Below, piece by piece: positions 1 to 64,000 of a stretch of DNA of 64,000 nucleotides; position 1 is the first letter of the stretch, and each line of letters starts with the position of its first letter. Under the pieces are notes generated by a model. It had not been told where the DNA came from and ran no database searches. It saw nothing but the letters and a program-made list of their open reading frames with translations. Source of the stretch: Methylocystis rosea SV97 (GTDB lineage: Bacteria > Pseudomonadota > Alphaproteobacteria > Rhizobiales > Beijerinckiaceae); contig NZ_KB889963.1 of the NCBI RefSeq assembly GCF_000372845.1, positions 558,001 to 622,000 on the forward strand, given 5' to 3'. A program made the translations under genes and the position numbers.

Positions 1-990
1 GAGATCGATCAGGAAGCGCTCGAATATCACGGCGTCGAGGAGCGCGCCGTCTACGACACGATCGGCGCTCTGGTCGGCGGCGTGAAGATCGGCTTTTCGC
101 AAAAGGGCGGCGGCGCGAAACCCATCGATATTACCGTGGCGTTGCCGCGCGGGGCCATGACGCCGAGCGAACGCATCCTGTCGACGCCGCTCCCTGCCGG
201 CGGCACGGCGCGTCAGGGCGCCAATGTCGAGCTCGGCGACGTCGTCAAGGCGACGCGCGAACTCGGCTCCTACCCGATTTTCCGCCATAACGGCCGCTTC
301 GCCGAAATGGTCAGCGCCGAGGTCGCCGGACGTTTCGAAGCGCCGATCTATGGGATGCTCGCGGTCGAAGACGCGATCGACAAGATCGATTGGGGCGCCT
401 CAGGTCCGCCGACGATCAAATATCACGGCCAGCCGCTCGATGATTCCAAGCCCACGCTGCTTTGGGACGGCGAGTGGGAGGTGACCTATGTCACCTTCCG
501 CGACATGGGCGCAGCTTTCATGGTGGCGCTGCTCGGCATCTATCTTCTCGTCGTCGCGCAGTTCGGCTCGTTCAAACTGCCGCTGGTCATCCTGGCCCCG
601 GTGCCGTTGACGCTCGTCGGCATCGTCATCGGCCATATCCTGTTCAACGCCGCCTTCACCGCCACCTCGATGATCGGCTTTATCGCGCTTGCCGGGATCG
701 TCGTGCGCAATTCGATCCTGCTCGTCGACTTCATCCGGCATTTGCGCGCCGGCGGCATGAGCTTGCGCGCGGCGCTGATCGAGGCGGGCGCCGTCCGCTT
801 CAAGCCGATCTTTCTTACCGCCGCCGCGGCGATCATCGGCGCGGCCTTTATCCTTACCGACCCTATTTTTCAGGGCCTCGCCATTTCGCTGGTCTTTGGC
901 CTCGCCTCGTCGACGGCGCTGACCTTGCTTGTCATCCCCGCGATCTATGTCGTACTGCGCGACGACGAAGTCCCAAGGAGTGCGTCATGA
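1..990 (+). CDS. RND efflux transporter permease subunit, C-terminal part (5' truncated by window edge)
   Basis: This is the C-terminal ~329 codons of an inner-membrane RND proton/drug antiporter of the AcrB/CzcA superfamily. The reading frame is open from base 1, so the N-terminal two thirds lie outside the window. The visible part begins in the second periplasmic porter domain and then runs through hydrophobic helices. It includes a segment around GIVVRNSILLVDFI, the conserved helix repeat of RND pumps, and ends with the usual last helix near VIPAIYVVLRDDE. The stop overlaps the next gene's start (ATGA), suggesting translational coupling. Substrate cannot be told from this fragment. Family assignment is firm; exact subfamily is not. 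Confidence 0.9.
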   Translation, partial: EIDQEALEYHGVEERAVYDTIGALVGGVKIGFSQKGGGAKPIDITVALPRGAMTPSERILSTPLPAGGTARQGANVELGDVVKATRELGSYPIFRHNGRFAEMVSAEVAGRFEAPIYGMLAVEDAIDKIDWGASGPPTIKYHGQPLDDSKPTLLWDGEWEVTYVTFRDMGAAFMVALLGIYLLVVAQFGSFKLPLVILAPVPLTLVGIVIGHILFNAAFTATSMIGFIALAGIVVRNSILLVDFIRHLRAGGMSLRAALIEAGAVRFKPIFLTAAAAIIGAAFILTDPIFQGLAISLVFGLASSTALTLLVIPAIYVVLRDDEVPRSAS

Positions 991-1340
991 TCGAAGACTG
1001 GGCGGCGCTCGCCAAGAAGCTCTCCGCCGACATAAGAGAATTGCGCGTCGGCTCGCCTGAGGTGATGAAAGCCTTTTCGGCGATGGCGATATCGGCGGGC
1101 GCGCAAGGCGCGCTCGACCCCAAGACAAAGGAACTGATCGCGCTTGCGGTCAGCGTCGCGGTGCGCTGCGACGATTGCATCGCTTTCCACGCCAAAGCCG
1201 CGTCACAGCGCGGCGCGACGCGTGAGGAGGTGATGGAGACGCTCGCCATGAGCATCTACATGGGCGCCGGACCGTCGGTGATGTATGCGAGCCACGCGCT
1301 CGCGGCGTTCACCCAGTTCGACGCCGAAAAGCAAGCCTGA
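987..1340 (+). CDS. Carboxymuconolactone decarboxylase / AhpD-like protein
   Basis: A 117-aa protein of the AhpD-like (CMD) superfamily. The signature RCDDCIAFH gives the CxxCxxxH redox motif seen in AhpD-type alkylhydroperoxidases, here around residues 60-67. The length matches single-domain CMD proteins. The start ATG overlaps the RND permease stop by ATGA, and a GGAG sits about 8 bases upstream, so it is probably co-transcribed with the pump and the following rhodanese gene. A thiol-based detoxification role is inferred; the substrate is unknown. Confidence 0.85.
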   Translation: MIEDWAALAKKLSADIRELRVGSPEVMKAFSAMAISAGAQGALDPKTKELIALAVSVAVRCDDCIAFHAKAASQRGATREEVMETLAMSIYMGAGPSVMYASHALAAFTQFDAEKQA

Positions 1341-1357
1341 GAAGAAAGGAACGAACA

Positions 1358-1699
1358 ATGGCTCTGGGCTCTCTCTTATCGAAACTCGCGGGCGGCGGCG
1401 CGGCGCCGACGATCGAGCATGACGATTTCTGCCGCGTCGTCGCGGATAAATCCTGCGCCATCGTCGATGTGCGCGAGCCGCATGAATATGGCGCCGGGCA
1501 TGTCCCGGGGGCCAAGAACATGCCGCTCTCGAGCTTCGATCCGACAAAGCTTCCGAAGGGCGACGTTGTCCTCATTTGCCAGGCAGGCGGGCGTTCGGCC
1601 AAGGCGCTCGCCCAGGCGCAGGGCGCGGGACGAAAGGATCTTCGCCACTATGCGCCGGGCACCGGCGGCTGGCGCGCGCGCGGCGGCCCGGTGGAATAG
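1358..1699 (+). CDS. Rhodanese-like domain protein
   Basis: A single rhodanese domain of 113 aa. It has the DVREPHEY motif at about residue 35 and an active-site loop CQAGGRS around residue 70, in which the cysteine would carry persulfide sulfur. The AGHVPGAKNMP element is typical of single-domain thiosulfate sulfurtransferases/PspE-like proteins. AAAGGA lies just upstream of the ATG. It follows the AhpD-like gene by 17 bases and is probably the last gene of that operon. No signal peptide is evident, so it is likely cytosolic. The natural sulfur donor and acceptor are unknown. Confidence 0.88.
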   Translation: MALGSLLSKLAGGGAAPTIEHDDFCRVVADKSCAIVDVREPHEYGAGHVPGAKNMPLSSFDPTKLPKGDVVLICQAGGRSAKALAQAQGAGRKDLRHYAPGTGGWRARGGPVE

Positions 1700-1775
1700 T
1701 CAAACCCGCAGGTTGACCTGCGCGATCTGTCCTCCCCGACGCGCATAGCGCGATCGGGATCCAGATATCACGTAA

Positions 1776-1807
1776 GTCGCGATCGCTTCGCTGAGCGAAG
1801 CGTCGCG
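1776..1807. terminator. Stem-loop between convergent genes, possible bidirectional terminator
   Basis: CGCGATCGCTTCGC and GCGAAGCGTCGCG form an imperfect GC-rich hairpin with a short TGA loop and one bulge. It sits between the converging rhodanese and carbonic anhydrase genes. No clear U-tract follows on either strand, so termination is inferred mainly from position. Confidence 0.35.
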
Positions 1808-1824
1808 AGCTACGCCAATGCGGG

Positions 1825-2409
1825 TTACGCCGCCTTGCCGACCTTGGTCGCTTCCGAGACCTCGTTGATCTTGCCGGTCTTCACATCATAGATGTAGCCG
1901 TAGATCGGGATGTTTTTCGGCACCAGCGGATGCGAACGGATGCGCGCGACGTCCTGCGCGACGCTTTCCTCCTGATTCTCGATCGTGTGCCACTTGATGA
2001 AGTGGCCGGCCGCGCAGCCGCCGCCATGTTGCGGGTTCGACCAGTTCTCGCCGTCGAAACTCGCCGTCGCGAGACTGTCATCCAGCAAGTCGCTCATGAT
2101 CTCGTCGCAGAAGAGCTCCATGCCGCAATTGGTGTGGTGAATGACAAACCACTCCTTGGTGCCGAGCAGCTTGTGAGAAATGACGAGCGAGCGAATCGCG
2201 TCATCTGACGCGCGGCCGCCGGCGTTGCGGATCACATGCGCGTCGCCTTCCGAGAGACCCGCATATTTCGCGGGATCGAGACGCGCGTCCATGCAGGTCA
2301 GGATCGCGAAACCGCGCGCCGGCGGCAGCGCAAGTTCGCTCTTGCTTCCGAAATTGGCGGCGTAAGCATTGTTCGCGGTCACGACCTCGTTGACGATCTG
2401 GCTTGCCAT
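1825..2409 (-). CDS. Beta-class carbonic anhydrase
   Basis: Interconverts CO2 and bicarbonate using zinc. The 194-aa protein contains the beta-CA motifs CMDARLDP (zinc Cys plus the Asp-Arg dyad, about residue 39) and HHTNCGM (His and Cys ligands, about residue 97), and [12 protein letters not shown] between them. The start chosen is ATG at 2409 because GGGAGAGAG lies directly upstream. The longer frame to 2508 has no comparable site and adds a basic, unconserved stretch. It belongs to the shorter single-domain bacterial branch rather than the longer CynT/Can type. The gene is monocistronic and convergent with the rhodanese gene. Confidence 0.92.
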
Positions 2410-2622
2410 GTCTCTCTCCCGTGTTGCCGTGTTGCTTTTGCAAAATCTTTTTTGACCTTTCTCAACATTGAAGCGCTTCAGCTTCCTTTTCAAGCAGACA
2501 AGACGCACGATCTTCGTGACATAGTCGCTTGACGATCAGCGATATATATTTCGGGAGCGTCGGCGCTGATATTGTATAACGTTCGCGCAGAGGCGCAGGT
2601 CTAAGGGAGATGGTTGTAACGA

Positions 2623-3507
2623 ATGTCCGATTCCGCAGAGTTTTTTCCTGGTTTCGCTTCGCATTGGATCGATGCGCCGGCTGGAAAGATATTCGCCCGC
2701 GTCCACGGCGAGGGCCGGCCCGTGGTTCTGTTGCATGGGTTCGGCGAGACGCATGTCGCGTGGCGAAAAATTGCGCCGGCGCTCGCCAAACGCTTTACCG
2801 TCGTTGCGATGGATCTGCGCGGCTATGGCTGGTCGGCGGTTCCGGCGAGCGAGAAGGGCGAGAACTATAGCAAACGGGAAATGGCCGCCGACGTCGTCGC
2901 GGTCATGGAGTCGCTCGGCCATGTGCGCTTCGCGCTTATCGGTCACGACAGGGGCGCGCGCGTCGGCCAGCGGCTTGCGCTCGATCAGCCCGGTCGGCTC
3001 GATAAGATGGCGCTCATCAATATCGCGCCGATCAACGATGAGTTCGGCGATGCGGATTTGCAGCGAGTCGGGCGCGCGCGTTTCCTCGCGGCTGACGCGC
3101 CCAAGCCCGAAGAGCTGATCGGGCTCGATCCGATCGGCTTTCTCGACGATGCGCTGATGAATGCAACCAAGGCGAAGTCGCTGGAGCCGTTCGGCGCGGA
3201 CGCGCTCGCGGCCTATCGCCAAGCCTTCAACGACCCGGCGCGCATTCACGCCTTCTGCGAGGATTTTCGCGCCGGCGCGACCATCGATCGCGAGCACCTT
3301 GCAGAGGACAAAGCGGACGGCAAGAAGCTCGTCATGCCAACGCTCATTGTCGCCGGGGATGCGACCTTTCCCGCGAACGGCCCCTCGCTCGCCGCCGCGT
3401 GGCGCGAATGGGGCGATGATGTCGCCGAGGCGCGCGTCGATTCCGGCCTTTATCCGATGGAGGAGGCGCCGGCGGAGACGCTTGCCGCCCTGGAGAAGTT
3501 CCTGTGA
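2623..3507 (+). CDS. Alpha/beta hydrolase, fluoroacetate/haloacetate dehalogenase-like
   Basis: A 294-aa alpha/beta-fold hydrolase. The oxyanion-hole element is LLHGFGETH (about residue 37). The nucleophile elbow is GHDRGARV (about residue 107), so the nucleophile is Asp rather than Ser, as in haloalkane and fluoroacetate dehalogenases and epoxide hydrolases. The HDRGAR signature is the one found in the fluoroacetate-dehalogenase branch. The stop overlaps the next gene's GTG start, so the two are translationally coupled. The fold is certain. Dehalogenase activity is inferred from the Asp elbow; an epoxide hydrolase is the main alternative. Confidence 0.82.
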   Translation: MSDSAEFFPGFASHWIDAPAGKIFARVHGEGRPVVLLHGFGETHVAWRKIAPALAKRFTVVAMDLRGYGWSAVPASEKGENYSKREMAADVVAVMESLGHVRFALIGHDRGARVGQRLALDQPGRLDKMALINIAPINDEFGDADLQRVGRARFLAADAPKPEELIGLDPIGFLDDALMNATKAKSLEPFGADALAAYRQAFNDPARIHAFCEDFRAGATIDREHLAEDKADGKKLVMPTLIVAGDATFPANGPSLAAAWREWGDDVAEARVDSGLYPMEEAPAETLAALEKFL

Positions 3508-4364
3508 GCCTCTATCGCGGTAAGACCGTCGCGCTCGCCCTTGGCGGCGGCGGCGCGCGCGGGCTTGCGCATATCTGCGTGCTCGAGGCGCTCGACGAAC
3601 TGGGCGTGCGGCCGGTGGCCATCGCCGGCGCCTCGATCGGCGCCATCGTCGGCGCCGCTTACGCCGCGGGCTTCTCGGGCGCGGAGCTGCGCGCCCACAC
3701 TCAGGCCATTCTCAAGAACCGCATCGGACTCGCGCGCCGGCTGCTTCATGCGCGGGCGCGGGGGCGAAAGCGGCTTCTTTCCCGCGTCGCGCATCCGCTG
3801 CTATTCGACGGCGAGCGCTTTCTTCACGCCTTCTGGCCCGAAGGCATGCCGGAACGCTTCGAAGATCTAAGCATTCCGCTGCAGGTCGTCGCGACTGATT
3901 TTCGCCGCCGCATCGAAGCGGTTTTCGCCACGGGACCATTGCGTCCCGCCGTGGCTGGGTCGATGGCTATTCCAGGCATCGTGCGCGCCGCCACGAGCGA
4001 TCACGGCTATTTCGTCGATGGCGGATTGGTCAATCCCCTTCCTTATGACCATCTCTGGGGTCTTGCCGACATCGTCATCGCGGTCGACGTCTCCGGCAAT
4101 TTCGGCGTCGAGACTGGCAAGGGGCCGCCGTCCGCCTTCGAGACGATGATCGTCGCGAGCCAGATCATGATGAACGCGATCAGCTCGCGCATGATCGCCG
4201 AGCGGCCGCCCGACGTGCTCATCCGACCGGAAGTGCATCAATATCTCGCGCTGGACCTCTTCAAGGCGTCGCGCATTTTCGCCGCCGGCGACGCCTGCCG
4301 CGACACGCTGCGCCAGGGACTGGCGCAGGCGGCGCTGCGGTTAGAGGCTCACCGCCGCGCCTGA
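3504..4364 (+). CDS. Patatin-like phospholipase family protein
   Basis: A 286-aa patatin-fold serine hydrolase. It shows the glycine-rich oxyanion motif LGGGGARGLAH (about residue 13), the nucleophile elbow GASIG (about residue 43) and the DGG motif of the catalytic Asp in YFVDGGLVNPLP (about residue 173). This Ser-Asp dyad layout is that of the bacterial RssA/YlbK-type patatin proteins. The start is GTG at 3504, overlapping the upstream hydrolase stop by four bases. No signal peptide, so cytoplasmic or peripheral membrane. The 3' end overlaps the convergent tadA gene by 16 bases. The lipid substrate is unknown. Confidence 0.9.
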   Translation: MSLYRGKTVALALGGGGARGLAHICVLEALDELGVRPVAIAGASIGAIVGAAYAAGFSGAELRAHTQAILKNRIGLARRLLHARARGRKRLLSRVAHPLLFDGERFLHAFWPEGMPERFEDLSIPLQVVATDFRRRIEAVFATGPLRPAVAGSMAIPGIVRAATSDHGYFVDGGLVNPLPYDHLWGLADIVIAVDVSGNFGVETGKGPPSAFETMIVASQIMMNAISSRMIAERPPDVLIRPEVHQYLALDLFKASRIFAAGDACRDTLRQGLAQAALRLEAHRRA

Positions 4365-4795
4365 AAGAATTCGCGAAGGAGCAGCGCCGCCTCGCTTTCG
4401 CGAATGCCGCCATAGACTTCGGGCCGGTGGTGGCAGGTCGGCTGCGCGTAAAACCGCGGCCCGTTCTCCACGGCGCCCCCCTTCGGATCGCTTGCCGCAT
4501 AATAGAGCCGCCGAATGCGCGCGAAGGAAATCGCGGCCGCGCACATGGCGCAGGGCTCGAGCGTCACATAGAGATCGCAGTCGACGAGGCGCTCTGAGCC
4601 GAGTGCGACGCAGGCTTGGCGGATAACAAGCATCTCGGCATGCGCCGTCGGATCGCGATCGCGCAGGGTGCGGTTGCCGGCGGCGGCGATAATGTCGCCA
4701 TTGCGCGCAAGCGCCGCGCCGACCGGGACTTCGCCCGCCGCCGCCGCCGCGCGCGCCTGCTCGAAAGCGGCGCTGAAAAAGTCCGTGCCATTCAT
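4349..4795 (-). CDS. tadA: tRNA-specific adenosine deaminase
   Basis: Converts the wobble adenosine 34 of tRNA-Arg(ACG) to inosine. The 148-aa protein has the zinc-binding cytidine-deaminase-fold motifs HAEM (about residue 52, with the catalytic Glu) and PCAMC (about residue 82), in the spacing usual for TadA. The C-terminal part (PEVYGGIRESEAALLLREFF) also matches the TadA branch. It is divergent from the pseudouridine synthase gene, 57 bases apart, so two tRNA/rRNA modification genes share this intergenic space. Essential in most bacteria. Confidence 0.93.
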   Translation of the reverse strand: MNGTDFFSAAFEQARAAAAAGEVPVGAALARNGDIIAAAGNRTLRDRDPTAHAEMLVIRQACVALGSERLVDCDLYVTLEPCAMCAAAISFARIRRLYYAASDPKGGAVENGPRFYAQPTCHHRPEVYGGIRESEAALLLREFFQARR

Positions 4796-4852
4796 TTGCG
4801 TCTCTTCAGCGATCGCGCTTCAAAGCGCGCTTGCCGCCTGCTATCAGAACCC

Positions 4853-6866
4853 ATGACCGAAAAGAACCGAAATACCCGCGCCGGCTCCCCCGGCGGCGAT
4901 CGGCCCTTGCGCCGGCCCGCCAAAAAGACGCCGGCTGCATATCCCGCGCGCGAAGACTCGAGGCCTGCAAAGCCACGCTTCGACAAACCTCGCCTTGAGA
5001 AACCTCGCTTCGACAAACCCCGCTCGGACAAGCCCGCCGCGCGCGACGCCGAAAGCGCGCGCGATAAGCGGCCCGGCAAGTCCCTCGCCAAGACCTTCGC
5101 CAAGCCCCCCGCCAAGTCCCCCGCCAAGTCCCCTGCCAAGCAGCGCGCCGCAGCCCCTGCGCCCACGCCCCGCGAAGGCGCCTTCGAAGGCGATCGCATC
5201 GCCAAGGTTATGGCGCGCGCCCCGGGTCTGTTCGCGCCGCGACGCGGAGCGTTGGATCACGGAAGGCCGCGTCGCCGTCAACGGCCGCGTGCAAACGAGC
5301 CCCCGCTTCAATGTGAGCGACAGCGACAAGATCACCGTCGACGGGGCGCCGATGCAGGCGCGCGAGCGCACGCGACTCTTTCTGTTCCACAAGCCCGCCG
5401 GTTATGTCACCACCGCGCGCGACGAAGAAGGCCGCGCCACGGTGTTCTCCTACCTTGAGGAACATCATCCGGACCTGCCGCGGCTCGTCAGCGTCGGCCG
5501 GCTCGACATCAATACCGAAGGGCTGCTGCTGCTCACCAATGACGGCGGCCTCGCGCGCACGCTCGAACTGCCCGCGACGGGTTGGACGCGGCGCTATCGC
5601 GTGCGGGCGCATGGCGCGATCGATCAGGCGCAGCTCGATTCATTGGGCGACGGCGTGACGATCGACGGCATCCACTATGCGCCGATCGAGGCGCGGCTCG
5701 AACGCGAGCAAGGCGCCAACGTCTGGATCGCGATGAACCTCACCGAAGGCAAGAACCGCGAGATCAAGCGCGTCATGGCGCATCTCGGGCTCGACGTGAC
5801 GCGGCTCATTCGCGTCTCGTACGGGCCCTTCCAGCTCGGCGATCTCGCGGAAGGCGCTGTCGAAGAAGTGCGATTGAAAATGCTGCGCGAGCAATTGGGC
5901 AAATCGCTCGCCGAACTCGCCGGCGTCGATTTCGCCGCGCCGCTGCGCGAGAAAGAGCCGGCGGAGCAGCAGGAGATTCGTGCGCGCGCCGAGAAGCGTC
6001 CGCGCAAACATGTCTCCACGCTGCGCAAAGAGCAGGACGAGCGACGCGACGCCGGACCGCGAGCCCGCGTGACGCGCGGCGCGGTCGCCGATCGCAAGGG
6101 CCGCGCCGTCGCCGTCGAACGGGTGACTCCGACACGGCGGCGCGACGAGGCGGCGGCGCCTTCGCGCAACGCCCGGCGCTTCGATGCGATGCGCGCCGAT
6201 GGCGCGCCGCACCAGCCGAAGGCGCGATCCGAACGCCCATCGCGCGACAGCAAGCCGCGCGGCGAGCGTTTCCCGCGCGAGGACGGACGCCGCCGCGACG
6301 AGCGGGCCGCGCCGGAACAGCGCCGCGCGCCGCGCTTCGATGATCAGCGCGGGGCGCGTTCGCCGACACGACCGCCGCGCGAGCGGAGCGCCGAGGGGCG
6401 AGACGAACGTCCGCGCAGCACGCAGAGATTCGAGAAGCGGTCGGACGACCACGCGAGCGGTCAGAGAAATTATCGCACGGCCACTCGCGATGACGCGCGG
6501 TTCGAAAAGCGTCCGCCGCGTCGCGACGGCGACGAGGCCCGACGCGATACGCGCGGCGCCAGCGCGACGCGCCAGGAACGGCCGCGGACATTCGACAAGC
6601 GCCCGGCCCGCAGCGGCGAGCGTGAATTTTCGGCTGGCGACCGCGCCCCCCGCGAGCGTAAATTCGATCAGCCCCGCTCGGGCGGAGACGCGCGGCCCTC
6701 GCGCAGCGGCGGACCGTCCCGGGGCCCGTACAAAGGTCCACGCAGCGGGCCGGGCAAAGGTCCCGCGGGCGCCCGAGGCGCACCGCGCAAGGGACCGCCC
6801 AAAGGGCCCTTCAAGGGACCGCGCAAAGGGCCGCCGAAGGGACCACGCAAGCCGCGCGGCGCATAG
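4853..6866 (+). CDS. RluB/RsuA-family pseudouridine synthase with a frameshift in the S4 domain
   Basis: Predicted 23S rRNA pseudouridine synthase. The first part (from ATG 4853) encodes a basic low-complexity leader rich in KPRFDKPR and PAKS repeats, ending in GDRIAKVMARA, the beginning of an S4 RNA-binding domain. The domain continues one frame away as CSRRDAERWITEGRVAVNGR, then the catalytic domain (GRLDINTEGLLLLTNDG, catalytic Asp; EGKNREIKRVM). The break falls at the CCCC run 5220-5223; removing one C joins the halves into a normal S4 domain. This is either a sequencing error or a true frameshift. The last ~270 codons are an Arg/Lys/Gly/Pro-rich disordered tail ending in GP-K repeats, probably RNA-binding. 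Confidence 0.85.
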
Positions 6867-6869
6867 ACC

Positions 6870-7427
6870 ATGCGCATCGTCGGCGGCGCCCTGCGCGGTC
6901 GAGCGCTTTGGGGACCACGTTCGCAGGCCATTCGACCAACGTCCGAACGGCTGCGCGAATCCGTTTTCGACATTCTCGCGCATCGCTTCGGCGATCCGGT
7001 TGCGGGCGCGAATGTCGTCGATCTCTTCGCCGGCGCCGGCGCGCTCGGATTCGAGGCCGTGTCGCGCGGCGCGGCGCGAGCGCTTTTCGTCGACGACGGC
7101 GCTGAGGCGCGCGCGCTGCTACGCGCCAATATCGAAGCGCTGGGGCTTGGCGGCGTCACGCGCATCTTTCGCCGGGACGCCACCAAGCTCGGCGCCGCGC
7201 CGGCGGGCGAAACATTTTCGCTCGCCTTTCTTGATCCGCCTTACGGTAAGGATCTCGCGACGCAAGCGCTCATCGCACTTGTCGATGGCGGCTGGCTTGC
7301 GCCGGACGCCGTCGTCGTCGTCGAAGAAAGCGCCAAGGCGCAAATCAACCTGCCGCCGATGTTGCTGCGCGAAGACGCACGCCGCTATGGCGACACGCAA
7401 TTCGTCTTCGCGCGCTATATCCGTTAG
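6870..7427 (+). CDS. rsmD: 16S rRNA (guanine(966)-N(2))-methyltransferase
   Basis: Methylates N2 of G966 in 16S rRNA. The 185-aa protein begins MRIVGGALRGRAL, the typical RsmD N-terminus, followed by the RPTSERLRESVFDIL segment, the SAM-binding stretch VVDLFAGAGALGFEAVSRGA (motif I) and the catalytic DPPYGKDLA motif (about residue 126). It starts only three bases after the pseudouridine synthase stop, so both rRNA-modification genes form one operon. Length is normal for the family. Confidence 0.94.
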   Translation: MRIVGGALRGRALWGPRSQAIRPTSERLRESVFDILAHRFGDPVAGANVVDLFAGAGALGFEAVSRGAARALFVDDGAEARALLRANIEALGLGGVTRIFRRDATKLGAAPAGETFSLAFLDPPYGKDLATQALIALVDGGWLAPDAVVVVEESAKAQINLPPMLLREDARRYGDTQFVFARYIR

Positions 7428-7486
7428 CGCTCAAAGGAGGCGTTACACTCTCATATGGACTCGGCCTGATCCGTCGCTTGGAGTTT

Positions 7487-7593
7487 GTCATTCCCGGCAG
7501 GCCGAAGGCCTGACCGGGAATCCAGAGCCAATCCAAGAATGCTGGTCGTGCTCTGGATTCCCGATCACGCGCTTCGCGCGCGTCGGGAATGAC
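7487..7593. repeat. Palindromic intergenic repeat, type A (copy 1)
   Basis: A ~107-bp composite palindrome. The left arm begins GTCATTCCCGGCAGGCC and reads GGGAATCCAGAG; the right arm CTCTGGATTCCCGATC ends GTCGGGAATGAC and is its imperfect reverse complement. Each arm also contains its own small hairpin (AGGCCGAAGGCCT; CGCGCTTCGCGCG). The same element occurs inside rsmA at 57453-57551. Minus-strand translation of both gives the shared peptide VIPDARE..DRESRA. It follows rsmD and may also act as a transcript-stabilising or terminating structure. Confidence 0.85.
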
Positions 7594-7621
7594 AGCCGTT
7601 CCGTTCAAACGGATTTTTGAA

Positions 7622-8044
7622 TCACTCAAAAGCGACTTGGACTTTCGTCACCGCGCGATCGAAAAGGCCGGTCGGCAGATAGCACAGCGGATTTGTGGCG
7701 AGCGGCGCTTCCTTGCAGTGCTCGTGATCGCTTGTCCACGCATAGCCTGACCGCTCCATGCAACCCAAAATATATATGCGGATCAGGTGATTTGGATCCA
7801 AGCGGCGATTTTCGGGATATGCCGACTCGCCATCCAATTCGCAGGCCGACGTTTTAATCTGCTGCGCTTTGAAGAAGGATGAGCTGGAGCCAATCAGTCC
7901 GGCTTCCGCTCCGACGACCATGATCAATCCGCCGACGAAGGCCATGACCGCCGTCACCTTGCTGACCCTGAACTGTCGGTCGAGCAATGAGAGCACGCCG
8001 CCTGCCGCCAAAGCGACGCCGACGAAGATCAACACGAGAATCAT
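7622..8044 (-). CDS. Hypothetical membrane protein
   Basis: A 140-aa protein I do not recognise. The N-terminus has two hydrophobic segments, about residues 1-19 and 33-52, separated by a short charged loop. The remaining ~80 residues are soluble and contain four cysteines (ACELDG, GCMERSG, HCKEA, LCYLP), which could form disulfides if this part is periplasmic. ATG at 8044 follows a GAACGTGTC stretch without a strong ribosome site. It stands alone between rsmD and mutS. Codon use is like its neighbours. Confidence 0.6.
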   Translation of the reverse strand: MILVLIFVGVALAAGGVLSLLDRQFRVSKVTAVMAFVGGLIMVVGAEAGLIGSSSSFFKAQQIKTSACELDGESAYPENRRLDPNHLIRIYILGCMERSGYAWTSDHEHCKEAPLATNPLCYLPTGLFDRAVTKVQVAFE

Positions 8045-8286
8045 GACACGTTCTCCGATGTCAGAGTATTTGGTGGCGCCGTCGAATGAGAGACGGACAT
8101 GCGTAGCGAAGGCCGCAGGCGGCGCCGGCGTATAGTCCCGATCCTTGCGACTTCATTCGACGCGTCTTGGCGTCGACGGAAGGACGCAACGGGGCTCGAT
8201 GGATTTGAGTGTGTGCGCCAAACGCCCAGCGGTCTGCGACTTAGTCACGAGTCTTTAAGCTTCGCTTCAAATCACAAAAGACGGCT

Positions 8287-10968
8287 TCAAAGTTTCTTCT
8301 TCAATTCGTAGAGCGCGGCGAGCGCTTCGCGCGGCGTCATCTGGTCCGGATCAATCTGATGTAGCGCGTCGCGCAACGAATCCTTCGCCGCCGACGCCTC
8401 AGCGAGGCGTGCGAACAACGGTAGATCGTCGATCAAGGTCTCGACCGGCGCGCGTCGGTCGGCCGCTTCCAACTCTGCGAGGATCGCATGGGCACGCGCG
8501 ACGACGCTCGCCGGCAGTCCCGCGAGCTGCGCGACATGCACGCCATAGGAGCGGTCGGCCGCGCCTTTTATCACCTCATGCAGAAACACCACATCGCCGG
8601 CGTGATCGGTCACCTTCATCGTCAGATTGACGAGGCGCGGCAGCCGCTTCGCAAGCTGCGTTAATTCGTGGAAATGCGTGGCGAAGATCGCGCGCGAACG
8701 ATTCACTTCGTGCAGATGTTCGATCGTCGCCCAGGCGATCGAAAGTCCGTCGAATGTCGCCGTGCCACGACCGATTTCATCGAGAATGATGAGCGAACGC
8801 GGGCTCGCGCAGTTCAAGATCGCCGCGGTTTCGACCATCTCGACCATGAAGGTCGAGCGACCACGAGCGAGATCGTCAGAGGCGCCGACACGCGAGAACA
8901 GCCTGTCGATGACGCCAATGCGCGCGGACTGCGCGGGAACGTAGGAGCCGGTCTGCGCCAACAGCGCAATGAGCGCGTTCTGACGCAGATATGTCGACTT
9001 GCCGGCCATATTCGGCCCGGTGACGACGGCGATTCGGCCGCCCTCCATTCCGCAAAGATCACAGTCATTCGCGGCGAAAGCCTTGCCTTGCGACTGTAGC
9101 GAAGCTTCAACGACGGGATGGCGCCCGCCGACAATCTCGAAATCGAGCGAGGCGTCGATCAGCGGGCGCGTCCAGCCGCGCTTTTCTGCGACTTCGGCGA
9201 GTGCGCCATAGAGATCGAGCCGCGCGAACGCTTCGGCGAGACGCCGCAAGTCCTCGGCGCGCGCGCACACTTCGGCGACCAGCGCGTCGAAGATCGCGAG
9301 TTCCCGCGCCAGCGCGCGATCGGCCGCCGAAGCGATCTTCGCTTCGAGCTCGACGAGTTCGCGCGTCGAGAAACGCATCGCGTCGGCCATGGTTTGCCGA
9401 TGCGTGAAGGTCGCGTCGAACGGCGGCCGCAGCAGCCTCTCGCCGTTCGTCAGCGAAACCTCGAGAAAAAACCCCAGAAAATTATTATGCTTGATCCTGA
9501 GCTTCGTATCTGTGAGCTCGGCATATCGCCCCTGCAGCTCAGCGATCACCTTGCGGCTTGCGTCGCGTAGGCGCCTCGCTTCGTCCAACTCGGAGTCGCG
9601 CCCCTCGCGAACAAAATCGCCGTTACGCTTGTCGAGCGGCAGGCTGTCTTTCAAGGCTGCGGCGATTTCGCCGGCCAGCGCGAGGTCCGCTCGAGAAAGC
9701 GCTTGAGCCTCCGCCGCGATGTCGATTGGGGGATCGAGCTGCGCGAATTGACTCGCGATGTCCTGCGCAGCGTCCAGCGCGACGCCAATGCTTGCAAGAT
9801 CGCGCGGGCCGCCGCGCTCCAACGAAAGACGCGACAAGGCGCGAGAAAGATCCGGCGCGCGCGCGAGCTTCGCGCGGAGCGCGCCGCGCAGGTCCGGCTT
9901 TTCAACAAAGAAGGCGACGGCGTCGAGACGCGATGCGATCAGTCTCGCATCGGTCAACGGCGCCGCGATCCGTTCGGCCAAGAGTCTCGCGCCGCCGGGC
10001 GTGACGGTGAGATCGACGACCGAAAGCAGCGAGCCCTCGCGCGCGCCGGACAGCGTGCGCGTCAGTTCGAGATTGGCGCGCGTCGCCGCGTCGATTTCAA
10101 GCGCCGTCAGCGCGCGCAGACTTGTCGGACGCGACAGCGCCGGGCGCTGCCCCTTTTGCGTGCGCTCGACATAGAGAATCGCGGTCGCGGCTGCGGCCAG
10201 CTCACAGTCGCTGAAGGCGCCAAAACCTTCGAGCGTCGCCACAGTGTAGAACGCCATGAGGCGTCTTGCCGCGTCAGCGCCGTCGCCGATATCGCGGCCG
10301 ATCGGCGCGATGGGCGCGCCGGCGCCTTCGAAGATCGCCGCAAGCGATGGGTCTCTGCACAGCGCGTCGACGGCGATGATTTCGCGCGGCTCCAGGCGCG
10401 CGATTTCGGCGCCGAGCGCATTCTCTTCGCGCTCGCAGACCGTAAAGGCGCCCGTCGAAATATCGACGCTCGCCAGGCCGTATCGCCAGCGCCCGTCCTC
10501 CCCGCGCAAGCGCGCGATCGCTAAAAAGGCATTGTGTCTCGCGGGATCGAGCAGCGCATCTTCGGTGATCGTGCCGGGCGTGACCAGCCGCACGACGTCG
10601 CGCCGCACCACCGATTTCGCACCGCGTTTTTTGGCTTCGGCCGGGTCTTCGGTCTGCTCGCAGACGGCGACGCGATGTCCGAGCGCAATGAGTTTTTGCA
10701 GATAGTCGTTAGCGCGCTCGACCGGCACGCCGCACATCGGAATGTCTTCGCGAAGATGCTTGCCGCGCTTCGTCAACATGATGCCGAGCGCGCGCGACGC
10801 CGTCTGCGCGTCTTCAAAAAACAGTTCGTAGAAATCGCCCATGCGATAGAAGAGCAGGCAATCGGCGTTCGCCGCCTTGATCTCGATATACTGCGCGATC
10901 ATTGGGGTCACGCGCGTCGGCGCCTGGTCATTGAGATTTTGAGCAGGAACGGGCGCTGCGTGTTTCAT
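8287..10968 (-). CDS. mutS: DNA mismatch repair protein MutS
   Basis: Recognises base mismatches and starts methyl-independent mismatch repair with MutL. The 893-aa protein has the mismatch-reading motif [12 protein letters not shown] (about residues 35-46, with the Phe-x-Glu pair), connector, lever and clamp regions. The C-terminal ATPase has Walker [14 protein letters not shown] (about residue 650), Walker [13 protein letters not shown] and the [10 protein letters not shown] segment. Length fits alphaproteobacterial MutS (~880-920). The start chosen is ATG at 10968; the open frame runs further upstream to 11190, but that extra part is basic, unconserved and would overlap the promoter region of the divergent DUF3616 gene. 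Confidence 0.96.
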
Positions 10969-11090
10969 GCCCGCCAGTGTAACGACGTCGCGGCGCAAGC
11001 GCCACGCGTGGCATGCGCTTGCATGTGGACGACGCGTCCGTCCGGGCCTAGATTCGCCTCTTGCTTGCCTGTTTGGGATTGGGGACGTCG

Positions 11091-12107
11091 ATGATCGCCG
11101 CCATCTATCGACCGATTGCGCTTGCCGCAGCCGCCGCTTGGCTTTGTTCGTGCGCTTTCGCCGCGGAGCGCGTCGCGCCGGAATCGCCAAACCCGTGGCA
11201 GGTCGACAAGCATCCCTTTGCGGCGAAAAGGGCGAATGAAGCGTTCAGCGGCTTTGCCTGCCGAACGAGCGGCATGTGCGTGCTCGCCGTCGATGAGGGC
11301 CGGCAGGGCGCCTTCATGCGCATCAAGGGCGAGCGGCTTGTCTACGTCGGAGAGCCCTTCGAATTCAGCGGCGTGGAGAAGGAACTCGACGCCGAAGCTG
11401 CGGCCGTCGACGGCGGCTATTTTTACGTGGCCGGATCACACGCCGCAAAGCGCGAAACATGCTGCGACAATTCTGACAGCCGACGAGTCTACCGGCTCAC
11501 GGCCGACGAGAGCGGCCATATCGGAACGATGGCGCACAGCGAGCGCTTATGGGACGCGATGCGCAGCCTTCCCGAACTTGCGTCCTATGCCGTTCCCGGC
11601 GACTGCCGCTGCGACAGGGCTCCGGGTCGCAACCGCATCGACATCGAGGGCATGGGGGCGGCGAATGGGCGGCTGTTTTTCGCCTTGCGCGCGCCGAATG
11701 TGGGAGGAAACGGTTACATCGTCAGCGTCGACGCGAGGGCTCTTTTCGAGGGGGGCGATCTGAAACCTTCTCTCACAACGGTTCGGTTGGGCGCCAACAA
11801 GGGCTTTCGAGATCTCGCAATCGCGGACGGCGAGGCGCTCGCTCTTGTTGGACCCAGCGACGCTGAATCGCCAGCGGGCTATTCGATCATCGAGTTGCGC
11901 GGACTGACGACCGGCGTAGCTGTGCAACCAAGAGAACTCGCAGCGCTCGATCTTCAAAACGCGCCGCTAGGGAAGAAAGGCAGCCTCATCAAGCCGGAGG
12001 CCATCGCCGTGCTTGAGCTGAACCCCAGACGCTATCGCTTGCTCGTGCTCTCGGACGGAGGCGACGACGGCGCGCCGCTGGTCTTCAACATTCCCCGCAA
12101 GCCATAA
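11091..12107 (+). CDS. DUF3616 domain-containing secreted protein
   Basis: A 338-aa protein with an N-terminal signal peptide (hydrophobic about residues 7-22, cleavage near AFA-AE). The segment [20 protein letters not shown] (about residue 183) is characteristic of DUF3616, a predicted beta-propeller-like family of unknown function. An internal CCDNSD/CRCDR cysteine cluster could form disulfides in the periplasm. It is divergent from mutS and ends at a strong hairpin terminator. No enzymatic role can be assigned. Confidence 0.8.
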
Positions 12108-12110
12108 GAA

Positions 12111-12144
12111 AAGCCCCGGAAGAGCGTTCTTCCGGGGCTTTATC
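12111..12144. terminator. Strong rho-independent terminator, bidirectional
   Basis: AAGCCCCGGAAGA and TCTTCCGGGGCTT form a perfect 13-bp stem with a four-base loop, followed by T-rich sequence on the plus strand and by TTTTCTT on the minus strand. It lies between the converging DUF3616 gene and the membrane micro-operon, so it probably ends both. Confidence 0.9.
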
Positions 12145-12154
12145 GCATCCCGTG

Positions 12155-12229
12155 TTAGCGCCAGAACGCCAGAAGGATGATGATCGGTATCGGAATCCCG
12201 AGCATCCACAGCAAGACAGACCGAAACAT
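12155..12229 (-). CDS. 24-aa hydrophobic small protein
   Basis: Minus-strand ATG at 12229 begins MFRSVLLWMLGIPIPIIILL and ends AFWR-stop: one short transmembrane helix flanked by arginines. GGAGG lies 6-7 bases upstream, an excellent ribosome site overlapping the end of the preceding membrane-protein gene (13 bases away). It is the last gene of a three-gene minus-strand operon and is followed directly by the bidirectional terminator. I infer a membrane micropeptide; function unknown. Too short for most gene finders. Confidence 0.6.
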   Translation of the reverse strand: MFRSVLLWMLGIPIPIIILLAFWR

Positions 12230-12242
12230 TTCCTACCTCCCT

Positions 12243-13169
12243 TTAGAAGCGAGAGAACGCCGCGACGCCGACGTTTTCATCGCGATGGCGTCCGCCGAGC
12301 GTCGCGCCGTACCACGCCGCCACCGCGCCGAGGAGCATTGTCGCTGCGGACAGGAACGCGAGCAGGATGCCGGTCTTGCGCGCAGTCTCGGCCGTCTCCT
12401 TCGCCTTCGCCTGATCTTCGCGCAGGCGTTCGGCGCTCAGATCCACGCGCCGTTCGGCTTCCTGCGGAGCGAGGCCGGAGCGCGAAGCGAGAACATTGAC
12501 GAGATAGGCGTGATCTTCTCCGGAGATTTCGCCTGTCGCCAAGCCGCGCTCGACGATGCGCGTGACGATCGCGCGCGGATATTCGGTCGGCATCGTCACG
12601 CCCCGTGCGTTCACGTCACCATCGCCGCGCAACAGAAAATCGACCCGCTCCTCGACCGGAGTCACCGCGGGCGCAAGCGACGACGTCTCGCTTCTTGCGC
12701 CCTCTGAAGACGCCGCCGCGGAAACGCCCGTCTTGGCGAGCTGGAAGATAGAAGCGCCGGCGATCAGCGCGAACACCACGATCGCGACTGCCCAGAGCAC
12801 GAGGCCGTGGACCCCGTCGCGGACTTCCACCTCTTCTTGCGAAACGTCTCCGGCGCGCCGGCGCAGCCGTCCCGTGACGTAGCCGCCGACCGCAAAGCTC
12901 GAAACGGTGATCCAGAGCACCCAGAGCGTCAACGCGATCAGATGCACAACCAAGGACGCGCCGCCATATGGCGACGTCATCGACAGGCCGATCGCCGAAC
13001 CGAAGGCCCCCATGATGAAGGAAATTGCGCCGGCGATCATTGCGCCGGCGATGATGGCGGCCCAATCGGTGTTGGTCGACCGGCCGGACATGTCTTGGGC
13101 GGCCGCCACCGCGGCGGCTTCGCCGCGCGACGGCCCGACGCCGAGTCCCGTTTGCACGAAGTCAGTCAT
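12243..13169 (-). CDS. Multi-pass membrane protein of unknown function
   Basis: A 308-aa protein. The N-terminal ~40 residues are polar, then come helices at about residues 37-65 (AAIIAGAMIAGAISFIMGAF), 75-105 and 130-150, and a final helix near 270-295 (GILLAFLSAATMLLGAVAAW). The central ~100 residues are soluble and carry charged, Ala/Arg-rich helices (RSGLAPQEAERRVDLSAERL). ATG 13169 is preferred because GAGGAG precedes it; the longer frame to 13325 would run through the upstream 24-codon gene. It resembles hypothetical proteins often labelled 'PhnA-like' in Rhizobiales, but I see no catalytic motif. Flanked by two micropeptide genes in one operon. Confidence 0.75.
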   Translation of the reverse strand: MTDFVQTGLGVGPSRGEAAAVAAAQDMSGRSTNTDWAAIIAGAMIAGAISFIMGAFGSAIGLSMTSPYGGASLVVHLIALTLWVLWITVSSFAVGGYVTGRLRRRAGDVSQEEVEVRDGVHGLVLWAVAIVVFALIAGASIFQLAKTGVSAAASSEGARSETSSLAPAVTPVEERVDFLLRGDGDVNARGVTMPTEYPRAIVTRIVERGLATGEISGEDHAYLVNVLASRSGLAPQEAERRVDLSAERLREDQAKAKETAETARKTGILLAFLSAATMLLGAVAAWYGATLGGRHRDENVGVAAFSRF

Positions 13170-13180
13170 TCTGCATCTCC

Positions 13181-13255
13181 TCAGCGCAGGCCAAGAAATG
13201 ATAAAATCGCCAGAACGACGACGATCAGTCCGACGAGATAAATGATGCCACTCAT
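13181..13255 (-). CDS. 24-aa hydrophobic small protein, first gene of membrane micro-operon
   Basis: Minus-strand ATG at 13255 encodes MSGIIYLVGLIVVVLAILSF followed by LGLR-stop: a single transmembrane helix. GGAGG is 6 bases upstream. The stop lies 11 bases before the next gene's start, and the ribosome site of that gene overlaps this one's end, so the genes are tightly coupled. Function unknown; the strong ribosome site and tight packing are what make it a credible gene. Confidence 0.62.
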   Translation of the reverse strand: MSGIIYLVGLIVVVLAILSFLGLR

Positions 13256-13331
13256 TGAAACCTCCGCTTCGACCGCTGCGCTGCCCGGAATCACGACCTA
13301 AGCCGCAGCGTGGACAGCCGCGCATGCCTAA

Positions 13332-13356
13332 AACTCTGACGCTTCGTCATTGTTCC
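13332..13356 (-). promoter_or_regulatory. Near-consensus EcfG (general stress sigma) promoter
   Basis: Reading the minus strand, GGAAC (13356-13352) is followed after exactly 16 bases by AGTT (13335-13332), one mismatch from the GGAAC-N16-CGTT promoter recognised by EcfG-type sigma factors. It lies ~77 bases upstream of the first micro-operon ATG. A second GGAAC 15 bases further upstream comes from a direct repeat of TTCCGTGACGCTTGG. Assignment is by motif only. Confidence 0.45.
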
Positions 13357-13470
13357 GTGACGCTTGGTTCCGTGACGCTTGGCGCGGCCGCCTTGGGCAA
13401 AGCGCTTGTGGACGCAGCCACGCTCCGGGTATGGTCGCCGTGTTGCGTCGCAACAAGCAAAGGGGCGGAG

Positions 13471-15765
13471 ATGGCCGACGACATGGCGGAAAATCGGGCG
13501 GAAGGAGAGCAGCGCGCGGCGATATCGGACAAGGAGGCGCTGCTGTTTCATTCGCGCGGCCGGCCCGGCAAGCTCGCCGTCATCGCCTCGAAGCCGATGG
13601 CGACTCAGCGCGACCTGTCGCTCGCCTATTCGCCCGGCGTCGCCGCGCCGGTGCTCGCCATCGCCAAGGATCCTTCAGCGGCGTTCGATTATACGACCCG
13701 CGGCAACATGGTCGCCGTCATCACCAACGGCACTGCGATCCTCGGGCTTGGCGATCTCGGCGCGCTTGCGGCGAAGCCGGTGATGGAAGGCAAGGCCGCG
13801 CTGTTCAAGCGGTTCGCCGACATCGATTCCATTGATCTCGAGATCGATGCGAAGGAGGTCGACGCATTCGTCAACGCCGTCCGATACCTCGGCCCCTCAT
13901 TCGGCGGCATCAATCTCGAAGACATCAAGGCGCCCGAGTGTTTCGTCATCGAGGAGCGGCTACGCGATCTCATGGACATTCCGGTCTTCCATGACGATCA
14001 GCACGGCACGGCGATCATCTCCGCCGCCGGCATGCTCAACGCGCTGCTGCTGACAGGCCGCGACATCTCATCGGCGAAACTCGTCTGCAACGGCGCCGGC
14101 GCCGCCGGCATCGCCTGTCTCGATCTCGCCAAGGCGATGGGTTTCGATCCGCGCAACGTCATCCTGTGCGACACCAAGGGCGTCGTCTATCGCGGTCGCC
14201 AGGAGGGCATGAACCAGTGGAAGAGCGCGCACGCCGTCGACACCACGGCGCGAACGCTCGCTGAGGCGCTGGAAGGCGCCGATATCTTCTACGGCCTTTC
14301 GGTCAAGGGCGCCCTGACGCCAGACATGCTTCGCAGCATGGCGGACAATCCGATCGTCTTCGCCCTGGCCAATCCCGACCCCGAGATCACGCCGGAAGAA
14401 GCGCGCGCCACGCGCGCCGACGTGATCATCGCCACGGGACGTTCCGACTATCCCAACCAGATCAATAACGTCCTAGGCTTTCCGTATATTTTCCGGGGCG
14501 CGCTCGACGTGCGCGCCAAGACCATCAACATGGAAATGAAGATCGCTGCGACGAAGGCGCTCGCCGATCTCGCGCGCGAGGACGTGCCGGACGAAGTCGC
14601 CAACGCCTACCGCGGCGCCCGGCCGCGTTTCGGCCGTGACTATATTATCCCGGCGCCTTTCGACCCGCGCCTCATCTCCATCATTCCGCCCGCCGTGGCG
14701 CTCGCGGCGATGGACACCGGCGTCGCGCGACGCCCCATCGTCGACATGAAAGCCTATCGCGCTGAGTTATCGGCGCGGCGCGATCCGATCGCCGGGCTGA
14801 TGCAGACGATTCACGAACGCGTGCGGCGTGATCCCAAGCGCGTCGTCTTCGCCGAGGGTGAAGAGGAGCAGGTCATCCGGGCCGCGCTTTCCTTCGTCCA
14901 TCAGGGTTTCGGACGCGCAGTGCTTGTCGGCCGGGAGGACCGCGTCAAGGAAGCGGCGGCGAACGCCGGCCTTGAGCTTCCCGCCGAGATCGAAATCCAC
15001 AACGCCAGACTCTCGAGCCGCAACTCGGTCTATGCGCAGTTCCTGTTCGAGCGCCTGCAGCGCAAGGGGTATCTGATGCGCGACTGCCAGCGGCTGATCA
15101 ATCAGGACCGCAATCATTTCGCCGCGGCGATGGTGGCGCAGGGCGACGCCGACGCCATGGTGACGGGCGTCACGCGCAATTTCTCCCACGCGCTTGAAGA
15201 CGTGCGCCGCGTCATCGACCACAAGCCCGGCCACCGCGTCATCGGCGCGTCGATCATTCTCGCCAATGGCCGCGTCGTCGTCGTCGCCGATACGGCGATC
15301 ACCGAGATGCCCGACGCCCACGAGCTGGCTGAAATTGCCATCGAGGCGGCTGGCGTGGCGCGCCGCATCGGACTCGTGCCGCGGGTCGCCATGCTGGCCT
15401 TTTCGACGTTCGGCTATCCGCCGGGCGAGCGCACGGCGCGCGTGCACCAGGCGGTCAATGTTCTCGACCAGCGGCGCGTCGATTTCGAATATGAGGGCGA
15501 GATGGGCGCGGACATTGCGCTCAACAAGGATTTGATGAGCGCCTATCCGTTTTCGCGACTGACCGAGACGGCGAACGTTCTTGTCATGCCAGCGTTTCAT
15601 TCGGCGGCTATTTCGACAAAAATGTTACAGGAACTTGGCGGCGCGACCGTTCTCGGTCCGCTGATCGTCGGACTCGACAAACCGATTCAAATCGTCCAAC
15701 TCGGCGCAACGGACACGGAGATCGTCAATATGGCGGCGCTCGCCGCCTTTGGCGTCGGCGGATGA
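13471..15765 (+). CDS. maeB: NADP-dependent malic enzyme with C-terminal phosphotransacetylase-like domain
   Basis: Oxidative decarboxylation of malate to pyruvate with NADP. The 764-aa length is that of hybrid MaeB enzymes: an N-terminal malic enzyme domain (about 1-430; [25 protein letters not shown]-binding [15 protein letters not shown]) and a C-terminal phosphate-acetyltransferase-like domain (about 435-764; [29 protein letters not shown]), thought to be regulatory. The start chosen is ATG 13471 after GGGGCGGAG; upstream frame to 13255 is an unconserved extension. Supplies pyruvate and NADPH from the C4 pool. Confidence 0.94.
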
Positions 15766-15833
15766 CCAACCCGTTGATGGGTAGAGTCGCGCAATAGGCG
15801 CGGGCGGGCTGAACCGCGCGTCCCGCACCCTGC

Positions 15834-15880
15834 TCACCCCCACCCGCGCGGCCTCCCCGCGCGACCTCCCTTGGGAGGCG
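15834..15880. repeat. Palindromic intergenic repeat, type B (half element)
   Basis: TCACCCCCACCCGCGCGGCC... to CGACCTCCCTTGGGAGGCG resembles the reverse complement of the left arm of the larger element at 30063-30195. Only one arm is visible here, containing the small CCTCCCTTGGGAGG hairpin. It lies between maeB and ugd. Confidence 0.6.
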
Positions 15881-15909
15881 ATCGCACATGAAGCAAGAGA
15901 CTGACGCTG

Positions 15910-17214
15910 ATGAACATTACGATGATTGGTTCTGGCTATGTGGGTTTGGTCTCGGGCGCCTGTTTCGCCGACTTCGGCCATAACGTCATTTGCGTCGACG
16001 CCGACGCGAACAAGATCGAGCGCCTGAAGACGGGCGAGATACCGATCTTTGAACCCGGCTTAGACGAACTCGTCGCCAATAATGTTGAGCAGAACCGCCT
16101 TTCCTTCACCACCGAACTCGAACCGGCGGTCAAAGGCGCCGACGCGGTTTTCATCGCTGTCGGCACCCCGTCGCGGCGCGGCGACGGCCATGCGGATCTG
16201 TCCTTCGTCTACGCCGTCGCACAGACCATCGCCAAAGCGCTCAAAGGATTCACGGTCGTCGTCAACAAATCGACCGTCCCCGTCGGCACCGGCGACGAAG
16301 TCGAGCGCATCATTCGCGAAGTCAATCCGGACGCCGATTTCACCGTCGTTTCCAATCCTGAATTCTTGCGCGAAGGCGCCGCTATCGAGGATTTCAAGCG
16401 CCCCGACCGCGTCGTCATCGGCATCGAAGATCCGCGCGCGCGCGACGTGATGGAAGAAATCTACCGGCCGCTGTCGCTGAACGCGCCGCCGCTGGTCTTC
16501 GTTGGGCGCCGCACGTCGGAACTCACCAAATACGCGGCCAACGCCTTTCTCGCGACGAAGATCACCTTCATCAACGAAATCGCCGATCTGTGCGAGAAGG
16601 TTGGCGCGGATGTGCAGGAGGTCGCGCGCGGCATCGGCCTCGACAAGCGCATCGGCGGGAAATTCCTGCATGCCGGGCCGGGCTATGGCGGCTCCTGCTT
16701 TCCGAAAGACACGCTGGCGCTGATCAAGACCGGGCAGGACGAGGGCGCGGCGCTGCGCATCGTCGAAACGGTGGTCGCGGTCAATGACGCGCGCAAGCGG
16801 GCGATGGCGCGTAAGGTGATCAACGCGCTCGGCGGCTCGGTGCGCGGCAAGAAGATCGCGCTCCTGGGATTGGCCTTCAAGCCCAACACCGACGACATGC
16901 GCGACGCGCCTTCGCTCGCCATCGTCGCCTCGCTTGCCGGCGACGGGGCGCAGGTGCACGCCTATGACCCTGAAAGCATGGCGCAGGCGCGTCCGCTGAT
17001 GCCGGAAGTCACCTTCCACGACAACGCCTATTCGGCGCTTGAAGGGGCCGACGCGCTCGCCATCGTCACCGAATGGGACGCGTTCCGTGCGCTCGATCTC
17101 GATCGGGTCAGGAGCCTCTTGAAGCAGCCGATCATCGTCGATCTGCGCAATGTCTATCGCCCTGGCGACGTGCGCAAGCGCGGCTTCACCTATGTGAGCG
17201 TGGGGAGGACGTGA
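15910..17214 (+). CDS. ugd: UDP-glucose 6-dehydrogenase
   Basis: Oxidises UDP-glucose to UDP-glucuronate with two NAD, supplying a precursor for exopolysaccharide and lipopolysaccharide. The 434-aa protein has the N-terminal dinucleotide-binding GSGYVGLVSGACFADFGH, the central NPEFLREG substrate loop, and the catalytic cysteine in GPGYGGSCFPKDTLAL (about residue 261). The C-terminal UDP-binding domain includes LAFKPNTDDMRDAPS. Length and motifs are typical of the TuaD/RkpK type. It stands alone on the plus strand downstream of a repeat. Confidence 0.96.
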   Translation: MNITMIGSGYVGLVSGACFADFGHNVICVDADANKIERLKTGEIPIFEPGLDELVANNVEQNRLSFTTELEPAVKGADAVFIAVGTPSRRGDGHADLSFVYAVAQTIAKALKGFTVVVNKSTVPVGTGDEVERIIREVNPDADFTVVSNPEFLREGAAIEDFKRPDRVVIGIEDPRARDVMEEIYRPLSLNAPPLVFVGRRTSELTKYAANAFLATKITFINEIADLCEKVGADVQEVARGIGLDKRIGGKFLHAGPGYGGSCFPKDTLALIKTGQDEGAALRIVETVVAVNDARKRAMARKVINALGGSVRGKKIALLGLAFKPNTDDMRDAPSLAIVASLAGDGAQVHAYDPESMAQARPLMPEVTFHDNAYSALEGADALAIVTEWDAFRALDLDRVRSLLKQPIIVDLRNVYRPGDVRKRGFTYVSVGRT

Positions 17215-17239
17215 GAGGGCTAACGCGGAGGATTCTGGC

Positions 17240-17629
17240 ATGACGGACGACGAAAGAGCCATTCGCGCGTTGGTCGAAGCCTGGATGGCCTGCAGCAAAG
17301 CGGGCGACCTTTCAGCGCTGCTCGATCTGATGACGGATGACGTGATTTTTTTGACGCCGGGGGGAAAGCCATTCGGCAAGGAGGCTTTCGCAGCCGCTAC
17401 GAAAAACAAGAAGAACGTCGCAATCGAGGGGCGCAGCGAAGTCCAGGAGCTCTGCATTTTTGGCGACTGGGCGTATCTGCGCAATTACATCGACATGACG
17501 GCGACGCCTCTAGACGGAGGCGCGCCTTTGCACCGGACCGGATATGCCTTGTCGATTCTACGCAAGGAAGCCGACGGGCGATGGCGGCTGGCCCGAGATG
17601 CAAATCTTTTGGCTGCGGAAAAATCCTGA
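17240..17629 (+). CDS. SnoaL-like/DUF4440 protein (SgcJ/EcaC family)
   Basis: A 129-aa protein of the NTF2-like fold, SgcJ/EcaC-type oxidoreductase group. The N-terminus DDERAIRALVEAWMACSKAGD and the segment LMTDDVIFLTPGG are the usual family features, with a C-terminal GRWRLARDANLL beta strand. Such proteins bind small hydrophobic ligands or act as isomerases/hydrolases; the substrate cannot be read from sequence. It follows ugd by 25 bases and shares its terminator, but a functional link to UDP-glucuronate is not evident. Confidence 0.82.
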   Translation: MTDDERAIRALVEAWMACSKAGDLSALLDLMTDDVIFLTPGGKPFGKEAFAAATKNKKNVAIEGRSEVQELCIFGDWAYLRNYIDMTATPLDGGAPLHRTGYALSILRKEADGRWRLARDANLLAAEKS

Positions 17630-17689
17630 GCCGAAAAGTCTTTCAACCCTCGTCTCGCGCAGCTACCGCGCCGCGCCCTCATAAAGAAC

Positions 17690-17718
17690 AAAGCGCCGGC
17701 CCCGGGCCGGCGCTTTTT
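17690..17718. terminator. Rho-independent terminator, probably bidirectional
   Basis: AAGCGCCGGCC and GGCCGGCGCTT form a long GC stem followed by TTTTTT on the plus strand and by a TTTG tract on the minus strand. It separates the DUF4440 gene from the convergent hemA. Confidence 0.9.
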
Positions 17719-17736
17719 TGCATTCGCGAGCGACGC

Positions 17737-19023
17737 CTACTGCGCCGCGAGTTTGATCTCGGGATAGGTGCATTTCTCGTCGCTCTTCGCCGCGACGTGC
17801 AAATGCGACGGCGGCTCGACGAAGGGAATCCCGAGCGTGTGCCAGACGTCGACGAGCGACTCGACGAGATTCGCGATATGCGCCGGCGTGTGGCAAGGCG
17901 TCGGCGTGACGCGCAGCCGCTCGCTTCCCTTCGCCACCGTCGGATAGTTGATCGGCTGAATGTAGATCGAGTGGCGATCGAGCAGCAGGTCGCTCGCAGA
18001 CTTGCAAAGCTCGGCGTCGCGCACCATCACCGGCACGATATGCGAGCCATTTTCCATCACAGGCAGGCCGGCCGCGGCGAGGGCGTGCTTGGTGATATGC
18101 GAGGCGCGCTGATGCGCCGCGCGCAGATCCGGTCGGCGCTTGAGCAGCCGCACCGCGGCGCAGGCGGCGGCCGCGACGGCCGGCGGCAGCGCCGTCGTAA
18201 AGATGAATGAAGCCGCATAGGACCGGATCGCGTCGATGATCACGGCGTCGCCGGCGATATAGCCGCCCATCGTGCCGAAGCCCTTGGCGAGCGTGCCCTC
18301 GATCACATGGACGCGCCCCATCACGCCTTCGCGTTCGCAGATGCCGCCGCCGCGCGCGCCATACATGCCGACCGCATGCACCTCGTCGACATAGGTCATG
18401 GCACCATAGCGCTCGGCCAGCGCGACGATGTCCGCGACCGGCGCGATATTGCCATTCATCGAATAGAGGCTTTCGAAGACGACGAGCTTGGGCCGATCGG
18501 CCGCTTCGATCAGCAGCTCTTCGAGATGCGCAAGATCATTATGGCGGAAGATCTTCTTCTCGGCGCGCGAGCGCTTCACGCCTTCGATCATCGAATTATG
18601 GTTCGAGGCGTCGGAGAGAATGACGCAATTGGGCAGAAGGTCGGCGATGGTCGAGATCGCCGCGAGATTGGAAATCCAGCCGGAGGTGAAGACGAGCGCG
18701 GCTTCCTTGCCGTGCAGATCGGCGAGCTCGCGCTCAAGCTCGACAATGGCGTGGCTGGTGCCGGAAATGTTGCGGGTGCCGCCGGAGCCGGCGCCGACTC
18801 TGCTCGCCGTGTCGACCATGGCGGCGATCACGTCCGGATGCTGGCCCATGCCGAGATAGTCGTTGGAGCACCAGATGGTCACGGGCTCGACCGAGCCGTC
18901 CTCGCGATGCCAATTCGCCAGCGGAAAAGCTTCGACGTCGCGCTCAAGATGCGCAAAGACGCGGTAGCGGCGCTCGTCCTTCAGACGGGAGACGGCGGCC
19001 TCGAAGTAACGCCGATAGACCAT
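17737..19023 (-). CDS. hemA: 5-aminolevulinate synthase
   Basis: Condenses glycine and succinyl-CoA to 5-aminolevulinate, the first step of tetrapyrrole synthesis in alphaproteobacteria (C4 pathway). The 428-aa PLP enzyme begins with the classic [20 protein letters not shown] segment and has [12 protein letters not shown] (about residue 53), [18 protein letters not shown], the Asp of [12 protein letters not shown] and the PLP lysine in [14 protein letters not shown] (about residue 248). ATG 19023 matches the family start; an upstream in-frame GTG/ATG extension to 19068 is not conserved. The haem/cobalamin demand fits the B12 riboswitch and adenosyltransferase elsewhere in the window. Confidence 0.96.
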
Positions 19024-19353
19024 GCTCGAACCCTTTGATTTTTCCCTTGTCCCGGAGTGCGACGACAAGCTCCCGTCCTGCCTGCCGTCCAGTTTGGACG
19101 TTTTCTTACATAGCCGATCCGCGCCTTAAAGGCGAGTGGCCGAATGACGCGCCCGCGCCTCTTTTCTCCCGCAGTGCGGGGCCACCGCCAATAAAAACAA
19201 TGGCGCCACGAGGCGGCGGCGCCGCCCGGCGGCGCCCCAACCGCGCCGTGCCTGGCTCCGCCTTCAGCGAGGCTTTTTCGAGCGCGGCGTTTATGGGATG
19301 ACCGGCTGGCCTCGCGTGAGGTAACGAAGAGACCGGGGGTGCGCGTGACGGCG
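19024..19353. other. Intergenic region between divergent hemA and adenosyltransferase genes
   Basis: About 330 bases holding the two divergent promoters. I see no convincing gene: the short open frames are Arg/Ala/Pro-rich shadows. An FNR/Fnr-like or Irr-type site controlling hemA could lie here, but I cannot identify one by eye. Confidence 0.5.
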
Positions 19354-19878
19354 ATGAAGCTCTATACGAAAAAAGGCGACAGAGGCCAGACGAGCCTCTT
19401 CTCGGGGCGGCGGGCGGCGAAGTTCGATCCGCGCGTCGCGGCGGTTGGCGATCTCGACGAATTGTCGGCGAGCCTCGGGCTCGCGCGCGTCGTCTTCCCC
19501 GAGGCGAACGATCTTTTGAGCGGCGCGCAAAAGGCGCTCTACACGATCAGCGCCATCGTCAGCGCCGAAGCGCGGAAGATCGATCTTGCCTTCGACGACG
19601 CCGAGACCGCGGCGCTCGAAGCCGAGATCGATCGCGCCACCGACGCGCTGCCGCCGCTGCGCGATTTCATCTATCCGGGAGAGGCGGAAGCGAGCGCGCG
19701 TCTCCACATGGCGCGCTCGGTCGCGCGGCGGGCCGAGCGCAGCGTCGCCGCGCTCGATGAACCGCCGGCGCCCGAAAGCGCCCTCGCCTATCTCAATCGC
19801 CTGAGCGATTTATTATTCGCACTGGCGCGGCTCGCGGACCTGCACAGCGGACACGCGGACCGGATGCTCGGCGGGTGA
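19354..19878 (+). CDS. Cob(I)yrinic acid a,c-diamide adenosyltransferase, PduO type
   Basis: Transfers adenosine from ATP to cob(I)alamin to make adenosylcobalamin. The 174-aa protein begins MKLYTKKGDRGQTSLFSG, the PduO/MMAB ATP-binding N-terminus, followed by GDLDELSASLGLAR. The C-terminal signature YLNRLSDLLFALAR matches the family's conserved NRLSD-LFxxAR helix. An upstream GTG at 19339 is an alternative start adding five residues. In alphaproteobacteria this supports methylmalonyl/ethylmalonyl-CoA mutases. It fits with the cobalamin-riboswitch uptake operon at 25-28.5 kb. Confidence 0.93.
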   Translation: MKLYTKKGDRGQTSLFSGRRAAKFDPRVAAVGDLDELSASLGLARVVFPEANDLLSGAQKALYTISAIVSAEARKIDLAFDDAETAALEAEIDRATDALPPLRDFIYPGEAEASARLHMARSVARRAERSVAALDEPPAPESALAYLNRLSDLLFALARLADLHSGHADRMLGG

Positions 19879-20016
19879 GCTTTCATGAGCCGTGAAGGCC
19901 GCTTCGCGCCAGGAGCGGAGATTTCTTGCGGTCAGGTTCCAGGCAAATTTTGAATGGGCTGGCGAAAGTGTCGTCATCCTCGCCTCCCGCCGTTGCGTTC
20001 CACGCCTTCATGGGCG

Positions 20017-20041
20017 GGAACAAGCAAGCGGGGCTGGCGTT
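20017..20041 (+). promoter_or_regulatory. Consensus EcfG (general stress sigma) promoter
   Basis: GGAAC (20017-20021), a 16-base spacer and CGTT (20038-20041) exactly match the GGAAC-N16-CGTT promoter of EcfG-type sigma factors. The predicted start site is about 20048, ~60 bases before the ATG of the Tyr/Gly-rich secreted protein gene, and AGGAG lies between. The cognate NepR-EcfG-PhyR genes are in this same window. Confidence 0.65.
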
Positions 20042-20106
20042 ACAGGGGTGGGCGTTGGGGTTTGTCCAACAAGGGCCTGGCTGAGCCCTGCCCAGGAGTT
20101 CCGCCA

Positions 20107-20487
20107 ATGGCGACCTCACGAAAGATAATGACTGCGGCGCTCGCCGCCACGATCGCAATCACTATGCTGTCAATTTCGAGCCCAGCTTCCGCATGGAGCC
20201 GCTGTGGTAGGAATTTGGGGCCCGGCTACTACGGCATGGCGCTGCGCGCGGCGGCGCCAAGCCCCTATAGCAACGGCTATTATGGCTCTGCCAATCCATC
20301 GGGGTACGGCTATTACGGCTCTGGGAACACCGGCTATTACGGCGCAGCAACTTCCACGCCTGTCGCGAGTGAGGGATATTATTGTGCGACCGGCGTGAAA
20401 ACCTGCTTGCTCCGCGAGCCCGGATGGCTCGGCACAGGTTGTTCCTGCGCAGTGTCGTGCGGCCGTGCACGCGGAATAGTTGAATAG
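20107..20487 (+). CDS. Small secreted Tyr/Gly-rich protein with Cys-rich C-terminus
   Basis: A 126-aa protein I cannot assign to a family. The N-terminus is a clear signal peptide (hydrophobic about residues 9-25, cleavage after SPASA). The mature part has repeated YYG units (GYYG, GYGYYGSG, TGYYGAA) over ~50 residues. The C-terminal 40 residues carry six cysteines (YYCATGVKTCLL, GCSCAVSC), suggesting a disulfide-stabilised or metal-binding domain. AGGAG is 9 bases before the ATG. A perfect EcfG promoter motif sits upstream, so it is probably a stress-induced envelope protein. Confidence 0.7.
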   Translation: MATSRKIMTAALAATIAITMLSISSPASAWSRCGRNLGPGYYGMALRAAAPSPYSNGYYGSANPSGYGYYGSGNTGYYGAATSTPVASEGYYCATGVKTCLLREPGWLGTGCSCAVSCGRARGIVE

Positions 20488-20673
20488 AGCGTCGCAAAGA
20501 AGCTGCGGCCGAGATAAGCAATCGGCCGCAGTGTTTCGTTACATTATGAGCGGCGAGCGCGCGATCATCCCCCGTCGTGTAACTCACGGCGTAGCTCGGC
20601 GGGTGAGGAAGAACGGGCCGGCTGGGCTGGCGCCACGCCTCTGCCTTCCCGCGAGGTTCCCAGCCAAGCCCAG

Positions 20674-21483
20674 TCATCCATGGAAGACCGGAAACTGCTG
20701 AGGCTGGATCAGGATCAAAAGCCCGTAGACGAAAATGGCGATGCCCATGGCCTGCGCCACGGCGGGCCCCCATGGCAGGGTCTTCTCGGCGAAAACAATC
20801 GCTGTCACGCTCGCTAGCGCGGCGACGTTCATCATGCCGAGAGGAAACATGATCGCGCAAAGCAGCCAGCAGCAGCCAAGGCACCAGGCGCCGTGGTGCG
20901 CGCCCATCTGCAGGGCGCCGAGCGTCCCCTCGCGCCAGGAGGTCATGATGAAGCTGATCGGCGTACGGCACTTCGTCAGGCAGAGCTCTTTCAACGGCGT
21001 GAGCTGGTAGAGCCCGGCGGCGATCAGGATCAAACCGCCGACGCGGCCCTGCGCCGACGCCGAAAGATCCAGACGCGCGGCGACAGCCTCCGCGGCGAGC
21101 GCGCCAATATAAGCGAGGAGGCCAGACGCCATCCAGACGAGCAGATAGCCGGCGAGGAACGCCCATGTTCCGACGAAGGCCTGTCCCCGTTTGCGGCGCG
21201 CGGCCTGCGTCTTGTGGAAGGTGAGCGCCATCGGCGCCACCGTTGGAAACATCATCGCAATCGTCATCGCCAGCCACGCAGCGATGAACAGCGGCGCGCC
21301 GAGTCCCATGGACGGCGACGCCATGCTGTTATGGGCGTCATGACCTGCGCCTTTCCAGATCAGAAGCGTCCACGCTGCGACCGACAAGGCGATGAGCATG
21401 GCCAGGATCGCGTTACGCTGAAGTGCGATCAGGTCCAAGCGCGTCTGTTCCATGCGGGGGGCGCCATCCGTCAATTCGACCAT
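20674..21483 (-). CDS. DUF2182 integral membrane protein
   Basis: A 269-aa polytopic membrane protein of DUF2182, described as predicted metal-binding integral membrane proteins. About six helices are visible. The conserved core FHKTQAARR, ELCLTKCRTP and MGAHHGAWCLGCCWLLC supplies His and Cys residues that could bind metal within the membrane. The start overlaps the end of the DUF1326 gene by 13 bases, so they are translationally coupled. DUF1326-DUF2182 pairs recur in many bacteria. The function is unknown; a metal or small-molecule transport/oxidation complex is only a guess. Confidence 0.85.
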   Translation of the reverse strand: MVELTDGAPRMEQTRLDLIALQRNAILAMLIALSVAAWTLLIWKGAGHDAHNSMASPSMGLGAPLFIAAWLAMTIAMMFPTVAPMALTFHKTQAARRKRGQAFVGTWAFLAGYLLVWMASGLLAYIGALAAEAVAARLDLSASAQGRVGGLILIAAGLYQLTPLKELCLTKCRTPISFIMTSWREGTLGALQMGAHHGAWCLGCCWLLCAIMFPLGMMNVAALASVTAIVFAEKTLPWGPAVAQAMGIAIFVYGLLILIQPQQFPVFHG

Positions 21484-22094
21484 TCGATCGGCGCGTAATG
21501 CCCGTTCTGGCCCGAATTATTCCAGTCCATGCCGTGGTCGCTGAAATGGTTGCCCGTGCGGCCGACGCCGAAAGCGATTTTCTCCGGCGCGAGCGGATGC
21601 CCGGTCATGCCCCAGATTTCGCCGCTCGGATGCATGCTCGCCAGCGGATCGACCGCGACGGCGAGAACGCCCGGGATTTCGACGAAGCGTGATTTACCCT
21701 CGATCGTATAATGGATCGAGGTCTTCTTGACGCCGAGATGCGTTCCGACCAAAGGCGCGAAAGCCGCCATCGGTCCGCCTTCGTCGCCGCCGAAAATCGC
21801 GCCCAGTGCGGCGGTCTGTTCGTCGGTTGCGCGCTCGTCGATATAGACGGCGAGCGTCCAGTCGCCCTCCGCCATCGGTCCCGGCGCGTGGGCCGCAAGC
21901 GCCACGTTCAGCCCATCCAGCGCCACGTCGCCATAATGGCCCTTGTCGATGTGGAACGCCAAAATGTTGTCGCAACACCCTTGCGTCGGCATCGCCATCA
22001 TGGCCTTGGTCGAGACCAGGCAAGGACAGACGATGTCGCAATTGCAGTTCTCGAGATAGTCGCCGACAAAGCGCCACTTCGTTCGCGTCGCCAT
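21471..22094 (-). CDS. DUF1326 domain-containing protein
   Basis: A 207-aa soluble protein of DUF1326. The N-terminal signature ENCNCDIVCPCLVS (about residue 15) provides four closely spaced cysteines, probably a metal site, and a further pair GCCDN follows. A central acidic region and a C-terminal GRTGNHFSDHGMDWNNSGQN segment, rich in His/Asn, are typical of the family. ATG at 22094 is the family start; the frame extending to 22286 is antisense shadow of the SDR gene. Coupled to the DUF2182 gene downstream; probably works with it at the membrane. Confidence 0.86.
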   Translation of the reverse strand: MATRTKWRFVGDYLENCNCDIVCPCLVSTKAMMAMPTQGCCDNILAFHIDKGHYGDVALDGLNVALAAHAPGPMAEGDWTLAVYIDERATDEQTAALGAIFGGDEGGPMAAFAPLVGTHLGVKKTSIHYTIEGKSRFVEIPGVLAVAVDPLASMHPSGEIWGMTGHPLAPEKIAFGVGRTGNHFSDHGMDWNNSGQNGHYAPIEWSN

Positions 22095-22128
22095 TTTCTG
22101 CTTTCTCCGCGGCCGTAAATGTGCGGAC

Positions 22129-22875
22129 CTAGAAAGGCTCCTTGAAGGGCCGAAGGTCCATTTCGTGAGTCCAGGCGCTGCGCTTTTGACAGTGCAGCGC
22201 CCAATAGGCGTCGGCGATGTCGTCCACCGCAAGGACGCCGTCCGCGCCTTTCGAGCGCGCGTAGTCGGCGAAATTCGTCGCCGCATATTCGCCCGCGATC
22301 ACGCCGTCGACGACGATATGGGCGACATGAACGCCCTTTGAGCCAAACTCGCGCGCAAGCCCCTGGGCGACGGCGCGCAAGGCGGCTTTGGCGGCGGCGA
22401 AGGCCAGGAAGGGCGGACGCGCCCGCAAGGACGCCGTCGCGCCGGTGAACAGGATCGTGCCCTGCCCGCGCTGGGAGAAGCGCCTCGCGGCCTCCCGCCC
22501 GACGACGAAGCCGCCGAGGGCGTTTTGGCGCCAAAGGCGCTCGAAGAGTTCGGGCGTCGTGTCCTGAGCAGAAGCAGCGACATTGCTCCCAACATTGTAG
22601 GCGACCAGCACGAGGTCGCCGTCGCGGTCTGCTTCGTCGAAGAGGGCGGCGACATCGGCTTCGCTGGTGGCGTCTGCGACTTTGATCGCGACCGCGCCCC
22701 CCGTGGCGGCAATCTGCTCGGCGACGATTCGCAGCCGCTCCGGCGTGCGGCCCGCGACCATGACGCGGAGCCCTTCGCGCGCGAAACGCCGCGCCAGCGC
22801 CGCGCCGAGGCCCGACTCGGCGCCGACGCCAATCACGAGCGCCACCCCCCTATTCGCCAACGCCGGTTCTGTCAT
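22129..22875 (-). CDS. SDR family NAD(P)-binding protein with Phe in place of the catalytic Tyr
   Basis: A 248-aa short-chain dehydrogenase/reductase fold protein. The cofactor motif is GVGAESGLGAALARRF (about residue 16), with VAGRTPER following strand 2, suggesting NADP preference. The usual YxxxK active site reads FAAAK (about residue 156): the lysine is kept but the tyrosine is phenylalanine, and the serine position upstream reads TGATAS. The protein therefore may be an atypical SDR or lack classical activity. It sits between DUF938 and DUF1326 genes on the same strand with short gaps, so it is probably in one operon. Confidence 0.85.
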   Translation of the reverse strand: MTEPALANRGVALVIGVGAESGLGAALARRFAREGLRVMVAGRTPERLRIVAEQIAATGGAVAIKVADATSEADVAALFDEADRDGDLVLVAYNVGSNVAASAQDTTPELFERLWRQNALGGFVVGREAARRFSQRGQGTILFTGATASLRARPPFLAFAAAKAALRAVAQGLAREFGSKGVHVAHIVVDGVIAGEYAATNFADYARSKGADGVLAVDDIADAYWALHCQKRSAWTHEMDLRPFKEPF

Positions 22876-22905
22876 GGCGCGTCAATTCTCTTCGCCGCGC
22901 TCGCT

Positions 22906-23565
22906 TCATGCGCGCCCAAAGAGAAGAATGAAGTTGTTCGCGGGCATGTCCATGATTTTTTTAAGCGCGATATTGTGTGCGTTGGCGGCGCGTTCGAGGT
23001 CACGCACGTCCTTAAGGCCCCATTCGGCGATCTTGGGCGCGAGGATCTCCTGATCGAAAGCGGCGTTTGATTCGGTCGTATAATTGCCGTCAACCTTGAA
23101 GGGCCCGTAGATCGCGACAATGCCATCCTTGGTCAACACGCGCTCGGCGACTTGAGCGATGCCGTCGCAGATCGAGACCGGCGCGACCTGGAAGAGGTTC
23201 ACCACGAAAATGGCGTCGTAGAGCCGATCGCTGGCGCTGGGCCAGGTCTGGGGCTCAGTCAGATCGATTTTGATCGGATCGAAGATATTCTTGCCGCCTG
23301 CTTCGTCTCGCTTCTTCTTGATCGAATCGAACACTTCGACGTCATAGTCGGAAGGCTGAAACGACAGATTCGGGAAATGCGGCGCGAAATAGTTGATGTG
23401 GTTGCCGGCGCCGCTCGCAAGTTCCAGCACATTGCCGCTGTTCGGAAAGATCCCTCTGAACATGCTGAGAATGGGATCACGGTTTCGATTCCCCGCCCAC
23501 GCGACATAGGGGCTGAGCGGATGCGGATCGATCGGCGGACGGTCTGCAGGCACATTGATGGACAT
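22906..23565 (-). CDS. DUF938 family protein (SAM methyltransferase-like)
   Basis: A 219-aa protein of DUF938, a methyltransferase-like family. The hallmark SPYVAWAGNRNRDPIL (about residue 18) precedes the SAM-binding VLELASGAGNHINYFA (about residue 47), and the C-terminus DVRDLERAANAHNIAL and MPANNFILLFGR are also characteristic. ATG 23565 has GAGGAGGACC just upstream and is chosen over the longer frame to 23649. It is the first gene of the minus-strand cluster and is divergent from the LysR gene. The substrate is unknown. Confidence 0.88.
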   Translation of the reverse strand: MSINVPADRPPIDPHPLSPYVAWAGNRNRDPILSMFRGIFPNSGNVLELASGAGNHINYFAPHFPNLSFQPSDYDVEVFDSIKKKRDEAGGKNIFDPIKIDLTEPQTWPSASDRLYDAIFVVNLFQVAPVSICDGIAQVAERVLTKDGIVAIYGPFKVDGNYTTESNAAFDQEILAPKIAEWGLKDVRDLERAANAHNIALKKIMDMPANNFILLFGRA

Positions 23566-23812
23566 GGCGGTCCTCCTCGGCTTTCCTCGACGCTTGCGCC
23601 GCTCGCCCGACTGCGCGGAAGCGTCGCTCGAACGCTTCGCGGCCTTCATTTTTGGATCTTGTTCCGGCCCAAGCCGCCGGAAGCTTTATCGATTGTCGCC
23701 GACGCGGTAAAATTCGAAAATCTTATGAACTCATTCGGGGAACTAAACCCCTAGACGTGCTGCGTCGAAGAGTTCGAAACAGCAGACTCAATTCGCAAGA
23801 GGCAGCGACAGG

Positions 23813-24778
23813 ATGGTCAACCTCAAGTCTTTCGACCTCAATCTGTTGCTGGCGTTGAAGGCGCTCCTTGAAGAGAAGAACGTGTCGCGGGCCGCAGAAA
23901 AGCTATGCCTGAGCCAGCCCGCCATGAGCCATATTCTGCGCAGACTGCGCGACCAGCTCGACGATCCGATACTCGTGAAATCCGCATCGGGTTTGGTCCC
24001 TACGGCGCGCGCGCTTGCTTTGTTGGAGCCGACGGCGGCCGTGCTTCGGGAGATCGAAAGGATCGTCGAACCGCCGCCAGAATTTGATCCCGCAACCAGC
24101 CGACGACGTTTCGTGATCTCGACAAGCGACTACGTCGGGTTCGCCCTGTTGCCGACGCTTGCCGAGTCGATGATCCGCATCGCCCCGCATATCGAGGTGC
24201 ATATTCGGCAGCCAATAACCGGGCCGCCCCACATCGTGCTCGAGAAAGACAATATCGATCTGGCGATCGGCTTCGACGCAATCTTCGGCGGCACGCCGCA
24301 TGTCTGCTCGCAGGCATTGATGGGCGAGAGCATCGTTTGCCTCACAAGAAAATCGAACGCGCAAGTCCCGGGCGATGACATCAGTCTGGCGCAGTTTTTG
24401 GAAGGCAAGCATGTGCTGATCAGCTGGCGGGAAGCCGGGACGGGCCTGATCGACGACAGTCTCGCGAAGCTGGGGCTACGTAGAAACGTATTTCTTGTCC
24501 TGCCGAACTTCTTGACGACGCCCTGGATTCTCGAGAAGACCGACCTCATGCTCTGTCTGCCCCAGAGGATGGCCGAGCAGTTCGTACAGCTGGCTCCGCT
24601 CAAAATCCTGCCGATCCCGATCGACCTGCCGCGCTACGAGTTGATGATGCTCTGGCATCCACGCCACGAGAAAGATCACGCGCATATGTGGCTGCGAGAA
24701 CGCGTGCGAATGGCCTGCCGCCGCGACAGCGGCGACGACGCGAACGCCGGCGCTGGCGCCAAGGCGCATATTCACTAA
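23813..24778 (+). CDS. LysR-type transcriptional regulator (NodD/SyrM-like)
   Basis: A 321-aa LysR regulator. The N-terminal winged helix-turn-helix reads FDLNLLLALKALLEEKNVSR then AAEKLCLSQPAMSH (about residues 6-40), and the C-terminal effector domain contains the SDYVGFALLP segment seen in NodD-like members. It is divergently oriented from the DUF938-SDR-DUF1326-DUF2182 cluster with a ~250-base shared intergenic region, the classical arrangement for a regulator of the neighbouring operon. The inducer is unknown. Confidence 0.9.
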   Translation: MVNLKSFDLNLLLALKALLEEKNVSRAAEKLCLSQPAMSHILRRLRDQLDDPILVKSASGLVPTARALALLEPTAAVLREIERIVEPPPEFDPATSRRRFVISTSDYVGFALLPTLAESMIRIAPHIEVHIRQPITGPPHIVLEKDNIDLAIGFDAIFGGTPHVCSQALMGESIVCLTRKSNAQVPGDDISLAQFLEGKHVLISWREAGTGLIDDSLAKLGLRRNVFLVLPNFLTTPWILEKTDLMLCLPQRMAEQFVQLAPLKILPIPIDLPRYELMMLWHPRHEKDHAHMWLRERVRMACRRDSGDDANAGAGAKAHIH

Positions 24779-24849
24779 AGCCGAATTTTTGCCAGTCAGC
24801 GCAGTCTAAGTCGCCTTAAGAGGCGCTGAAACGACACGCTGCAAGAACA

Positions 24850-24876
24850 CGGCCCGACGAAATCCGCGTCGGGCCG
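24850..24876 (-). terminator. Hairpin terminator for the riboswitch operon
   Basis: CGGCCCGAC and GTCGGGCCG form a 9-bp stem around a GAAATCCGC loop. On the minus strand it is followed by a T-containing stretch (TGTTCTT). It lies 30 bases beyond the last gene of the cobalamin-riboswitch operon. Confidence 0.55.
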
Positions 24877-24906
24877 CGGCCTCCGCTTCGATGGCTCCCT
24901 CGCACC

Positions 24907-25461
24907 CTAGATCGGGCGCGAGGCGAATGCCTTCGTCACATCACGGTTGGCCACCGCGGCGCCTGCGGCCTTCAACATCAACAGCGAAACAAAGGCGCTT
25001 AAATTGATGAGAAAGATCTGCGTCACGACCGGCGCGGTAAAATGATCGACGCCGGGGCCCGTCGCCGCCGTAACCGCCAGAACCAGGCTCTCATAGACAA
25101 CGAAAGCCGCAAGGAAAGCGGCGAGACCGCCAGCGAAACCAGAAAAGCGGCGCGCGAGCAGGCCGGCGCTTTCACACGACAGCAGAGCGATGACGCCGAG
25201 CGCGCCGCCCCAAAACAGCGTCATCGCGTCCGTCGGATAATGCAGGAACAGAAAGCCCACGGCCTGATTGGCGAACCAGACTGCGCCCGTCAGCAGCAGG
25301 GCCTCGCGACGCGAAGTTGTAAGCGCGGCGACGGCGGCGAAGCCGGCAAGCGGCAAGGCGCACGCCCAACCGAAGCTCAAAATAATGCTGGCGGTGATGA
25401 AGGTCGCGGCCCAGAGCGCGCGGCGGTTTGCTGTCGGAAGAGTGGAAAGCGTCAGCGACAT
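24907..25461 (-). CDS. Six-helix membrane protein of the cobalamin-riboswitch operon
   Basis: A 184-aa, highly hydrophobic protein with about six transmembrane helices (for example AATFITASIILSFGWACALPL near residue 18, and IFLINLSAFVSLLMLKAAGA near residue 155). I do not recognise a named family. GAAAGGAG precedes the ATG. It is the third gene after the TonB-dependent receptor controlled by a cobalamin riboswitch, 55 bases after the second. The context suggests a role in uptake of cobalamin, a corrinoid precursor or cobalt across the inner membrane, possibly a CbtA/CorA-independent permease; this is inference from position only. Confidence 0.7.
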   Translation of the reverse strand: MSLTLSTLPTANRRALWAATFITASIILSFGWACALPLAGFAAVAALTTSRREALLLTGAVWFANQAVGFLFLHYPTDAMTLFWGGALGVIALLSCESAGLLARRFSGFAGGLAAFLAAFVVYESLVLAVTAATGPGVDHFTAPVVTQIFLINLSAFVSLLMLKAAGAAVANRDVTKAFASRPI

Positions 25462-25515
25462 GATGTTTCTCCTTTCGAGTGAACATTGGGGAAGTGAATT
25501 CATAAGCGCGGCGCG

Positions 25516-26127
25516 TCAGTCGCCGCGCAACCGGCCTGCTGAACGATCGATGGGATCGGGTTCGAGCAGACCAAACCAGCGCGCGCGCAATTTGTCCCAC
25601 AGCGCGAGACGCGACCAATCCGGTTCTTTCAGGACTTTGTCCGTCTCCGCGTCGAGGAAGGGATTGGGCAGCAGAACGGTGATCTGCTGTTCGCCGGCGC
25701 CGTTGAACAGCTGCAGTCCCCACGACATCGGCACGCAGCTTGTGTTTCGCCGCCGATAGAGTTCGGCGCGCGACGTGCGCCTGAGTTTTGCAAGTTCGGG
25801 AGACGTCGGCCGTGCGCGCGATCCCTTGTTCTCGCCGATGCAGACGTGAAAATGCGTGACGCCGAAGGCGACCGTGAGATAGCCGTCGAGCAGCTTGATG
25901 CGCGTCGGCGGACGGTCGGCGTGGATCTCCCACGCCGCGCCTTGAATGATCGGCCCGAAGACGATTTCGCGCCAGTGATGTTCGAAAAGGTCGCGAAACA
26001 ATTCTTCAAGACTGGCCGTATCTAACGGCAGAGAGAAGACATCGAGCGCCGCACCGTCTGGCTCGACGATGCGTCTGGGTGTTGTGCTTGGCGTCATGCT
26101 TGGCGCTATCTCTGCGCTGATTTCCAT
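25516..26127 (-). CDS. Conserved protein of unknown function in the cobalamin-riboswitch operon
   Basis: A 203-aa soluble protein. It has aromatic and His-rich conserved-looking stretches: LFEHHWREIVFGPIIQGAAW (about residue 40) and VTHFHVCIGEN (about residue 85), and a C-terminal WSRLALWDKLRARWFGLLEPDP. Two neighbouring His motifs could bind metal or a corrinoid. ATG 26127 is chosen because AAGGAGAT lies 6 bases before it; ATG 26148 is possible. No signal peptide. It follows the TonB receptor by 24 bases. Function unknown; B12/cobalt-related by context. Confidence 0.7.
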   Translation of the reverse strand: MEISAEIAPSMTPSTTPRRIVEPDGAALDVFSLPLDTASLEELFRDLFEHHWREIVFGPIIQGAAWEIHADRPPTRIKLLDGYLTVAFGVTHFHVCIGENKGSRARPTSPELAKLRRTSRAELYRRRNTSCVPMSWGLQLFNGAGEQQITVLLPNPFLDAETDKVLKEPDWSRLALWDKLRARWFGLLEPDPIDRSAGRLRGD

Positions 26128-26151
26128 ATCGATCTCCTTGCCGTTCATTCG

Positions 26152-28230
26152 TCACCAGGCGTATTTCACGCCGCCATAGAAGGCGCGCGCAGTCGTGGAA
26201 TAATTGTAGACTTCCTCGTAGAGCGCATTGCCGACATTCTCGATGCGCGCATGCAGCGTCAGCTGGTCGGTCAGCCTGTAATTCGCGAAGAGATCGAGGC
26301 GCACATAGGGCGCGAGCATGACGCGTTTGTTGAAGATGAAATCCACGTCATGCGCGGCGCCGACGATATTGGCGCGCGCTTCGAGTTCGAGACCCGGCGC
26401 GCCAGTATAAATGACCGACCACATCCCCTTGTGACGCGGACGGCGCAGCAGCGTGCGTCCGGCGTAGATGCTGCCCTCGTCATCATCGAGATTTCGCGCG
26501 GCGAGAAACGTGTAGCTTCCGCGCAACAGCAGAGCGCCGGGCGCGAGAGCAGCTTCACCCGAAAATTCGACGCCGCGCGTATCCGCGCGCCCGACGTTGA
26601 AATAGCAACCGAAGATCTGCGTCGACGCGCAACTCTCAGCCTTGCCGAATTGAACAAGATTTTCGTAGCGATTGTGAAAGACCGAGACTGAGGCCGTGGC
26701 GCGGCCGCCGAAAAAGCTCTGATCGACGCCGGCGTCGAAGCCGAGCACGCGTTCCGGCGCGAGCGCCGGATCGCCGTACTGGCTGAACCGCTGATAGAGC
26801 GAAGCGGTTTTTGCGCCGGTCGCCGCGGAGCCGCGCAGCCGCATGCCGATCTCATCGATGCGGAAATTCGCCATCGTCCGCCAGGTGAGAAACGTTTGGT
26901 TCTTGCTCACCGCATCGGCGCGCCCGCCATAGGAAATATCGAGGCGATCGAAGAGCGTGAATTGATGCTGCGCATAGCCCGACCATGTCGTCTGGACGGC
27001 GCGCGACGGCGCGTAATCATCGACGATCCAGGCCTCGCGCGAATTCTGCGCCGTCTCTGTTTCGACGCGCGCGCCGAGCGTCGCGAGACCCAGCGGCCCT
27101 AGCGCGATATCGCTTTGATATTCGACGCCCCTGCGCCCGCCGAGATAGCCGAAGCGGCAGTTCTGCGATGTGAAGGTCAGCATGTCGAAACAGGCTTCCG
27201 TCATCCAGGCGTCGCGGTTGCCGCGATTGGCGTAGAGCGTCAGCCTGTTGCGCAGAGTCTTGTCGAACATCTCAGCGCCGAGCCGCGCATAGCCCTGCAT
27301 GAAGGTCGCGTGCTGATGATTGAAGCGATCGAAAACGCTCCAAGGACTGAAGGCGTAGGGATTGTCGTAGCGAATGGCGCTGTCGTAGCCGGCGACTCCC
27401 GCCTCGATTCGCGCATCTTCGGTGAACTCATAGCCGATGCGCCCGGTGACGCCGAGATTGTTTGTCGGATCATTGGCGGGAAGCGGCGGCAGCGGCGTCG
27501 TCTGATCGCCGATGAAGATCGGACGTTGCTGACGATAGCCGTAGCGCGGGAAGCCATCGGCGTGCAGGCCGGAGATCGACAGCGCGTAGGCGCCGCGCCC
27601 GTCGCTTCCTGAGATCGACGCGCGCGACGACGACGTCCCATAGGCGCCGCCTTCCGACATGAGCCAGCCTTGCGGCGCGCCCTTGCCGCGACGCGTGATG
27701 ATATTGATGACGCCGCCCATGGCGTCAGAGCCGTAAAGCGCCGATTGCGGACCGCGCAGCACTTCGATCCGCTCGATGTCGGTCGGAATGAGCTGGCCGA
27801 AATCCACCGAGCCGTCCGTGCTCGTCGGATCGCCAATGCGGATGCCGTCGATGAGCACCAACGTCTGTCCCGGCGTCGAGCCGCGCAAGGCGACGGAGGT
27901 CTGTGTTCCGGGCCCGCCATTCGAAAAGACGTCAAGTCCCGGCACACCGCGCAGAACGTCGTTGAAGCCGAGCGATCCGCGTTTCTGGATATCGCGCGCA
28001 TGAATGACGCTGACCGAGGCGCCGGTGCTCGCAACCGGCTGCTCGACGCGCGTCGGCGTGACGACGGTTTGGTCCTCAACGTCGGCGGCGGGCGAGCCTG
28101 GCTGCGCCGGGCTCAACGGGCCGACCTCGATGACAGGCAGGGATTGCTGAGCGAAAGCGACGGAAGCGGAGAAGGATAAGGACAGCAGAAATGCGCCGCG
28201 CAAGGCGGGGCTCTGGATGTGGATATGCAT
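26152..28230 (-). CDS. TonB-dependent receptor, probable cobalamin/corrinoid transporter (BtuB-like)
   Basis: A 692-aa outer-membrane receptor. It has a signal peptide (cleavage near AFA-QQ), a plug domain with a TonB-box-like DQTVVTPTR segment (about residue 55), GASVSVIHARDIQKRG, LRGVPGLDVFSNGGPG and VLRGPQSALYGSDAMGGVIN, and a 22-strand barrel ending in the aromatic AFYGGVKYAW. This is the BtuB architecture. A cobalamin riboswitch occupies the leader, so it is predicted to import B12 or precursors and to be repressed by adenosylcobalamin. Two unknown genes follow on the same transcript. Confidence 0.92.
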   Translation of the reverse strand: MHIHIQSPALRGAFLLSLSFSASVAFAQQSLPVIEVGPLSPAQPGSPAADVEDQTVVTPTRVEQPVASTGASVSVIHARDIQKRGSLGFNDVLRGVPGLDVFSNGGPGTQTSVALRGSTPGQTLVLIDGIRIGDPTSTDGSVDFGQLIPTDIERIEVLRGPQSALYGSDAMGGVINIITRRGKGAPQGWLMSEGGAYGTSSSRASISGSDGRGAYALSISGLHADGFPRYGYRQQRPIFIGDQTTPLPPLPANDPTNNLGVTGRIGYEFTEDARIEAGVAGYDSAIRYDNPYAFSPWSVFDRFNHQHATFMQGYARLGAEMFDKTLRNRLTLYANRGNRDAWMTEACFDMLTFTSQNCRFGYLGGRRGVEYQSDIALGPLGLATLGARVETETAQNSREAWIVDDYAPSRAVQTTWSGYAQHQFTLFDRLDISYGGRADAVSKNQTFLTWRTMANFRIDEIGMRLRGSAATGAKTASLYQRFSQYGDPALAPERVLGFDAGVDQSFFGGRATASVSVFHNRYENLVQFGKAESCASTQIFGCYFNVGRADTRGVEFSGEAALAPGALLLRGSYTFLAARNLDDDEGSIYAGRTLLRRPRHKGMWSVIYTGAPGLELEARANIVGAAHDVDFIFNKRVMLAPYVRLDLFANYRLTDQLTLHARIENVGNALYEEVYNYSTTARAFYGGVKYAW

Positions 28231-28353
28231 GCGCTTAGACTCGCAGCGAGACGTGGGCCGTCACTGCGAAGGTCTTTGCCGACTCGCCAACAAGGCGAGA
28301 GGCATCGGCCGCATCGGTGCACCCCGCCCGACGCTTTCGCGCGTGACCACGAA

Positions 28354-28536
28354 GCGACGGCAGGTCTCCTGGCTCGCGGGTTGTCGCCTCGGACCGCCTT
28401 CCCAGAGCCTTATGGCTCCAGTGGCTTAGTGGTCGTCGGCTCGCCGCTTACAGTTGCGGGGGCAGCCGCGGAATTGCGCACGAAGCTGCGCGCTCACCGC
28501 ATTCCCATTTTGATCCCGTTAGGAACCGTCTGCCGC
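28354..28536 (-). promoter_or_regulatory. Cobalamin riboswitch
   Basis: Read on the minus strand, the leader contains the classical elements in order: ACGGTTCC, AATGGGAATGCGGTGAG, GCTGCCCCCGCAACTGTAAG, the B12-box-like GCCACTGG, GGGAAGGCGG, and AGCCAGGAGACCTGCCG. The first and last parts pair to close the domain. It lies ~125 bases before the TonB receptor ATG. Adenosylcobalamin binding is expected to reduce expression of the receptor operon. Confidence 0.95.
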
Positions 28537-28603
28537 AAAATAGAATGCCGATCGCAACGCGAGTCAAGAGCGTGGCCGTAGAAGATTGCTTCTCTCACTG
28601 CGA

Positions 28604-29992
28604 TCACGCCGCCGCGAGCGCGTGCAGCACGCGCGCCCAGGAGCGCGTTCCCTTGTGAAACGACGCGTAGGAATATTTCTCGTTCGGCGAATGGATGCGG
28701 TCGTCGTCATGCGCGAAGCCGATCATCAGCGAATCCATATTGAGGTCGCGTTTGAACGCGCCGACGATCGGGATCGAGCCGCCGCAGCCGGCGAGCACCG
28801 CTTCCTTCTCCCATTCTTCCGCAAGCGCGCGGCGCGCGCGATTGAGCGCCTCCGAGCCGAAGGGAAGTTGCAGAGCGTTCGAAGCGCCATGTGAAATGAA
28901 TTCGGCCTTGGCGTCGGTTGGCAGACGCTCGCGCACGAAACTGCGGAAGCTTTCGAGGATCGTTTTGGCGTCCTGCTTGCCGACGAGACGAAACGAAAAT
29001 TTCGCGGACGCCTGCGCCGGCAATACCGTCTTTGATCCCGCGCCGGTATAGCCGCCGATGATTCCATTCACGTCGCAGGTCGGGCGCGCCCAGATCTGCT
29101 CCATGATTCCGCGGCCGGTTTCGCCGCCAACGCGCGTGAGGCCGACTTCCGAGAGCCATTTGGCCTCGTCGAAGTCGATGGCGCGCCATTGCTCGGCGAT
29201 GTCTTCGGGAATCTCCGGCACGCTGGCGTAGAAGCCGGGCAGCGTCACCTTGCCCTCGATGTCATGCAGATCGGCGATGATTTTCGCCAGCACATGAATC
29301 GGGTTCAGCACCGGCCCGCCGAACATGCCGGAATGCAGATCATGGCTCGGCCCTTTGATGATCACCTCTTCGAGCGCGAGCCCGCGCAGCATCACCGTGA
29401 TCGCCGGCGTCGACGCGTTCCACATGCTGGTGTCGCAGACGAGCGCGAGATCAGGCGCCGAGAGTTCGTCCTTATGCGCGGCGAGAAAGCCGGGAAGCGA
29501 GGGCGACCCCGTCTCCTCTTCGCCCTCGAACAGAAATGTGACGTTGCAGGGCAGACCGCCATTCGCCTCGAACGCGCGGCAGGCTTCGACGAAAGTCATC
29601 AGCTGGCCTTTGTCGTCCGAGGCGCCGCGGGCGACGATGTCCTTGCCATCCTTGCCCTCGGTCAGCCGCGGCGCGAAGGGCTCGGTTTCCCACAGCTCCA
29701 GCGGATCCGGCGGCTGCACGTCATAATGGCCGTAGAACAGCACATGCGGCGCATCCTTGCGTTTCGCTTTGGCGTGGCCGACGACGATCGGATGGCCAGG
29801 CGTCTCGCGCACTTCCGCTTCGTAACCAAGGCCGTTGAGCTGATCCTTGAGCCAGTTCGCCGCCCGCAGACATTGCGCATTATAGGCCGGATCGGTCGAA
29901 ACCGAAGGGATACGCAAGAGATCGAACAGGCGTTCTCTCGAAGCGTCGAGATTGGCGTCTATGGTCGTGAGCACGGCGTCGAGTGCGGCCAT
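28604..29992 (-). CDS. M20/M25/M40 family metallo-hydrolase (dipeptidase)
   Basis: A 462-aa two-zinc peptidase. The metal-binding signatures are FYGHYDVQPPDP (about residue 87, His and Asp), ASDDKGQ (bridging Asp) and FEGEEETGSPSL (about residue 155, catalytic and metal Glu). A dimerisation domain is inserted at about 200-330. The layout matches the PepV/CNDP-like dipeptidases that cleave short peptides in the cytosol. ATG 29992 has GAGGAGC upstream. The gene stands alone between the riboswitch region and a repeat element. Confidence 0.92.
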   Translation of the reverse strand: MAALDAVLTTIDANLDASRERLFDLLRIPSVSTDPAYNAQCLRAANWLKDQLNGLGYEAEVRETPGHPIVVGHAKAKRKDAPHVLFYGHYDVQPPDPLELWETEPFAPRLTEGKDGKDIVARGASDDKGQLMTFVEACRAFEANGGLPCNVTFLFEGEEETGSPSLPGFLAAHKDELSAPDLALVCDTSMWNASTPAITVMLRGLALEEVIIKGPSHDLHSGMFGGPVLNPIHVLAKIIADLHDIEGKVTLPGFYASVPEIPEDIAEQWRAIDFDEAKWLSEVGLTRVGGETGRGIMEQIWARPTCDVNGIIGGYTGAGSKTVLPAQASAKFSFRLVGKQDAKTILESFRSFVRERLPTDAKAEFISHGASNALQLPFGSEALNRARRALAEEWEKEAVLAGCGGSIPIVGAFKRDLNMDSLMIGFAHDDDRIHSPNEKYSYASFHKGTRSWARVLHALAAA

Positions 29993-30062
29993 GAATCAGC
30001 TCCTCGGTGAGAAGCCGAAACTAATGCGGATGCGTGGCGAGGGGAAGGCGCAGCGCGCGTTT

Positions 30063-30195
30063 CACCTCCCCCTTGAGGGGGGAGGTCGCGCTGCGCAGCA
30101 GCGCGGGTGGGGGTGAGTTTAAGAGACGAGAGATAGAAAAGACGATCACCCCACCCCGGCGCTTCGCGCCGACCCTCCCCATCAAGGGGAGGGTG
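30063..30195. repeat. Palindromic intergenic repeat, type B (full element)
   Basis: A left arm CACCTCCCCCTTGAGGGG... to GTGGGGGTGA (30063-30116) and a right arm TCACCCCACCCC... to GGGGAGGGTG (30146-30195) are imperfect reverse complements, separated by ~30 A/G-rich bases. Each arm carries its own small hairpin. A half copy lies at 15834-15880. It separates the M20 peptidase start from the end of fumC. Confidence 0.8.
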
Positions 30196-30217
30196 TTACG
30201 CACGCTACTTTGGATGC

Positions 30218-31615
30218 TCACGCGCTCGGCGCGAGCATATTCTCCGGCCGCACGATCTCGTCGAATTCGACTTCCGTCACCTTGCCGGAAGCGAGCGCCT
30301 CTTCCTTCAGGCTCGTGCCGTTTTTGTGCGCGGCGCGCGCGATCTTCGAGGCCGCGTCATAGCCGATCTTCGGCGCGAGCGCGGTGACGAGCATCAGCGA
30401 GCGATCCAGGAAACGCTTGATGTTGGCCTCATCCGCTTCAATGCCGTCGACGCAGCGTGCGACGAAACTGTTGATGCCGTCGGCGAGCAGGATCGTCGAT
30501 TCGAGCAGCGCGAAGCCGACGACTGGCTTCAGCACATTGAGTTCGAGATGGCCCTGCGAGGCGGCGAAGGTGATCGTCGAATTGTTGCCGAAAACCCGCG
30601 TGCACACCATTGTGAGCGACTCGACCTGGGTCGGATTGACCTTGCCCGGCATGATCGACGAGCCGGGCTCGTTCTCGGGAAGCCTGAGTTCCCCGAGGCC
30701 GGCGCGCGGCCCCGAGCCGAGCAGGCGAATGTCGCTCGCGATCTTGTAGAGGCCCGACGCCAGCGCATTGAGCGCGCCATGGGCGAAGACGATCGCATCG
30801 TGCGTGGCGAGCGCCTCGAATTTGTTGGGCGCCGAAACGAAAGGCAGTCCGGTCTGCTCCGCGATATCGGCGGCGACCTCTTCGCCAAAGCCCTTGAAGG
30901 TATTGACCCCCGTGCCAACCGCCGTGCCGCCCTGAGCGAGCTGCAGAAGATCGGCGAGCGTCGTTCTGATGCGCCTTTCCGCGTATTCGGCCTGCGCCGC
31001 ATAGCCGGAAAACTCCTGGCCGAGCGTCACCGGCGTCGCATCCTGCAGATGGGTGCGACCGATCTTGATGATATTGGCGAATTTCACCGCCTTGGCGTTG
31101 AGCGAAATATGCAGCCGCTCGACCGCGGGAATCAGCCGACCGGAAATCGTCGTGGCGCCGGCGATGTGAATGGCGGTCGGGAAACTGTCGTTCGACGACT
31201 GCCCGAGATTGACATGATCGTTGGGATGCACCGGCGATTTCGAGCCGCGCGGCGCGCCGAGCATTTCATTGGCGCGATTGGCGATCACCTCATTGACGTT
31301 CATGTTGGTCTGGGTGCCGGAGCCGGTCTGCCAGACGACGAGCGGAAAATGCTCGTCGAGCTTGCCGTCGATCACCTCACGCGCGGCGACGACAATCGCG
31401 TCGGCGATTTTAGGCTCGAGCAGGCCCTTCCTGGTGTTGACCTTGGCGGCCGCGAGCTTGATGCGCGCCAGCGCATGCACGATCTCGATCGGCATGAGAT
31501 CGCCGCCGATCGGAAAATTCTCCCGCGAGCGTTCCGTCTGCGCGCCCCAATACGCCCAGGATGGCACGGCGATGTCGCCGAAGGAGTCGCGTTCAATTCT
31601 CTGATCGTCGGTCAT
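30218..31615 (-). CDS. fumC: Class II fumarate hydratase
   Basis: Hydrates fumarate to malate in the TCA cycle without an iron-sulfur cluster. The 465-aa protein has the superfamily signature [13 protein letters not shown] (about residue 317), the substrate-binding [14 protein letters not shown] (about residue 96) and SSNDSFPTA and [20 protein letters not shown]. Length and motifs are typical FumC. Its start overlaps the ecfG open frame by 23 bases, although the true ecfG end may be earlier. Confidence 0.96.
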
Positions 31616-32237
31616 CGGATGGCTCGCATGAAAGGGCGCGTTTCGCGCGCTTCCCTATGCGGCATTTCCGAGTAGCGTTCAATCGCGCGTGGCTGCGGAG
31701 AGCTGCTCGGCCGAGGACCATTCGCGCGGCTCGGCGCTCCGCGGCGCCGACATCAGGTCTACGGGCGCGGTTCACCCGGCTCTTCATCGTGCCCGGCGCG
31801 CAGCCGCAGATTTGCGCCGCTTCCTCATATGACATGCCGGACGCGCCGACCAGGATCAGCGCTTCGCGCTGATCGAGCGGCAATTTTTGCATCGCGTCGC
31901 GGAAGTCGAGAAAATCCATATGCGCGTGCTGCGATTCCGGCGCGACCAATCGTCCGGCGATCAGACCGTCGGGATCGGGCGCCTCGCGTCGGCGCTTGCG
32001 AAATTCGCTGTAGTAGATGTTGCGCAGAATCGTGAACAGCCAGGCGGTGAGATTGGTGCCTTCCGAAAACGTTGCGAGGCTGCCCCAGGCCTTGACCAAT
32101 GTTTCCTGGACCAAGTCGTCGGCGCGGTCGGAATTTCCGCAAATCGACACCGCGAAGGCGCGCAAGCTCGGGATGGCTGAGATCAGATCAGCCTTGAGTC
32201 CCTGTCCTGCTAAATGCGCTTCTTCGCTTGCCTTCAC
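31593..32237 (-). CDS. ecfG: ECF sigma factor EcfG of the general stress response (C-terminus possibly frameshifted)
   Basis: A 214-codon frame encoding an EcfG-type sigma factor. Region 2 reads [20 protein letters not shown] (about residue 32) and ends [20 protein letters not shown]; region 4 reads [20 protein letters not shown] then [20 protein letters not shown]. EcfG drives stress genes from GGAAC-N16-CGTT promoters. The GTG start overlaps the nepR stop (GTGA), coupling sigma and anti-sigma. After NRAR the open frame is unusual (Arg/Ala then [16 protein letters not shown]); the adjacent frame gives an acceptable short tail ending in EQLSAATRD with its stop at 31679. A one-base shift near 31763-31765 is suspected. 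Confidence 0.88.
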
Positions 32238-32476
32238 TCACTCTTCCTCGGCGCGCTTGATGTCGCCGGGGAGGATAGCACATTCGTTTCGAGTTGGTTC
32301 AAAAGTTTCAAAAACCGATCGGGAACGGGCTGAGCCACGACATCGTCGTAGAGATTGCGAAGCTCCTTTCCGATCGAGTCCTGGAATTCCACCGGCCGCT
32401 GTCGCAGGACCGGTTGTGCGCCGCAGCGCGCCTCCCCTACTCCTCGGCGACGGTCGCCGAATTCGTCACGTGTCAT
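32234..32476 (-). CDS. nepR: NepR anti-sigma factor
   Basis: NepR binds EcfG and holds it inactive; phosphorylated PhyR releases it by mimicking the sigma factor. The C-terminal half, with DSIGKELRNLYDDVVAQPVP followed by DRFLKLLNQLE, is the conserved NepR core of two helices. ATG 32476 gives 80 aa, near the usual size. The frame is open to ATG 32602 (122 aa) with a GAGGG site, so a longer form is possible. It is first in the operon before ecfG and is preceded by a perfect EcfG promoter, giving autoregulation. Confidence 0.88.
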   Translation of the reverse strand: MTRDEFGDRRRGVGEARCGAQPVLRQRPVEFQDSIGKELRNLYDDVVAQPVPDRFLKLLNQLETNVLSSPATSSAPRKSE

Positions 32477-32674
32477 CACCCACCCTGCAAACGTCTCCAC
32501 CCTTCGAGGGCCCGGTTTGGAAGAATACCGCCCGTCGCCTGCGAAAGCATCGTCGTCTGCTTTCGCGCGCGCAACTATATTCTCCGGATTCTTATTCCCC
32601 ATGGAGCCCTCTATTTTAATATGCATGATTTCTGGAGCCGCCGCGTTATACTGCGCCGCAAGGACGATAGGCAA

Positions 32675-32699
32675 AACGCACCGCTGAAGGATTGGTTCC
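32675..32699 (-). promoter_or_regulatory. Consensus EcfG promoter of nepR-ecfG
   Basis: On the minus strand GGAAC (32699-32695), a 16-base spacer and CGTT (32678-32675) exactly match the EcfG-dependent promoter consensus. A start site near 32668 would precede either candidate nepR start. This is the expected autoregulatory promoter of the stress locus. Confidence 0.85.
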
Positions 32700-32799
32700 C
32701 TAAAATGCCGAGCAGTTTTGACGTATTGTCCAAGTTTTGAATCTGCTTAGCTCGCACTCCTCTCCTCTGCGAGGCTCGATGCTGCTGGAGTTGTAAGAC

Positions 32800-33615
32800 A
32801 TGTCGGCGTCAAAGGAAATTTCAGCGCATATTCCCTATTTGAGACGTTTTGCGCGTGCATTGGTCGGGGATCGGGAGGGCGGCGACGCCTATGTGCTGGC
32901 CACTCTCGAAACCGTTGTCGCGGAACCAAGCCGCATCACAGATTCCGATGACCTGCGCATCGCTGTATATCGTCTGTTCCTTGACGTCTGGGCGGCGTCG
33001 CCGATTAACGCCCACACCGACCGCTCCGGCGCGCTGGCGGAAAGCGGCCGACGCAATCTCGACGCCATTTCGCTGAAACCGCGAATAGCCTTCTTGCTGC
33101 AGGCGCTCGAAGGCTTCGATCTCGACCAGATTGGTCAGACTCTAAATGTTTCGGAGGTCGAGGCTGGCGCGCTGATCAAGGAGGCAAACGGCGAGATCGC
33201 CGACCAGATCGCGACCGACGTGCTGATCATCGAGGACGAGCCCCTGATCGCCCACGACCTGAAGAGCATCGTCGAGGAGCTGGGACATCGGGTGGTCGGC
33301 ATGCCGCGCACGCACGCCGAGGCGCTGGCGGCCATACAAGAAAGCAACCCGGGACTGATTCTCGCCGATATCCAGCTCGCGGACGGCAGTTCAGGGCTCG
33401 ACGCCGTAAACGAGATCCTCGTCTCCCTGTCCATCCCGGTGATCTTCGTCACCGCCTACCCCGAGCGGTTCTTGACCGGCGAGCCGCCCGAACCGGCCTT
33501 TCTTATCGCCAAACCCTTCAATGTCGAAAGCCTCAAGGCCGTCATCAGCCAGGCGCTGTTTTTTGAACGACGCGCCGGACGTCGCGAACAAACCGCGCCG
33601 CGGGTCGGCATGTGA
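32800..33615 (+). CDS. phyR: PhyR general stress response regulator (sigma-like domain plus receiver)
   Basis: A 271-aa anti-anti-sigma response regulator. The N-terminal ~135 residues form a sigma-factor-like domain (ISAHIPYLRRFARALVGDRE at the start; LLQALEGFDLDQIGQTLNVS near 105) that binds NepR. The C-terminal receiver begins at TDVLIIEDEPLIAHDLKSIV, with the phosphoacceptor Asp in LILADIQLADGSSG (about residue 190) and the conserved Lys in IAKPF. It is divergent from nepR-ecfG, the canonical locus layout. The partner HWE/HisKA2 kinase is not in the window. Confidence 0.95.
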   Translation: MSASKEISAHIPYLRRFARALVGDREGGDAYVLATLETVVAEPSRITDSDDLRIAVYRLFLDVWAASPINAHTDRSGALAESGRRNLDAISLKPRIAFLLQALEGFDLDQIGQTLNVSEVEAGALIKEANGEIADQIATDVLIIEDEPLIAHDLKSIVEELGHRVVGMPRTHAEALAAIQESNPGLILADIQLADGSSGLDAVNEILVSLSIPVIFVTAYPERFLTGEPPEPAFLIAKPFNVESLKAVISQALFFERRAGRREQTAPRVGM

Positions 33616-33771
33616 ATCTCTGATCTTATTGCAAACATTAAATATTTCGTCTTCGCCTTCCCGGCGGAAGGGATCATTCGGGACTGCAAAGATAAATCGC
33701 CGCCTCCCAGAAACATTGGCCGACCCGGCGAGTTATAGCCGAAGGCGCTGGGAAACTATGAGAGGCGGCCC

Positions 33772-34050
33772 ATGGAGGAGAATAAAAAATCCAGTCGCGG
33801 TTTTGCGTCTATGGATCCCGAAAAGCAGCGGGCCATTGCACGCAAGGGCGGCCAAAGCGTTCCTGATGAGAAACGAAGTTTCTCACAGAACCCCGATCTT
33901 GCGGCCCGGGCAGGGCGCAAGGGCGGTCAAAGCGTGAACCCGGCCAAGCGGAGCTTCTCGCGCGATCATGCGCTCGCTTCGGAAGCCGGCCGCAAAGGCG
34001 GACACGCCTCGCATGGAGGCGGCGCCCAAAAACGCAGCGCGCCGCTCTAA
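33772..34050 (+). CDS. KGG repeat (con-10/GsiB-like) stress protein
   Basis: A 92-aa hydrophilic protein with three copies of the KGG motif (ARKGGQSVP, GRKGGQSVNP, GRKGGHASH), each followed by an RSFS-type segment. This is the con-10/GsiB family, typically induced by general stress and desiccation. Predicted to be disordered. GGAG lies inside the 5' end (ATGGAGGAG). It is 156 bases downstream of phyR on the same strand; upstream GAAAC-N16-AGTT resembles an EcfG promoter only weakly. Its position next to phyR fits the stress regulon. Confidence 0.85.
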   Translation: MEENKKSSRGFASMDPEKQRAIARKGGQSVPDEKRSFSQNPDLAARAGRKGGQSVNPAKRSFSRDHALASEAGRKGGHASHGGGAQKRSAPL

Positions 34051-34062
34051 GGAGCGGCGCTA

Positions 34063-34527
34063 CTATGCCGCAAACGGCTTCGAGCGCTGCGCGATCAGCG
34101 AATACAGTGCGTCATCGTCGCGCGTCCCGCGGAGCGTCGCCACGAGGCCTTGCTCCCTCAACATGCGGGCGGCGCAGGCAAGCGCCTTAAGATGGTCAGC
34201 GCCCGAACTCTCGGGCGTGAGGATCATGAAAACGAGATCGACCGGCGCGCCGTCGAGAGAGCCGAAGTCGACCGGACGGTCTAGCCGGCCGAAGACCCCG
34301 TAAATCCCCTTCAATTTCGCAAGCTTGCCGTGTGGAATGGCGATGCCTTCGCCAATTCCCGTCGAGCCCAGCCGCTCGCGGTGAAGAAGCGCATCGAAAA
34401 TTTCGCGCGCGGGAAGCCCGCAAATCTTCGCGGCCTTCTCGCTGAGTTCCTGGAGAAGGTGCTTCTTCGTCGTCGCCTTCAGCGAGGCGCAAACCGAATC
34501 GGGCGAAACCAAGTCCGTTGGCCGCAT
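34063..34527 (-). CDS. ptsN: PTS IIA-like nitrogen regulatory protein
   Basis: EIIA-Ntr of the nitrogen phosphotransferase system, a regulator phosphorylated by PtsP-NPr that controls potassium transport, metabolism and other targets. The 154-aa protein has the phosphorylated His in GIGEGIAIPHGK (about residue 66) and the typical LVFMILTPESSGADHLKALA segment. It lies downstream of hpf, rpoN on the same strand in the order usual for proteobacteria. It converges with the KGG protein gene, 12 bases apart. Confidence 0.95.
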   Translation of the reverse strand: MRPTDLVSPDSVCASLKATTKKHLLQELSEKAAKICGLPAREIFDALLHRERLGSTGIGEGIAIPHGKLAKLKGIYGVFGRLDRPVDFGSLDGAPVDLVFMILTPESSGADHLKALACAARMLREQGLVATLRGTRDDDALYSLIAQRSKPFAA

Positions 34528-34695
34528 GCGACGATCATCCTGCTTCTCATGGGAGGTCTAGGGCCGCCGAAGGCGCCGACCATCCTTGAAATTTCAACGT
34601 CTCGCTATTTTCGCCAAAACCCGAGGGACGTGGGAAAATGGCAAGATACGTGCCGAGGAGGCCGTTATTATGGCCGTCCCACGACGTTTTTGCCG

Positions 34696-35289
34696 TCAGC
34701 GCGCATCGCCTTCCGGCTCGGGGGTGTCGATCCAGCCGATATTCTCATCGCCGCGCCGATAAACGACATTCACGCGGCCGGTGTTGGCGTGCCGGAACAC
34801 GACGACCGGGGCGCCAGTGAGATCGAGGTCGAGCACCGCCGCCGAAACCGACAGCCGACGCAACTGCGTGGTGGATTCGGCGATGATCGCGGGGCTGAAC
34901 TCCGCCGAAGCCTCATTTTCCTGATCGGGCGCCTCAAGCACGTGATAGGCGACGACCTCGGCCTGAGCGCCGTCTCCCGCGCCGTGGCCATGCTCGTGAT
35001 GGCTCTTGAGCCTGCTCTTGTAGCGGCGCAGGCGCTTTTCGATGCGTTCCGCCGCCTGATCGAACGAGGCGTAGGGCTCCTGCGCCCGGCCGTCGGCCTG
35101 CAGCACGATTCCCGAGGCGAGATGCAGGCTGCAGTCGGCCCGAAAGCCAGAGCCCTCCGGCGAGATGGTGACGTGGCCGCTGACTCGGCCGTCAAAATAC
35201 TTCGCCGCCGCCGTCTCGAGCCTCTGCGTCACATGAGCCCGAAGCGCTTCGCCGATGTTGATGTTCTTGCCGGAAACCCTAAGAGACAT
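34696..35289 (-). CDS. hpf: Ribosome hibernation promoting factor, long form
   Basis: Binds the 30S decoding region and drives 100S ribosome dimerisation in stationary phase. The 197-aa protein has the N-terminal HPF/YfiA domain (LRVSGKNINIGEALRAHVTQ at the start) and a C-terminal domain of about 60 residues (PVVVFRHANTGRVNVVYRRG), which marks the long form that alone can dimerise ribosomes. It sits between rpoN and ptsN, the conserved order. The linker is Ala/Glu-rich. Confidence 0.93.
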   Translation of the reverse strand: MSLRVSGKNINIGEALRAHVTQRLETAAAKYFDGRVSGHVTISPEGSGFRADCSLHLASGIVLQADGRAQEPYASFDQAAERIEKRLRRYKSRLKSHHEHGHGAGDGAQAEVVAYHVLEAPDQENEASAEFSPAIIAESTTQLRRLSVSAAVLDLDLTGAPVVVFRHANTGRVNVVYRRGDENIGWIDTPEPEGDAR

Positions 35290-35541
35290 TTTGCAATCCG
35301 AACTTTCGTTGCGAGCGAAGTTTCGGCCGCGGAAAGGGCCAGCCGCGCGCCTGCCGCGCCGCCGTCAGACCAACCGCCCAATGCGCCCCATCCGCCCTGG
35401 AACTCCGCCTGAGGGGTCGGCGAATCGCCCGCCATCTAGCCAGACAGCGGAAATTCCGCGCAGCGTTAGAAGCCTCGGCGAACGAAGTCAATGGAGTCTT
35501 CACTCACGGCGAAGCTTCAAGCCGAGGACGGCATAGGACAA

Positions 35542-37107
35542 TTAATGGGTCGTCATGCGCGCCTGCGCAAGCTTGGCGCGGCGGCGATCGACCGAGGAGG
35601 GAATGCGCAAACTGTCGCGGTATTTCGCGACCGTGCGCCGGGCGATTTCGATGTCGCTCGCCTTCAGCCGTTCGACGATTGCGTCGTCTGACAGGATGCC
35701 GTCGGGCGTTTCCCGATCGATCATCTGCTTGATGCGAAAGCGCACCGCCTCGGCCGAATGCGCGGCGGCGCCGCTCGTCGTGGCGATCGACGCGGAGAAG
35801 AAATATTTGAGTTCGAAGACGCCGCGCGGCGTCATCATGTATTTGTTCGACGTCACCCGCGAGACCGTCGACTCATGCATGCCGATCGCATCGGCGACCG
35901 TGCGCAGGTTCAGCGGACGCAGATGTTCGACGCCATGCGTAAGAAAGGCGTCCTGCAATCGCACGATTTCGGAAGCGACGCGTAGAATGGTGCGGGCCCT
36001 CTGCTCGAGACTCTTGGTCAGCCAGTTGGCGTTCTGCAGGCAGCTCGAAATGAAGCTTTTGTCGGCGGGGCCGGTGGCGACGGCGCTGACTTGCGCCGCG
36101 TAACTGTGGTTGACCAAGACTCGCGGCAGCGCGTCGGCGTTGAGCTCCACATGCCAGGCGCCGTCCGAAGCGGCGCGCACAATGACGTCGGCGACAAGCG
36201 GCTGAATCGGGGCGCCGCCGAACGCTCGGCCGGGCTTAGGCTCCAGCCGGCGCAGCTCCGCCGCCATGTCGGCGATGTCTTCGTCGTCGACGCCGCACAG
36301 CTTGGCGAGTTGCGCAAAATCGCGACGCGCGACGAGCGGGAGATTGGCGACGAACGCTTGCATCGCCGGATCATAGCGGTCGCGCTCCTTAAGCTGGATC
36401 GCGAGACACTCCGCGAGATCGCGCGCGCCGACGCCTGAGGGGTCGAAGGTCTGGATCGTCGCCAGAATGTGCTCGGCCTCGGCCATGTCCGCCTCGAGAC
36501 GCGCGGCGATCTCGTCCAGGCTCTCTCGCAGATAACCGCTCTCATCGATCGCATCGATGATCGATTGGCCGATGATTCTGTGACGCGGATCGGGGCAGGC
36601 GAGCGCGAGCTGTTCGGCGAGATGCTCGTGCAGGCTCTGCCGATCGGCGACATAAGCTTCAAGATTGGGCGCTTCCCCGTCAGCCGGCCCACCGCCGGCG
36701 GCCCCGGTCCAGGAGGTCGCCGAAAGTCCGGCGCCGTCAGGAGCCTCATCCCGCGCCCGCTCCCCGATCGACGGACCCTCGGCCTCAAAAGCGTTGCTCA
36801 TGTCGGCCCCGAGATCGGCGGAGAGCGTCGCGGAATCGACGGCGAGGTCCTGCTGCGCCCAGTCGCCCTCCTGCGGCCCTTCAAAGGGCTCCGCCGCGCT
36901 CGGCTCCCCACCCTGGGAAGGATCGGCCGCGTCGACGCCGCCATCGCCTTCATGCGCTTCGAGCAGCGGATTGCGCTCGAGCTCATCATGCAAAAATGCG
37001 GCAAGCTCCAAATTGGAAAACTGCAGCAGCTTGATCGCCTGGAGCAGCTGCGGCGTCATCACCAGGGCTTGGCCCTGACGCATCATCAACTTGGTGGAAA
37101 TCGCCAT
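35542..37107 (-). CDS. rpoN: RNA polymerase sigma-54 factor
   Basis: Directs RNA polymerase to -24/-12 promoters with enhancer-binding activators. The 521-aa protein begins with the Gln/Leu-rich activator region (QGQALVMTPQLLQAIKLLQF), has an acidic region II (about 55-145), the core-binding and HTH regions (VADAIGMHESTVSRVTSNKY) and the RpoN box RRTVAKYRDSLRIPSSVDRR near the C-terminus. ATG 37107 is chosen; a GTG 15 bases upstream is the alternative. Followed by hpf and ptsN; lptB, usually directly upstream, is separated by a methyltransferase gene on the other strand. Confidence 0.95.
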   Translation of the reverse strand: MAISTKLMMRQGQALVMTPQLLQAIKLLQFSNLELAAFLHDELERNPLLEAHEGDGGVDAADPSQGGEPSAAEPFEGPQEGDWAQQDLAVDSATLSADLGADMSNAFEAEGPSIGERARDEAPDGAGLSATSWTGAAGGGPADGEAPNLEAYVADRQSLHEHLAEQLALACPDPRHRIIGQSIIDAIDESGYLRESLDEIAARLEADMAEAEHILATIQTFDPSGVGARDLAECLAIQLKERDRYDPAMQAFVANLPLVARRDFAQLAKLCGVDDEDIADMAAELRRLEPKPGRAFGGAPIQPLVADVIVRAASDGAWHVELNADALPRVLVNHSYAAQVSAVATGPADKSFISSCLQNANWLTKSLEQRARTILRVASEIVRLQDAFLTHGVEHLRPLNLRTVADAIGMHESTVSRVTSNKYMMTPRGVFELKYFFSASIATTSGAAAHSAEAVRFRIKQMIDRETPDGILSDDAIVERLKASDIEIARRTVAKYRDSLRIPSSVDRRRAKLAQARMTTH

Positions 37108-37288
37108 ATTCGCTCGGCCCACTCGGAACGCATCGGCCGCCGCTTTGCGGCCCGGTTCTTGCTTATATCACTTCGGCAAAGCGCGCACAGGGCCAAAAAA
37201 GCAGCGCGCGGCGGGGCAAACCGCCTAAGCCTTAATCACCAATTTCATCGATCGCGAAGACTTGCCCCCGATCCTTCAAAGGGCAAAG

Positions 37289-38353
37289 ATGACCTTCTTT
37301 GCGAACACGCTTTCAATGACCGACCCGATAGGATTTGAGATCAGAAAGGCGACGTCCGGGGATTTTCTCGAGGACGGCTATCTGTCGATCAATCCGGACG
37401 TTAGGGTCGCGGTGGCTCAGCGCAAGCTTGGCTCGGGCCGCAAGCATTTCGATCTGCACGGCCGCGACGAAGGCCGCCTCCAGCGCGTTCCGCTAGGCCC
37501 TCTGAGCGATGTGCGCAAGATGAAGATCCACAAGCTCAGACCTCTCCTACGAGACGACATGCCAATGCGCCAGCGCGACGGCAAGCTGGACTTTCTGACG
37601 CCGGAACTTCGCGACGCCGCTGGCTTGGCGGAAGTCGAAAACGTCTCAAGCCACAATTACGACGAAGTCGCGCGCGGCATCATCGACAAACACGCTGACG
37701 GGCTGGTGCTCGATTGCGGCGCCGGGCGTCGGGATTGGTATTTCCCCAATGTCGTGAATTACGAGATCGTCGACTACGACAGCACCGACGTGCTCGGCGT
37801 CGGCGAAGAGCTTCCCTTTGTCGACGGCGCTTTCGACGCGGTCATCTCGGTCGCCGTGCTCGAACATGTGCGCGACCCGTTTCGCTGCGCCAAAGAACTC
37901 GCACGCGTTTTGAAGCCTTCCGGAGAGCTGTTCTGCTGCATACCGCTGCTGCAGCCGGTCCACGCCTATCCGCATCACTATTTCAACGCGACACCGCAAG
38001 GTTTGTGTCGCCTGTTCGAGTCCGATATCGCGGTCGAGGAAGGTTCGCTCACGCCGATCCACCCGCTTTGGGCCATATCCTGGGTGCTGAACAGCTGGTC
38101 GCAAGCCTTGCCCGAATCGACTCGGGCGAGATTCCTGGACATGCCCGTCGGGGCGCTGACCGGACAACCCTTGGCGCTTCTCGACGAGCCTTTCGCCGCC
38201 GAGCTGCCGCGCGAAAAACAGCTTGAACTCGCCTGCGCGACAGTGCTCGTCGCCAAGAAACGCGCCCTTGCCGCCGCGCCGCCAAAAAGCGCCGCGCCGT
38301 CTTTGATCGAGCGGCTCCTGTGGCGCTACATGCGGAAATCTTCGCCAAGATAG
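37289..38353 (+). CDS. Class I SAM-dependent methyltransferase
   Basis: A 354-aa methyltransferase. The N-terminus has a DGYLSINPDVRVAVAQRKLG motif followed by GRDEGR, an element often found in surface-polysaccharide enzymes. The Rossmann core follows: LVLDCGAGRRDWYF (motif I, about residue 141), FDAVISVAVLEHVRDPFRCA (motif IV region), and GELFCCIPLLQPVHAYP. The ATG at 37289 follows AAAGGGC. It lies on the opposite strand between rpoN and lptB and overlaps the lptB 3' end by 28 bases. A glycan or small-molecule target is possible; the substrate is unknown. Confidence 0.82.
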   Translation: MTFFANTLSMTDPIGFEIRKATSGDFLEDGYLSINPDVRVAVAQRKLGSGRKHFDLHGRDEGRLQRVPLGPLSDVRKMKIHKLRPLLRDDMPMRQRDGKLDFLTPELRDAAGLAEVENVSSHNYDEVARGIIDKHADGLVLDCGAGRRDWYFPNVVNYEIVDYDSTDVLGVGEELPFVDGAFDAVISVAVLEHVRDPFRCAKELARVLKPSGELFCCIPLLQPVHAYPHHYFNATPQGLCRLFESDIAVEEGSLTPIHPLWAISWVLNSWSQALPESTRARFLDMPVGALTGQPLALLDEPFAAELPREKQLELACATVLVAKKRALAAAPPKSAAPSLIERLLWRYMRKSSPR

Positions 38354-39294
38354 ATGCGCCGAACGTCCGGATTGGAGACGATTTCGTCAGGCGTTCCTTC
38401 GGTCAGCACATGGCCGTTGTAGATGATGTAGGCGCGGTCGGTGAGCCCCAGCGTCTCGCGAACGCTGTGGTCGGTGATGAGCACGCCAATGCCGCGGGCT
38501 TTCAAATGCCGCACGAGGTCCTGAATGCCGCCGACCGCAATCGGATCAATGCCGGCGAAAGGCTCGTCGAGCAGCATGAAGGACGGGTGGCCGGCGAGCG
38601 CGCGGGCGATCTCACAGCGACGCCGTTCGCCGCCGGAGAGCGCGACGGCGGGCGTGTGGCGCATGCGGGTGAGGCGGAACTCTTCGAGAAGCGCCTCCAG
38701 CTCCTCCTCGCGCTTTTTGACGTCGGGCTGGGTGATCTCGAGCACGGCGCGGATGTTGTCCTCGACCGAGAGGCCCCGGAACACCGACGCCTCCTGCGGC
38801 AGATAGCCGATTCCGAGCCGCGCACGGCGATACATCGGCAGCGGCGTCACATCATAGCCGTCGAGCGAAATCATGCCCTTGTCGGGCTTCACCAGCCCTG
38901 TGATCATATAGAAAACAGTGGTTTTGCCGGCGCCGTTGGGGCCCAGCAGCCCGACCGCCTCGCCCCGCGCCACATGCAGGCTCACGTCTTCGACGACGCG
39001 GCGCGCTTTATAGGACTTCGCGAGATTATGGATCGAAAGCAGGCCCTGGCCATCGAATCCGGCGGGTTCCCGATAGGCGGAGCCGGGCTCGAACGCCGGC
39101 GGCGGCTCAGCCTGTTCGTTTGTCGGCGCGGGTCCCCAGAAGTTTGCGTCCCGCGCCGCCTCGTCGGAATCCTCGCCTAAATTTTGGGCGCCGGCGTCCC
39201 GCCATTGGCCTTCCGCGATATCGTCGGGCTTTCGCGAGCGCCTGACGCCGGAAGCGAGCCGCGCCAGCGACTGGCCGGCGGCGCGAAATCGCAT
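38326..39294 (-). CDS. lptB: LPS export ABC transporter ATP-binding protein
   Basis: Powers transport of lipopolysaccharide to the outer membrane as the ATPase of LptB2FG. The ABC domain (about residues 85-322) has Walker A GLLGPNGAGKTT, signature LSGGERRRCEIARAL, Walker B FMLLDEPFAGID and the H-loop DHSV. The first ~85 residues are a poorly conserved Ala/Glu/Pro-rich extension; many Rhizobiales homologues have one. ATG 39294 is listed; a TTG at 39318 with AAGG upstream is the alternative. Part of the conserved lptB-rpoN-hpf-ptsN neighbourhood. Confidence 0.94.
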   Translation of the reverse strand: MRFRAAGQSLARLASGVRRSRKPDDIAEGQWRDAGAQNLGEDSDEAARDANFWGPAPTNEQAEPPPAFEPGSAYREPAGFDGQGLLSIHNLAKSYKARRVVEDVSLHVARGEAVGLLGPNGAGKTTVFYMITGLVKPDKGMISLDGYDVTPLPMYRRARLGIGYLPQEASVFRGLSVEDNIRAVLEITQPDVKKREEELEALLEEFRLTRMRHTPAVALSGGERRRCEIARALAGHPSFMLLDEPFAGIDPIAVGGIQDLVRHLKARGIGVLITDHSVRETLGLTDRAYIIYNGHVLTEGTPDEIVSNPDVRRIYLGEDFRM

Positions 39295-39442
39295 GGAAAG
39301 GGCGGAAAGATAGCTCAAGCGCGCCTTATCCGTCGCTCTGGGCGTCCAGCGGTTGGAGGCGACGCTCGCCGCCCCGTCAGGGGTGCGAAGCGCCGCTTCG
39401 GAAACATTAGCCCGGCGCCGCGCTGCGGCGCCATCGTTGCTG

Positions 39443-40048
39443 TCAGGCCCAAGGGCGCTTCGCCGCGGCCTGCTTTTCGTAGTCGTCGATCTTTTCGGCC
39501 TTTTGGAGGGTCAGACCGATGTCGTCGAGCCCGTTCAGCAGGCAGTGCTTGCGAAAGGGGTCGATGTCGAATGTGATCACGCCGCCGTCCGGTCCGCGAA
39601 TCTCCTGCGCCGCGAGGTCGACGGTGAGGGTGGCGTTGGCGCCGCGCTTGGCGTCGTCCATCAGCTTTTCGAGCTCGGCCTCGCTCACCGCGATCGGCAA
39701 AATGCCGTTCTTGAAGCAATTGTTATAGAAAATATCGGCGAAACTCGTCGAAATGATGCAGCGGAGCCCGAAGTCGAGCAGCGCCCAGGGCGCATGTTCG
39801 CGCGACGAGCCGCAGCCGAAATTGTCGCCGGCGACGAGGATGCGCGCATTGCGGTAGGCCGGCTGATTCAGGACGAAATCGGGATTCTCGGAACCGTCGT
39901 CGCGATAGCGCATCTCCGAAAAGAGGCCCTTGCCGAGGCCGGTGCGCTGAATGGTTTTGAGATACTGCTTGGGAATGATCATGTCCGTATCGACGTTCAT
40001 GATCGGCAGCGGCGCGGCGACGCCCGTCAGCGTGGTGAACTTGTCCAT
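39443..40048 (-). CDS. leuD: 3-isopropylmalate dehydratase small subunit
   Basis: With LeuC it isomerises 2- to 3-isopropylmalate in leucine synthesis. The 201-aa swivel-domain protein begins [20 protein letters not shown], followed by [11 protein letters not shown] and the substrate-loop [14 protein letters not shown] (about residue 77) and [20 protein letters not shown], all diagnostic of LeuD. GAAAG lies upstream of the ATG at 40048. leuC is not in the window. Confidence 0.95.
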
Positions 40049-40148
40049 GTTTCTTTCGGTTTGGCGCGAGGAAGTCTAGCGCCCTTTACCAAATCGCCGC
40101 AGCGAGGGCAAAGCGCGAAGGGACGCGGGGATCGCCAAAATCAAAATG

Positions 40149-40682
40149 TTAACTTTGTCGGAGCGTGCTCTGGACCTCGCTCCCCGCCTCCGCCTTGCCG
40201 CCGCGCAGAAGCAGAAAGCCGGCCAGCAACATCGCGGCGCCCCAGATGATGAAGCCCGCGTCATAGATCGGCCACTGGGCGCGATCGACTCGTTCATTCA
40301 CATGATGGATGCCGAGGACGAGATGGTTGATGACGCCATCGTAGAGGTTGAACCCGCCCCAGCCGATCAGCAGCGCGCCCGCCAGGCGCCGGCCGGACCA
40401 CATGTAACCGGCGCGGCGCGAGGCGCGCCACAGAAGGAACAGTCCCACCCCGACGCAGACATAAGCGAAACTATGCAACATCCCGTCCCAATAGGTGTTG
40501 AATTCCATGCCTTCGACAGTTCCGGCGGGACGCCAGTTGCTGACCAGATGATGCCATTGCAAGAGTTGATGCAGAACGATGCCGTCAAAAAAGATGCCAA
40601 GGCCCACGCCAAGAATGATCGCGGCGGCCGTCGGAAAGGCGCCCCGGGCGCGGGCGGGACGAATGCTGGCTGACTGCGTCAT
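40149..40682 (-). CDS. DUF2243 membrane protein
   Basis: A 177-aa membrane protein of DUF2243 with about four helices. The first helix contains the conserved GVGLGIFFDGIVLHQLLQWH element, and the middle has WGGFNLYDGVINHLVLGIHH, giving several membrane-embedded His residues typical of the family. A short polar N-terminus precedes them. Function is unknown; metal or haem coordination has been suggested only by the His pattern. It stands alone, divergent from the cNMP-binding protein. Confidence 0.88.
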   Translation of the reverse strand: MTQSASIRPARARGAFPTAAAIILGVGLGIFFDGIVLHQLLQWHHLVSNWRPAGTVEGMEFNTYWDGMLHSFAYVCVGVGLFLLWRASRRAGYMWSGRRLAGALLIGWGGFNLYDGVINHLVLGIHHVNERVDRAQWPIYDAGFIIWGAAMLLAGFLLLRGGKAEAGSEVQSTLRQS

Positions 40683-40806
40683 GGCGTTCCTGCTCTACCC
40701 CGTAGACCTTTGCAACGCCCGGGGCCGCGACGTGTTCCGCCCTCGCATTTGCACAAAGTCTTCTGCTAAAGGTGTTGGGCGAAGTTGAAGTCCGAGCGAT
40801 CTCGCC

Positions 40807-41439
40807 ATGACGCTGCCCACGACGCTGAACGGTCTGCTTATCGAAGTCCTCGGCTATCTCGCCGCGGCGGCGAGCGTGTTCGTTTATGTGTCGAACACCA
40901 TGATCCCCCTGCGGATCGCGGCGATCCTGGCCAATGCGCTGTTCGCCGCTTACTTTTTCCTCAAGGGTCTCTACCCGCTCTTCGCGCTCAACGCCTTTCT
41001 GGTTCCGGTCAACATCGTGCGGCTCCGACAGATCCGGCGGCTCGTTCAGGACATTCGCGCCGCCGCCTCCGAGGATTTCGATTTCGAATGGCTGCGTCCC
41101 TATATGCGGCCCATAAAGCTTTCGGAAGGCTTCGTCCTGCATCGCATCGGCGATCTGTCCGAGGAAGCCTATCTCTTGGTGCACGGCGAGATCCATCTGC
41201 GCGAGCCCGACGTCACGCTGAAGCCCGGAACGCTCTTTGGCGAGATGGGCATGTTCACCAATGAAAATCGCCGCACCGCCACCGCGGTCGCCGCGACCGA
41301 TGTCGAGCTTCTCTGCGTGCGCTACGACGATCTCTTGCAGCTCGCGGCGCAGACGCCGCAATTCGGCTTTTACCTGATGCGGCTCATGGTTCAGCGCATG
41401 CAGCATAATGTGGAGCTCGCCCGCGCCCGCAAGGGATGA
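40807..41439 (+). CDS. Membrane-anchored cyclic nucleotide-binding domain protein
   Basis: A 210-aa protein. The N-terminal ~70 residues hold two to three hydrophobic helices (VLGYLAAAASVFVYVSNTMI; ALFAAYFFLKGLYPLFALNA). The C-terminal 120 residues form a cNMP-binding-like beta-roll (AYLLVHGEIHLREP, TLFGEMGMFTNENRRTATAV, DVELLCVRYDDLL). There is no DNA-binding HTH, so this is not a Crp-type regulator. It may sense a nucleotide or voltage/membrane state; the partner is unknown. Confidence 0.8.
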   Translation: MTLPTTLNGLLIEVLGYLAAAASVFVYVSNTMIPLRIAAILANALFAAYFFLKGLYPLFALNAFLVPVNIVRLRQIRRLVQDIRAAASEDFDFEWLRPYMRPIKLSEGFVLHRIGDLSEEAYLLVHGEIHLREPDVTLKPGTLFGEMGMFTNENRRTATAVAATDVELLCVRYDDLLQLAAQTPQFGFYLMRLMVQRMQHNVELARARKG

Positions 41440-41477
41440 GCGCTCCCATTCCGTGCCCGTAAGCGTCCCCTTTCCGC

Positions 41478-41607
41478 GTCATGCCCGCGCTTGTCGCGGG
41501 CATCCACGGAGACGTATCGGCTCCGCTTGAAAGGCTGTAATACGCTTCAATGACCGGGGATTACGCAGCATCACCGCGTGGATGGCCGGGTCAAGCCCGG
41601 CCATGAC
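41478..41607. repeat. Palindromic intergenic repeat, type C
   Basis: Terminal arms GTCATGCCCGCGCTTGTCGC(GGGCATCCACG) and (CGTGGATGGCC)GGGTCAAGCCCGGCCATGAC are imperfect reverse complements about 30 bases long, at the two ends of a 130-bp element. Each arm is itself a small hairpin. The element ends 24 bases before the acs ATG and creates a spurious 18-codon N-terminal extension of the acs frame. Confidence 0.82.
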
Positions 41608-41631
41608 GAATTCGAAGGCGTCAGAACAAGA

Positions 41632-43562
<1,931 letters not shown>

Positions 43563-43566
<4 letters not shown>

Positions 43567-44261
43567 CTTCGAATGGTGGCCTTTTCGATAATCGACAGCA
43601 GTTGGTCAATGAACCCGCACAATCTCAATGCATCTTCTCTCGTATAATGATCGAGCAGATGGTGATGCGTTGGATTACGAAAGGCACCGACAATTCCACG
43701 GCAAATGTGAGCGATCCCTTCGTGCTCCGATTTATCTTGAGAGATTACGAGAACAGATTTGTTAGGATCAGTATTTATAGCTTTGTTGATTAAATCTTTG
43801 CCCATTAGCTGATCGTCTTGCAGCTTGGCCTTTTCCCTGACACGATGTTCTAGGACCAGCGTGGCTTGATTGATTGCTCTGTCGAACGCTCTAGGCGCCG
43901 TTAGCAAGTCTGAACATCTTTGTTTTAAATCCTTATCAGAGATGACATTGTATAGAGAGCCTATTTCAATTATGGATTCCTGTGTAAAATAGACGTTGTT
44001 CAGATAACCAATGAGTTGCTCTACTTTTAATCTTATTAAGTCTGTATAGTACATATAATTTCCGCCCGCGGAACGATATCCTGCGCTGGTGCCGACGAGA
44101 AATGAGTCCAAGTTCTCGCCGAGGGCAGAAGTTAGATCCCGCACGATGGCGTTAAAATCATTTGCAAAAGAGTCATATGTTACGCCTTCGGAGGGCAGCG
44201 CAAACTTCAAGCCTGTCAATCTGCCGTACAAGCCTCTCAACCTAGGATCGGAAATCGTCAT
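43563..44261 (-). CDS. HEPN-like/TIGR02391 (Ymh) family protein, AT-rich
   Basis: A 232-aa protein. Its C-terminal ~100 residues resemble the TIGR02391/Ymh family: [34 protein letters not shown] and [18 protein letters not shown]. The RNPTHH segment (about residue 200) fits the R-x4-6-H motif of HEPN ribonucleases. The N-terminal half is not recognised. Base composition is clearly AT-richer than the neighbours, with unusual codons, indicating recent acquisition. Its stop overlaps the acs stop on the opposite strand. HEPN proteins often act in phage defence or toxin-antitoxin systems; no partner antitoxin is visible. Confidence 0.72.
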
Positions 44262-44360
44262 CGCCGGCAGCCAGTTGATTCGCGCACCTACAGTTAAATG
44301 GAAAAGCTACGGCTTCCAAACGCAAGCGTGAACAAAACCATCATTATCGATCGGTGCTCA

Positions 44361-44640
44361 TTTGCTATCGAAGAACGCGAGCGCTTCCAGCGCGAGAACG
44401 CCACCGGTGATTTCGACCGTCAATAAGGGCGCTTCGCGATATCTTTGCTCGTGATCATGATCTGACCGAGCTTTTTCGACAATTGTTCAATTGAAGCGGC
44501 ATAAACGACGCGCCCATGCCGCACCAGACGATCGCGCTTATACACATCGGGCAGGGCTCGCCCGACGTATAAAGCGTCGCACGTTTAAGGTCTTCGCCGG
44601 ATTGTCGGCGATCAAGCGGCGACTCACCTATTCGCGCTTT
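44361..44640 (-). pseudogene. Decayed nucleoside deaminase remnant
   Basis: The sequence from GCGAGCGCTTCCAGCGCGAG to GTCGGCGATCAAGCGGCG matches, with many substitutions and several indels, the 3' ~270 bases of the intact deaminase gene at 46432-46998, in the same (minus) orientation. Shared blocks include TGATCATGATCTG, CACCAGACGATCGCGC, CACATCGGGCAGGGCTCGCCCGACGT (20-plus bases identical) and CGGATTGTCGGCGA. No open frame survives and the 5' half, including the Tat signal, is gone. The remnant spans PCPMC and downstream codons. Confidence 0.8.
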
Positions 44641-44800
44641 CCGCGCGCCTCAACCAGCCAAGCTTCTTCGTATGCAACGCAGCCATAGGCGTTAGCGCGT
44701 GCGACAGGTGGCGAAAAACCGCCCTTCTTTGGCGCCCCGGCGCCTGTTCCGCCGCCCTGCCGCGCTTCATCTTACCTCTTCACAACAGAGGATCCAGGAG

Positions 44801-45376
44801 ATGCGGCGCTTTCTTGCCATCCTCGTCGGGCTCATCGCGGCTGCCCCCGCACGCGCGGATTCCGATGTGGAGCATGCACGATATTCGGTGGTCGCCTCGA
44901 CAGGGGCCATCGAAATTCGCGACTACGCGCCGCAGATCGTCGCAGAGACGACGGTCGCCGGCGAGCGCGGCGCAGCCATTAGCGAGGGCTTCCGCCGCCT
45001 CGCCGGTTATATTTTCGGCGACAATTCCCCGCAGCGGAAAATCGCCATGACCGCCCCCGTCGGACAGGAGTGGAAGGGCGGCGATTGGAAAGTGCGCTTC
45101 ACCATGCCCGCCGAATACAATATGGCGAGCCTGCCCAAGCCCAATAGCGCAGAGGTCAAACTCGCCGCCGCGCCGGGCAAGCGCATGGCGGCGATCCGCT
45201 TCTCCGGACTCGCCGGCGACGACGCCCTCGCGGAAAATCAGGCGAAGCTGCTCGATTATCTGAAGCGCCAGGGGATCTCGCCCAAGGGCGAGCCGCAATA
45301 TGCCTTCTACGACCCGCCCTGGACGCTGCCCTGGAACCGGCGCAACGAAGTCCTGGTCGAGATCGCCCGCGAGTGA
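44801..45376 (+). CDS. SOUL family heme-binding protein, secreted
   Basis: A 191-aa SOUL/HBP family protein. It starts with a signal peptide (RRFLAILVGLIAAAPARA, cleavage near ARA-DS), so it is periplasmic. Family features: YSVVASTGAIEIRDYAPQIV, GFRRLAGYIFGDN, KIAMTAPVGQEW (about residue 85), FTMPAEYN and the C-terminal YDPPWTLPWNRRNEVLVEI. ATG 44801 is preceded by CCAGGAG and is preferred over the longer frame. SOUL proteins bind haem or tetrapyrroles; the role here is unknown. Pieces of a second SOUL gene lie at 46023-46400. Confidence 0.92.
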   Translation: MRRFLAILVGLIAAAPARADSDVEHARYSVVASTGAIEIRDYAPQIVAETTVAGERGAAISEGFRRLAGYIFGDNSPQRKIAMTAPVGQEWKGGDWKVRFTMPAEYNMASLPKPNSAEVKLAAAPGKRMAAIRFSGLAGDDALAENQAKLLDYLKRQGISPKGEPQYAFYDPPWTLPWNRRNEVLVEIARE

Positions 45377-45549
45377 GCGCGCGACTCTGACGAGTCTGCT
45401 GGCTCCCTGTCAGCGATAGGCGAATCGATCAGCCCGATTTCCCGCCACTTGCAGATCGCATCGCCGCCGCCTCGCGCCGATATGAAATCGCCATGCGCGG
45501 CCCCGTGCGCCGCCGCACGTTCATCCGCCCCTTTTAATCGTAAGGTCGT

Positions 45550-45573
45550 CTTGTCTTGCAATTGCAAGACAAG
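45550..45573. promoter_or_regulatory. Perfect 24-bp palindrome upstream of a small secreted-protein gene
   Basis: CTTGTCTTGCAA and TTGCAAGACAAG form an uninterrupted dyad with no loop, 61 bases before the ATG at 45635. Such symmetry suits a dimeric repressor operator; a cruciform or hairpin is also possible. It does not match an operator I know. Confidence 0.5.
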
Positions 45574-45634
45574 TGTTTGCGGAGAACCTTCGTGTTCGTC
45601 GCAAATGTTATCGACTCATTTATGGAGAAATTTC

Positions 45635-45850
45635 ATGAAGACCGCATTGTTTCTTGCGGCCGCCATCGCGGCCAGCTCTCTGAGCGTCGACGCGAACGCC
45701 GCGCCGATAGGCGTTTCGTTGAAGGCGCCGGGCGAATCTGTCGAGAACGCCGCCCTTTCTTGGCGCTGCGGCAAGAAGAATCCGGCGTCCTGGGGCACGT
45801 TCGGCAACGGCTGCCTCAAGCAGAAGCGCCGATGGGGCAGGGGCTCATAA
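45635..45850 (+). CDS. Small secreted hypothetical protein
   Basis: A 71-aa protein with a signal peptide (KTALFLAAAIAASSLSVDAN, cleavage near ANA-AP). The mature part is ~48 residues, basic, with two cysteines in SWRCGKKNPASWGTFGNGCL that may pair. GGAG lies ~9 bases before the ATG. A perfect 24-bp palindrome is just upstream. I do not recognise a family; similar short secreted peptides are common and uncharacterised in alphaproteobacteria. Confidence 0.6.
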   Translation: MKTALFLAAAIAASSLSVDANAAPIGVSLKAPGESVENAALSWRCGKKNPASWGTFGNGCLKQKRRWGRGS

Positions 45851-46022
45851 TCGCCCATGCCGCGTCCCGCCCGTCACCTGACGGACAGCGAAACGGCTAG
45901 CGCGTTTCGAAGCCTAATGCCCCTCTTTCAAAAAGAGGGGCATTAGCGAATCGTCGGAATGGTCAAGCTCGGCGCTAGCGGCCGCTTTTTATTCGAAGAG
46001 GCCAAAACCTCGCGCAGCTTGA

Positions 46023-46400
46023 GAACCGGCGCAACGAGGTCCTGGTCGAGATCGCCCAGGGCTGGCCGCGGCCATCGAATTCCGCACTCGACTTCGGTTG
46101 GCGAGAATTGGCGCTGTATTGGCGGGCCTGCGGCTATCTCAAGCAGAGCTTTCGGCTTTTCATCCTCGAGAGCCTCGTTTCGAGGATGGAGATGCGGCGG
46201 GCGTTGTCCGCCACTCGAGATTTGGCGCGGAGCCCCCCCGGTCCGCGCCGATCGTGATGCGTCAAAGACGACGGTTTCGGCGTCGCTCCTCCCGCGACGC
46301 CGGATCCGCGACACCGCGCCGCGAACCATCGCCGAGACGACGGCCACCGACGAGCGCGGCGTCAATCCAAGCTTGGCGTCGCCTCGTCGGCCAAACGTCG
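46023..46400 (+). pseudogene. Scrambled SOUL gene fragments
   Basis: Two pieces are clearly homologous to the intact SOUL gene. Bases 46023-46058 match its 3' end nearly identically (codons for NRRNEVLVEIA; one difference in about 34 bases). Bases 46304-46380 match codons ~39-65 (IRDYAPQIVAETTVAGERG region) with moderate divergence. They are in the same strand but in the wrong order, so rearrangement followed duplication. Between them I see nothing recognisable. No functional reading frame exists. Confidence 0.72.
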
Positions 46401-46431
46401 TCCGATGTCCGGACGCGCCGCGAAGCGCAGT

Positions 46432-46998
46432 CTATTTCTTGACAAACAGCGCCAGCGCCTCCGGCGCGAGCACCCCGCCGGTGATCTCGACCGTTGCGAA
46501 CGGCGCGGCCTGCGCCACTGCTTTGCTGGTGATCATGATCTGGCCGATTCGCTTCTCAAGCTGCTCGATCGACGCGGCGTAGACGACACGCCCAATTCCG
46601 CACCAGACGATCGCGCCCATGCACATCGGGCAGGGCTCGCCCGACGTGTAAAGCGTCGCGCCTTCGAGATCCTTAGCCGGATTGTCGGCGACGAAGCGGC
46701 GAATCGCCATCATCTCGCCATGCGCGGTGGGATCATTGTTCGTCACGCCGAGATTGCGTCCCGTCGCGACGACCTTGCCGTCGCGCACGATCACGGCGCC
46801 AAAGGGAAAGTCGCCCTTGGCGGCTTCAGCGATCGCCAACCGCATAAAGCCTTCGTCCTCCGGCAGGACGGGCGCGCGCTTGGCATGGCCATGCGCCGGC
46901 GCGGCGCCAAAAGCTAACCCGAAACCTGCGCCTATCGTCGCCAGCGCGGCGCGCCGATTAAAGCGGCCGCCGTCGCAGCCGCATGTCGTTTGGCTCAT
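46432..46998 (-). CDS. Nucleoside deaminase with a Tat-type signal
   Basis: A 188-aa cytidine/deoxycytidylate-deaminase-fold enzyme. Zinc motifs are DPTAHGEMMAIRRF (about residue 93) and SGEPCPMCMGAIVW (about residue 121), most like guanine deaminase/GuaD and TadA-related nucleoside deaminases. Unusually, the N-terminus has a twin-arginine signal (FNRRAALATIGAGFGLAFGA), predicting export to the periplasm. ATG 46998 is preceded by GGAGCGGGAA. It is divergent from fabD. A decayed paralogue lies at 44361-44640. Substrate base is not determinable. Confidence 0.88.
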   Translation of the reverse strand: MSQTTCGCDGGRFNRRAALATIGAGFGLAFGAAPAHGHAKRAPVLPEDEGFMRLAIAEAAKGDFPFGAVIVRDGKVVATGRNLGVTNNDPTAHGEMMAIRRFVADNPAKDLEGATLYTSGEPCPMCMGAIVWCGIGRVVYAASIEQLEKRIGQIMITSKAVAQAAPFATVEITGGVLAPEALALFVKK

Positions 46999-47104
46999 TT
47001 CCCGCTCCAGCGCGCGCTTCGTCTTCAGGCGCCAACTTGACACGGCGAACCCCCCTGCGCCACACGCGGCGACCCAAACAATAATAAAGCAGGGACGGTT
47101 ACGC

Positions 47105-48052
47105 ATGCAGAAGGCTTTCATTTTTCCGGGTCAGGGATCTCAGGCGGTCGGCATGGGCAAGGCGCTGTTCGACGCCTTCGAGCCCGCGCGCGCGGTTTTC
47201 GCCGAGGTCGACGACGCGCTGTCGCAGCCGCTTTCGAAACTGATGTTCGAAGGTCCTGAAGCCGAGCTGACGCTGACCGCCAACGCCCAGCCGGCGCTGA
47301 TGGCGGTTTCGCTCGCGACGATTCGCGCCCTGGAAGCCGAATGCGGCCTTGATCTTCCGCGCGACGCGGCCTTCGTCGCCGGCCATTCGCTCGGCGAATA
47401 TTCCGCTCTCGCGGCCGCGGGCGCGCTGACGATTTTTGACACCGCGCGGCTGTTGCGCATTCGCGGCGACGCCATGCAGAAGGCGGTTCCTGTCGGAGAA
47501 GGCGCCATGGCGGCGCTGCTCGGCGCCGATCTCGATCTGGCGCGCGCCGTTGCGGAGGAGGCGACGACCGCGGCGAACGGCGTCTGCCAGGTCGCCAATG
47601 ACAATGGCGGCGGCCAGGTGGTGATTTCCGGCGCGAAGACCGCCGTCGACAAGGCGATCGACATCGCCAAGGAGAAGGGAATCAAGCGCGCGCTGCTGCT
47701 GCCGGTCTCCGCGCCCTTCCATTGTGCGCTGATGCAGCCCGCCGCCGACGCGATGCGCGAGGCGCTCGCCGGAGCGGCGATCAGCGCCCCGCGCGTTCCG
47801 GTCGTCGCCAATGTGACGGCGGAGCCGACGCAAGACCCGGAGGCGATTCGCCGACTGCTCGTCGAGCAGGTCACCGGCGCGGTGCGCTGGCGCGAATGCG
47901 TGGCCTATATGGCGAGTCACGGCGCGACGAAGTTCGTCGAATGCGGCTCGGGCAAGGTTCTCGCGGGGCTTTTAAAGCGGATCGCGCCGCAGGCAGCGGG
48001 GGTCTCCGTGGGCGCCCCGGCCGATTTCGACGCCTATCGCGCCTTCGCGTAA
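47105..48052 (+). CDS. fabD: Malonyl CoA-acyl carrier protein transacylase
   Basis: Loads malonyl onto ACP for type II fatty-acid synthesis. The 315-aa protein begins MQKAFIFPGQGSQAVGMGKA, has the nucleophile elbow GHSLGEYSAL (about residue 96), the substrate-orienting Arg in LLRIRGDAMQ and catalytic His in VSAPFHCALM (about residue 203). ATG 47105 is the family start. fabG, acpP and fabF follow, separated here by an outer-membrane protein gene on the opposite strand. Confidence 0.96.
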   Translation: MQKAFIFPGQGSQAVGMGKALFDAFEPARAVFAEVDDALSQPLSKLMFEGPEAELTLTANAQPALMAVSLATIRALEAECGLDLPRDAAFVAGHSLGEYSALAAAGALTIFDTARLLRIRGDAMQKAVPVGEGAMAALLGADLDLARAVAEEATTAANGVCQVANDNGGGQVVISGAKTAVDKAIDIAKEKGIKRALLLPVSAPFHCALMQPAADAMREALAGAAISAPRVPVVANVTAEPTQDPEAIRRLLVEQVTGAVRWRECVAYMASHGATKFVECGSGKVLAGLLKRIAPQAAGVSVGAPADFDAYRAFA

Positions 48053-48083
48053 AGGCGCGGGAAGCAAAGGAAAAGCAAAGAAA

Positions 48084-48112
48084 AGGCCCGGTCGCGAGGA
48101 CCGGGCCCATTC
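48084..48112 (-). terminator. Terminator of the outer-membrane protein gene
   Basis: On the minus strand GGGCCCGGTCC, loop TCGC, and GACCGGGCC are followed by TTTTCTTTGC. The hairpin lies between the converging fabD and omp genes and has the better T-tract on the omp strand. Confidence 0.75.
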
Positions 48113-48148
48113 TCTCGACCGAAAGGCCGATCAGTCGGATCAGTGAGA

Positions 48149-48925
48149 TCAGTACTTGGCCAACACCGGCGCCGGGGAGCCGAAGTTGAAGTGGTAGTTG
48201 ATGCCCGCGCGGATCGTGTGGAAGCGCGTGCGGTTGTTCACATTGTTCAGGCCCCAACCCGGGTTGAACGCAAACAGCCAGTTGTTGTTGCTGTTGCTGC
48301 CGCTGATCTGCGTATACAGATACTCGACCTTGGCGGACCAATTCGGGAAGAACATCCACTCGGCGCCGCCGCCAGCCGTCCAGCCGGTCTGCACCGCAGA
48401 GTTCTGGTTAAACCAGCTGTTGCGCTGCACTTCGCCATAGGCGAAGCCGCCCGTGCCGTAGACCAACAGTTGCGGGCTCAGCAGGGTGATGCCGACGCGG
48501 CCGCGAACGGTGCCGAACCAGTTCAGGCGCGCCGATCCAGCGCCACCGCCGCCGAAACCGCCAAACAACCACCAATTGTTGTTGTTGTTGCCGCCGGAGC
48601 CGATGCTCGTGCCCTGGAAATCGGTCTCGACGCCGACGACGAACATCGGCGTGACCTGGAAGTTATAGCCGATCTGACCGCCGCCAACGACACCGCCTTT
48701 GCTGTTGTTGCCATTGTTCCAGCCGCCATTCCAACCCTGGTTGGAGGAATTGCTGGCCAGGAAGCCACCGCCGAGGTTAAGACCGGCGTAGAACCCGGTC
48801 CAGGTCATGATCGGCGGCGGCGGGATGTACGGCGGAGGAGCCTTGTGGGAGGGTAGATCGGCGGCGTTCGCGGCGCCGGCGAAAAGCGCCGTCGCCAGAG
48901 CCAGGGCCGAGATCGCTGTCTTCAT
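48149..48925 (-). CDS. Outer membrane beta-barrel protein (Omp25/RopB-like)
   Basis: A 258-aa eight-stranded beta-barrel protein. The signal peptide (ALALATALFAGAANAADLP) and the following Pro-rich PSHKAPPPYIPPPP linker are typical of alphaproteobacterial Omp25/RopB-like porins. The barrel starts WTGFYAGLNLGGGF and contains VEYLYTQI, VRGRVGI and a closing FHTIRAGINYHFNFG strand. Several loops are Asn-rich, with runs such as NSNNNW and GNNNNNW. ATG 48925 has AAGGATAGAGAG upstream. It interrupts the fabD-fabG linkage. Probably surface structural or porin. Confidence 0.93.
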   Translation of the reverse strand: MKTAISALALATALFAGAANAADLPSHKAPPPYIPPPPIMTWTGFYAGLNLGGGFLASNSSNQGWNGGWNNGNNSKGGVVGGGQIGYNFQVTPMFVVGVETDFQGTSIGSGGNNNNNWWLFGGFGGGGAGSARLNWFGTVRGRVGITLLSPQLLVYGTGGFAYGEVQRNSWFNQNSAVQTGWTAGGGAEWMFFPNWSAKVEYLYTQISGSNSNNNWLFAFNPGWGLNNVNNRTRFHTIRAGINYHFNFGSPAPVLAKY

Positions 48926-49350
48926 CTCTCTATCCTTCATTTTGAGCCAACTTAAATTATTAGGTGCGCGTCAGTCCCGTGACTCTTTCGGACGTTCCGT
49001 GGACGCTGACCCCCAAGCACGGCGGACTGTGCGCAAATTTCTCGCGGGAAACAACAAACAGAAGGTAAAATCGGGCCCAAAAGACCCAAAAGATTTCGAC
49101 TGTTGCAGTTACGCCACAATGAAGTTTGACGCAGATTCCGATGCGTTGTTGAGCAATTCAGTCTCGAATCCGTCGCTTGCGAAACGAAGCCGAACTGACG
49201 CCCACTTTCTCCCAATATCCGATCGGGCGTCGGTGACGTCCGCCGTAGTGGAGGCGGTCGTTTGAAGTTGAACCGCGGCTGAAAAAAGGCCACTCCCCGA
49301 ACTGAGCTATTAAGACTCACGCCATCGGGATGAGGGAGGAGAGGGAAGAT
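48926..49350. other. Intergenic region between divergent omp and fabG
   Basis: About 425 bases carrying both promoters. The 5' leader of omp (about 48926-48960) is purine-rich. I see no gene; short open frames are unconserved. A G-rich ribosome site (GGGAGGAGAGGAAG) ends the region before fabG. Confidence 0.5.
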
Positions 49351-50088
49351 ATGTTTGATCTCAACGGCAAGACTGCGCTCGTCACGGGCGCGAGCGGCGG
49401 AATCGGCGCGGCGATCGCGCGCGCGCTTCACGCCGCCGGCGCGATCGTGGCGCTTTCCGGCACGAGGAAAGAGGCGCTCGAGGCGCTTGCCGGCGAATTG
49501 AACGGCCGCACGCACATTCTGCCCTGCAATCTTTCGCAAAAGGACGAGACCGAGAAGCTCGTGCCGACGGCGGAGGCGGCGATGGGCGGTCTGGACATTC
49601 TCGTCAATAACGCCGGCATCACCCGCGACATGTTGTTCATGCGCCTTAAGGACGAGGACTGGGACGCCGTCATCAACGTCAATCTGACGTCGGCCTTTCG
49701 CCTGTCGCGCGCGGCGCTGCGCGGGATGATGAAAAAGCGCTTCGGCCGAATCATCCAGATTACGTCGGTCGTCGGCGTGACCGGCAATCCCGGGCAAGGC
49801 AATTACGCCGCCGCCAAAGCGGGCATGATCGGCATGTCGAAGTCGCTGGCCGCCGAGGTCGCCTCGCGCGGCGTGACGGTCAATTGCGTCGCGCCCGGAT
49901 TCATCGAAAGCCCGATGACCGACGCGCTGACAGACGCCCAGAAGGAGGCGATCCTTCGCATGGTGCCGACGGGACGGCTCGGGACCGGCGCCGACGTCGC
50001 GGCCGCCTGCGTCTATCTGGCCAGCGCCGAGGCCGCCTATGTCACCGGGCAGACCCTGCACGTCAATGGCGGCATGGCCATGATCTAG
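49351..50088 (+). CDS. fabG: 3-oxoacyl-[acyl-carrier-protein] reductase
   Basis: Reduces beta-ketoacyl-ACP with NADPH in fatty-acid elongation. The 245-aa SDR has TGASGGIGAAIARAL (about residue 13), NNAGITRDML (about residue 85), the catalytic Ser in QITSVVG and Tyr-x-x-x-Lys in NYAAAKAGMIG (about residue 151), and the C-terminal TGQTLHVNGGMAM. ATG 49351 follows GGGAGGAGAGGAAG. Upstream of acpP in the usual fabD-fabG-acpP-fabF order. Confidence 0.96.
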   Translation: MFDLNGKTALVTGASGGIGAAIARALHAAGAIVALSGTRKEALEALAGELNGRTHILPCNLSQKDETEKLVPTAEAAMGGLDILVNNAGITRDMLFMRLKDEDWDAVINVNLTSAFRLSRAALRGMMKKRFGRIIQITSVVGVTGNPGQGNYAAAKAGMIGMSKSLAAEVASRGVTVNCVAPGFIESPMTDALTDAQKEAILRMVPTGRLGTGADVAAACVYLASAEAAYVTGQTLHVNGGMAMI

Positions 50089-50387
50089 GAGAGGCGAATC
50101 GCCTGGAAAACGCGTCTGCGGCGACCTTTTCGCCGCGTGCGTGAGAACCCGGGGGCGCCTCTCGCCATGCTCAGGGAAGTATGCTACCAGACCTCGCCGC
50201 TGAGGGGCGGCGTCGCCGCGATTTAAACCCGGTGGAGCAAGTCGCAACGCGTCTCGCACACATCAGGGCGATCGGCGCGCGATTGCACGTTAAAGGGATG
50301 AAGGGCGATCACGGAGCGCGCCAGCAGGCCTGCTCTAAATCGCCACACGGCGCGTGAGGCGCCAAACGCAGACAGGGATAAAAGAAG

Positions 50388-50627
50388 ATGAGCGATGTCG
50401 CCGAGCGCGTGAAAAAGATTGTTGTCGAGCATCTCGGCGTCGAAGCCGACAAGGTCGTCGACAAAGCCAATTTCATCGACGATCTGGGAGCCGATTCGCT
50501 CGATACCGTCGAACTCGTCATGGCTTTCGAGGAAGAATTCGGCGTCGAGATTCCCGACGACGCCGCCGAGACGATTCTCACTGTGGGCGATGCAGTGAAG
50601 TTCCTCGAAAAGGCGAAAGCCGCCTGA
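50388..50627 (+). CDS. acpP: Acyl carrier protein
   Basis: Carries the growing acyl chain on a 4'-phosphopantetheine. The 79-aa acidic helical protein has the phosphopantetheinylation site [20 protein letters not shown] with the modified Ser at about residue 37, and [20 protein letters not shown] at the start. AGGGATAAAAG precedes the ATG. The 299-base gap from fabG probably contains its own strong promoter. Highly expressed in all bacteria. Confidence 0.97.
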
Positions 50628-50718
50628 CGAACTGAAGATTCAAGCGCACGGCGGATCCTCTCGCGAGGCTTCGCCGACGCCGCCATTTCCGACAACATAA
50701 CAGTTCGAGAGTAGAGCC

Positions 50719-51981
50719 ATGCGCAGGGTGGTCGTCACCGGTCTTGGCGTCGTATCTCCTTTGGGCTGCGGCGTGGAGACCAATTGGCGCCGTCTCGCCG
50801 CCGGAGAATGCGGCTTCAAACGTATCGACACATTCGAGGCCTCCGACCTCGCGTGCCAGATTGCGGCGGTCGTGCCGCGCGGCGACGGCACGAACGGCAC
50901 GTTCAATCCTGACGACTGGTTCGATCCCAAAGAGCAGCGCAAGGTCGATGATTTCATCATCTATGGCGCGAGCGCGGCGACCCAGGCGTTAAAGGATTCC
51001 GGCTGGGTGGCCGACACCCCGGAGAAGCAGGAATCGACTGGCGTTCTGATCGGCTCCGGCATCGGCGGGCTCGGCGGCATCTACGAAACCTCCGTCACCT
51101 TGAGGGAGAAGGGACCGCGCCGCGTGTCGCCTTTCTTCGTCTCTGGCCGAATCATCAATCTCGTGGCGGGCTATGTCTCCATCATGCACGGCCTGAAGGG
51201 CCCGAATCATGCGGTGGTGACAGCCTGCGCCACCGGCACGCACGCCATCGGCGATGCCGGACGCATCATCGCAGTGGGCGACGCCGACGTGATGGTCGCC
51301 GGCGGCGCCGAATCGCCCGTCAATCGCATCGGCGTCGCTGGCTTCGCCGCGTGCCGCGCACTGTCGACCGGCTTCAACGATCGTCCTGAAGCCGCCTCGC
51401 GGCCCTATGACAAGGACCGCGACGGCTTCGTGCTTGGCGAAGGCGCTGGCTGCGTCGTGCTTGAGGAATATGAGCACGCCAAGGCGCGTGGCGCGAAAAT
51501 CTACGCCGAACTTATCGGCTACGGCATGTCGGGCGACGCCTATCATATCACCGCGCCGGCGCCCGATGGCGACGGCGCCTATCGCTGCATGAAGGCGGCG
51601 CTGAAGCGCGCCGGCATTTCCGTCACCGACATCGATTACGTGAACGCGCACGGCACGTCGACGCCGCTCGGCGACGAGATCGAACTCAAAGCCGTCGAAC
51701 GTCTTCTTGGCAATGTCGAACCTAAGCTCGCCATGTCATCGACGAAATCCGCGATTGGCCATCTGCTCGGCGCCGCCGGCGCCGTCGAAGCGATCTATTC
51801 GATCCTGGCGATGCAGGCGAATGTCGCGCCGCCGACGCGCAACCTCGACAATCCCTCGGTTGCAACGACGATCGACCTCGTGCCGCACAAAGCCCGCGAG
51901 AAGGAAATCAATATCGCTTTGTCGAATTCCTTCGGTTTCGGCGGCACGAACGCCTCGCTGCTGTTTCGCCGCGCCTCCTGA
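50719..51981 (+). CDS. fabF: Beta-ketoacyl-ACP synthase II
   Basis: Condenses malonyl-ACP with acyl-ACP in chain elongation. The 420-aa thiolase-fold enzyme has the nucleophilic Cys in VTACATGTHAIG (about residue 170), His in NAHGTSTPLGDEIE (about residue 310) and His in KSAIGHLLGAAGAV (about residue 347), the Cys-His-His triad of KAS II. The C-terminal NSFGFGGTNASLLF is typical. Follows acpP by 91 bases. Confidence 0.96.
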   Translation: MRRVVVTGLGVVSPLGCGVETNWRRLAAGECGFKRIDTFEASDLACQIAAVVPRGDGTNGTFNPDDWFDPKEQRKVDDFIIYGASAATQALKDSGWVADTPEKQESTGVLIGSGIGGLGGIYETSVTLREKGPRRVSPFFVSGRIINLVAGYVSIMHGLKGPNHAVVTACATGTHAIGDAGRIIAVGDADVMVAGGAESPVNRIGVAGFAACRALSTGFNDRPEAASRPYDKDRDGFVLGEGAGCVVLEEYEHAKARGAKIYAELIGYGMSGDAYHITAPAPDGDGAYRCMKAALKRAGISVTDIDYVNAHGTSTPLGDEIELKAVERLLGNVEPKLAMSSTKSAIGHLLGAAGAVEAIYSILAMQANVAPPTRNLDNPSVATTIDLVPHKAREKEINIALSNSFGFGGTNASLLFRRAS

Positions 51982-52140
51982 GCAGGGGCGCTCAACCGGC
52001 GCATTCGAACGTCTATCGCTCGATGCGCCGGAGCCTGCGAACCGAAGCGGCGCATTCCTGAATTCGCCACAATGAGGCATAGTGTAAGTCCTCGGCGATA
52101 ATCGGCGTGAAATCTTCGAGCGTTTGATGGGCGTGGTGCG

Positions 52141-54885
52141 ATGAGCGAACCGGACAATAAAGGCGCGCCCGAAAAGCCAACAGACGCCGCAGCGGCGGCG
52201 CCAAGCGCGCCGACCTCTGCCGAAAACGCCGAATCCGCCGCGCTGCAGCGCGAAGACCTCACAGTTCAACCGAGCTTGACCGCGCCCCCAGAGGATTCTG
52301 GCGCGCCGCCGATAGACATTGCGCCGCCTGACGCCGCGCCGGTCAAAGAGCCCGCCACGGTTGCGTCTGCGCCAGCGCCGCAGCCGCCCATCGCGGCGAA
52401 GGTCGAGGCGCCTCCGCCCGAGCCGCCGAAGGCTCCCGCGCCGCCTGCGGCTGCCATCGCCACGCCGATTCCGGCGCCGCCCCTTCAACCCGCCGTGGTT
52501 CCCCCGCCAGCGCCCCAGCCGCCCATCGCGGCGAAGGTCGAGGCGCCTCCGCCCGAGCCGCCGAAGGCTCCCGCGCCGCCAGTGGCTGACATCGCCACTC
52601 CGGTTCCGGCGGCGCCCATCCAACCCGCCGTGGTTCCCCCGCCAGCGCCGCAGCCGCCCCTTGCGGCGAAGGCCGAAGGGCCTCTGCCAGATGCTCCGAT
52701 AATTTCCGCCCCGTCAGCGTCTGACATCGTCACGACGGTTCCTACAGCGCCCTTCCCACCCATCGTTCCGCCGCCAGCGCCACAGCCGCCCGTCGCGGCG
52801 AAGGTCGAAGCGCCCCTTTCGCAGGCAGCTCCCGCCCCCGCAGCGCCGCCACCCCCATTGGCGCAAGCGGCCGCGCCGACCGGCTACGTCGCGCCTGCTG
52901 GCGAAACCGCAAAAATGTCTCCAGCGCCGCCGGCGGGACCCGCATCGCCAGCTCCAGCGCCTTCGACCGCGCCGCAGCCGCCCGCAGCTGAAGCGCCAGC
53001 GCTCGGACCTGCCGGCCCGTCCTCGACGGCAAAGCCGGGCGCCGCTGCGGCGGGCGCCGGCATATTCCGACGGCGCGTCGAGCCCAGCGCCAAACAGGAT
53101 TTGCAATCGCAGACCGCGCCCAAGGCTGCGCCCACGCCCAAGGCTGCGCCCACGCCGAAAAAGCGTAAGCGTCGCGAGGGAACGCTTTCCGTGGCGAGCG
53201 GCTTCCTGAGTTTTGTGCTCGTCGCGCTGGTCGCCGGCGTCTTCGGCGTCATCGCCGCCATGCACAAGCTGAAAGAACCCGGACCGCTCGCGGCCGACAA
53301 GGTCGTCTATATTCCGCCGCGCAGCGACTTGCTTGAGATCATCTCTCAACTCGAGCGCGAAGGCGTCATCGCCAATTCGACGCTCATGCAGCTCGGGATC
53401 GTTCTCGAAGGCAAGCTTGGCAAGCTGAAGCCCGGCGAATACGCATTTAAGAAAAACATCAGCGTTCGCGACGTGATCGATCAGATCGCCTCCGGCCGCC
53501 AGATCATGCACAGCGTGACCATTCCGGAAGGCCTGACTTCAGAACAAATTGTGCAAAAGCTGAAAGAGGCCGAACTGCTGGTGGGCGATATCGTCGACTT
53601 GCCAAAGGAAGGCGCTCTGCTGCCCGAGACCTACAAATACCCGCGCGGCTACCCTCGGGCGCGTCTCCTCGGGAAGATGCAGGAAGACCAACGCAAGACG
53701 CTCGACGCGATCTGGGCGAAGCGATCGCCGGACCTGCCGTTGCGCACGCCTTACGAACTGGTGACGCTCGCGTCGATCGTCGAAAAAGAGACGGGCAAGA
53801 ACGAGGAGCGGCCGCGCGTCGCCGCCGTCTTCGTCAATCGGCTGCGCAAAGGCATGCGCCTTCAGTCTGATCCGACGATCATCTACGGCCTCGTCGGCGG
53901 AAAGGCGACGCTCGGCCGGCCGATCATGCGCAGCGAGATCGAGAAGTGGACGCCTTACAACACATACGCCATCGACGGTCTTCCGCCGGGACCGATCGCC
54001 AATCCCGGCCGGGCGGCGCTTGAAGCCGCCGCGCATCCGGCGCCGACGCGCGATCTCTATTTTGTCGCCGACGGCACGGGCGGCCATGTCTTCTCCGAAT
54101 CGCTCGACCAGCATTCGCGCAACGTCCAGAACTGGCGGCGACTGGAGAAGGAAAAGACCGACGGCGCGGTTGATCGCGGCACGCCCGGCGTTCCCGCGCC
54201 GGCTGCGCCCAAGCCCGACAAGCGCACGCAGGCGCCTATCGGACGTCTCGTCACGCTTGCTGACAGTCACGAAGACTTTCCGCCGAACCGGGCCATGGCG
54301 CCCGATGACGGCCCGACTCACCGGCTCGGCAAATTTTCTTACGCCGAAGCCGATTTTTTCCTCGGCGGCCATGGCGACCGCGCGCAGGTCCAGGCGGCTG
54401 AATATGCCGCCCTGAGGCCGGCGCGACCCTTCTTTACCGAGGAATCCGTGCAGCTGCGCGCCAAGACGTTATTTGACCCGATGCTTCTCGCCGGCCGCCC
54501 GGCGCCGCCCCGTGCGGAGGAGGAGCGGCTCAATCCGGATATGACGACGATCGCGAGCGAAAGTCCGGACGCTCAGCCTGACGATGGCGGCGAGATCGCC
54601 GCCTATCCGGTCTCGCCGGCGCAGCGCGCCGAACAGAGGGCCCGCGCGGCGCGTCTCGGCCTTGCGGCAGGCTCCGACGAGCTTCCCGGCGAAGCGCTCG
54701 GCGGACGACTCGCCCAGGACGCCGCGCCGCCGGCGGGCGCCGCGGCTTTGGCCGCGACGGACGGTCGGCCCTATCGTCCGCGCGCCTTCGACGCCTCAGA
54801 AGGCACGCCGCTCGACCCGCTGCGCGACAAGAGCTGGGATCTCACCTCAGCTAAGACGGTCCCTGTGACGAGCGATTTGCGGTAA
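52141..54885 (+). CDS. mltG: Endolytic transglycosylase MltG with long Pro/Ala-rich repeat extension
   Basis: Cleaves nascent peptidoglycan glycan strands to set their length. The 914-aa protein is much longer than usual (~340-400 aa). Residues 1-340 form a Pro/Ala-rich cytoplasmic extension with four ~45-residue repeats. A transmembrane helix follows (LSFVLVALVAGVFGVIAAMH, about 358). The LysM-like and YceG catalytic domain runs about 375-680 and includes the catalytic Glu in LASIVEKETG (about 547). The C-terminal ~230 residues are an additional low-complexity domain. Follows fabF, as in many proteobacteria (where it is pabC-mltG). Confidence 0.93.
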   Translation: MSEPDNKGAPEKPTDAAAAAPSAPTSAENAESAALQREDLTVQPSLTAPPEDSGAPPIDIAPPDAAPVKEPATVASAPAPQPPIAAKVEAPPPEPPKAPAPPAAAIATPIPAPPLQPAVVPPPAPQPPIAAKVEAPPPEPPKAPAPPVADIATPVPAAPIQPAVVPPPAPQPPLAAKAEGPLPDAPIISAPSASDIVTTVPTAPFPPIVPPPAPQPPVAAKVEAPLSQAAPAPAAPPPPLAQAAAPTGYVAPAGETAKMSPAPPAGPASPAPAPSTAPQPPAAEAPALGPAGPSSTAKPGAAAAGAGIFRRRVEPSAKQDLQSQTAPKAAPTPKAAPTPKKRKRREGTLSVASGFLSFVLVALVAGVFGVIAAMHKLKEPGPLAADKVVYIPPRSDLLEIISQLEREGVIANSTLMQLGIVLEGKLGKLKPGEYAFKKNISVRDVIDQIASGRQIMHSVTIPEGLTSEQIVQKLKEAELLVGDIVDLPKEGALLPETYKYPRGYPRARLLGKMQEDQRKTLDAIWAKRSPDLPLRTPYELVTLASIVEKETGKNEERPRVAAVFVNRLRKGMRLQSDPTIIYGLVGGKATLGRPIMRSEIEKWTPYNTYAIDGLPPGPIANPGRAALEAAAHPAPTRDLYFVADGTGGHVFSESLDQHSRNVQNWRRLEKEKTDGAVDRGTPGVPAPAAPKPDKRTQAPIGRLVTLADSHEDFPPNRAMAPDDGPTHRLGKFSYAEADFFLGGHGDRAQVQAAEYAALRPARPFFTEESVQLRAKTLFDPMLLAGRPAPPRAEEERLNPDMTTIASESPDAQPDDGGEIAAYPVSPAQRAEQRARAARLGLAAGSDELPGEALGGRLAQDAAPPAGAAALAATDGRPYRPRAFDASEGTPLDPLRDKSWDLTSAKTVPVTSDLR
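52372..52905 (+). repeat. Four tandem ~135-bp repeats inside mltG
   Basis: Units starting CCAGCGCC(G/C)CAGCCGCCC begin at 52372, 52507, 52642 and 52774, spaced 135, 135 and 132 bases. Units 1 and 2 are almost identical over their first ~70 bases; units 3 and 4 have diverged. Each encodes ~45 residues of PPAPQPPIAAKVEAP type. All remain in frame. Confidence 0.85.
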
Positions 54886-54960
54886 GGCCGACGCGGCGAT
54901 AGTCAGGCGCGGCGCAACTCGGCCTCACGCCGATTCGCCGTCTCGGAGTCGCCGCCGCAA

Positions 54961-55848
54961 ATGAGCATTCACAGCATGACGGGATTCGCCCGCGTTCAAG
55001 GCGCCGTCGTCGCCTTTCGCTATGCGTGGGAGATCAAGAGCGTCAACGCCAAGGGGCTGGACCTGCGTCTGCGCGCCCCGCCCGATTTCGACTTCGTGGA
55101 GATCAAGGCGCGGGAAAAAATCGCCGCGCGGCTCGCGCGAGGGGCGGTCTTCGCCAATCTTGTCGCAAAGCGCGAGGACGAAAGCCAGGTCGCCCGCGTC
55201 AACCGGGCCGCTCTCGACGCCCTTCTCGCCGTGCTTTCCGAACGCCCGCCGCCCGCCAATGTCGGACCCGCGACGCTCGATGGTCTGCTCGCGGTGCGCG
55301 GCGTCGTCGAGATCGTCGAGCCGGAACTGTCCGACGCCGATCGCGCCGAACTCGACGCGCAGATTCTCGGATCGCTGGATGAAGCGCTTGACGCGCTGAT
55401 CGCCTCGCGCACGGCGGAGGGCGGCGCTCTGGCGGCGGTTCTTCATCAGCGGCTCGAGCGCATATCGATCCTCGCCGCGCAGGCCGACGCCGCGCCGGCG
55501 CGCCAGCCTGAAGCGATTCGCGCGCGGCTGAAGCAGCAGCTCGCACGCCTCATGGAGAACGCCGACTCCCTCGATCCGGCGCGGCTGCATCAGGAGGCGG
55601 CGCTGCTTGCGGTTCGAGCCGACATTCGCGAGGAGCTCGACCGCCTGAAGGCGCATGTCGACAGCGCCTCCAAACTGCTCGCTGCGGGAGGGCCGATCGG
55701 CCGTCGTCTGGATTTTCTGGCGCAGGAGCTTGGCCGTGAGACCAACACGCTGTGCGCCAAATCGAACGACGCCGGACTCTCCGCCATCGGGCTTGAACTG
55801 AAGATCGAGGTCGAGCAGTTGCGCGAACAGGTTCAGAACATCGAGTGA
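54961..55848 (+). CDS. YicC family endoribonuclease-like protein
   Basis: A 295-aa YicC family protein. It begins SIHSMTGFARVQGAVVAFRY, the family's signature, with NAKGLDLRLRAPPDFDFVEI next. The C-terminal DUF1732 region, including VDSASKLLAAGGPIGRRLDF and LAQELGRETNTLCAKSNDAG, is conserved and contains the Glu-rich site. YicC proteins have been described as endoribonucleases acting on small RNAs in Escherichia coli; activity here is by homology. The gene precedes gmk, a widespread pairing. Confidence 0.95.
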   Translation: MSIHSMTGFARVQGAVVAFRYAWEIKSVNAKGLDLRLRAPPDFDFVEIKAREKIAARLARGAVFANLVAKREDESQVARVNRAALDALLAVLSERPPPANVGPATLDGLLAVRGVVEIVEPELSDADRAELDAQILGSLDEALDALIASRTAEGGALAAVLHQRLERISILAAQADAAPARQPEAIRARLKQQLARLMENADSLDPARLHQEAALLAVRADIREELDRLKAHVDSASKLLAAGGPIGRRLDFLAQELGRETNTLCAKSNDAGLSAIGLELKIEVEQLREQVQNIE

Positions 55849-55919
55849 GCGCGAGTGGACAGCGCGGCCGCTACTCGCTAACTCGCTACTCACTATTGGC
55901 TACTCGCTCTCGAAAAGTC

Positions 55920-56561
55920 ATGCTTCCAACTCCATCCAGCCGCCGCGGCATTGTCCTCATCCTTTCCTCGCCCTCCGGCGCGGGCAAGACGACGCTAACG
56001 CGGATGCTGCTGCAGGACCGCGATCTCGATCTGACGCTGTCGATTTCGGTGACGACGCGCACAAGACGTTCGAGCGAAGTCGACGGCATCCACTACAGCT
56101 TCATCCCCGAGCGTCGATTCGCCGCCATGCGCGAAGCCGGCGAACTTTTGGAATGGGCCGAGGTTCACGGCAATTTTTACGGCACGCCGCGCGGGCCGGT
56201 CGAAGACATTCTTGCGCAAGGCCGCGACTGCCTGTTCGACATTGATTATCAGGGCACGCGCCAGGTGCGCGAGAAGATGGGCGCTGACGCCGTCACTGTC
56301 TTCATCCTGCCGCCGTCGATGGATGAACTGCGCGCCCGACTTGAACGGCGCGCTGAGGATTCGCGCGAGGCGATGGCGCGGCGGCTGGAGAATGCGCGAA
56401 AGGAAATCGCGCGATGGAAAGATTACGACTATGTGATCGTCAACGACGATCTGCAGCGCGCCTTCGACGATCTGATCGCGATCCTGCGCGCCGAACGGCA
56501 GAGACGGCCAAGGCGCGATAAGGAAATCGAGCAATTCGTCGCCAAGCTTTTGAGCGAATAG
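55920..56561 (+). CDS. gmk: Guanylate kinase
   Basis: Phosphorylates GMP to GDP. The 213-aa P-loop kinase has LILSSPSGAGKTTLTRMLL (about residue 12), SVTTRTRRSSEVDGIHYSF (GMP-binding, about residue 42), the VHGNFYGTPR segment and a lid with RRAEDSREAMARRLENARKE. ATG 55920 is used; an upstream frame through a repetitive TACTCGCTA tract is not coding-like. It follows yicC by 71 bases, the region between being a short direct repeat of ACTCGCTACT. Confidence 0.95.
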   Translation: MLPTPSSRRGIVLILSSPSGAGKTTLTRMLLQDRDLDLTLSISVTTRTRRSSEVDGIHYSFIPERRFAAMREAGELLEWAEVHGNFYGTPRGPVEDILAQGRDCLFDIDYQGTRQVREKMGADAVTVFILPPSMDELRARLERRAEDSREAMARRLENARKEIARWKDYDYVIVNDDLQRAFDDLIAILRAERQRRPRRDKEIEQFVAKLLSE

Positions 56562-56592
56562 CTCTTCGCGCGCGGCGCGCTATCTCGTCACC

Positions 56593-56952
56593 ATGGCGCC
56601 TATTGCTCTCAAGCGCGTTTATGAGCAAGCCGAAGCGGAAGACGGAACCCGCGTGCTCGTCGATCGGCTTTGGCCGCGCGGGCTGCGCAAGGACAAGGCG
56701 GACCTTGATCTCTGGGCGAAGGACGTTGCGCCAAGCAATACGCTGCGGCGCTGGTTCGACCATAGACCTGAGCGGTGGGAAGAATTCCAGAAGCGCTATC
56801 GCGCCGAACTTGCCGCGCCCGAGGCGCAGCCGCAGGTCGAGGCGCTTCGCGCATTGACGCGCAAGGGCCGCGTCACATTGCTCTATGCGGCGCGCGATGA
56901 ATCGATGAACAACGCCGTCGTGCTGCGAGACGATCTGCGCAAGCGTCACTGA
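56593..56952 (+). CDS. DUF488 family protein (YeaO-like)
   Basis: A 119-aa protein of DUF488/YeaO type. The family signature is [20 protein letters not shown] (about residue 20), then [20 protein letters not shown] and [17 protein letters not shown]. The fold resembles a small MazG/SAM-independent enzyme, but biochemical function is unknown. It follows gmk by 31 bases and overlaps the convergent rsmA 3' end by 7 bases. Confidence 0.9.
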
Positions 56953-57896
56953 GCCAAAAGCGCATTGGCCAGAGCGACGAAGCCCACGACGTCGATTTCT
57001 TCCGCGCGTTTGGTTTCGTCTATTCCGGCCGCCACGAGCAGCGCCGACGCGTCGACGCCAAGCGACTTCAAACTTTGCCGCAACATCTTGCGGCGCTGTC
57101 CGAAGGCGGCTTGCGAGACGCGCGACAACGCGCGTGGATCGCAGTGAAGCGGCGTGGGATTTGGCGTCAGCTCAATGACGGAAGAGGTCACTTTCGGTGG
57201 CGGCGTGAAGGCGGCGGGCGACACATCGAAGAGAATGCGCGCTTTCGTGCGCCAGCCGCACAGCACCGCGAGCCGACCATAATCGGCGCGCTCTTTCGGC
57301 GTCGCGACAATGCGCAGCGCGACCTCTTTTTGAAACATCAGCACATAGCGATCGAAGACCGAGGGCCAGGGTTCCGCTGCGATCCACCGCGTCAGCAGCG
57401 CCGTGGCGACGTTATACGGAAGGTTGGCGCAGATGCGCGCAGAAGCTCCGTTGTCATTCCCGACGGGCCGAAGGTCGAGCGGGGAATTGGCATTTTTTTC
57501 GGAATCTGCCCTGGATTCCCGATCGCTCGTTTCACGAGCGTCGGGAATGACAGGCGCGTGAGTCCGCACGAGCGCTGCAATGTCTGTCTCCAGCGCATCG
57601 CCTTCGACGATCGTCAGCCGGCCTGGATAATACGCTGCAATCTCTTCGAGCGCCGGCAAACAACGAGGATCGCGTTCGACGGCGATGACTCGCGCGCCTT
57701 GCTCGAGCAGCGCGCGCGTCAGCCCGCCGGGACCGGGCCCGATCTCGACGATGATCGTGTCATCGAAAGGTCCGGCGGCGCGGGCGATGCGCGCGGTGAG
57801 ATTGAGATCGAACAGAAAGTTCTGTCCAAGCGATCTTTTTGCGTCGAGTCCGTAACGGGCGACGACCTCTCGCAGCGGCGGCAGCGCGTCGGCCAC
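56946..57896 (-). CDS. rsmA: 16S rRNA (adenine(1518)-N(6)/adenine(1519)-N(6))-dimethyltransferase with a 33-codon palindromic-repeat insertion
   Basis: Dimethylates A1518 and A1519 of 16S rRNA (KsgA). The 316-aa protein has [20 protein letters not shown] (about residue 18), the SAM site [20 protein letters not shown] (about residue 49), [19 protein letters not shown] and the catalytic [15 protein letters not shown] (about residue 160). Between the last two, bases 57453-57551 are a palindromic intergenic repeat translated in frame, so the protein is ~33 residues longer than homologues. The insert lies in the loop before motif IV. The reading frame is intact, so the enzyme is probably functional. 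The GTG start directly follows the pdxA stop. Confidence 0.94.
57453..57551. repeat. Palindromic repeat, type A (copy 2), in frame inside rsmA
   Basis: The element starts GTCATTCCCGACGGGCCG and ends GCGTCGGGAATGAC; arms pair as GTCATTCCCGACGC/T... with GGGAATCCAGGG-type internal ends. It is 99 bp, exactly 33 codons, and its minus-strand translation ([16 protein letters not shown]...) shares VIPDARE..DRESRA with copy 1 at 7487-7593. No stop occurs in the rsmA frame. Confidence 0.9.
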
Positions 57897-58895
57897 TTAA
57901 CTGATTCGTCCTGCAAGTTTGATCGCTTCGATCAAACTCGTCGGATCGGCGATTCCTTTGCCGGCGATGTCGAACGCCGTTCCATGATCTGGCGACGTGC
58001 GCACGAAGGGAAGGCCGAGCGTTACATTCACGCCGCGGTCAAAGGCGAGCGTCTTGATCGGAATGAGCGCCTGATCATGCGTCGGACACAGCGCGACGTC
58101 ATATTTCGCGCGAGCGGATTCGTGGAACATCGTGTCAGCGGGAAAAGGTCCAGACGCATTGACGCCGCGCGCGCGCAATTGCGCGATCGCGGGCGCGATA
58201 GTGTCAATCTCCTCGCGGCCAAGCGCGCCCTCTTCGCCCGCATGAGGATTGAGGCCGGCGAAAGCGAGGCGCGGGTCACTGATGTGAAAACGCGCGCGCA
58301 GATCGTGCGCCACAATTTCTCCCGTTTCGACGATCAGTTCGCGCGTCAGGTTTTTCGAGGCGCTGGCGAGCGGAATGTGAATCGTGATCGGAACGACGGC
58401 AAGTTCCTCCGACCACAGCATCATCACCGCGCGGTAATCGCCGCCATAATGGCGATGCGCGAGTTCCGCCAAAAACTCGGTGTGCCCGGGATGTTTGAAT
58501 CCCGCTTCATAGAGAACCGATTTCGCGATCGGATTGGTGACGACCGCGCGCGCTTCACCTTTTGCGACGCACTCCACCGCCTGCTCGATGGAGACAATCG
58601 TTGATTGAGCGTCTTGACGATCAGGACGGCCGGGCGCGCCGGCGACGACATGACGCCCCGTGTCGACGACAGGCAGCGCGCGCGAGAAGACATCGCGGGC
58701 CTGCGCCGCCGTTGTGCTTTCAATCTGGATTTCGAGTGCGAGAGTGGCCGCGACCTGGGCGATAAAGGCCGGAGGGCTGAGCAAGAAAAACGGCGGCAGA
58801 TCGCGTGATTCACGCAGGACATAGGCCATGAGCGCGAGCTCCGGCCCGATGCCTGAAGGGTCGCCTTGAGTGAGGGCGATGGGAGCGAGCGTCAC
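57897..58895 (-). CDS. pdxA: 4-hydroxythreonine-4-phosphate dehydrogenase
   Basis: Oxidises 4-phosphohydroxy-L-threonine in the DXP-dependent pyridoxal-phosphate pathway. From the GTG at 58895 the protein is 332 aa, the usual size; the frame is open further to 58997 without conserved sequence. Features: APIALTQGDPSGIGPELAL (N-terminus), PGHTEFLAELAHRHYGG (about residue 137, metal His), LNPHAGEEGALGREEIDTI (about residue 204) and DQALIPIKTLAFDRGVNVTL (about residue 262). rsmA follows immediately, the conserved pdxA-rsmA order (surA/lptD upstream are not here). Confidence 0.94.
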   Translation of the reverse strand: MTLAPIALTQGDPSGIGPELALMAYVLRESRDLPPFFLLSPPAFIAQVAATLALEIQIESTTAAQARDVFSRALPVVDTGRHVVAGAPGRPDRQDAQSTIVSIEQAVECVAKGEARAVVTNPIAKSVLYEAGFKHPGHTEFLAELAHRHYGGDYRAVMMLWSEELAVVPITIHIPLASASKNLTRELIVETGEIVAHDLRARFHISDPRLAFAGLNPHAGEEGALGREEIDTIAPAIAQLRARGVNASGPFPADTMFHESARAKYDVALCPTHDQALIPIKTLAFDRGVNVTLGLPFVRTSPDHGTAFDIAGKGIADPTSLIEAIKLAGRIS

Positions 58896-59222
58896 GGCTC
58901 TTGGCTGCCCTCGTGGCAGTCGCGGGCGCCGGACCGGAAATTGCGCTGGCGCTGCTTGGTCATGAGCGACTGTGCCGCAGACGCGGCACGAAATCAAACC
59001 GCCCGGCTGTTACGATACATAGACTTAACCTATGGATTCGGCGGGGTGAGCTATCGCTCACGGTGATAGAAATCTTCCTGCCGCAGCTTCCGTAATGCGC
59101 CGCAAAAAACGTTTTATTTTTTTAATGTGCCGCGCCGGTCGCTTCCGGCGCCATCGCGCAGTGAAAAAAGAAGCTCCGGCGGTCCTTTGGAGCCGCGCCG
59201 GAGCTTTTTCTTGACAGTTCGG
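58896..59222. other. Intergenic region upstream of pdxA
   Basis: About 325 bases. It holds GTGCCGC/GCGGCAC (58972-58990) and GGTGAGC/GCTCACG (around 59047-59065) hairpins and an AT-rich stretch (AACGTTTTATTTTTTTAATG) that could be a promoter. No gene is convincing. Confidence 0.5.
59171..59212. terminator. Rho-independent terminator
   Basis: AAGCTCCGGCGG and CGCCGGAGCTTTTT form a stem with a ~15-base loop. On the minus strand it ends CTTCTTTTTTC, which fits termination of the gene ending at 59223. Confidence 0.75.
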
Positions 59223-59465
59223 CTACTGAGCGCCTTCGAGAATGATCGTGCCGCTCGGATCGTGTGGTCCGTCCTCAGTCAGCTGACGCGGATAGTGTCG
59301 CATGACGTCGCGCGGCGTCGCGCTCAAGGCTTCATCGCGCCCGTGTTCGCGCACCGCGTCGCCCCAAACCTCGCGGAAATTATAGTGCCGCTCATATGCG
59401 AAGGCAGAGCCCGCAGAAAGTGCGACCCCGAGCGCCGCAGCGGCAAAGACGAGTTTAAAGGACAT
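59223..59465 (-). CDS. Small secreted hypothetical protein
   Basis: An 80-aa protein with a signal peptide (SFKLVFAAAALGVALSAGSA, cleavage near AFA-YE) and a mature part of ~55 residues rich in charged and His residues (YERHYNFREVWGDAVREHGR; EDGPHDPSGTIIL). ATG 59465 has GGAG 8 bases upstream and is chosen over ATG 59477 and the open frame to 59537. No cysteines. Family not recognised; likely periplasmic. Confidence 0.65.
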   Translation of the reverse strand: MSFKLVFAAAALGVALSAGSAFAYERHYNFREVWGDAVREHGRDEALSATPRDVMRHYPRQLTEDGPHDPSGTIILEGAQ

Positions 59466-59685
59466 CGTATTCTCCATCCCGAACTGCGCTTGCGGGCGGG
59501 ATGCCCGGGCGCCCCTGTGGAGAAGAGAATCCTTCATCTGTTTGTCATAATAAAGTGTAAGCTACTTCACCCTTCTGACGCCCGTGTGCGATGCAGCAAT
59601 CATGCGGTCTCGCCGATCTATCGATAAAACAAATGCGCGCCGCTCAGAGAGCGACGCGCACAAAAATGCTAGACGGCGATAAGGC

Positions 59686-60030
59686 TTAGGCCTTGCCCGC
59701 CGGGGCATGAGGAACGCCTTCTTTGTCGAGCAGAGCGACGAGTTCGCCGCTCTGGAACATTTCCTTGGCGATGTCGCAGCCGCCGATGAATTCATTCTTC
59801 ACGTAGAGCTGCGGGATCGTCGGCCAATTGGAATAGGCTTTGATGCCGTCACGTATCGCGCCGTCGGCGAGCACGTTGATGGCCTTATAGGGCACGCCGA
59901 GGTGGTTGAGGATCTGCACCACCTGCATGGAGAAGCCACATTGCGGCGCCTGCGGCGTTCCCTTCATGAAGAGCACGACGTCGGAGGATTCAATTTCGCT
60001 TTTGATGCGGGAGTTGGCGTCTTCGGACAT
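59686..60030 (-). CDS. grxD: Monothiol glutaredoxin, Grx4 family
   Basis: Carries and transfers [2Fe-2S] clusters, usually with BolA. The 114-aa protein has the monothiol site in MKGTPQAPQCGFSMQVVQIL, with the CGFS motif at about residue 31, and the glutathione-binding WPTIPQLYVKNEFIGGCDIA. ATG 60030 is 9 bases after AAAGG; ATG 60036 six bases earlier is the alternative. It is the third gene of purL-bolA-grxD, matching the known Grx4-BolA partnership. Confidence 0.95.
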   Translation of the reverse strand: MSEDANSRIKSEIESSDVVLFMKGTPQAPQCGFSMQVVQILNHLGVPYKAINVLADGAIRDGIKAYSNWPTIPQLYVKNEFIGGCDIAKEMFQSGELVALLDKEGVPHAPAGKA

Positions 60031-60079
60031 TGTCATTTGCCTTTCTTGCGGCGTTCAAGGCGCCGGTTGAGGAGAGAGA

Positions 60080-60310
60080 TTAGGGCGCGCGCGTCGTCAG
60101 CTGCAGCGCATGCAATTCGCCGCCGAGCCGGTCGCCGAACGCGGCGTTGACCATCTGGTGCTGCTTGACGCGGGTGAGCCCGCGGAAGCTTTCGGAGACG
60201 ACCGTCGCCGCCCAATGATCGTCATCGTTGACGAGCGCGGTCAGCTCCACCTGCGCGTCGGGTATGGCGGACTTGATGAGACGCTCGATTTCAGCGGAGG
60301 GCATGGGCAT
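60080..60310 (-). CDS. BolA family protein
   Basis: A 76-aa BolA-like protein. It begins PMPSAEIERLIKSAIPDAQV and has the conserved VVSESFRGLTRVKQHQMVNA with the His implicated in binding a shared Fe-S cluster with CGFS glutaredoxins, then LGGELHALQLTT. ATG 60310 lies one base after the purL stop; a second ATG at 60304 is possible. It precedes grxD, the usual BolA-Grx4 pairing in alphaproteobacteria. Confidence 0.94.
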   Translation of the reverse strand: MPMPSAEIERLIKSAIPDAQVELTALVNDDDHWAATVVSESFRGLTRVKQHQMVNAAFGDRLGGELHALQLTTRAP

Positions 60311-60311
60311 T

Positions 60312-62558
60312 TTATGACACCTGTGTCGAGAAAGCGCACGAAAGCGCGTTGTCATCTCCGGCCATGAAGGCCGGCAGCGGGGCTTCATGCGCCTTGCGCA
60401 GCTCGGTCAGCAATATCGGCGCCTCGCCGGGCAGGATCAAGGCGTCGCCGCCGACGCGGCCGATCGCCAGAATGGGCACGCCCGCCGCCGCGCCCTCTCG
60501 GACCACCTCTACGGCGTTCTCGCCCTGCGGGATGGTGACGAGATAGCGCGCCTGATCTTCCCCAAACAGCGTCGCGTGCCCAGGGCCCGATGGGAGCGCC
60601 GCGATTTCGGCGCCCATGTCGCCGGAGAGCGCCATTTCCGCGAGCGCGACGGCGAGACCGCCATCCGAGAGATCATGCGCCGCGCTGGCGCGCCCGGAAA
60701 GAATCAGTCCCCGAAGGAAGTCGCCGTTCCGGCGCTCGGCGGCAAGATCGACCGGCGGCGGAGCGCCCTCCGTGCGCCCGCAAAGGTCATGCGCATAGGC
60801 TGACTGGCCGAGCCAGCCCTTCGTCTCGCCGATGAGCAGGATTCCATCGCCGTCTCTGGCGAAGCCGGTTTGCGCCGCCTTGGCGACGTCGGCGATGAGT
60901 CCGACCCCGCCGATCGCCGGGGTGGGCAGAATGCCGGCGCCCTGCGTCTCGTTGTAGAGCGAGACATTCCCGGAAACGATGGGGAAATCCAGCGCCCGCG
61001 CGGCTTCGCCGATTCCCTCCAGGCAGCCGACGAACTGGCCCATGTATTCTGGCCGCTCGGGATTGCCGAAATTCAGATTGTCGGTGAGCGCCAGCGGCGT
61101 CGCGCCGCGCACGGTGATGTTGCGCCAGCTTTCGGCGACCGCCTGCTTGCCGCCCTCGTAAGGGTCGGCGGCGCAATAGCGCGCCGTGACGTCGGTGGTT
61201 AGGGCCAGGCCTTTCGGTCCCTCCTCCACCCTGACCACGGCGGCGTCGCCGCCGGGCGGCCGCACGCTATTGCCGAGAATGAGGTGATCATACTGCTCCC
61301 AGACCCAGCGCTTCGAGCAGAGATTCGGCGTCGCGAGCAGCTTCAGCAGCGCGTCGCGGTTCGACAGGGGCGGTTTGATCGACGCCGCATCGAGCGCCGG
61401 CTGTGTCGGCGTTTGCGTCCAGGGACGGTCATAGAGCGGCGCCTCGTCGCCCAATTCCTTGATCGGCAGATCGACCTTCACCTCGCCCCTGTGCTTGACG
61501 ACGAAGCGCAGCGTGTCAGTCGTACTGCCGATGATCGCGAAGTCGAGCCCCCATTTTTCGAAGATCGCCTCGGCCTGCGCTTCAAGTTCGGGCTTGAGAA
61601 CCATGAGCATGCGCTCCTGGCTCTCCGAGAGCATCATTTCATAGGCGGTCATGCCCTCTTCGCGGCATGGAACGGCGTCGAGGTCGAGCTCGATGCCGAG
61701 ATTGCCCTTGGCGCCCATCTCCACCGCCGAAGATGTCAGTCCGGCGGCGCCCATATCCTGGATGGCGATGACCGCGCCCGACGCCATCAGCTCCAGGCAA
61801 GCCTCGAGCAGCAGCTTCTCCGAAAAAGGATCGCCGACCTGCACGGTGGGGCGCTTTTCCTCGGCGTCCTCCTCGAAGGACGCCGAAGCCATGGTGGCGC
61901 CGTGGATGCCGTCGCGGCCGGTCTTGGAGCCAAGATAAACGATCGGATTCCCGACGCCGGCGGCGGCCGAGTAGAAGATCGAGTCTGTGCGGGCAAGCCC
62001 GACCGCCATGGCGTTGACGAGAATATTGCCGTCGTAGGAGGCGTCGAATTCCGTCGAGCCGCCAACCGTCGGCACGCCGAAACTGTTGCCATAGCCGCCG
62101 ACGCCGGCGACGACCCCGGCGACGAGCCGCCGCGTCTTGGGATGCGACGGGCGACCGAAGCGCAGCAGGTTCAAGCAGGCGATCGGCCGCGCCCCCATCG
62201 TGAACACATCGCGAAGGATGCCGCCGACGCCCGTCGCCGCGCCTTGATAGGGTTCGATAAAGGACGGATGGTTGTGACTCTCCATCTTGAAGACGCAGGC
62301 GTCGCCATCGCCGATGTCGATGACGCCGGCGTTCTCGCCCGGACCGCGAATCACCCAGGGCGCTTTGGTCGGAAGCTTGCGCAGATGCACGCGCGACGAT
62401 TTGTAGGAACAGTGTTCGTTCCACATCGCCGAAAATATGCCGAGTTCGGTGAAGCTCGGCGTGCGGCCGATGAGAGTCAGGATGCGCGCATATTCATCGG
62501 GCTTGAGGCCATGAGCGGCGGCGAGCTCCGGCGTAACGGCGGGTTCGGTCGCGCTCAC
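60312..62558 (-). CDS. purL: Phosphoribosylformylglycinamidine synthase subunit PurL
   Basis: Converts FGAR and glutamine-derived ammonia to FGAM in purine synthesis, with PurQ and PurS. The 748-aa protein is the small, three-subunit-type PurL. Features: [20 protein letters not shown] (about residue 41, catalytic His), [20 protein letters not shown] (about residue 90, His of the active site), [20 protein letters not shown] and the C-terminal [20 protein letters not shown]. purQ and purS are not in the window. First gene of a purL-bolA-grxD operon. Confidence 0.96.
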
Positions 62559-62904
62559 TTAACCTCGCATTGACGTGAAAATCTCGGCGGCTCTTCGCGC
62601 GTCTTCGCCGCGCTGCGGCGGCGCAAGGAATACTGTGCGCCGTCTGGCGCGGCAAGCCGCGCACACGCCTAAAATCGCATCTAAGACGCTGTGCATGGCA
62701 GCGCCTGCAGCAAAGCTATGTTCGCTATCCCACATGAATCTCAGGGGATTGTTGCCTGATAGCCACAGCGGCCAAGAATGAGCATGCCACAGCCTAATTT
62801 TGCATCAGAGTTAGTTGCATTACCAAAAATTTATAGCAACGTGAACGGGACTTCGGCGCCTTCGTCGTCGACCGTCTACCGCAGAATTTAATCCGGGGGT
62901 TCCG
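62559..62904. other. Intergenic region between divergent purL and omp genes
   Basis: About 345 bases with both promoters. The half nearer omp is AT-rich (TTAGTTGCATTACCAAAAATTTATAG), suiting a promoter. I see no gene, terminator or known operator. Confidence 0.5.
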
Positions 62905-64000
62905 ATGAAGAATTTTGTTCGCGGCGCGTTAGCCGCACTTTTGGTCGGGAGCGTGGGCGCCGCCGCCCAGGCCGCCGACCTGCCCAGGTATAAAGCGCCG
63001 CCGCCGCCGCTGCCGCCGGCCTTCACCTGGACGGGCCTCTACGGGGGCGTCAACATCGGTTACGCCTTCGGCGACACCACTCGGGAAACGGGCGGCCTGG
63101 GCTATCTCTCCGGCATTCCGGTCGTTGGGGCGGCTCCGCTAGCGCCCCTTGGCTCCACCTGGAGCGTCGGGCAAGATCTGCACGGCATCGCCGGCGGCGC
63201 ACAGCTCGGCTACAATTATCAGTTCAACCCATGGCTCGTCCTCGGCGCCGAGGCCGACATCCAAGCCACCGATGCGGTCTCCCACAGCCGGTCGACCCTC
63301 GGGCGGTCCGACGCCGCCGGAGGCCACCTGCAGAGCATGAATTCGACGAAGAACGTCGACTGGTTCGGCACTGTGCGCGGACGGGTCGGCTTCACTCCGA
63401 TTTCGATACCGAATCTGATGATCTATGGCACGGGCGGTTTCGCCTATGGCCAAGTCGTCAACAATGTGGGGTTCGCCGATAATTTTCTCAATCTGGGAAT
63501 AAGCGGCATCGGCAACGGCTATTACGACAACACCAAAACCGGCTGGACCGCGGGCGGCGGCGTCGAATGGTCGCCGTCCATGTTCCCGTCATGGTCGCTC
63601 AAGGCCGAATATCTCTATGTCGATCTCGGCTCGACGTCCGCCAATTCCGTGCCGCTCAACGGCGGCGTCCCGGCCCTGATCGGCCCCACATCTCCTGTTT
63701 TCGCCGCGACGCATAGCTCGCCGACGCGCTTTCAAGTCGTTCGCGCGGGCATCAACTGGCACTTCGATCCCTTCGCGGTCGCAGCGCCTTTGAGCGCGGG
63801 CGGCGCTCTACCCTCCATCAAGGGACCGCCGCCGGCCTTCGTCGACAGCTACCAGCCGTTTCAGGTGCGCCTGAAGGTTGCCGGCGTCATTCCGCTCAAC
63901 GGCCATGGCACGGTCTACGACTCGGGCTCCGGATATCCCGGCTTGGGCTCCATTGGTCGGCTCTCGGGGCTGACCGGCTATAATGGCGTCATTGCCGGCG
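62905..64000 (+). CDS. Outer membrane beta-barrel protein, possibly two-barrel fusion (3' truncated by window edge)
   Basis: The frame is open from ATG 62905 to the window end (365 codons). The signal peptide (VRGALAALLVGSVGAAAQAA) and Pro-rich YKAPPPPLPPAFTW linker, then WTGLYGGVNIGYAFGD, are Omp25-type. The first barrel appears to end near residue 290 in TRFQVVRAGINWHFDPF. The chain then continues with a Pro/Ala linker and QVRLKVAGVIPLNGHGTVYD, resembling the first strand of OmpW-type barrels. So it may be a fusion of two barrels; the remainder is outside the window. Confidence 0.85.
   Translation, partial: MKNFVRGALAALLVGSVGAAAQAADLPRYKAPPPPLPPAFTWTGLYGGVNIGYAFGDTTRETGGLGYLSGIPVVGAAPLAPLGSTWSVGQDLHGIAGGAQLGYNYQFNPWLVLGAEADIQATDAVSHSRSTLGRSDAAGGHLQSMNSTKNVDWFGTVRGRVGFTPISIPNLMIYGTGGFAYGQVVNNVGFADNFLNLGISGIGNGYYDNTKTGWTAGGGVEWSPSMFPSWSLKAEYLYVDLGSTSANSVPLNGGVPALIGPTSPVFAATHSSPTRFQVVRAGINWHFDPFAVAAPLSAGGALPSIKGPPPAFVDSYQPFQVRLKVAGVIPLNGHGTVYDSGSGYPGLGSIGRLSGLTGYNGVIAG

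Follow-up and report, generated by a model that had tools for sequence, protein, structure and literature searches.

How did a palindromic repeat come to be translated as part of a conserved 16S rRNA dimethyltransferase, and what moves the repeat family to which it belongs? The question is raised by the window, meaning the whole 64,000-nucleotide stretch of DNA analyzed here, which derives from a 3.9-Mb Methylocystis genome (G000). A sequence-only reading of the window had described a palindrome that is translated within rsmA as 33 codons, in frame and without a stop, and a second copy of the same element in an intergenic position. Both copies of the palindrome are confirmed, and the features concerned are as follows.

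56946..57896, minus strand: rsmA (ksgA), 16S rRNA dimethyltransferase, 316 codons, GTG start (TIGR00755, PF00398)
57452..57552, minus strand: type 1 (T1) palindromic element, a REP dimer, translated in frame within rsmA (TGTC...GACA)
57512..57552, minus strand: intact CGTC-type REP unit of the rsmA insert, with a TGTC tag, stem ATTCCCGA/TCGGGAAT, and CCA tail
57452..57511, minus strand: remainder of the rsmA insert, with a spacer and the second REP unit, which is decayed (by alignment) and now fails the CGTC definition
7486..7594, minus strand: intergenic-looking T1 element with two intact head-to-head CGTC units
41477..41608, strand not given: head-to-head T4 dimer, of another CGTC REP family (CGTCATGCCCG...)

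The ORF that contains the insert was identified as RsmA by a profile search (218.9 bits for TIGR00755 against a cut-off of 171), in which PF00398 was also matched. Its T1 copy is 101 bp long and contributes 33 codons (core at 57453-57551) without a stop. The copy at 7486-7594 translates on the minus strand as VIPDAREARDRESRA and appears to be intergenic, given that the longest ORF across it scores as non-coding. T1 is built from a pair of outer arms (TGTCATTCCCG/CGGGAATGACA), two hairpins that vary, and a central stem that encloses a ~25-nt spacer. Both window copies fold better than shuffled sequence, with z-scores of -4.0 for the rsmA copy and -8.1 for the other.

T1 elements form a multicopy family of CGTC REPs

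That the two window copies represent a genuine repeat is borne out by the genome as a whole, in which we found 40 unique T1 sites (77 covariance-model hits before both strands were merged). They include two weak sites (E values of 0.07-0.08) and a fragment of 53 bp. The covariance search scored 150 of 5,284 first-look candidates, and thus some T1 copies may have been missed. We found 22 exact matches in G000 to a gapped pattern in which 28 bases are fixed, compared to none for the reversed pattern. When 20 copies were aligned, 97.0% of cells pair, versus 21.8-44.6% in a slid alignment, and 7 of 37 stem pairs have changed on both sides, versus a mean of 2.0 after shuffling (0 of 500 shuffles were as high). 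A chance palindrome is ruled out by the fold z-scores, the reversed-pattern control, the 40 sites, and the covariation.

The coding sequence of a conserved gene lies clearly on both sides of T1 at two of the 40 sites, which are those in rsmA and cobB. The remaining sites, some of which lie within long ORFs or close to the ends of genes, were judged by codon score and by eye. Several T1 elements (for example, at C1:3286695, 565485, and 3078097 of G000) are embedded in a longer repeat whose outer ends are inverted and resemble ATCCGTTCGAAC...GCGAACGGATCA. This longer repeat was found at 6 of the 40 sites by a motif scan and at more by eye, and it is absent from the rsmA copy.

T1 can be assigned to a published class. 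CGTC REPs, as described by Di Nocera, De Gregorio, and Rocco in 2013 (PMC3733652), carry a CGTC, TGTC, or CCTC tag, a stem of 8-9 bp that starts with AT, and a CCA tail, and they occur mostly as head-to-head dimers and mostly in alphaproteobacteria. T1 likewise has a TGTC tag, an 8-bp stem that starts with AT, and a CCA tail, is present in many copies as head-to-head dimers, and has some intragenic copies, with one intact unit in rsmA. It differs in its loops, which are longer than the norm of 4-5 nt for CGTC REPs, are self-complementary, and make their own hairpin; other loop types are on record for Bradyrhizobium and others (PMC3733652). On applying the published definition with one stem mismatch tolerated and with AC taken as well as AT at the stem start, we found a CGTC unit in 33 of the 40 T1 sites and two opposed units in 24 of them.

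The sequence-only reading had likened the insert to Rickettsia palindromic elements (RPEs) and had treated such a process in a free-living bacterium as new. The likeness stands, in that T1 is a multicopy, lineage-specific palindrome, predicted to be disordered when translated, that lies in frame in conserved genes (here rsmA and cobB), whereas the host here is a free-living methanotroph. The novelty was overstated, for REPs within genes of free-living bacteria had already been published along with the amino acids that they encode (PMC3733652). The link to Rickettsia is also closer than that reading had it, because RPE-4 and RPE-6 are themselves CGTC REPs according to the published classification, in a class that takes in the Neisseria dRS3 elements as well (PMC3733652). 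The in-frame insert in rsmA is a further case of a known type of event.

Two candidate movers of T1 were rejected. First, the reading of T1 as a MITE dependent on a DDE transposase was set aside because no target-site duplication was seen: direct repeats are not in excess at the 33 of 40 sites with placeable ends (p = 0.27). The insertion boundary could not be read by comparing filled and empty rsmA loci because the empty relatives have diverged. Second, a RAYT was rejected as the mobilizer of T1 in G000, where PF01797 has no match (9 of 39 genomes of the genus have a match, 8 of them above the cut-off).

Palindromes flank small GIY-YIG nuclease genes in Methylocystis

Our analysis extends beyond the sequence-only reading in three respects, which are a second palindrome at the same RsmA loop, a T1 element in CobB, and T1 elements that flank a nuclease gene. 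The last of these is a 97-aa GIY-YIG gene outside the window (G000 C1:1377925-1378215), which is intact and is surrounded by three T1 elements.

C1:1377617-1377723: T1 element
C1:1377799-1377906: T1 element
C1:1378228-1378334: T1 element

The copies between which this gene lies are nearly identical. A second small GIY-YIG gene in the same genome (C1:365656-365874) is flanked by elements of the T4 type, the kind represented in the window at 41477-41608. Like UPF0213/YhbQ-type single-domain GIY-YIG nucleases, the small nucleases are about 97 aa long and have a single PF01541 domain. The one relative of solved structure that we found is BH0048, a UPF0213 protein (1zg2; E value of 2e-4).

The small GIY-YIG genes found in the genus form four clades, each with its own flanking family: T1 (clade A), T3 (CCTCATCCTGAGGAG; clade B), T2 (TCATTGCGAG; clade C), and T4 (clade D). 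The set consisted of 46 rows that correspond to 44 distinct genes, with one G003 region entered twice (L252 and L288). Genes with a stop codon were excluded before the tree was built, namely the T1-type gene L260 and a T3-type gene present as both L252_2209 and L288_2305. On the remaining 43 rows (42 genes), the match between clade and element is complete, with three changes, which is the minimum, over 14 location clusters; these clusters are rough, since T3 and T4 genes are mixed in one of them, probably via repeats in the outer flanks. A single T1 core is also present beside the T2-type gene L273, and the T1 cores of the T1-type gene L243 are confined to one flank.

The T1 and T2 motifs came first from rsmA. 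However, the T3 and T4 motifs were derived from the flanks of these same nuclease genes, and therefore the perfect clade match is partly built in. For this reason, tests that do not depend on the motifs carry more weight. The two 260-bp flanks have a stretch of at least 14 nt in common in 8 of 9 rows of clade A, 11 of 17 of clade B, 5 of 6 of clade C, and 14 of 14 of clade D, compared to 1.25% of 2,074 control windows. In the strict CGTC scan, none of the 6 nuclease-flank rows for T2 and none of the 17 for T3 is positive, and therefore we do not class these two families as CGTC REPs.

This arrangement resembles that of GTAG REPs and RAYT genes (REPtrons, REPINs), in which a REP-flanked gene is also accompanied by many solitary dimers elsewhere. 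The two systems differ in the enzyme, which is a Y1 transposase there and a GIY-YIG nuclease here, and in the tag, which is GTAG there and TGTC/CGTC here. GIY-YIG genes that are flanked by elements and interrupted by stop codons, as observed in G024 (L260) and G003 (L252), suggest nuclease turnover.

The link between GIY-YIG nucleases and CGTC REPs is the new part of this analysis, and we found no report of it in the open-access PMC literature. The term “GIY” does not occur in the main text of either PMC3733652 or PMC12306157, and in the gene table of a Moraxella paper RayT and a GIY-YIG gene appear only as separate lines.

Many nuclease genes outside the genus also have flanking REPs

The nuclease genes from outside the genus number 70 and come from 68 loci, of which 28 are among the 29 best-scoring (L290-L318) and 40 were taken one per genome down the ranked list; on the way down, hits close to the end of a contig were skipped in G099, G190, and G312. 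By the published definition, CGTC REPs are present on both sides of 29 of the 70 genes, compared to 0 of 3,100 paired windows. At least one side is positive for 47 genes, compared to 2.5% of 6,200 single windows, and neither flank has a strict CGTC REP in the other 23. A stretch of at least 14 nt is common to both flanks of 52 genes, to be set against the control rate of 1.25% given above, and is absent in 18.

A same-locus control was available for the 40 larger loci. Both flanks are positive for 17 of 42 nucleases, compared to 4 of the 220 other genes (p = 5e-12). A common stretch of at least 14 nt is present for 30 of 42 versus 5 of 220 (p = 1e-24). The p values here and below are too small because the rows share common ancestry. 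The flanks of E. coli yhbQ, which encodes a small GIY-YIG nuclease, lack CGTC REPs, whereas many of the proteobacterial relatives examined have them. Because CGTC-type palindromes often flank their genes in Proteobacteria, the small GIY-YIG nucleases are candidate movers of these elements.

Nucleases and elements co-occur among genomes

Our phylum-wide sample comprised 398 genomes, of which 101, including G000, have a relative of the nuclease (E value of 1e-10 or better). Genomes rich in REPs, here meaning at least 15 CGTC-like units (a threshold picked after the list had been seen), make up 48 of the 101 genomes with the nuclease versus 21 of the 297 without it (p = 6e-18). The remaining 53 nuclease-carrying genomes are not REP-rich, and the 21 REP-rich genomes without the nuclease have no match to it.

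In Methylocystis, the corresponding element family is present wherever the cognate nuclease is (9 of 9 genomes for T1, 14 of 14 for T3, and 5 of 5 for T2), with the interrupted L260 gene counted as a nuclease of G024. Elements are still present, in lower numbers, in genomes that lack the cognate nuclease (13 of 30 for T1, 13 of 25 for T3, and 24 of 34 for T2). Presence of element and nuclease is associated for T1 and T3 (Fisher p of 0.002 and 0.003) and is not associated for T2 (p = 0.30), while unit numbers are higher with the cognate nuclease for all three families (rank test p of 2e-4 for T1, 3e-4 for T3, and 1e-3 for T2). Since elements persist where the nuclease is absent, they either outlive it or move without it in some lineages. 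G007, G014, and G022 have 339, 120, and 159 T2 units, respectively, with no T2-type nuclease among the matches listed for them. G006 and G007 each contain more than 200 T1 units and more than 330 T2 units, and they are good candidates for ongoing element spread.

A possible mobilization system for CGTC REPs

We propose that a CGTC REP dimer entered rsmA with the reading frame preserved, and that its family is mobilized by the small GIY-YIG nuclease whose gene the elements flank. We assign this explanation as a whole a probability of about 0.65. It builds on the identity and copies of the element, its in-frame retention and nearly neutral evolution (see below), and the adjacency, clade match, and co-occurrence of nuclease and element, from which we infer nuclease cleavage, copying, and nuclease-driven movement.

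According to this proposal, a miniature mobile element would have entered rsmA in a Methylocystis subclade with the frame kept. A dedicated single-domain GIY-YIG nuclease, encoded between copies of its own element, would mobilize the family in a manner comparable to RAYTs and GTAG REPs. The nuclease might nick or cut its cognate hairpin, or a similar target, and host repair could then copy the element into the break, with no intermediate in which a transposase is covalently bound. GIY-YIG enzymes hydrolyze DNA and are not known to rejoin it, and therefore a transposase-like cut-and-paste process is unlikely. The missing target-site duplications at 33 sites are compatible with cutting and repair copying, but they are no proof of it.

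The 2013 survey reported that a dedicated transposase for the CGTC class is apparently absent, and the nuclease link offers a concrete candidate for the mobilizer about which that survey left a question (PMC3733652). The matched pairs of clade and element also predict which nuclease acts on which repeat.

The main rival explanation, which we consider unlikely, is that the nuclease gene is a homing-type passenger that targets the REP dimer, and that the REPs are relics or are moved by other means. Homing GIY-YIG enzymes have specific target sites, and the observed adjacency and clade match fit targeting equally well as mobilizing. Insertion sequences have likewise been reported to target REPs (PMC1525189). 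However, the higher unit numbers found within the genus alongside each cognate nuclease argue against a passenger. The enrichment of the nuclease in REP-rich genomes is also not needed by a passenger, yet such genomes do offer it more targets.

A second alternative, which we judge to be quite improbable, is that the rsmA insert is a tolerated and now immobile REP, moved there in the distant past by an enzyme that is now extinct or by some generic transposase, and that GIY-YIG nucleases are irrelevant to its arrival. Extinct REPtrons or broad-spectrum transposases have indeed been proposed for CGTC REPs (PMC3733652). Furthermore, the rsmA insert is old, because it is common to 13 of the 30 species read and is partly decayed, and T1 units are present in 13 of the 30 genomes of the genus that lack a T1-type nuclease. 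Against this stand the intact T1-type nuclease gene of G000 between near-identical copies and the hundreds of T1 and T2 units in G006 and G007.

Evolution of the RsmA loop and a second gene with T1

The sequence-only reading placed the insert in a loop between the acidic motif and NLPYN and raised the possibility that it is disordered and restricted to one lineage. This placement is right, and the loop is predicted to be disordered: in the AlphaFold model of RsmA (mean pLDDT of 85.9), residues 123-147 have values under 50. The insert is also lineage-specific. Among 80 loci from named genomes, the loop is long in 8, which are 6 from Methylocystis/Methylocystaceae and 2 from Alphaproteobacteria MAGs at 84-86% identity, and short in the other 72, which include other genera and at least three Methylocystis.

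Of 39 Methylocystis genomes, 37 yielded an RsmA match, and 30 of these contributed a locus at which the loop was read; the seven omitted are G001, G004, G013, G014, G016, G021, and G033. The loop holds T1 in 13 of these loci, T2, which is a different palindrome family (CCGTCATTGCGAGC...), in 6 (one a short remnant and one diverged), and neither in 11. The T1 reading frame is preserved across the 13 species, and three of the T1-bearing loops (G020, G024, and G025) share a similar internal deletion. On a tree of RsmA and CobB from which the palindrome segments had been removed, the three loop states need seven changes. T2 by itself needs four changes even when strongly supported branches alone are trusted, and T1 needs four on the tree, or two when strong branches alone are counted. 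Transfer of whole alleles could account for part of these changes.

Among 10 species (45 related pairs), dN/dS is 0.88 for the insert versus 0.096 for the rest of rsmA, and the bootstrap range of pN/pS for the insert is 0.60-1.41. The simplest reading is that of a tolerated, nearly neutral, disordered insertion, which persists because it is open in frame and occupies a surface loop in which disorder of the peptide carries little cost. It is very improbable that the 33 residues were instead co-opted as a functional loop (for RNA contact or regulation) and kept by selection, as the preserved frame and the lower pS of the insert might suggest, because the insert has a dN/dS near that of neutral sequence with the bootstrap range given above and has suffered internal deletions, and because 6 relatives carry a different palindrome and 11 carry neither. 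The pS values concerned are 0.194 for the insert and 0.326 for the rest of rsmA in the 10 species, and one possible cause of the lower silent divergence is conversion from other copies.

Our proposal can be extended to the phylum, such that CGTC-type REPs, including the rsmA copy, would be no orphans but would each be moved by their own GIY-YIG nuclease, as a transposase-free counterpart of the REP-RAYT system, and their insertions would repeatedly seed disordered segments in permissive loops of conserved proteins. We give this broader statement roughly even odds. It would join the protein-decorating palindromes best known from Rickettsia with those of free-living bacteria in one framework, in which RsmA and CobB serve as naturally repeated cases of mobile DNA seeding disordered segments in conserved enzymes.

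The cobB gene (cobyrinate a,c-diamide synthase; NF002204, 516.9 bits) is located at C1:1774152-1775588 of G000 (L202:1453-2889), and its in-frame T1 element lies between the two conserved halves of the gene. The peptide VIPDA..DRES is common to both proteins and reads VIPDA..SDRESS in CobB. T1 occupies the CobB linker in 8 of the 30 loci read, and a diverged T1-like segment is present in G029. The linkers of several further relatives contain other long segments.
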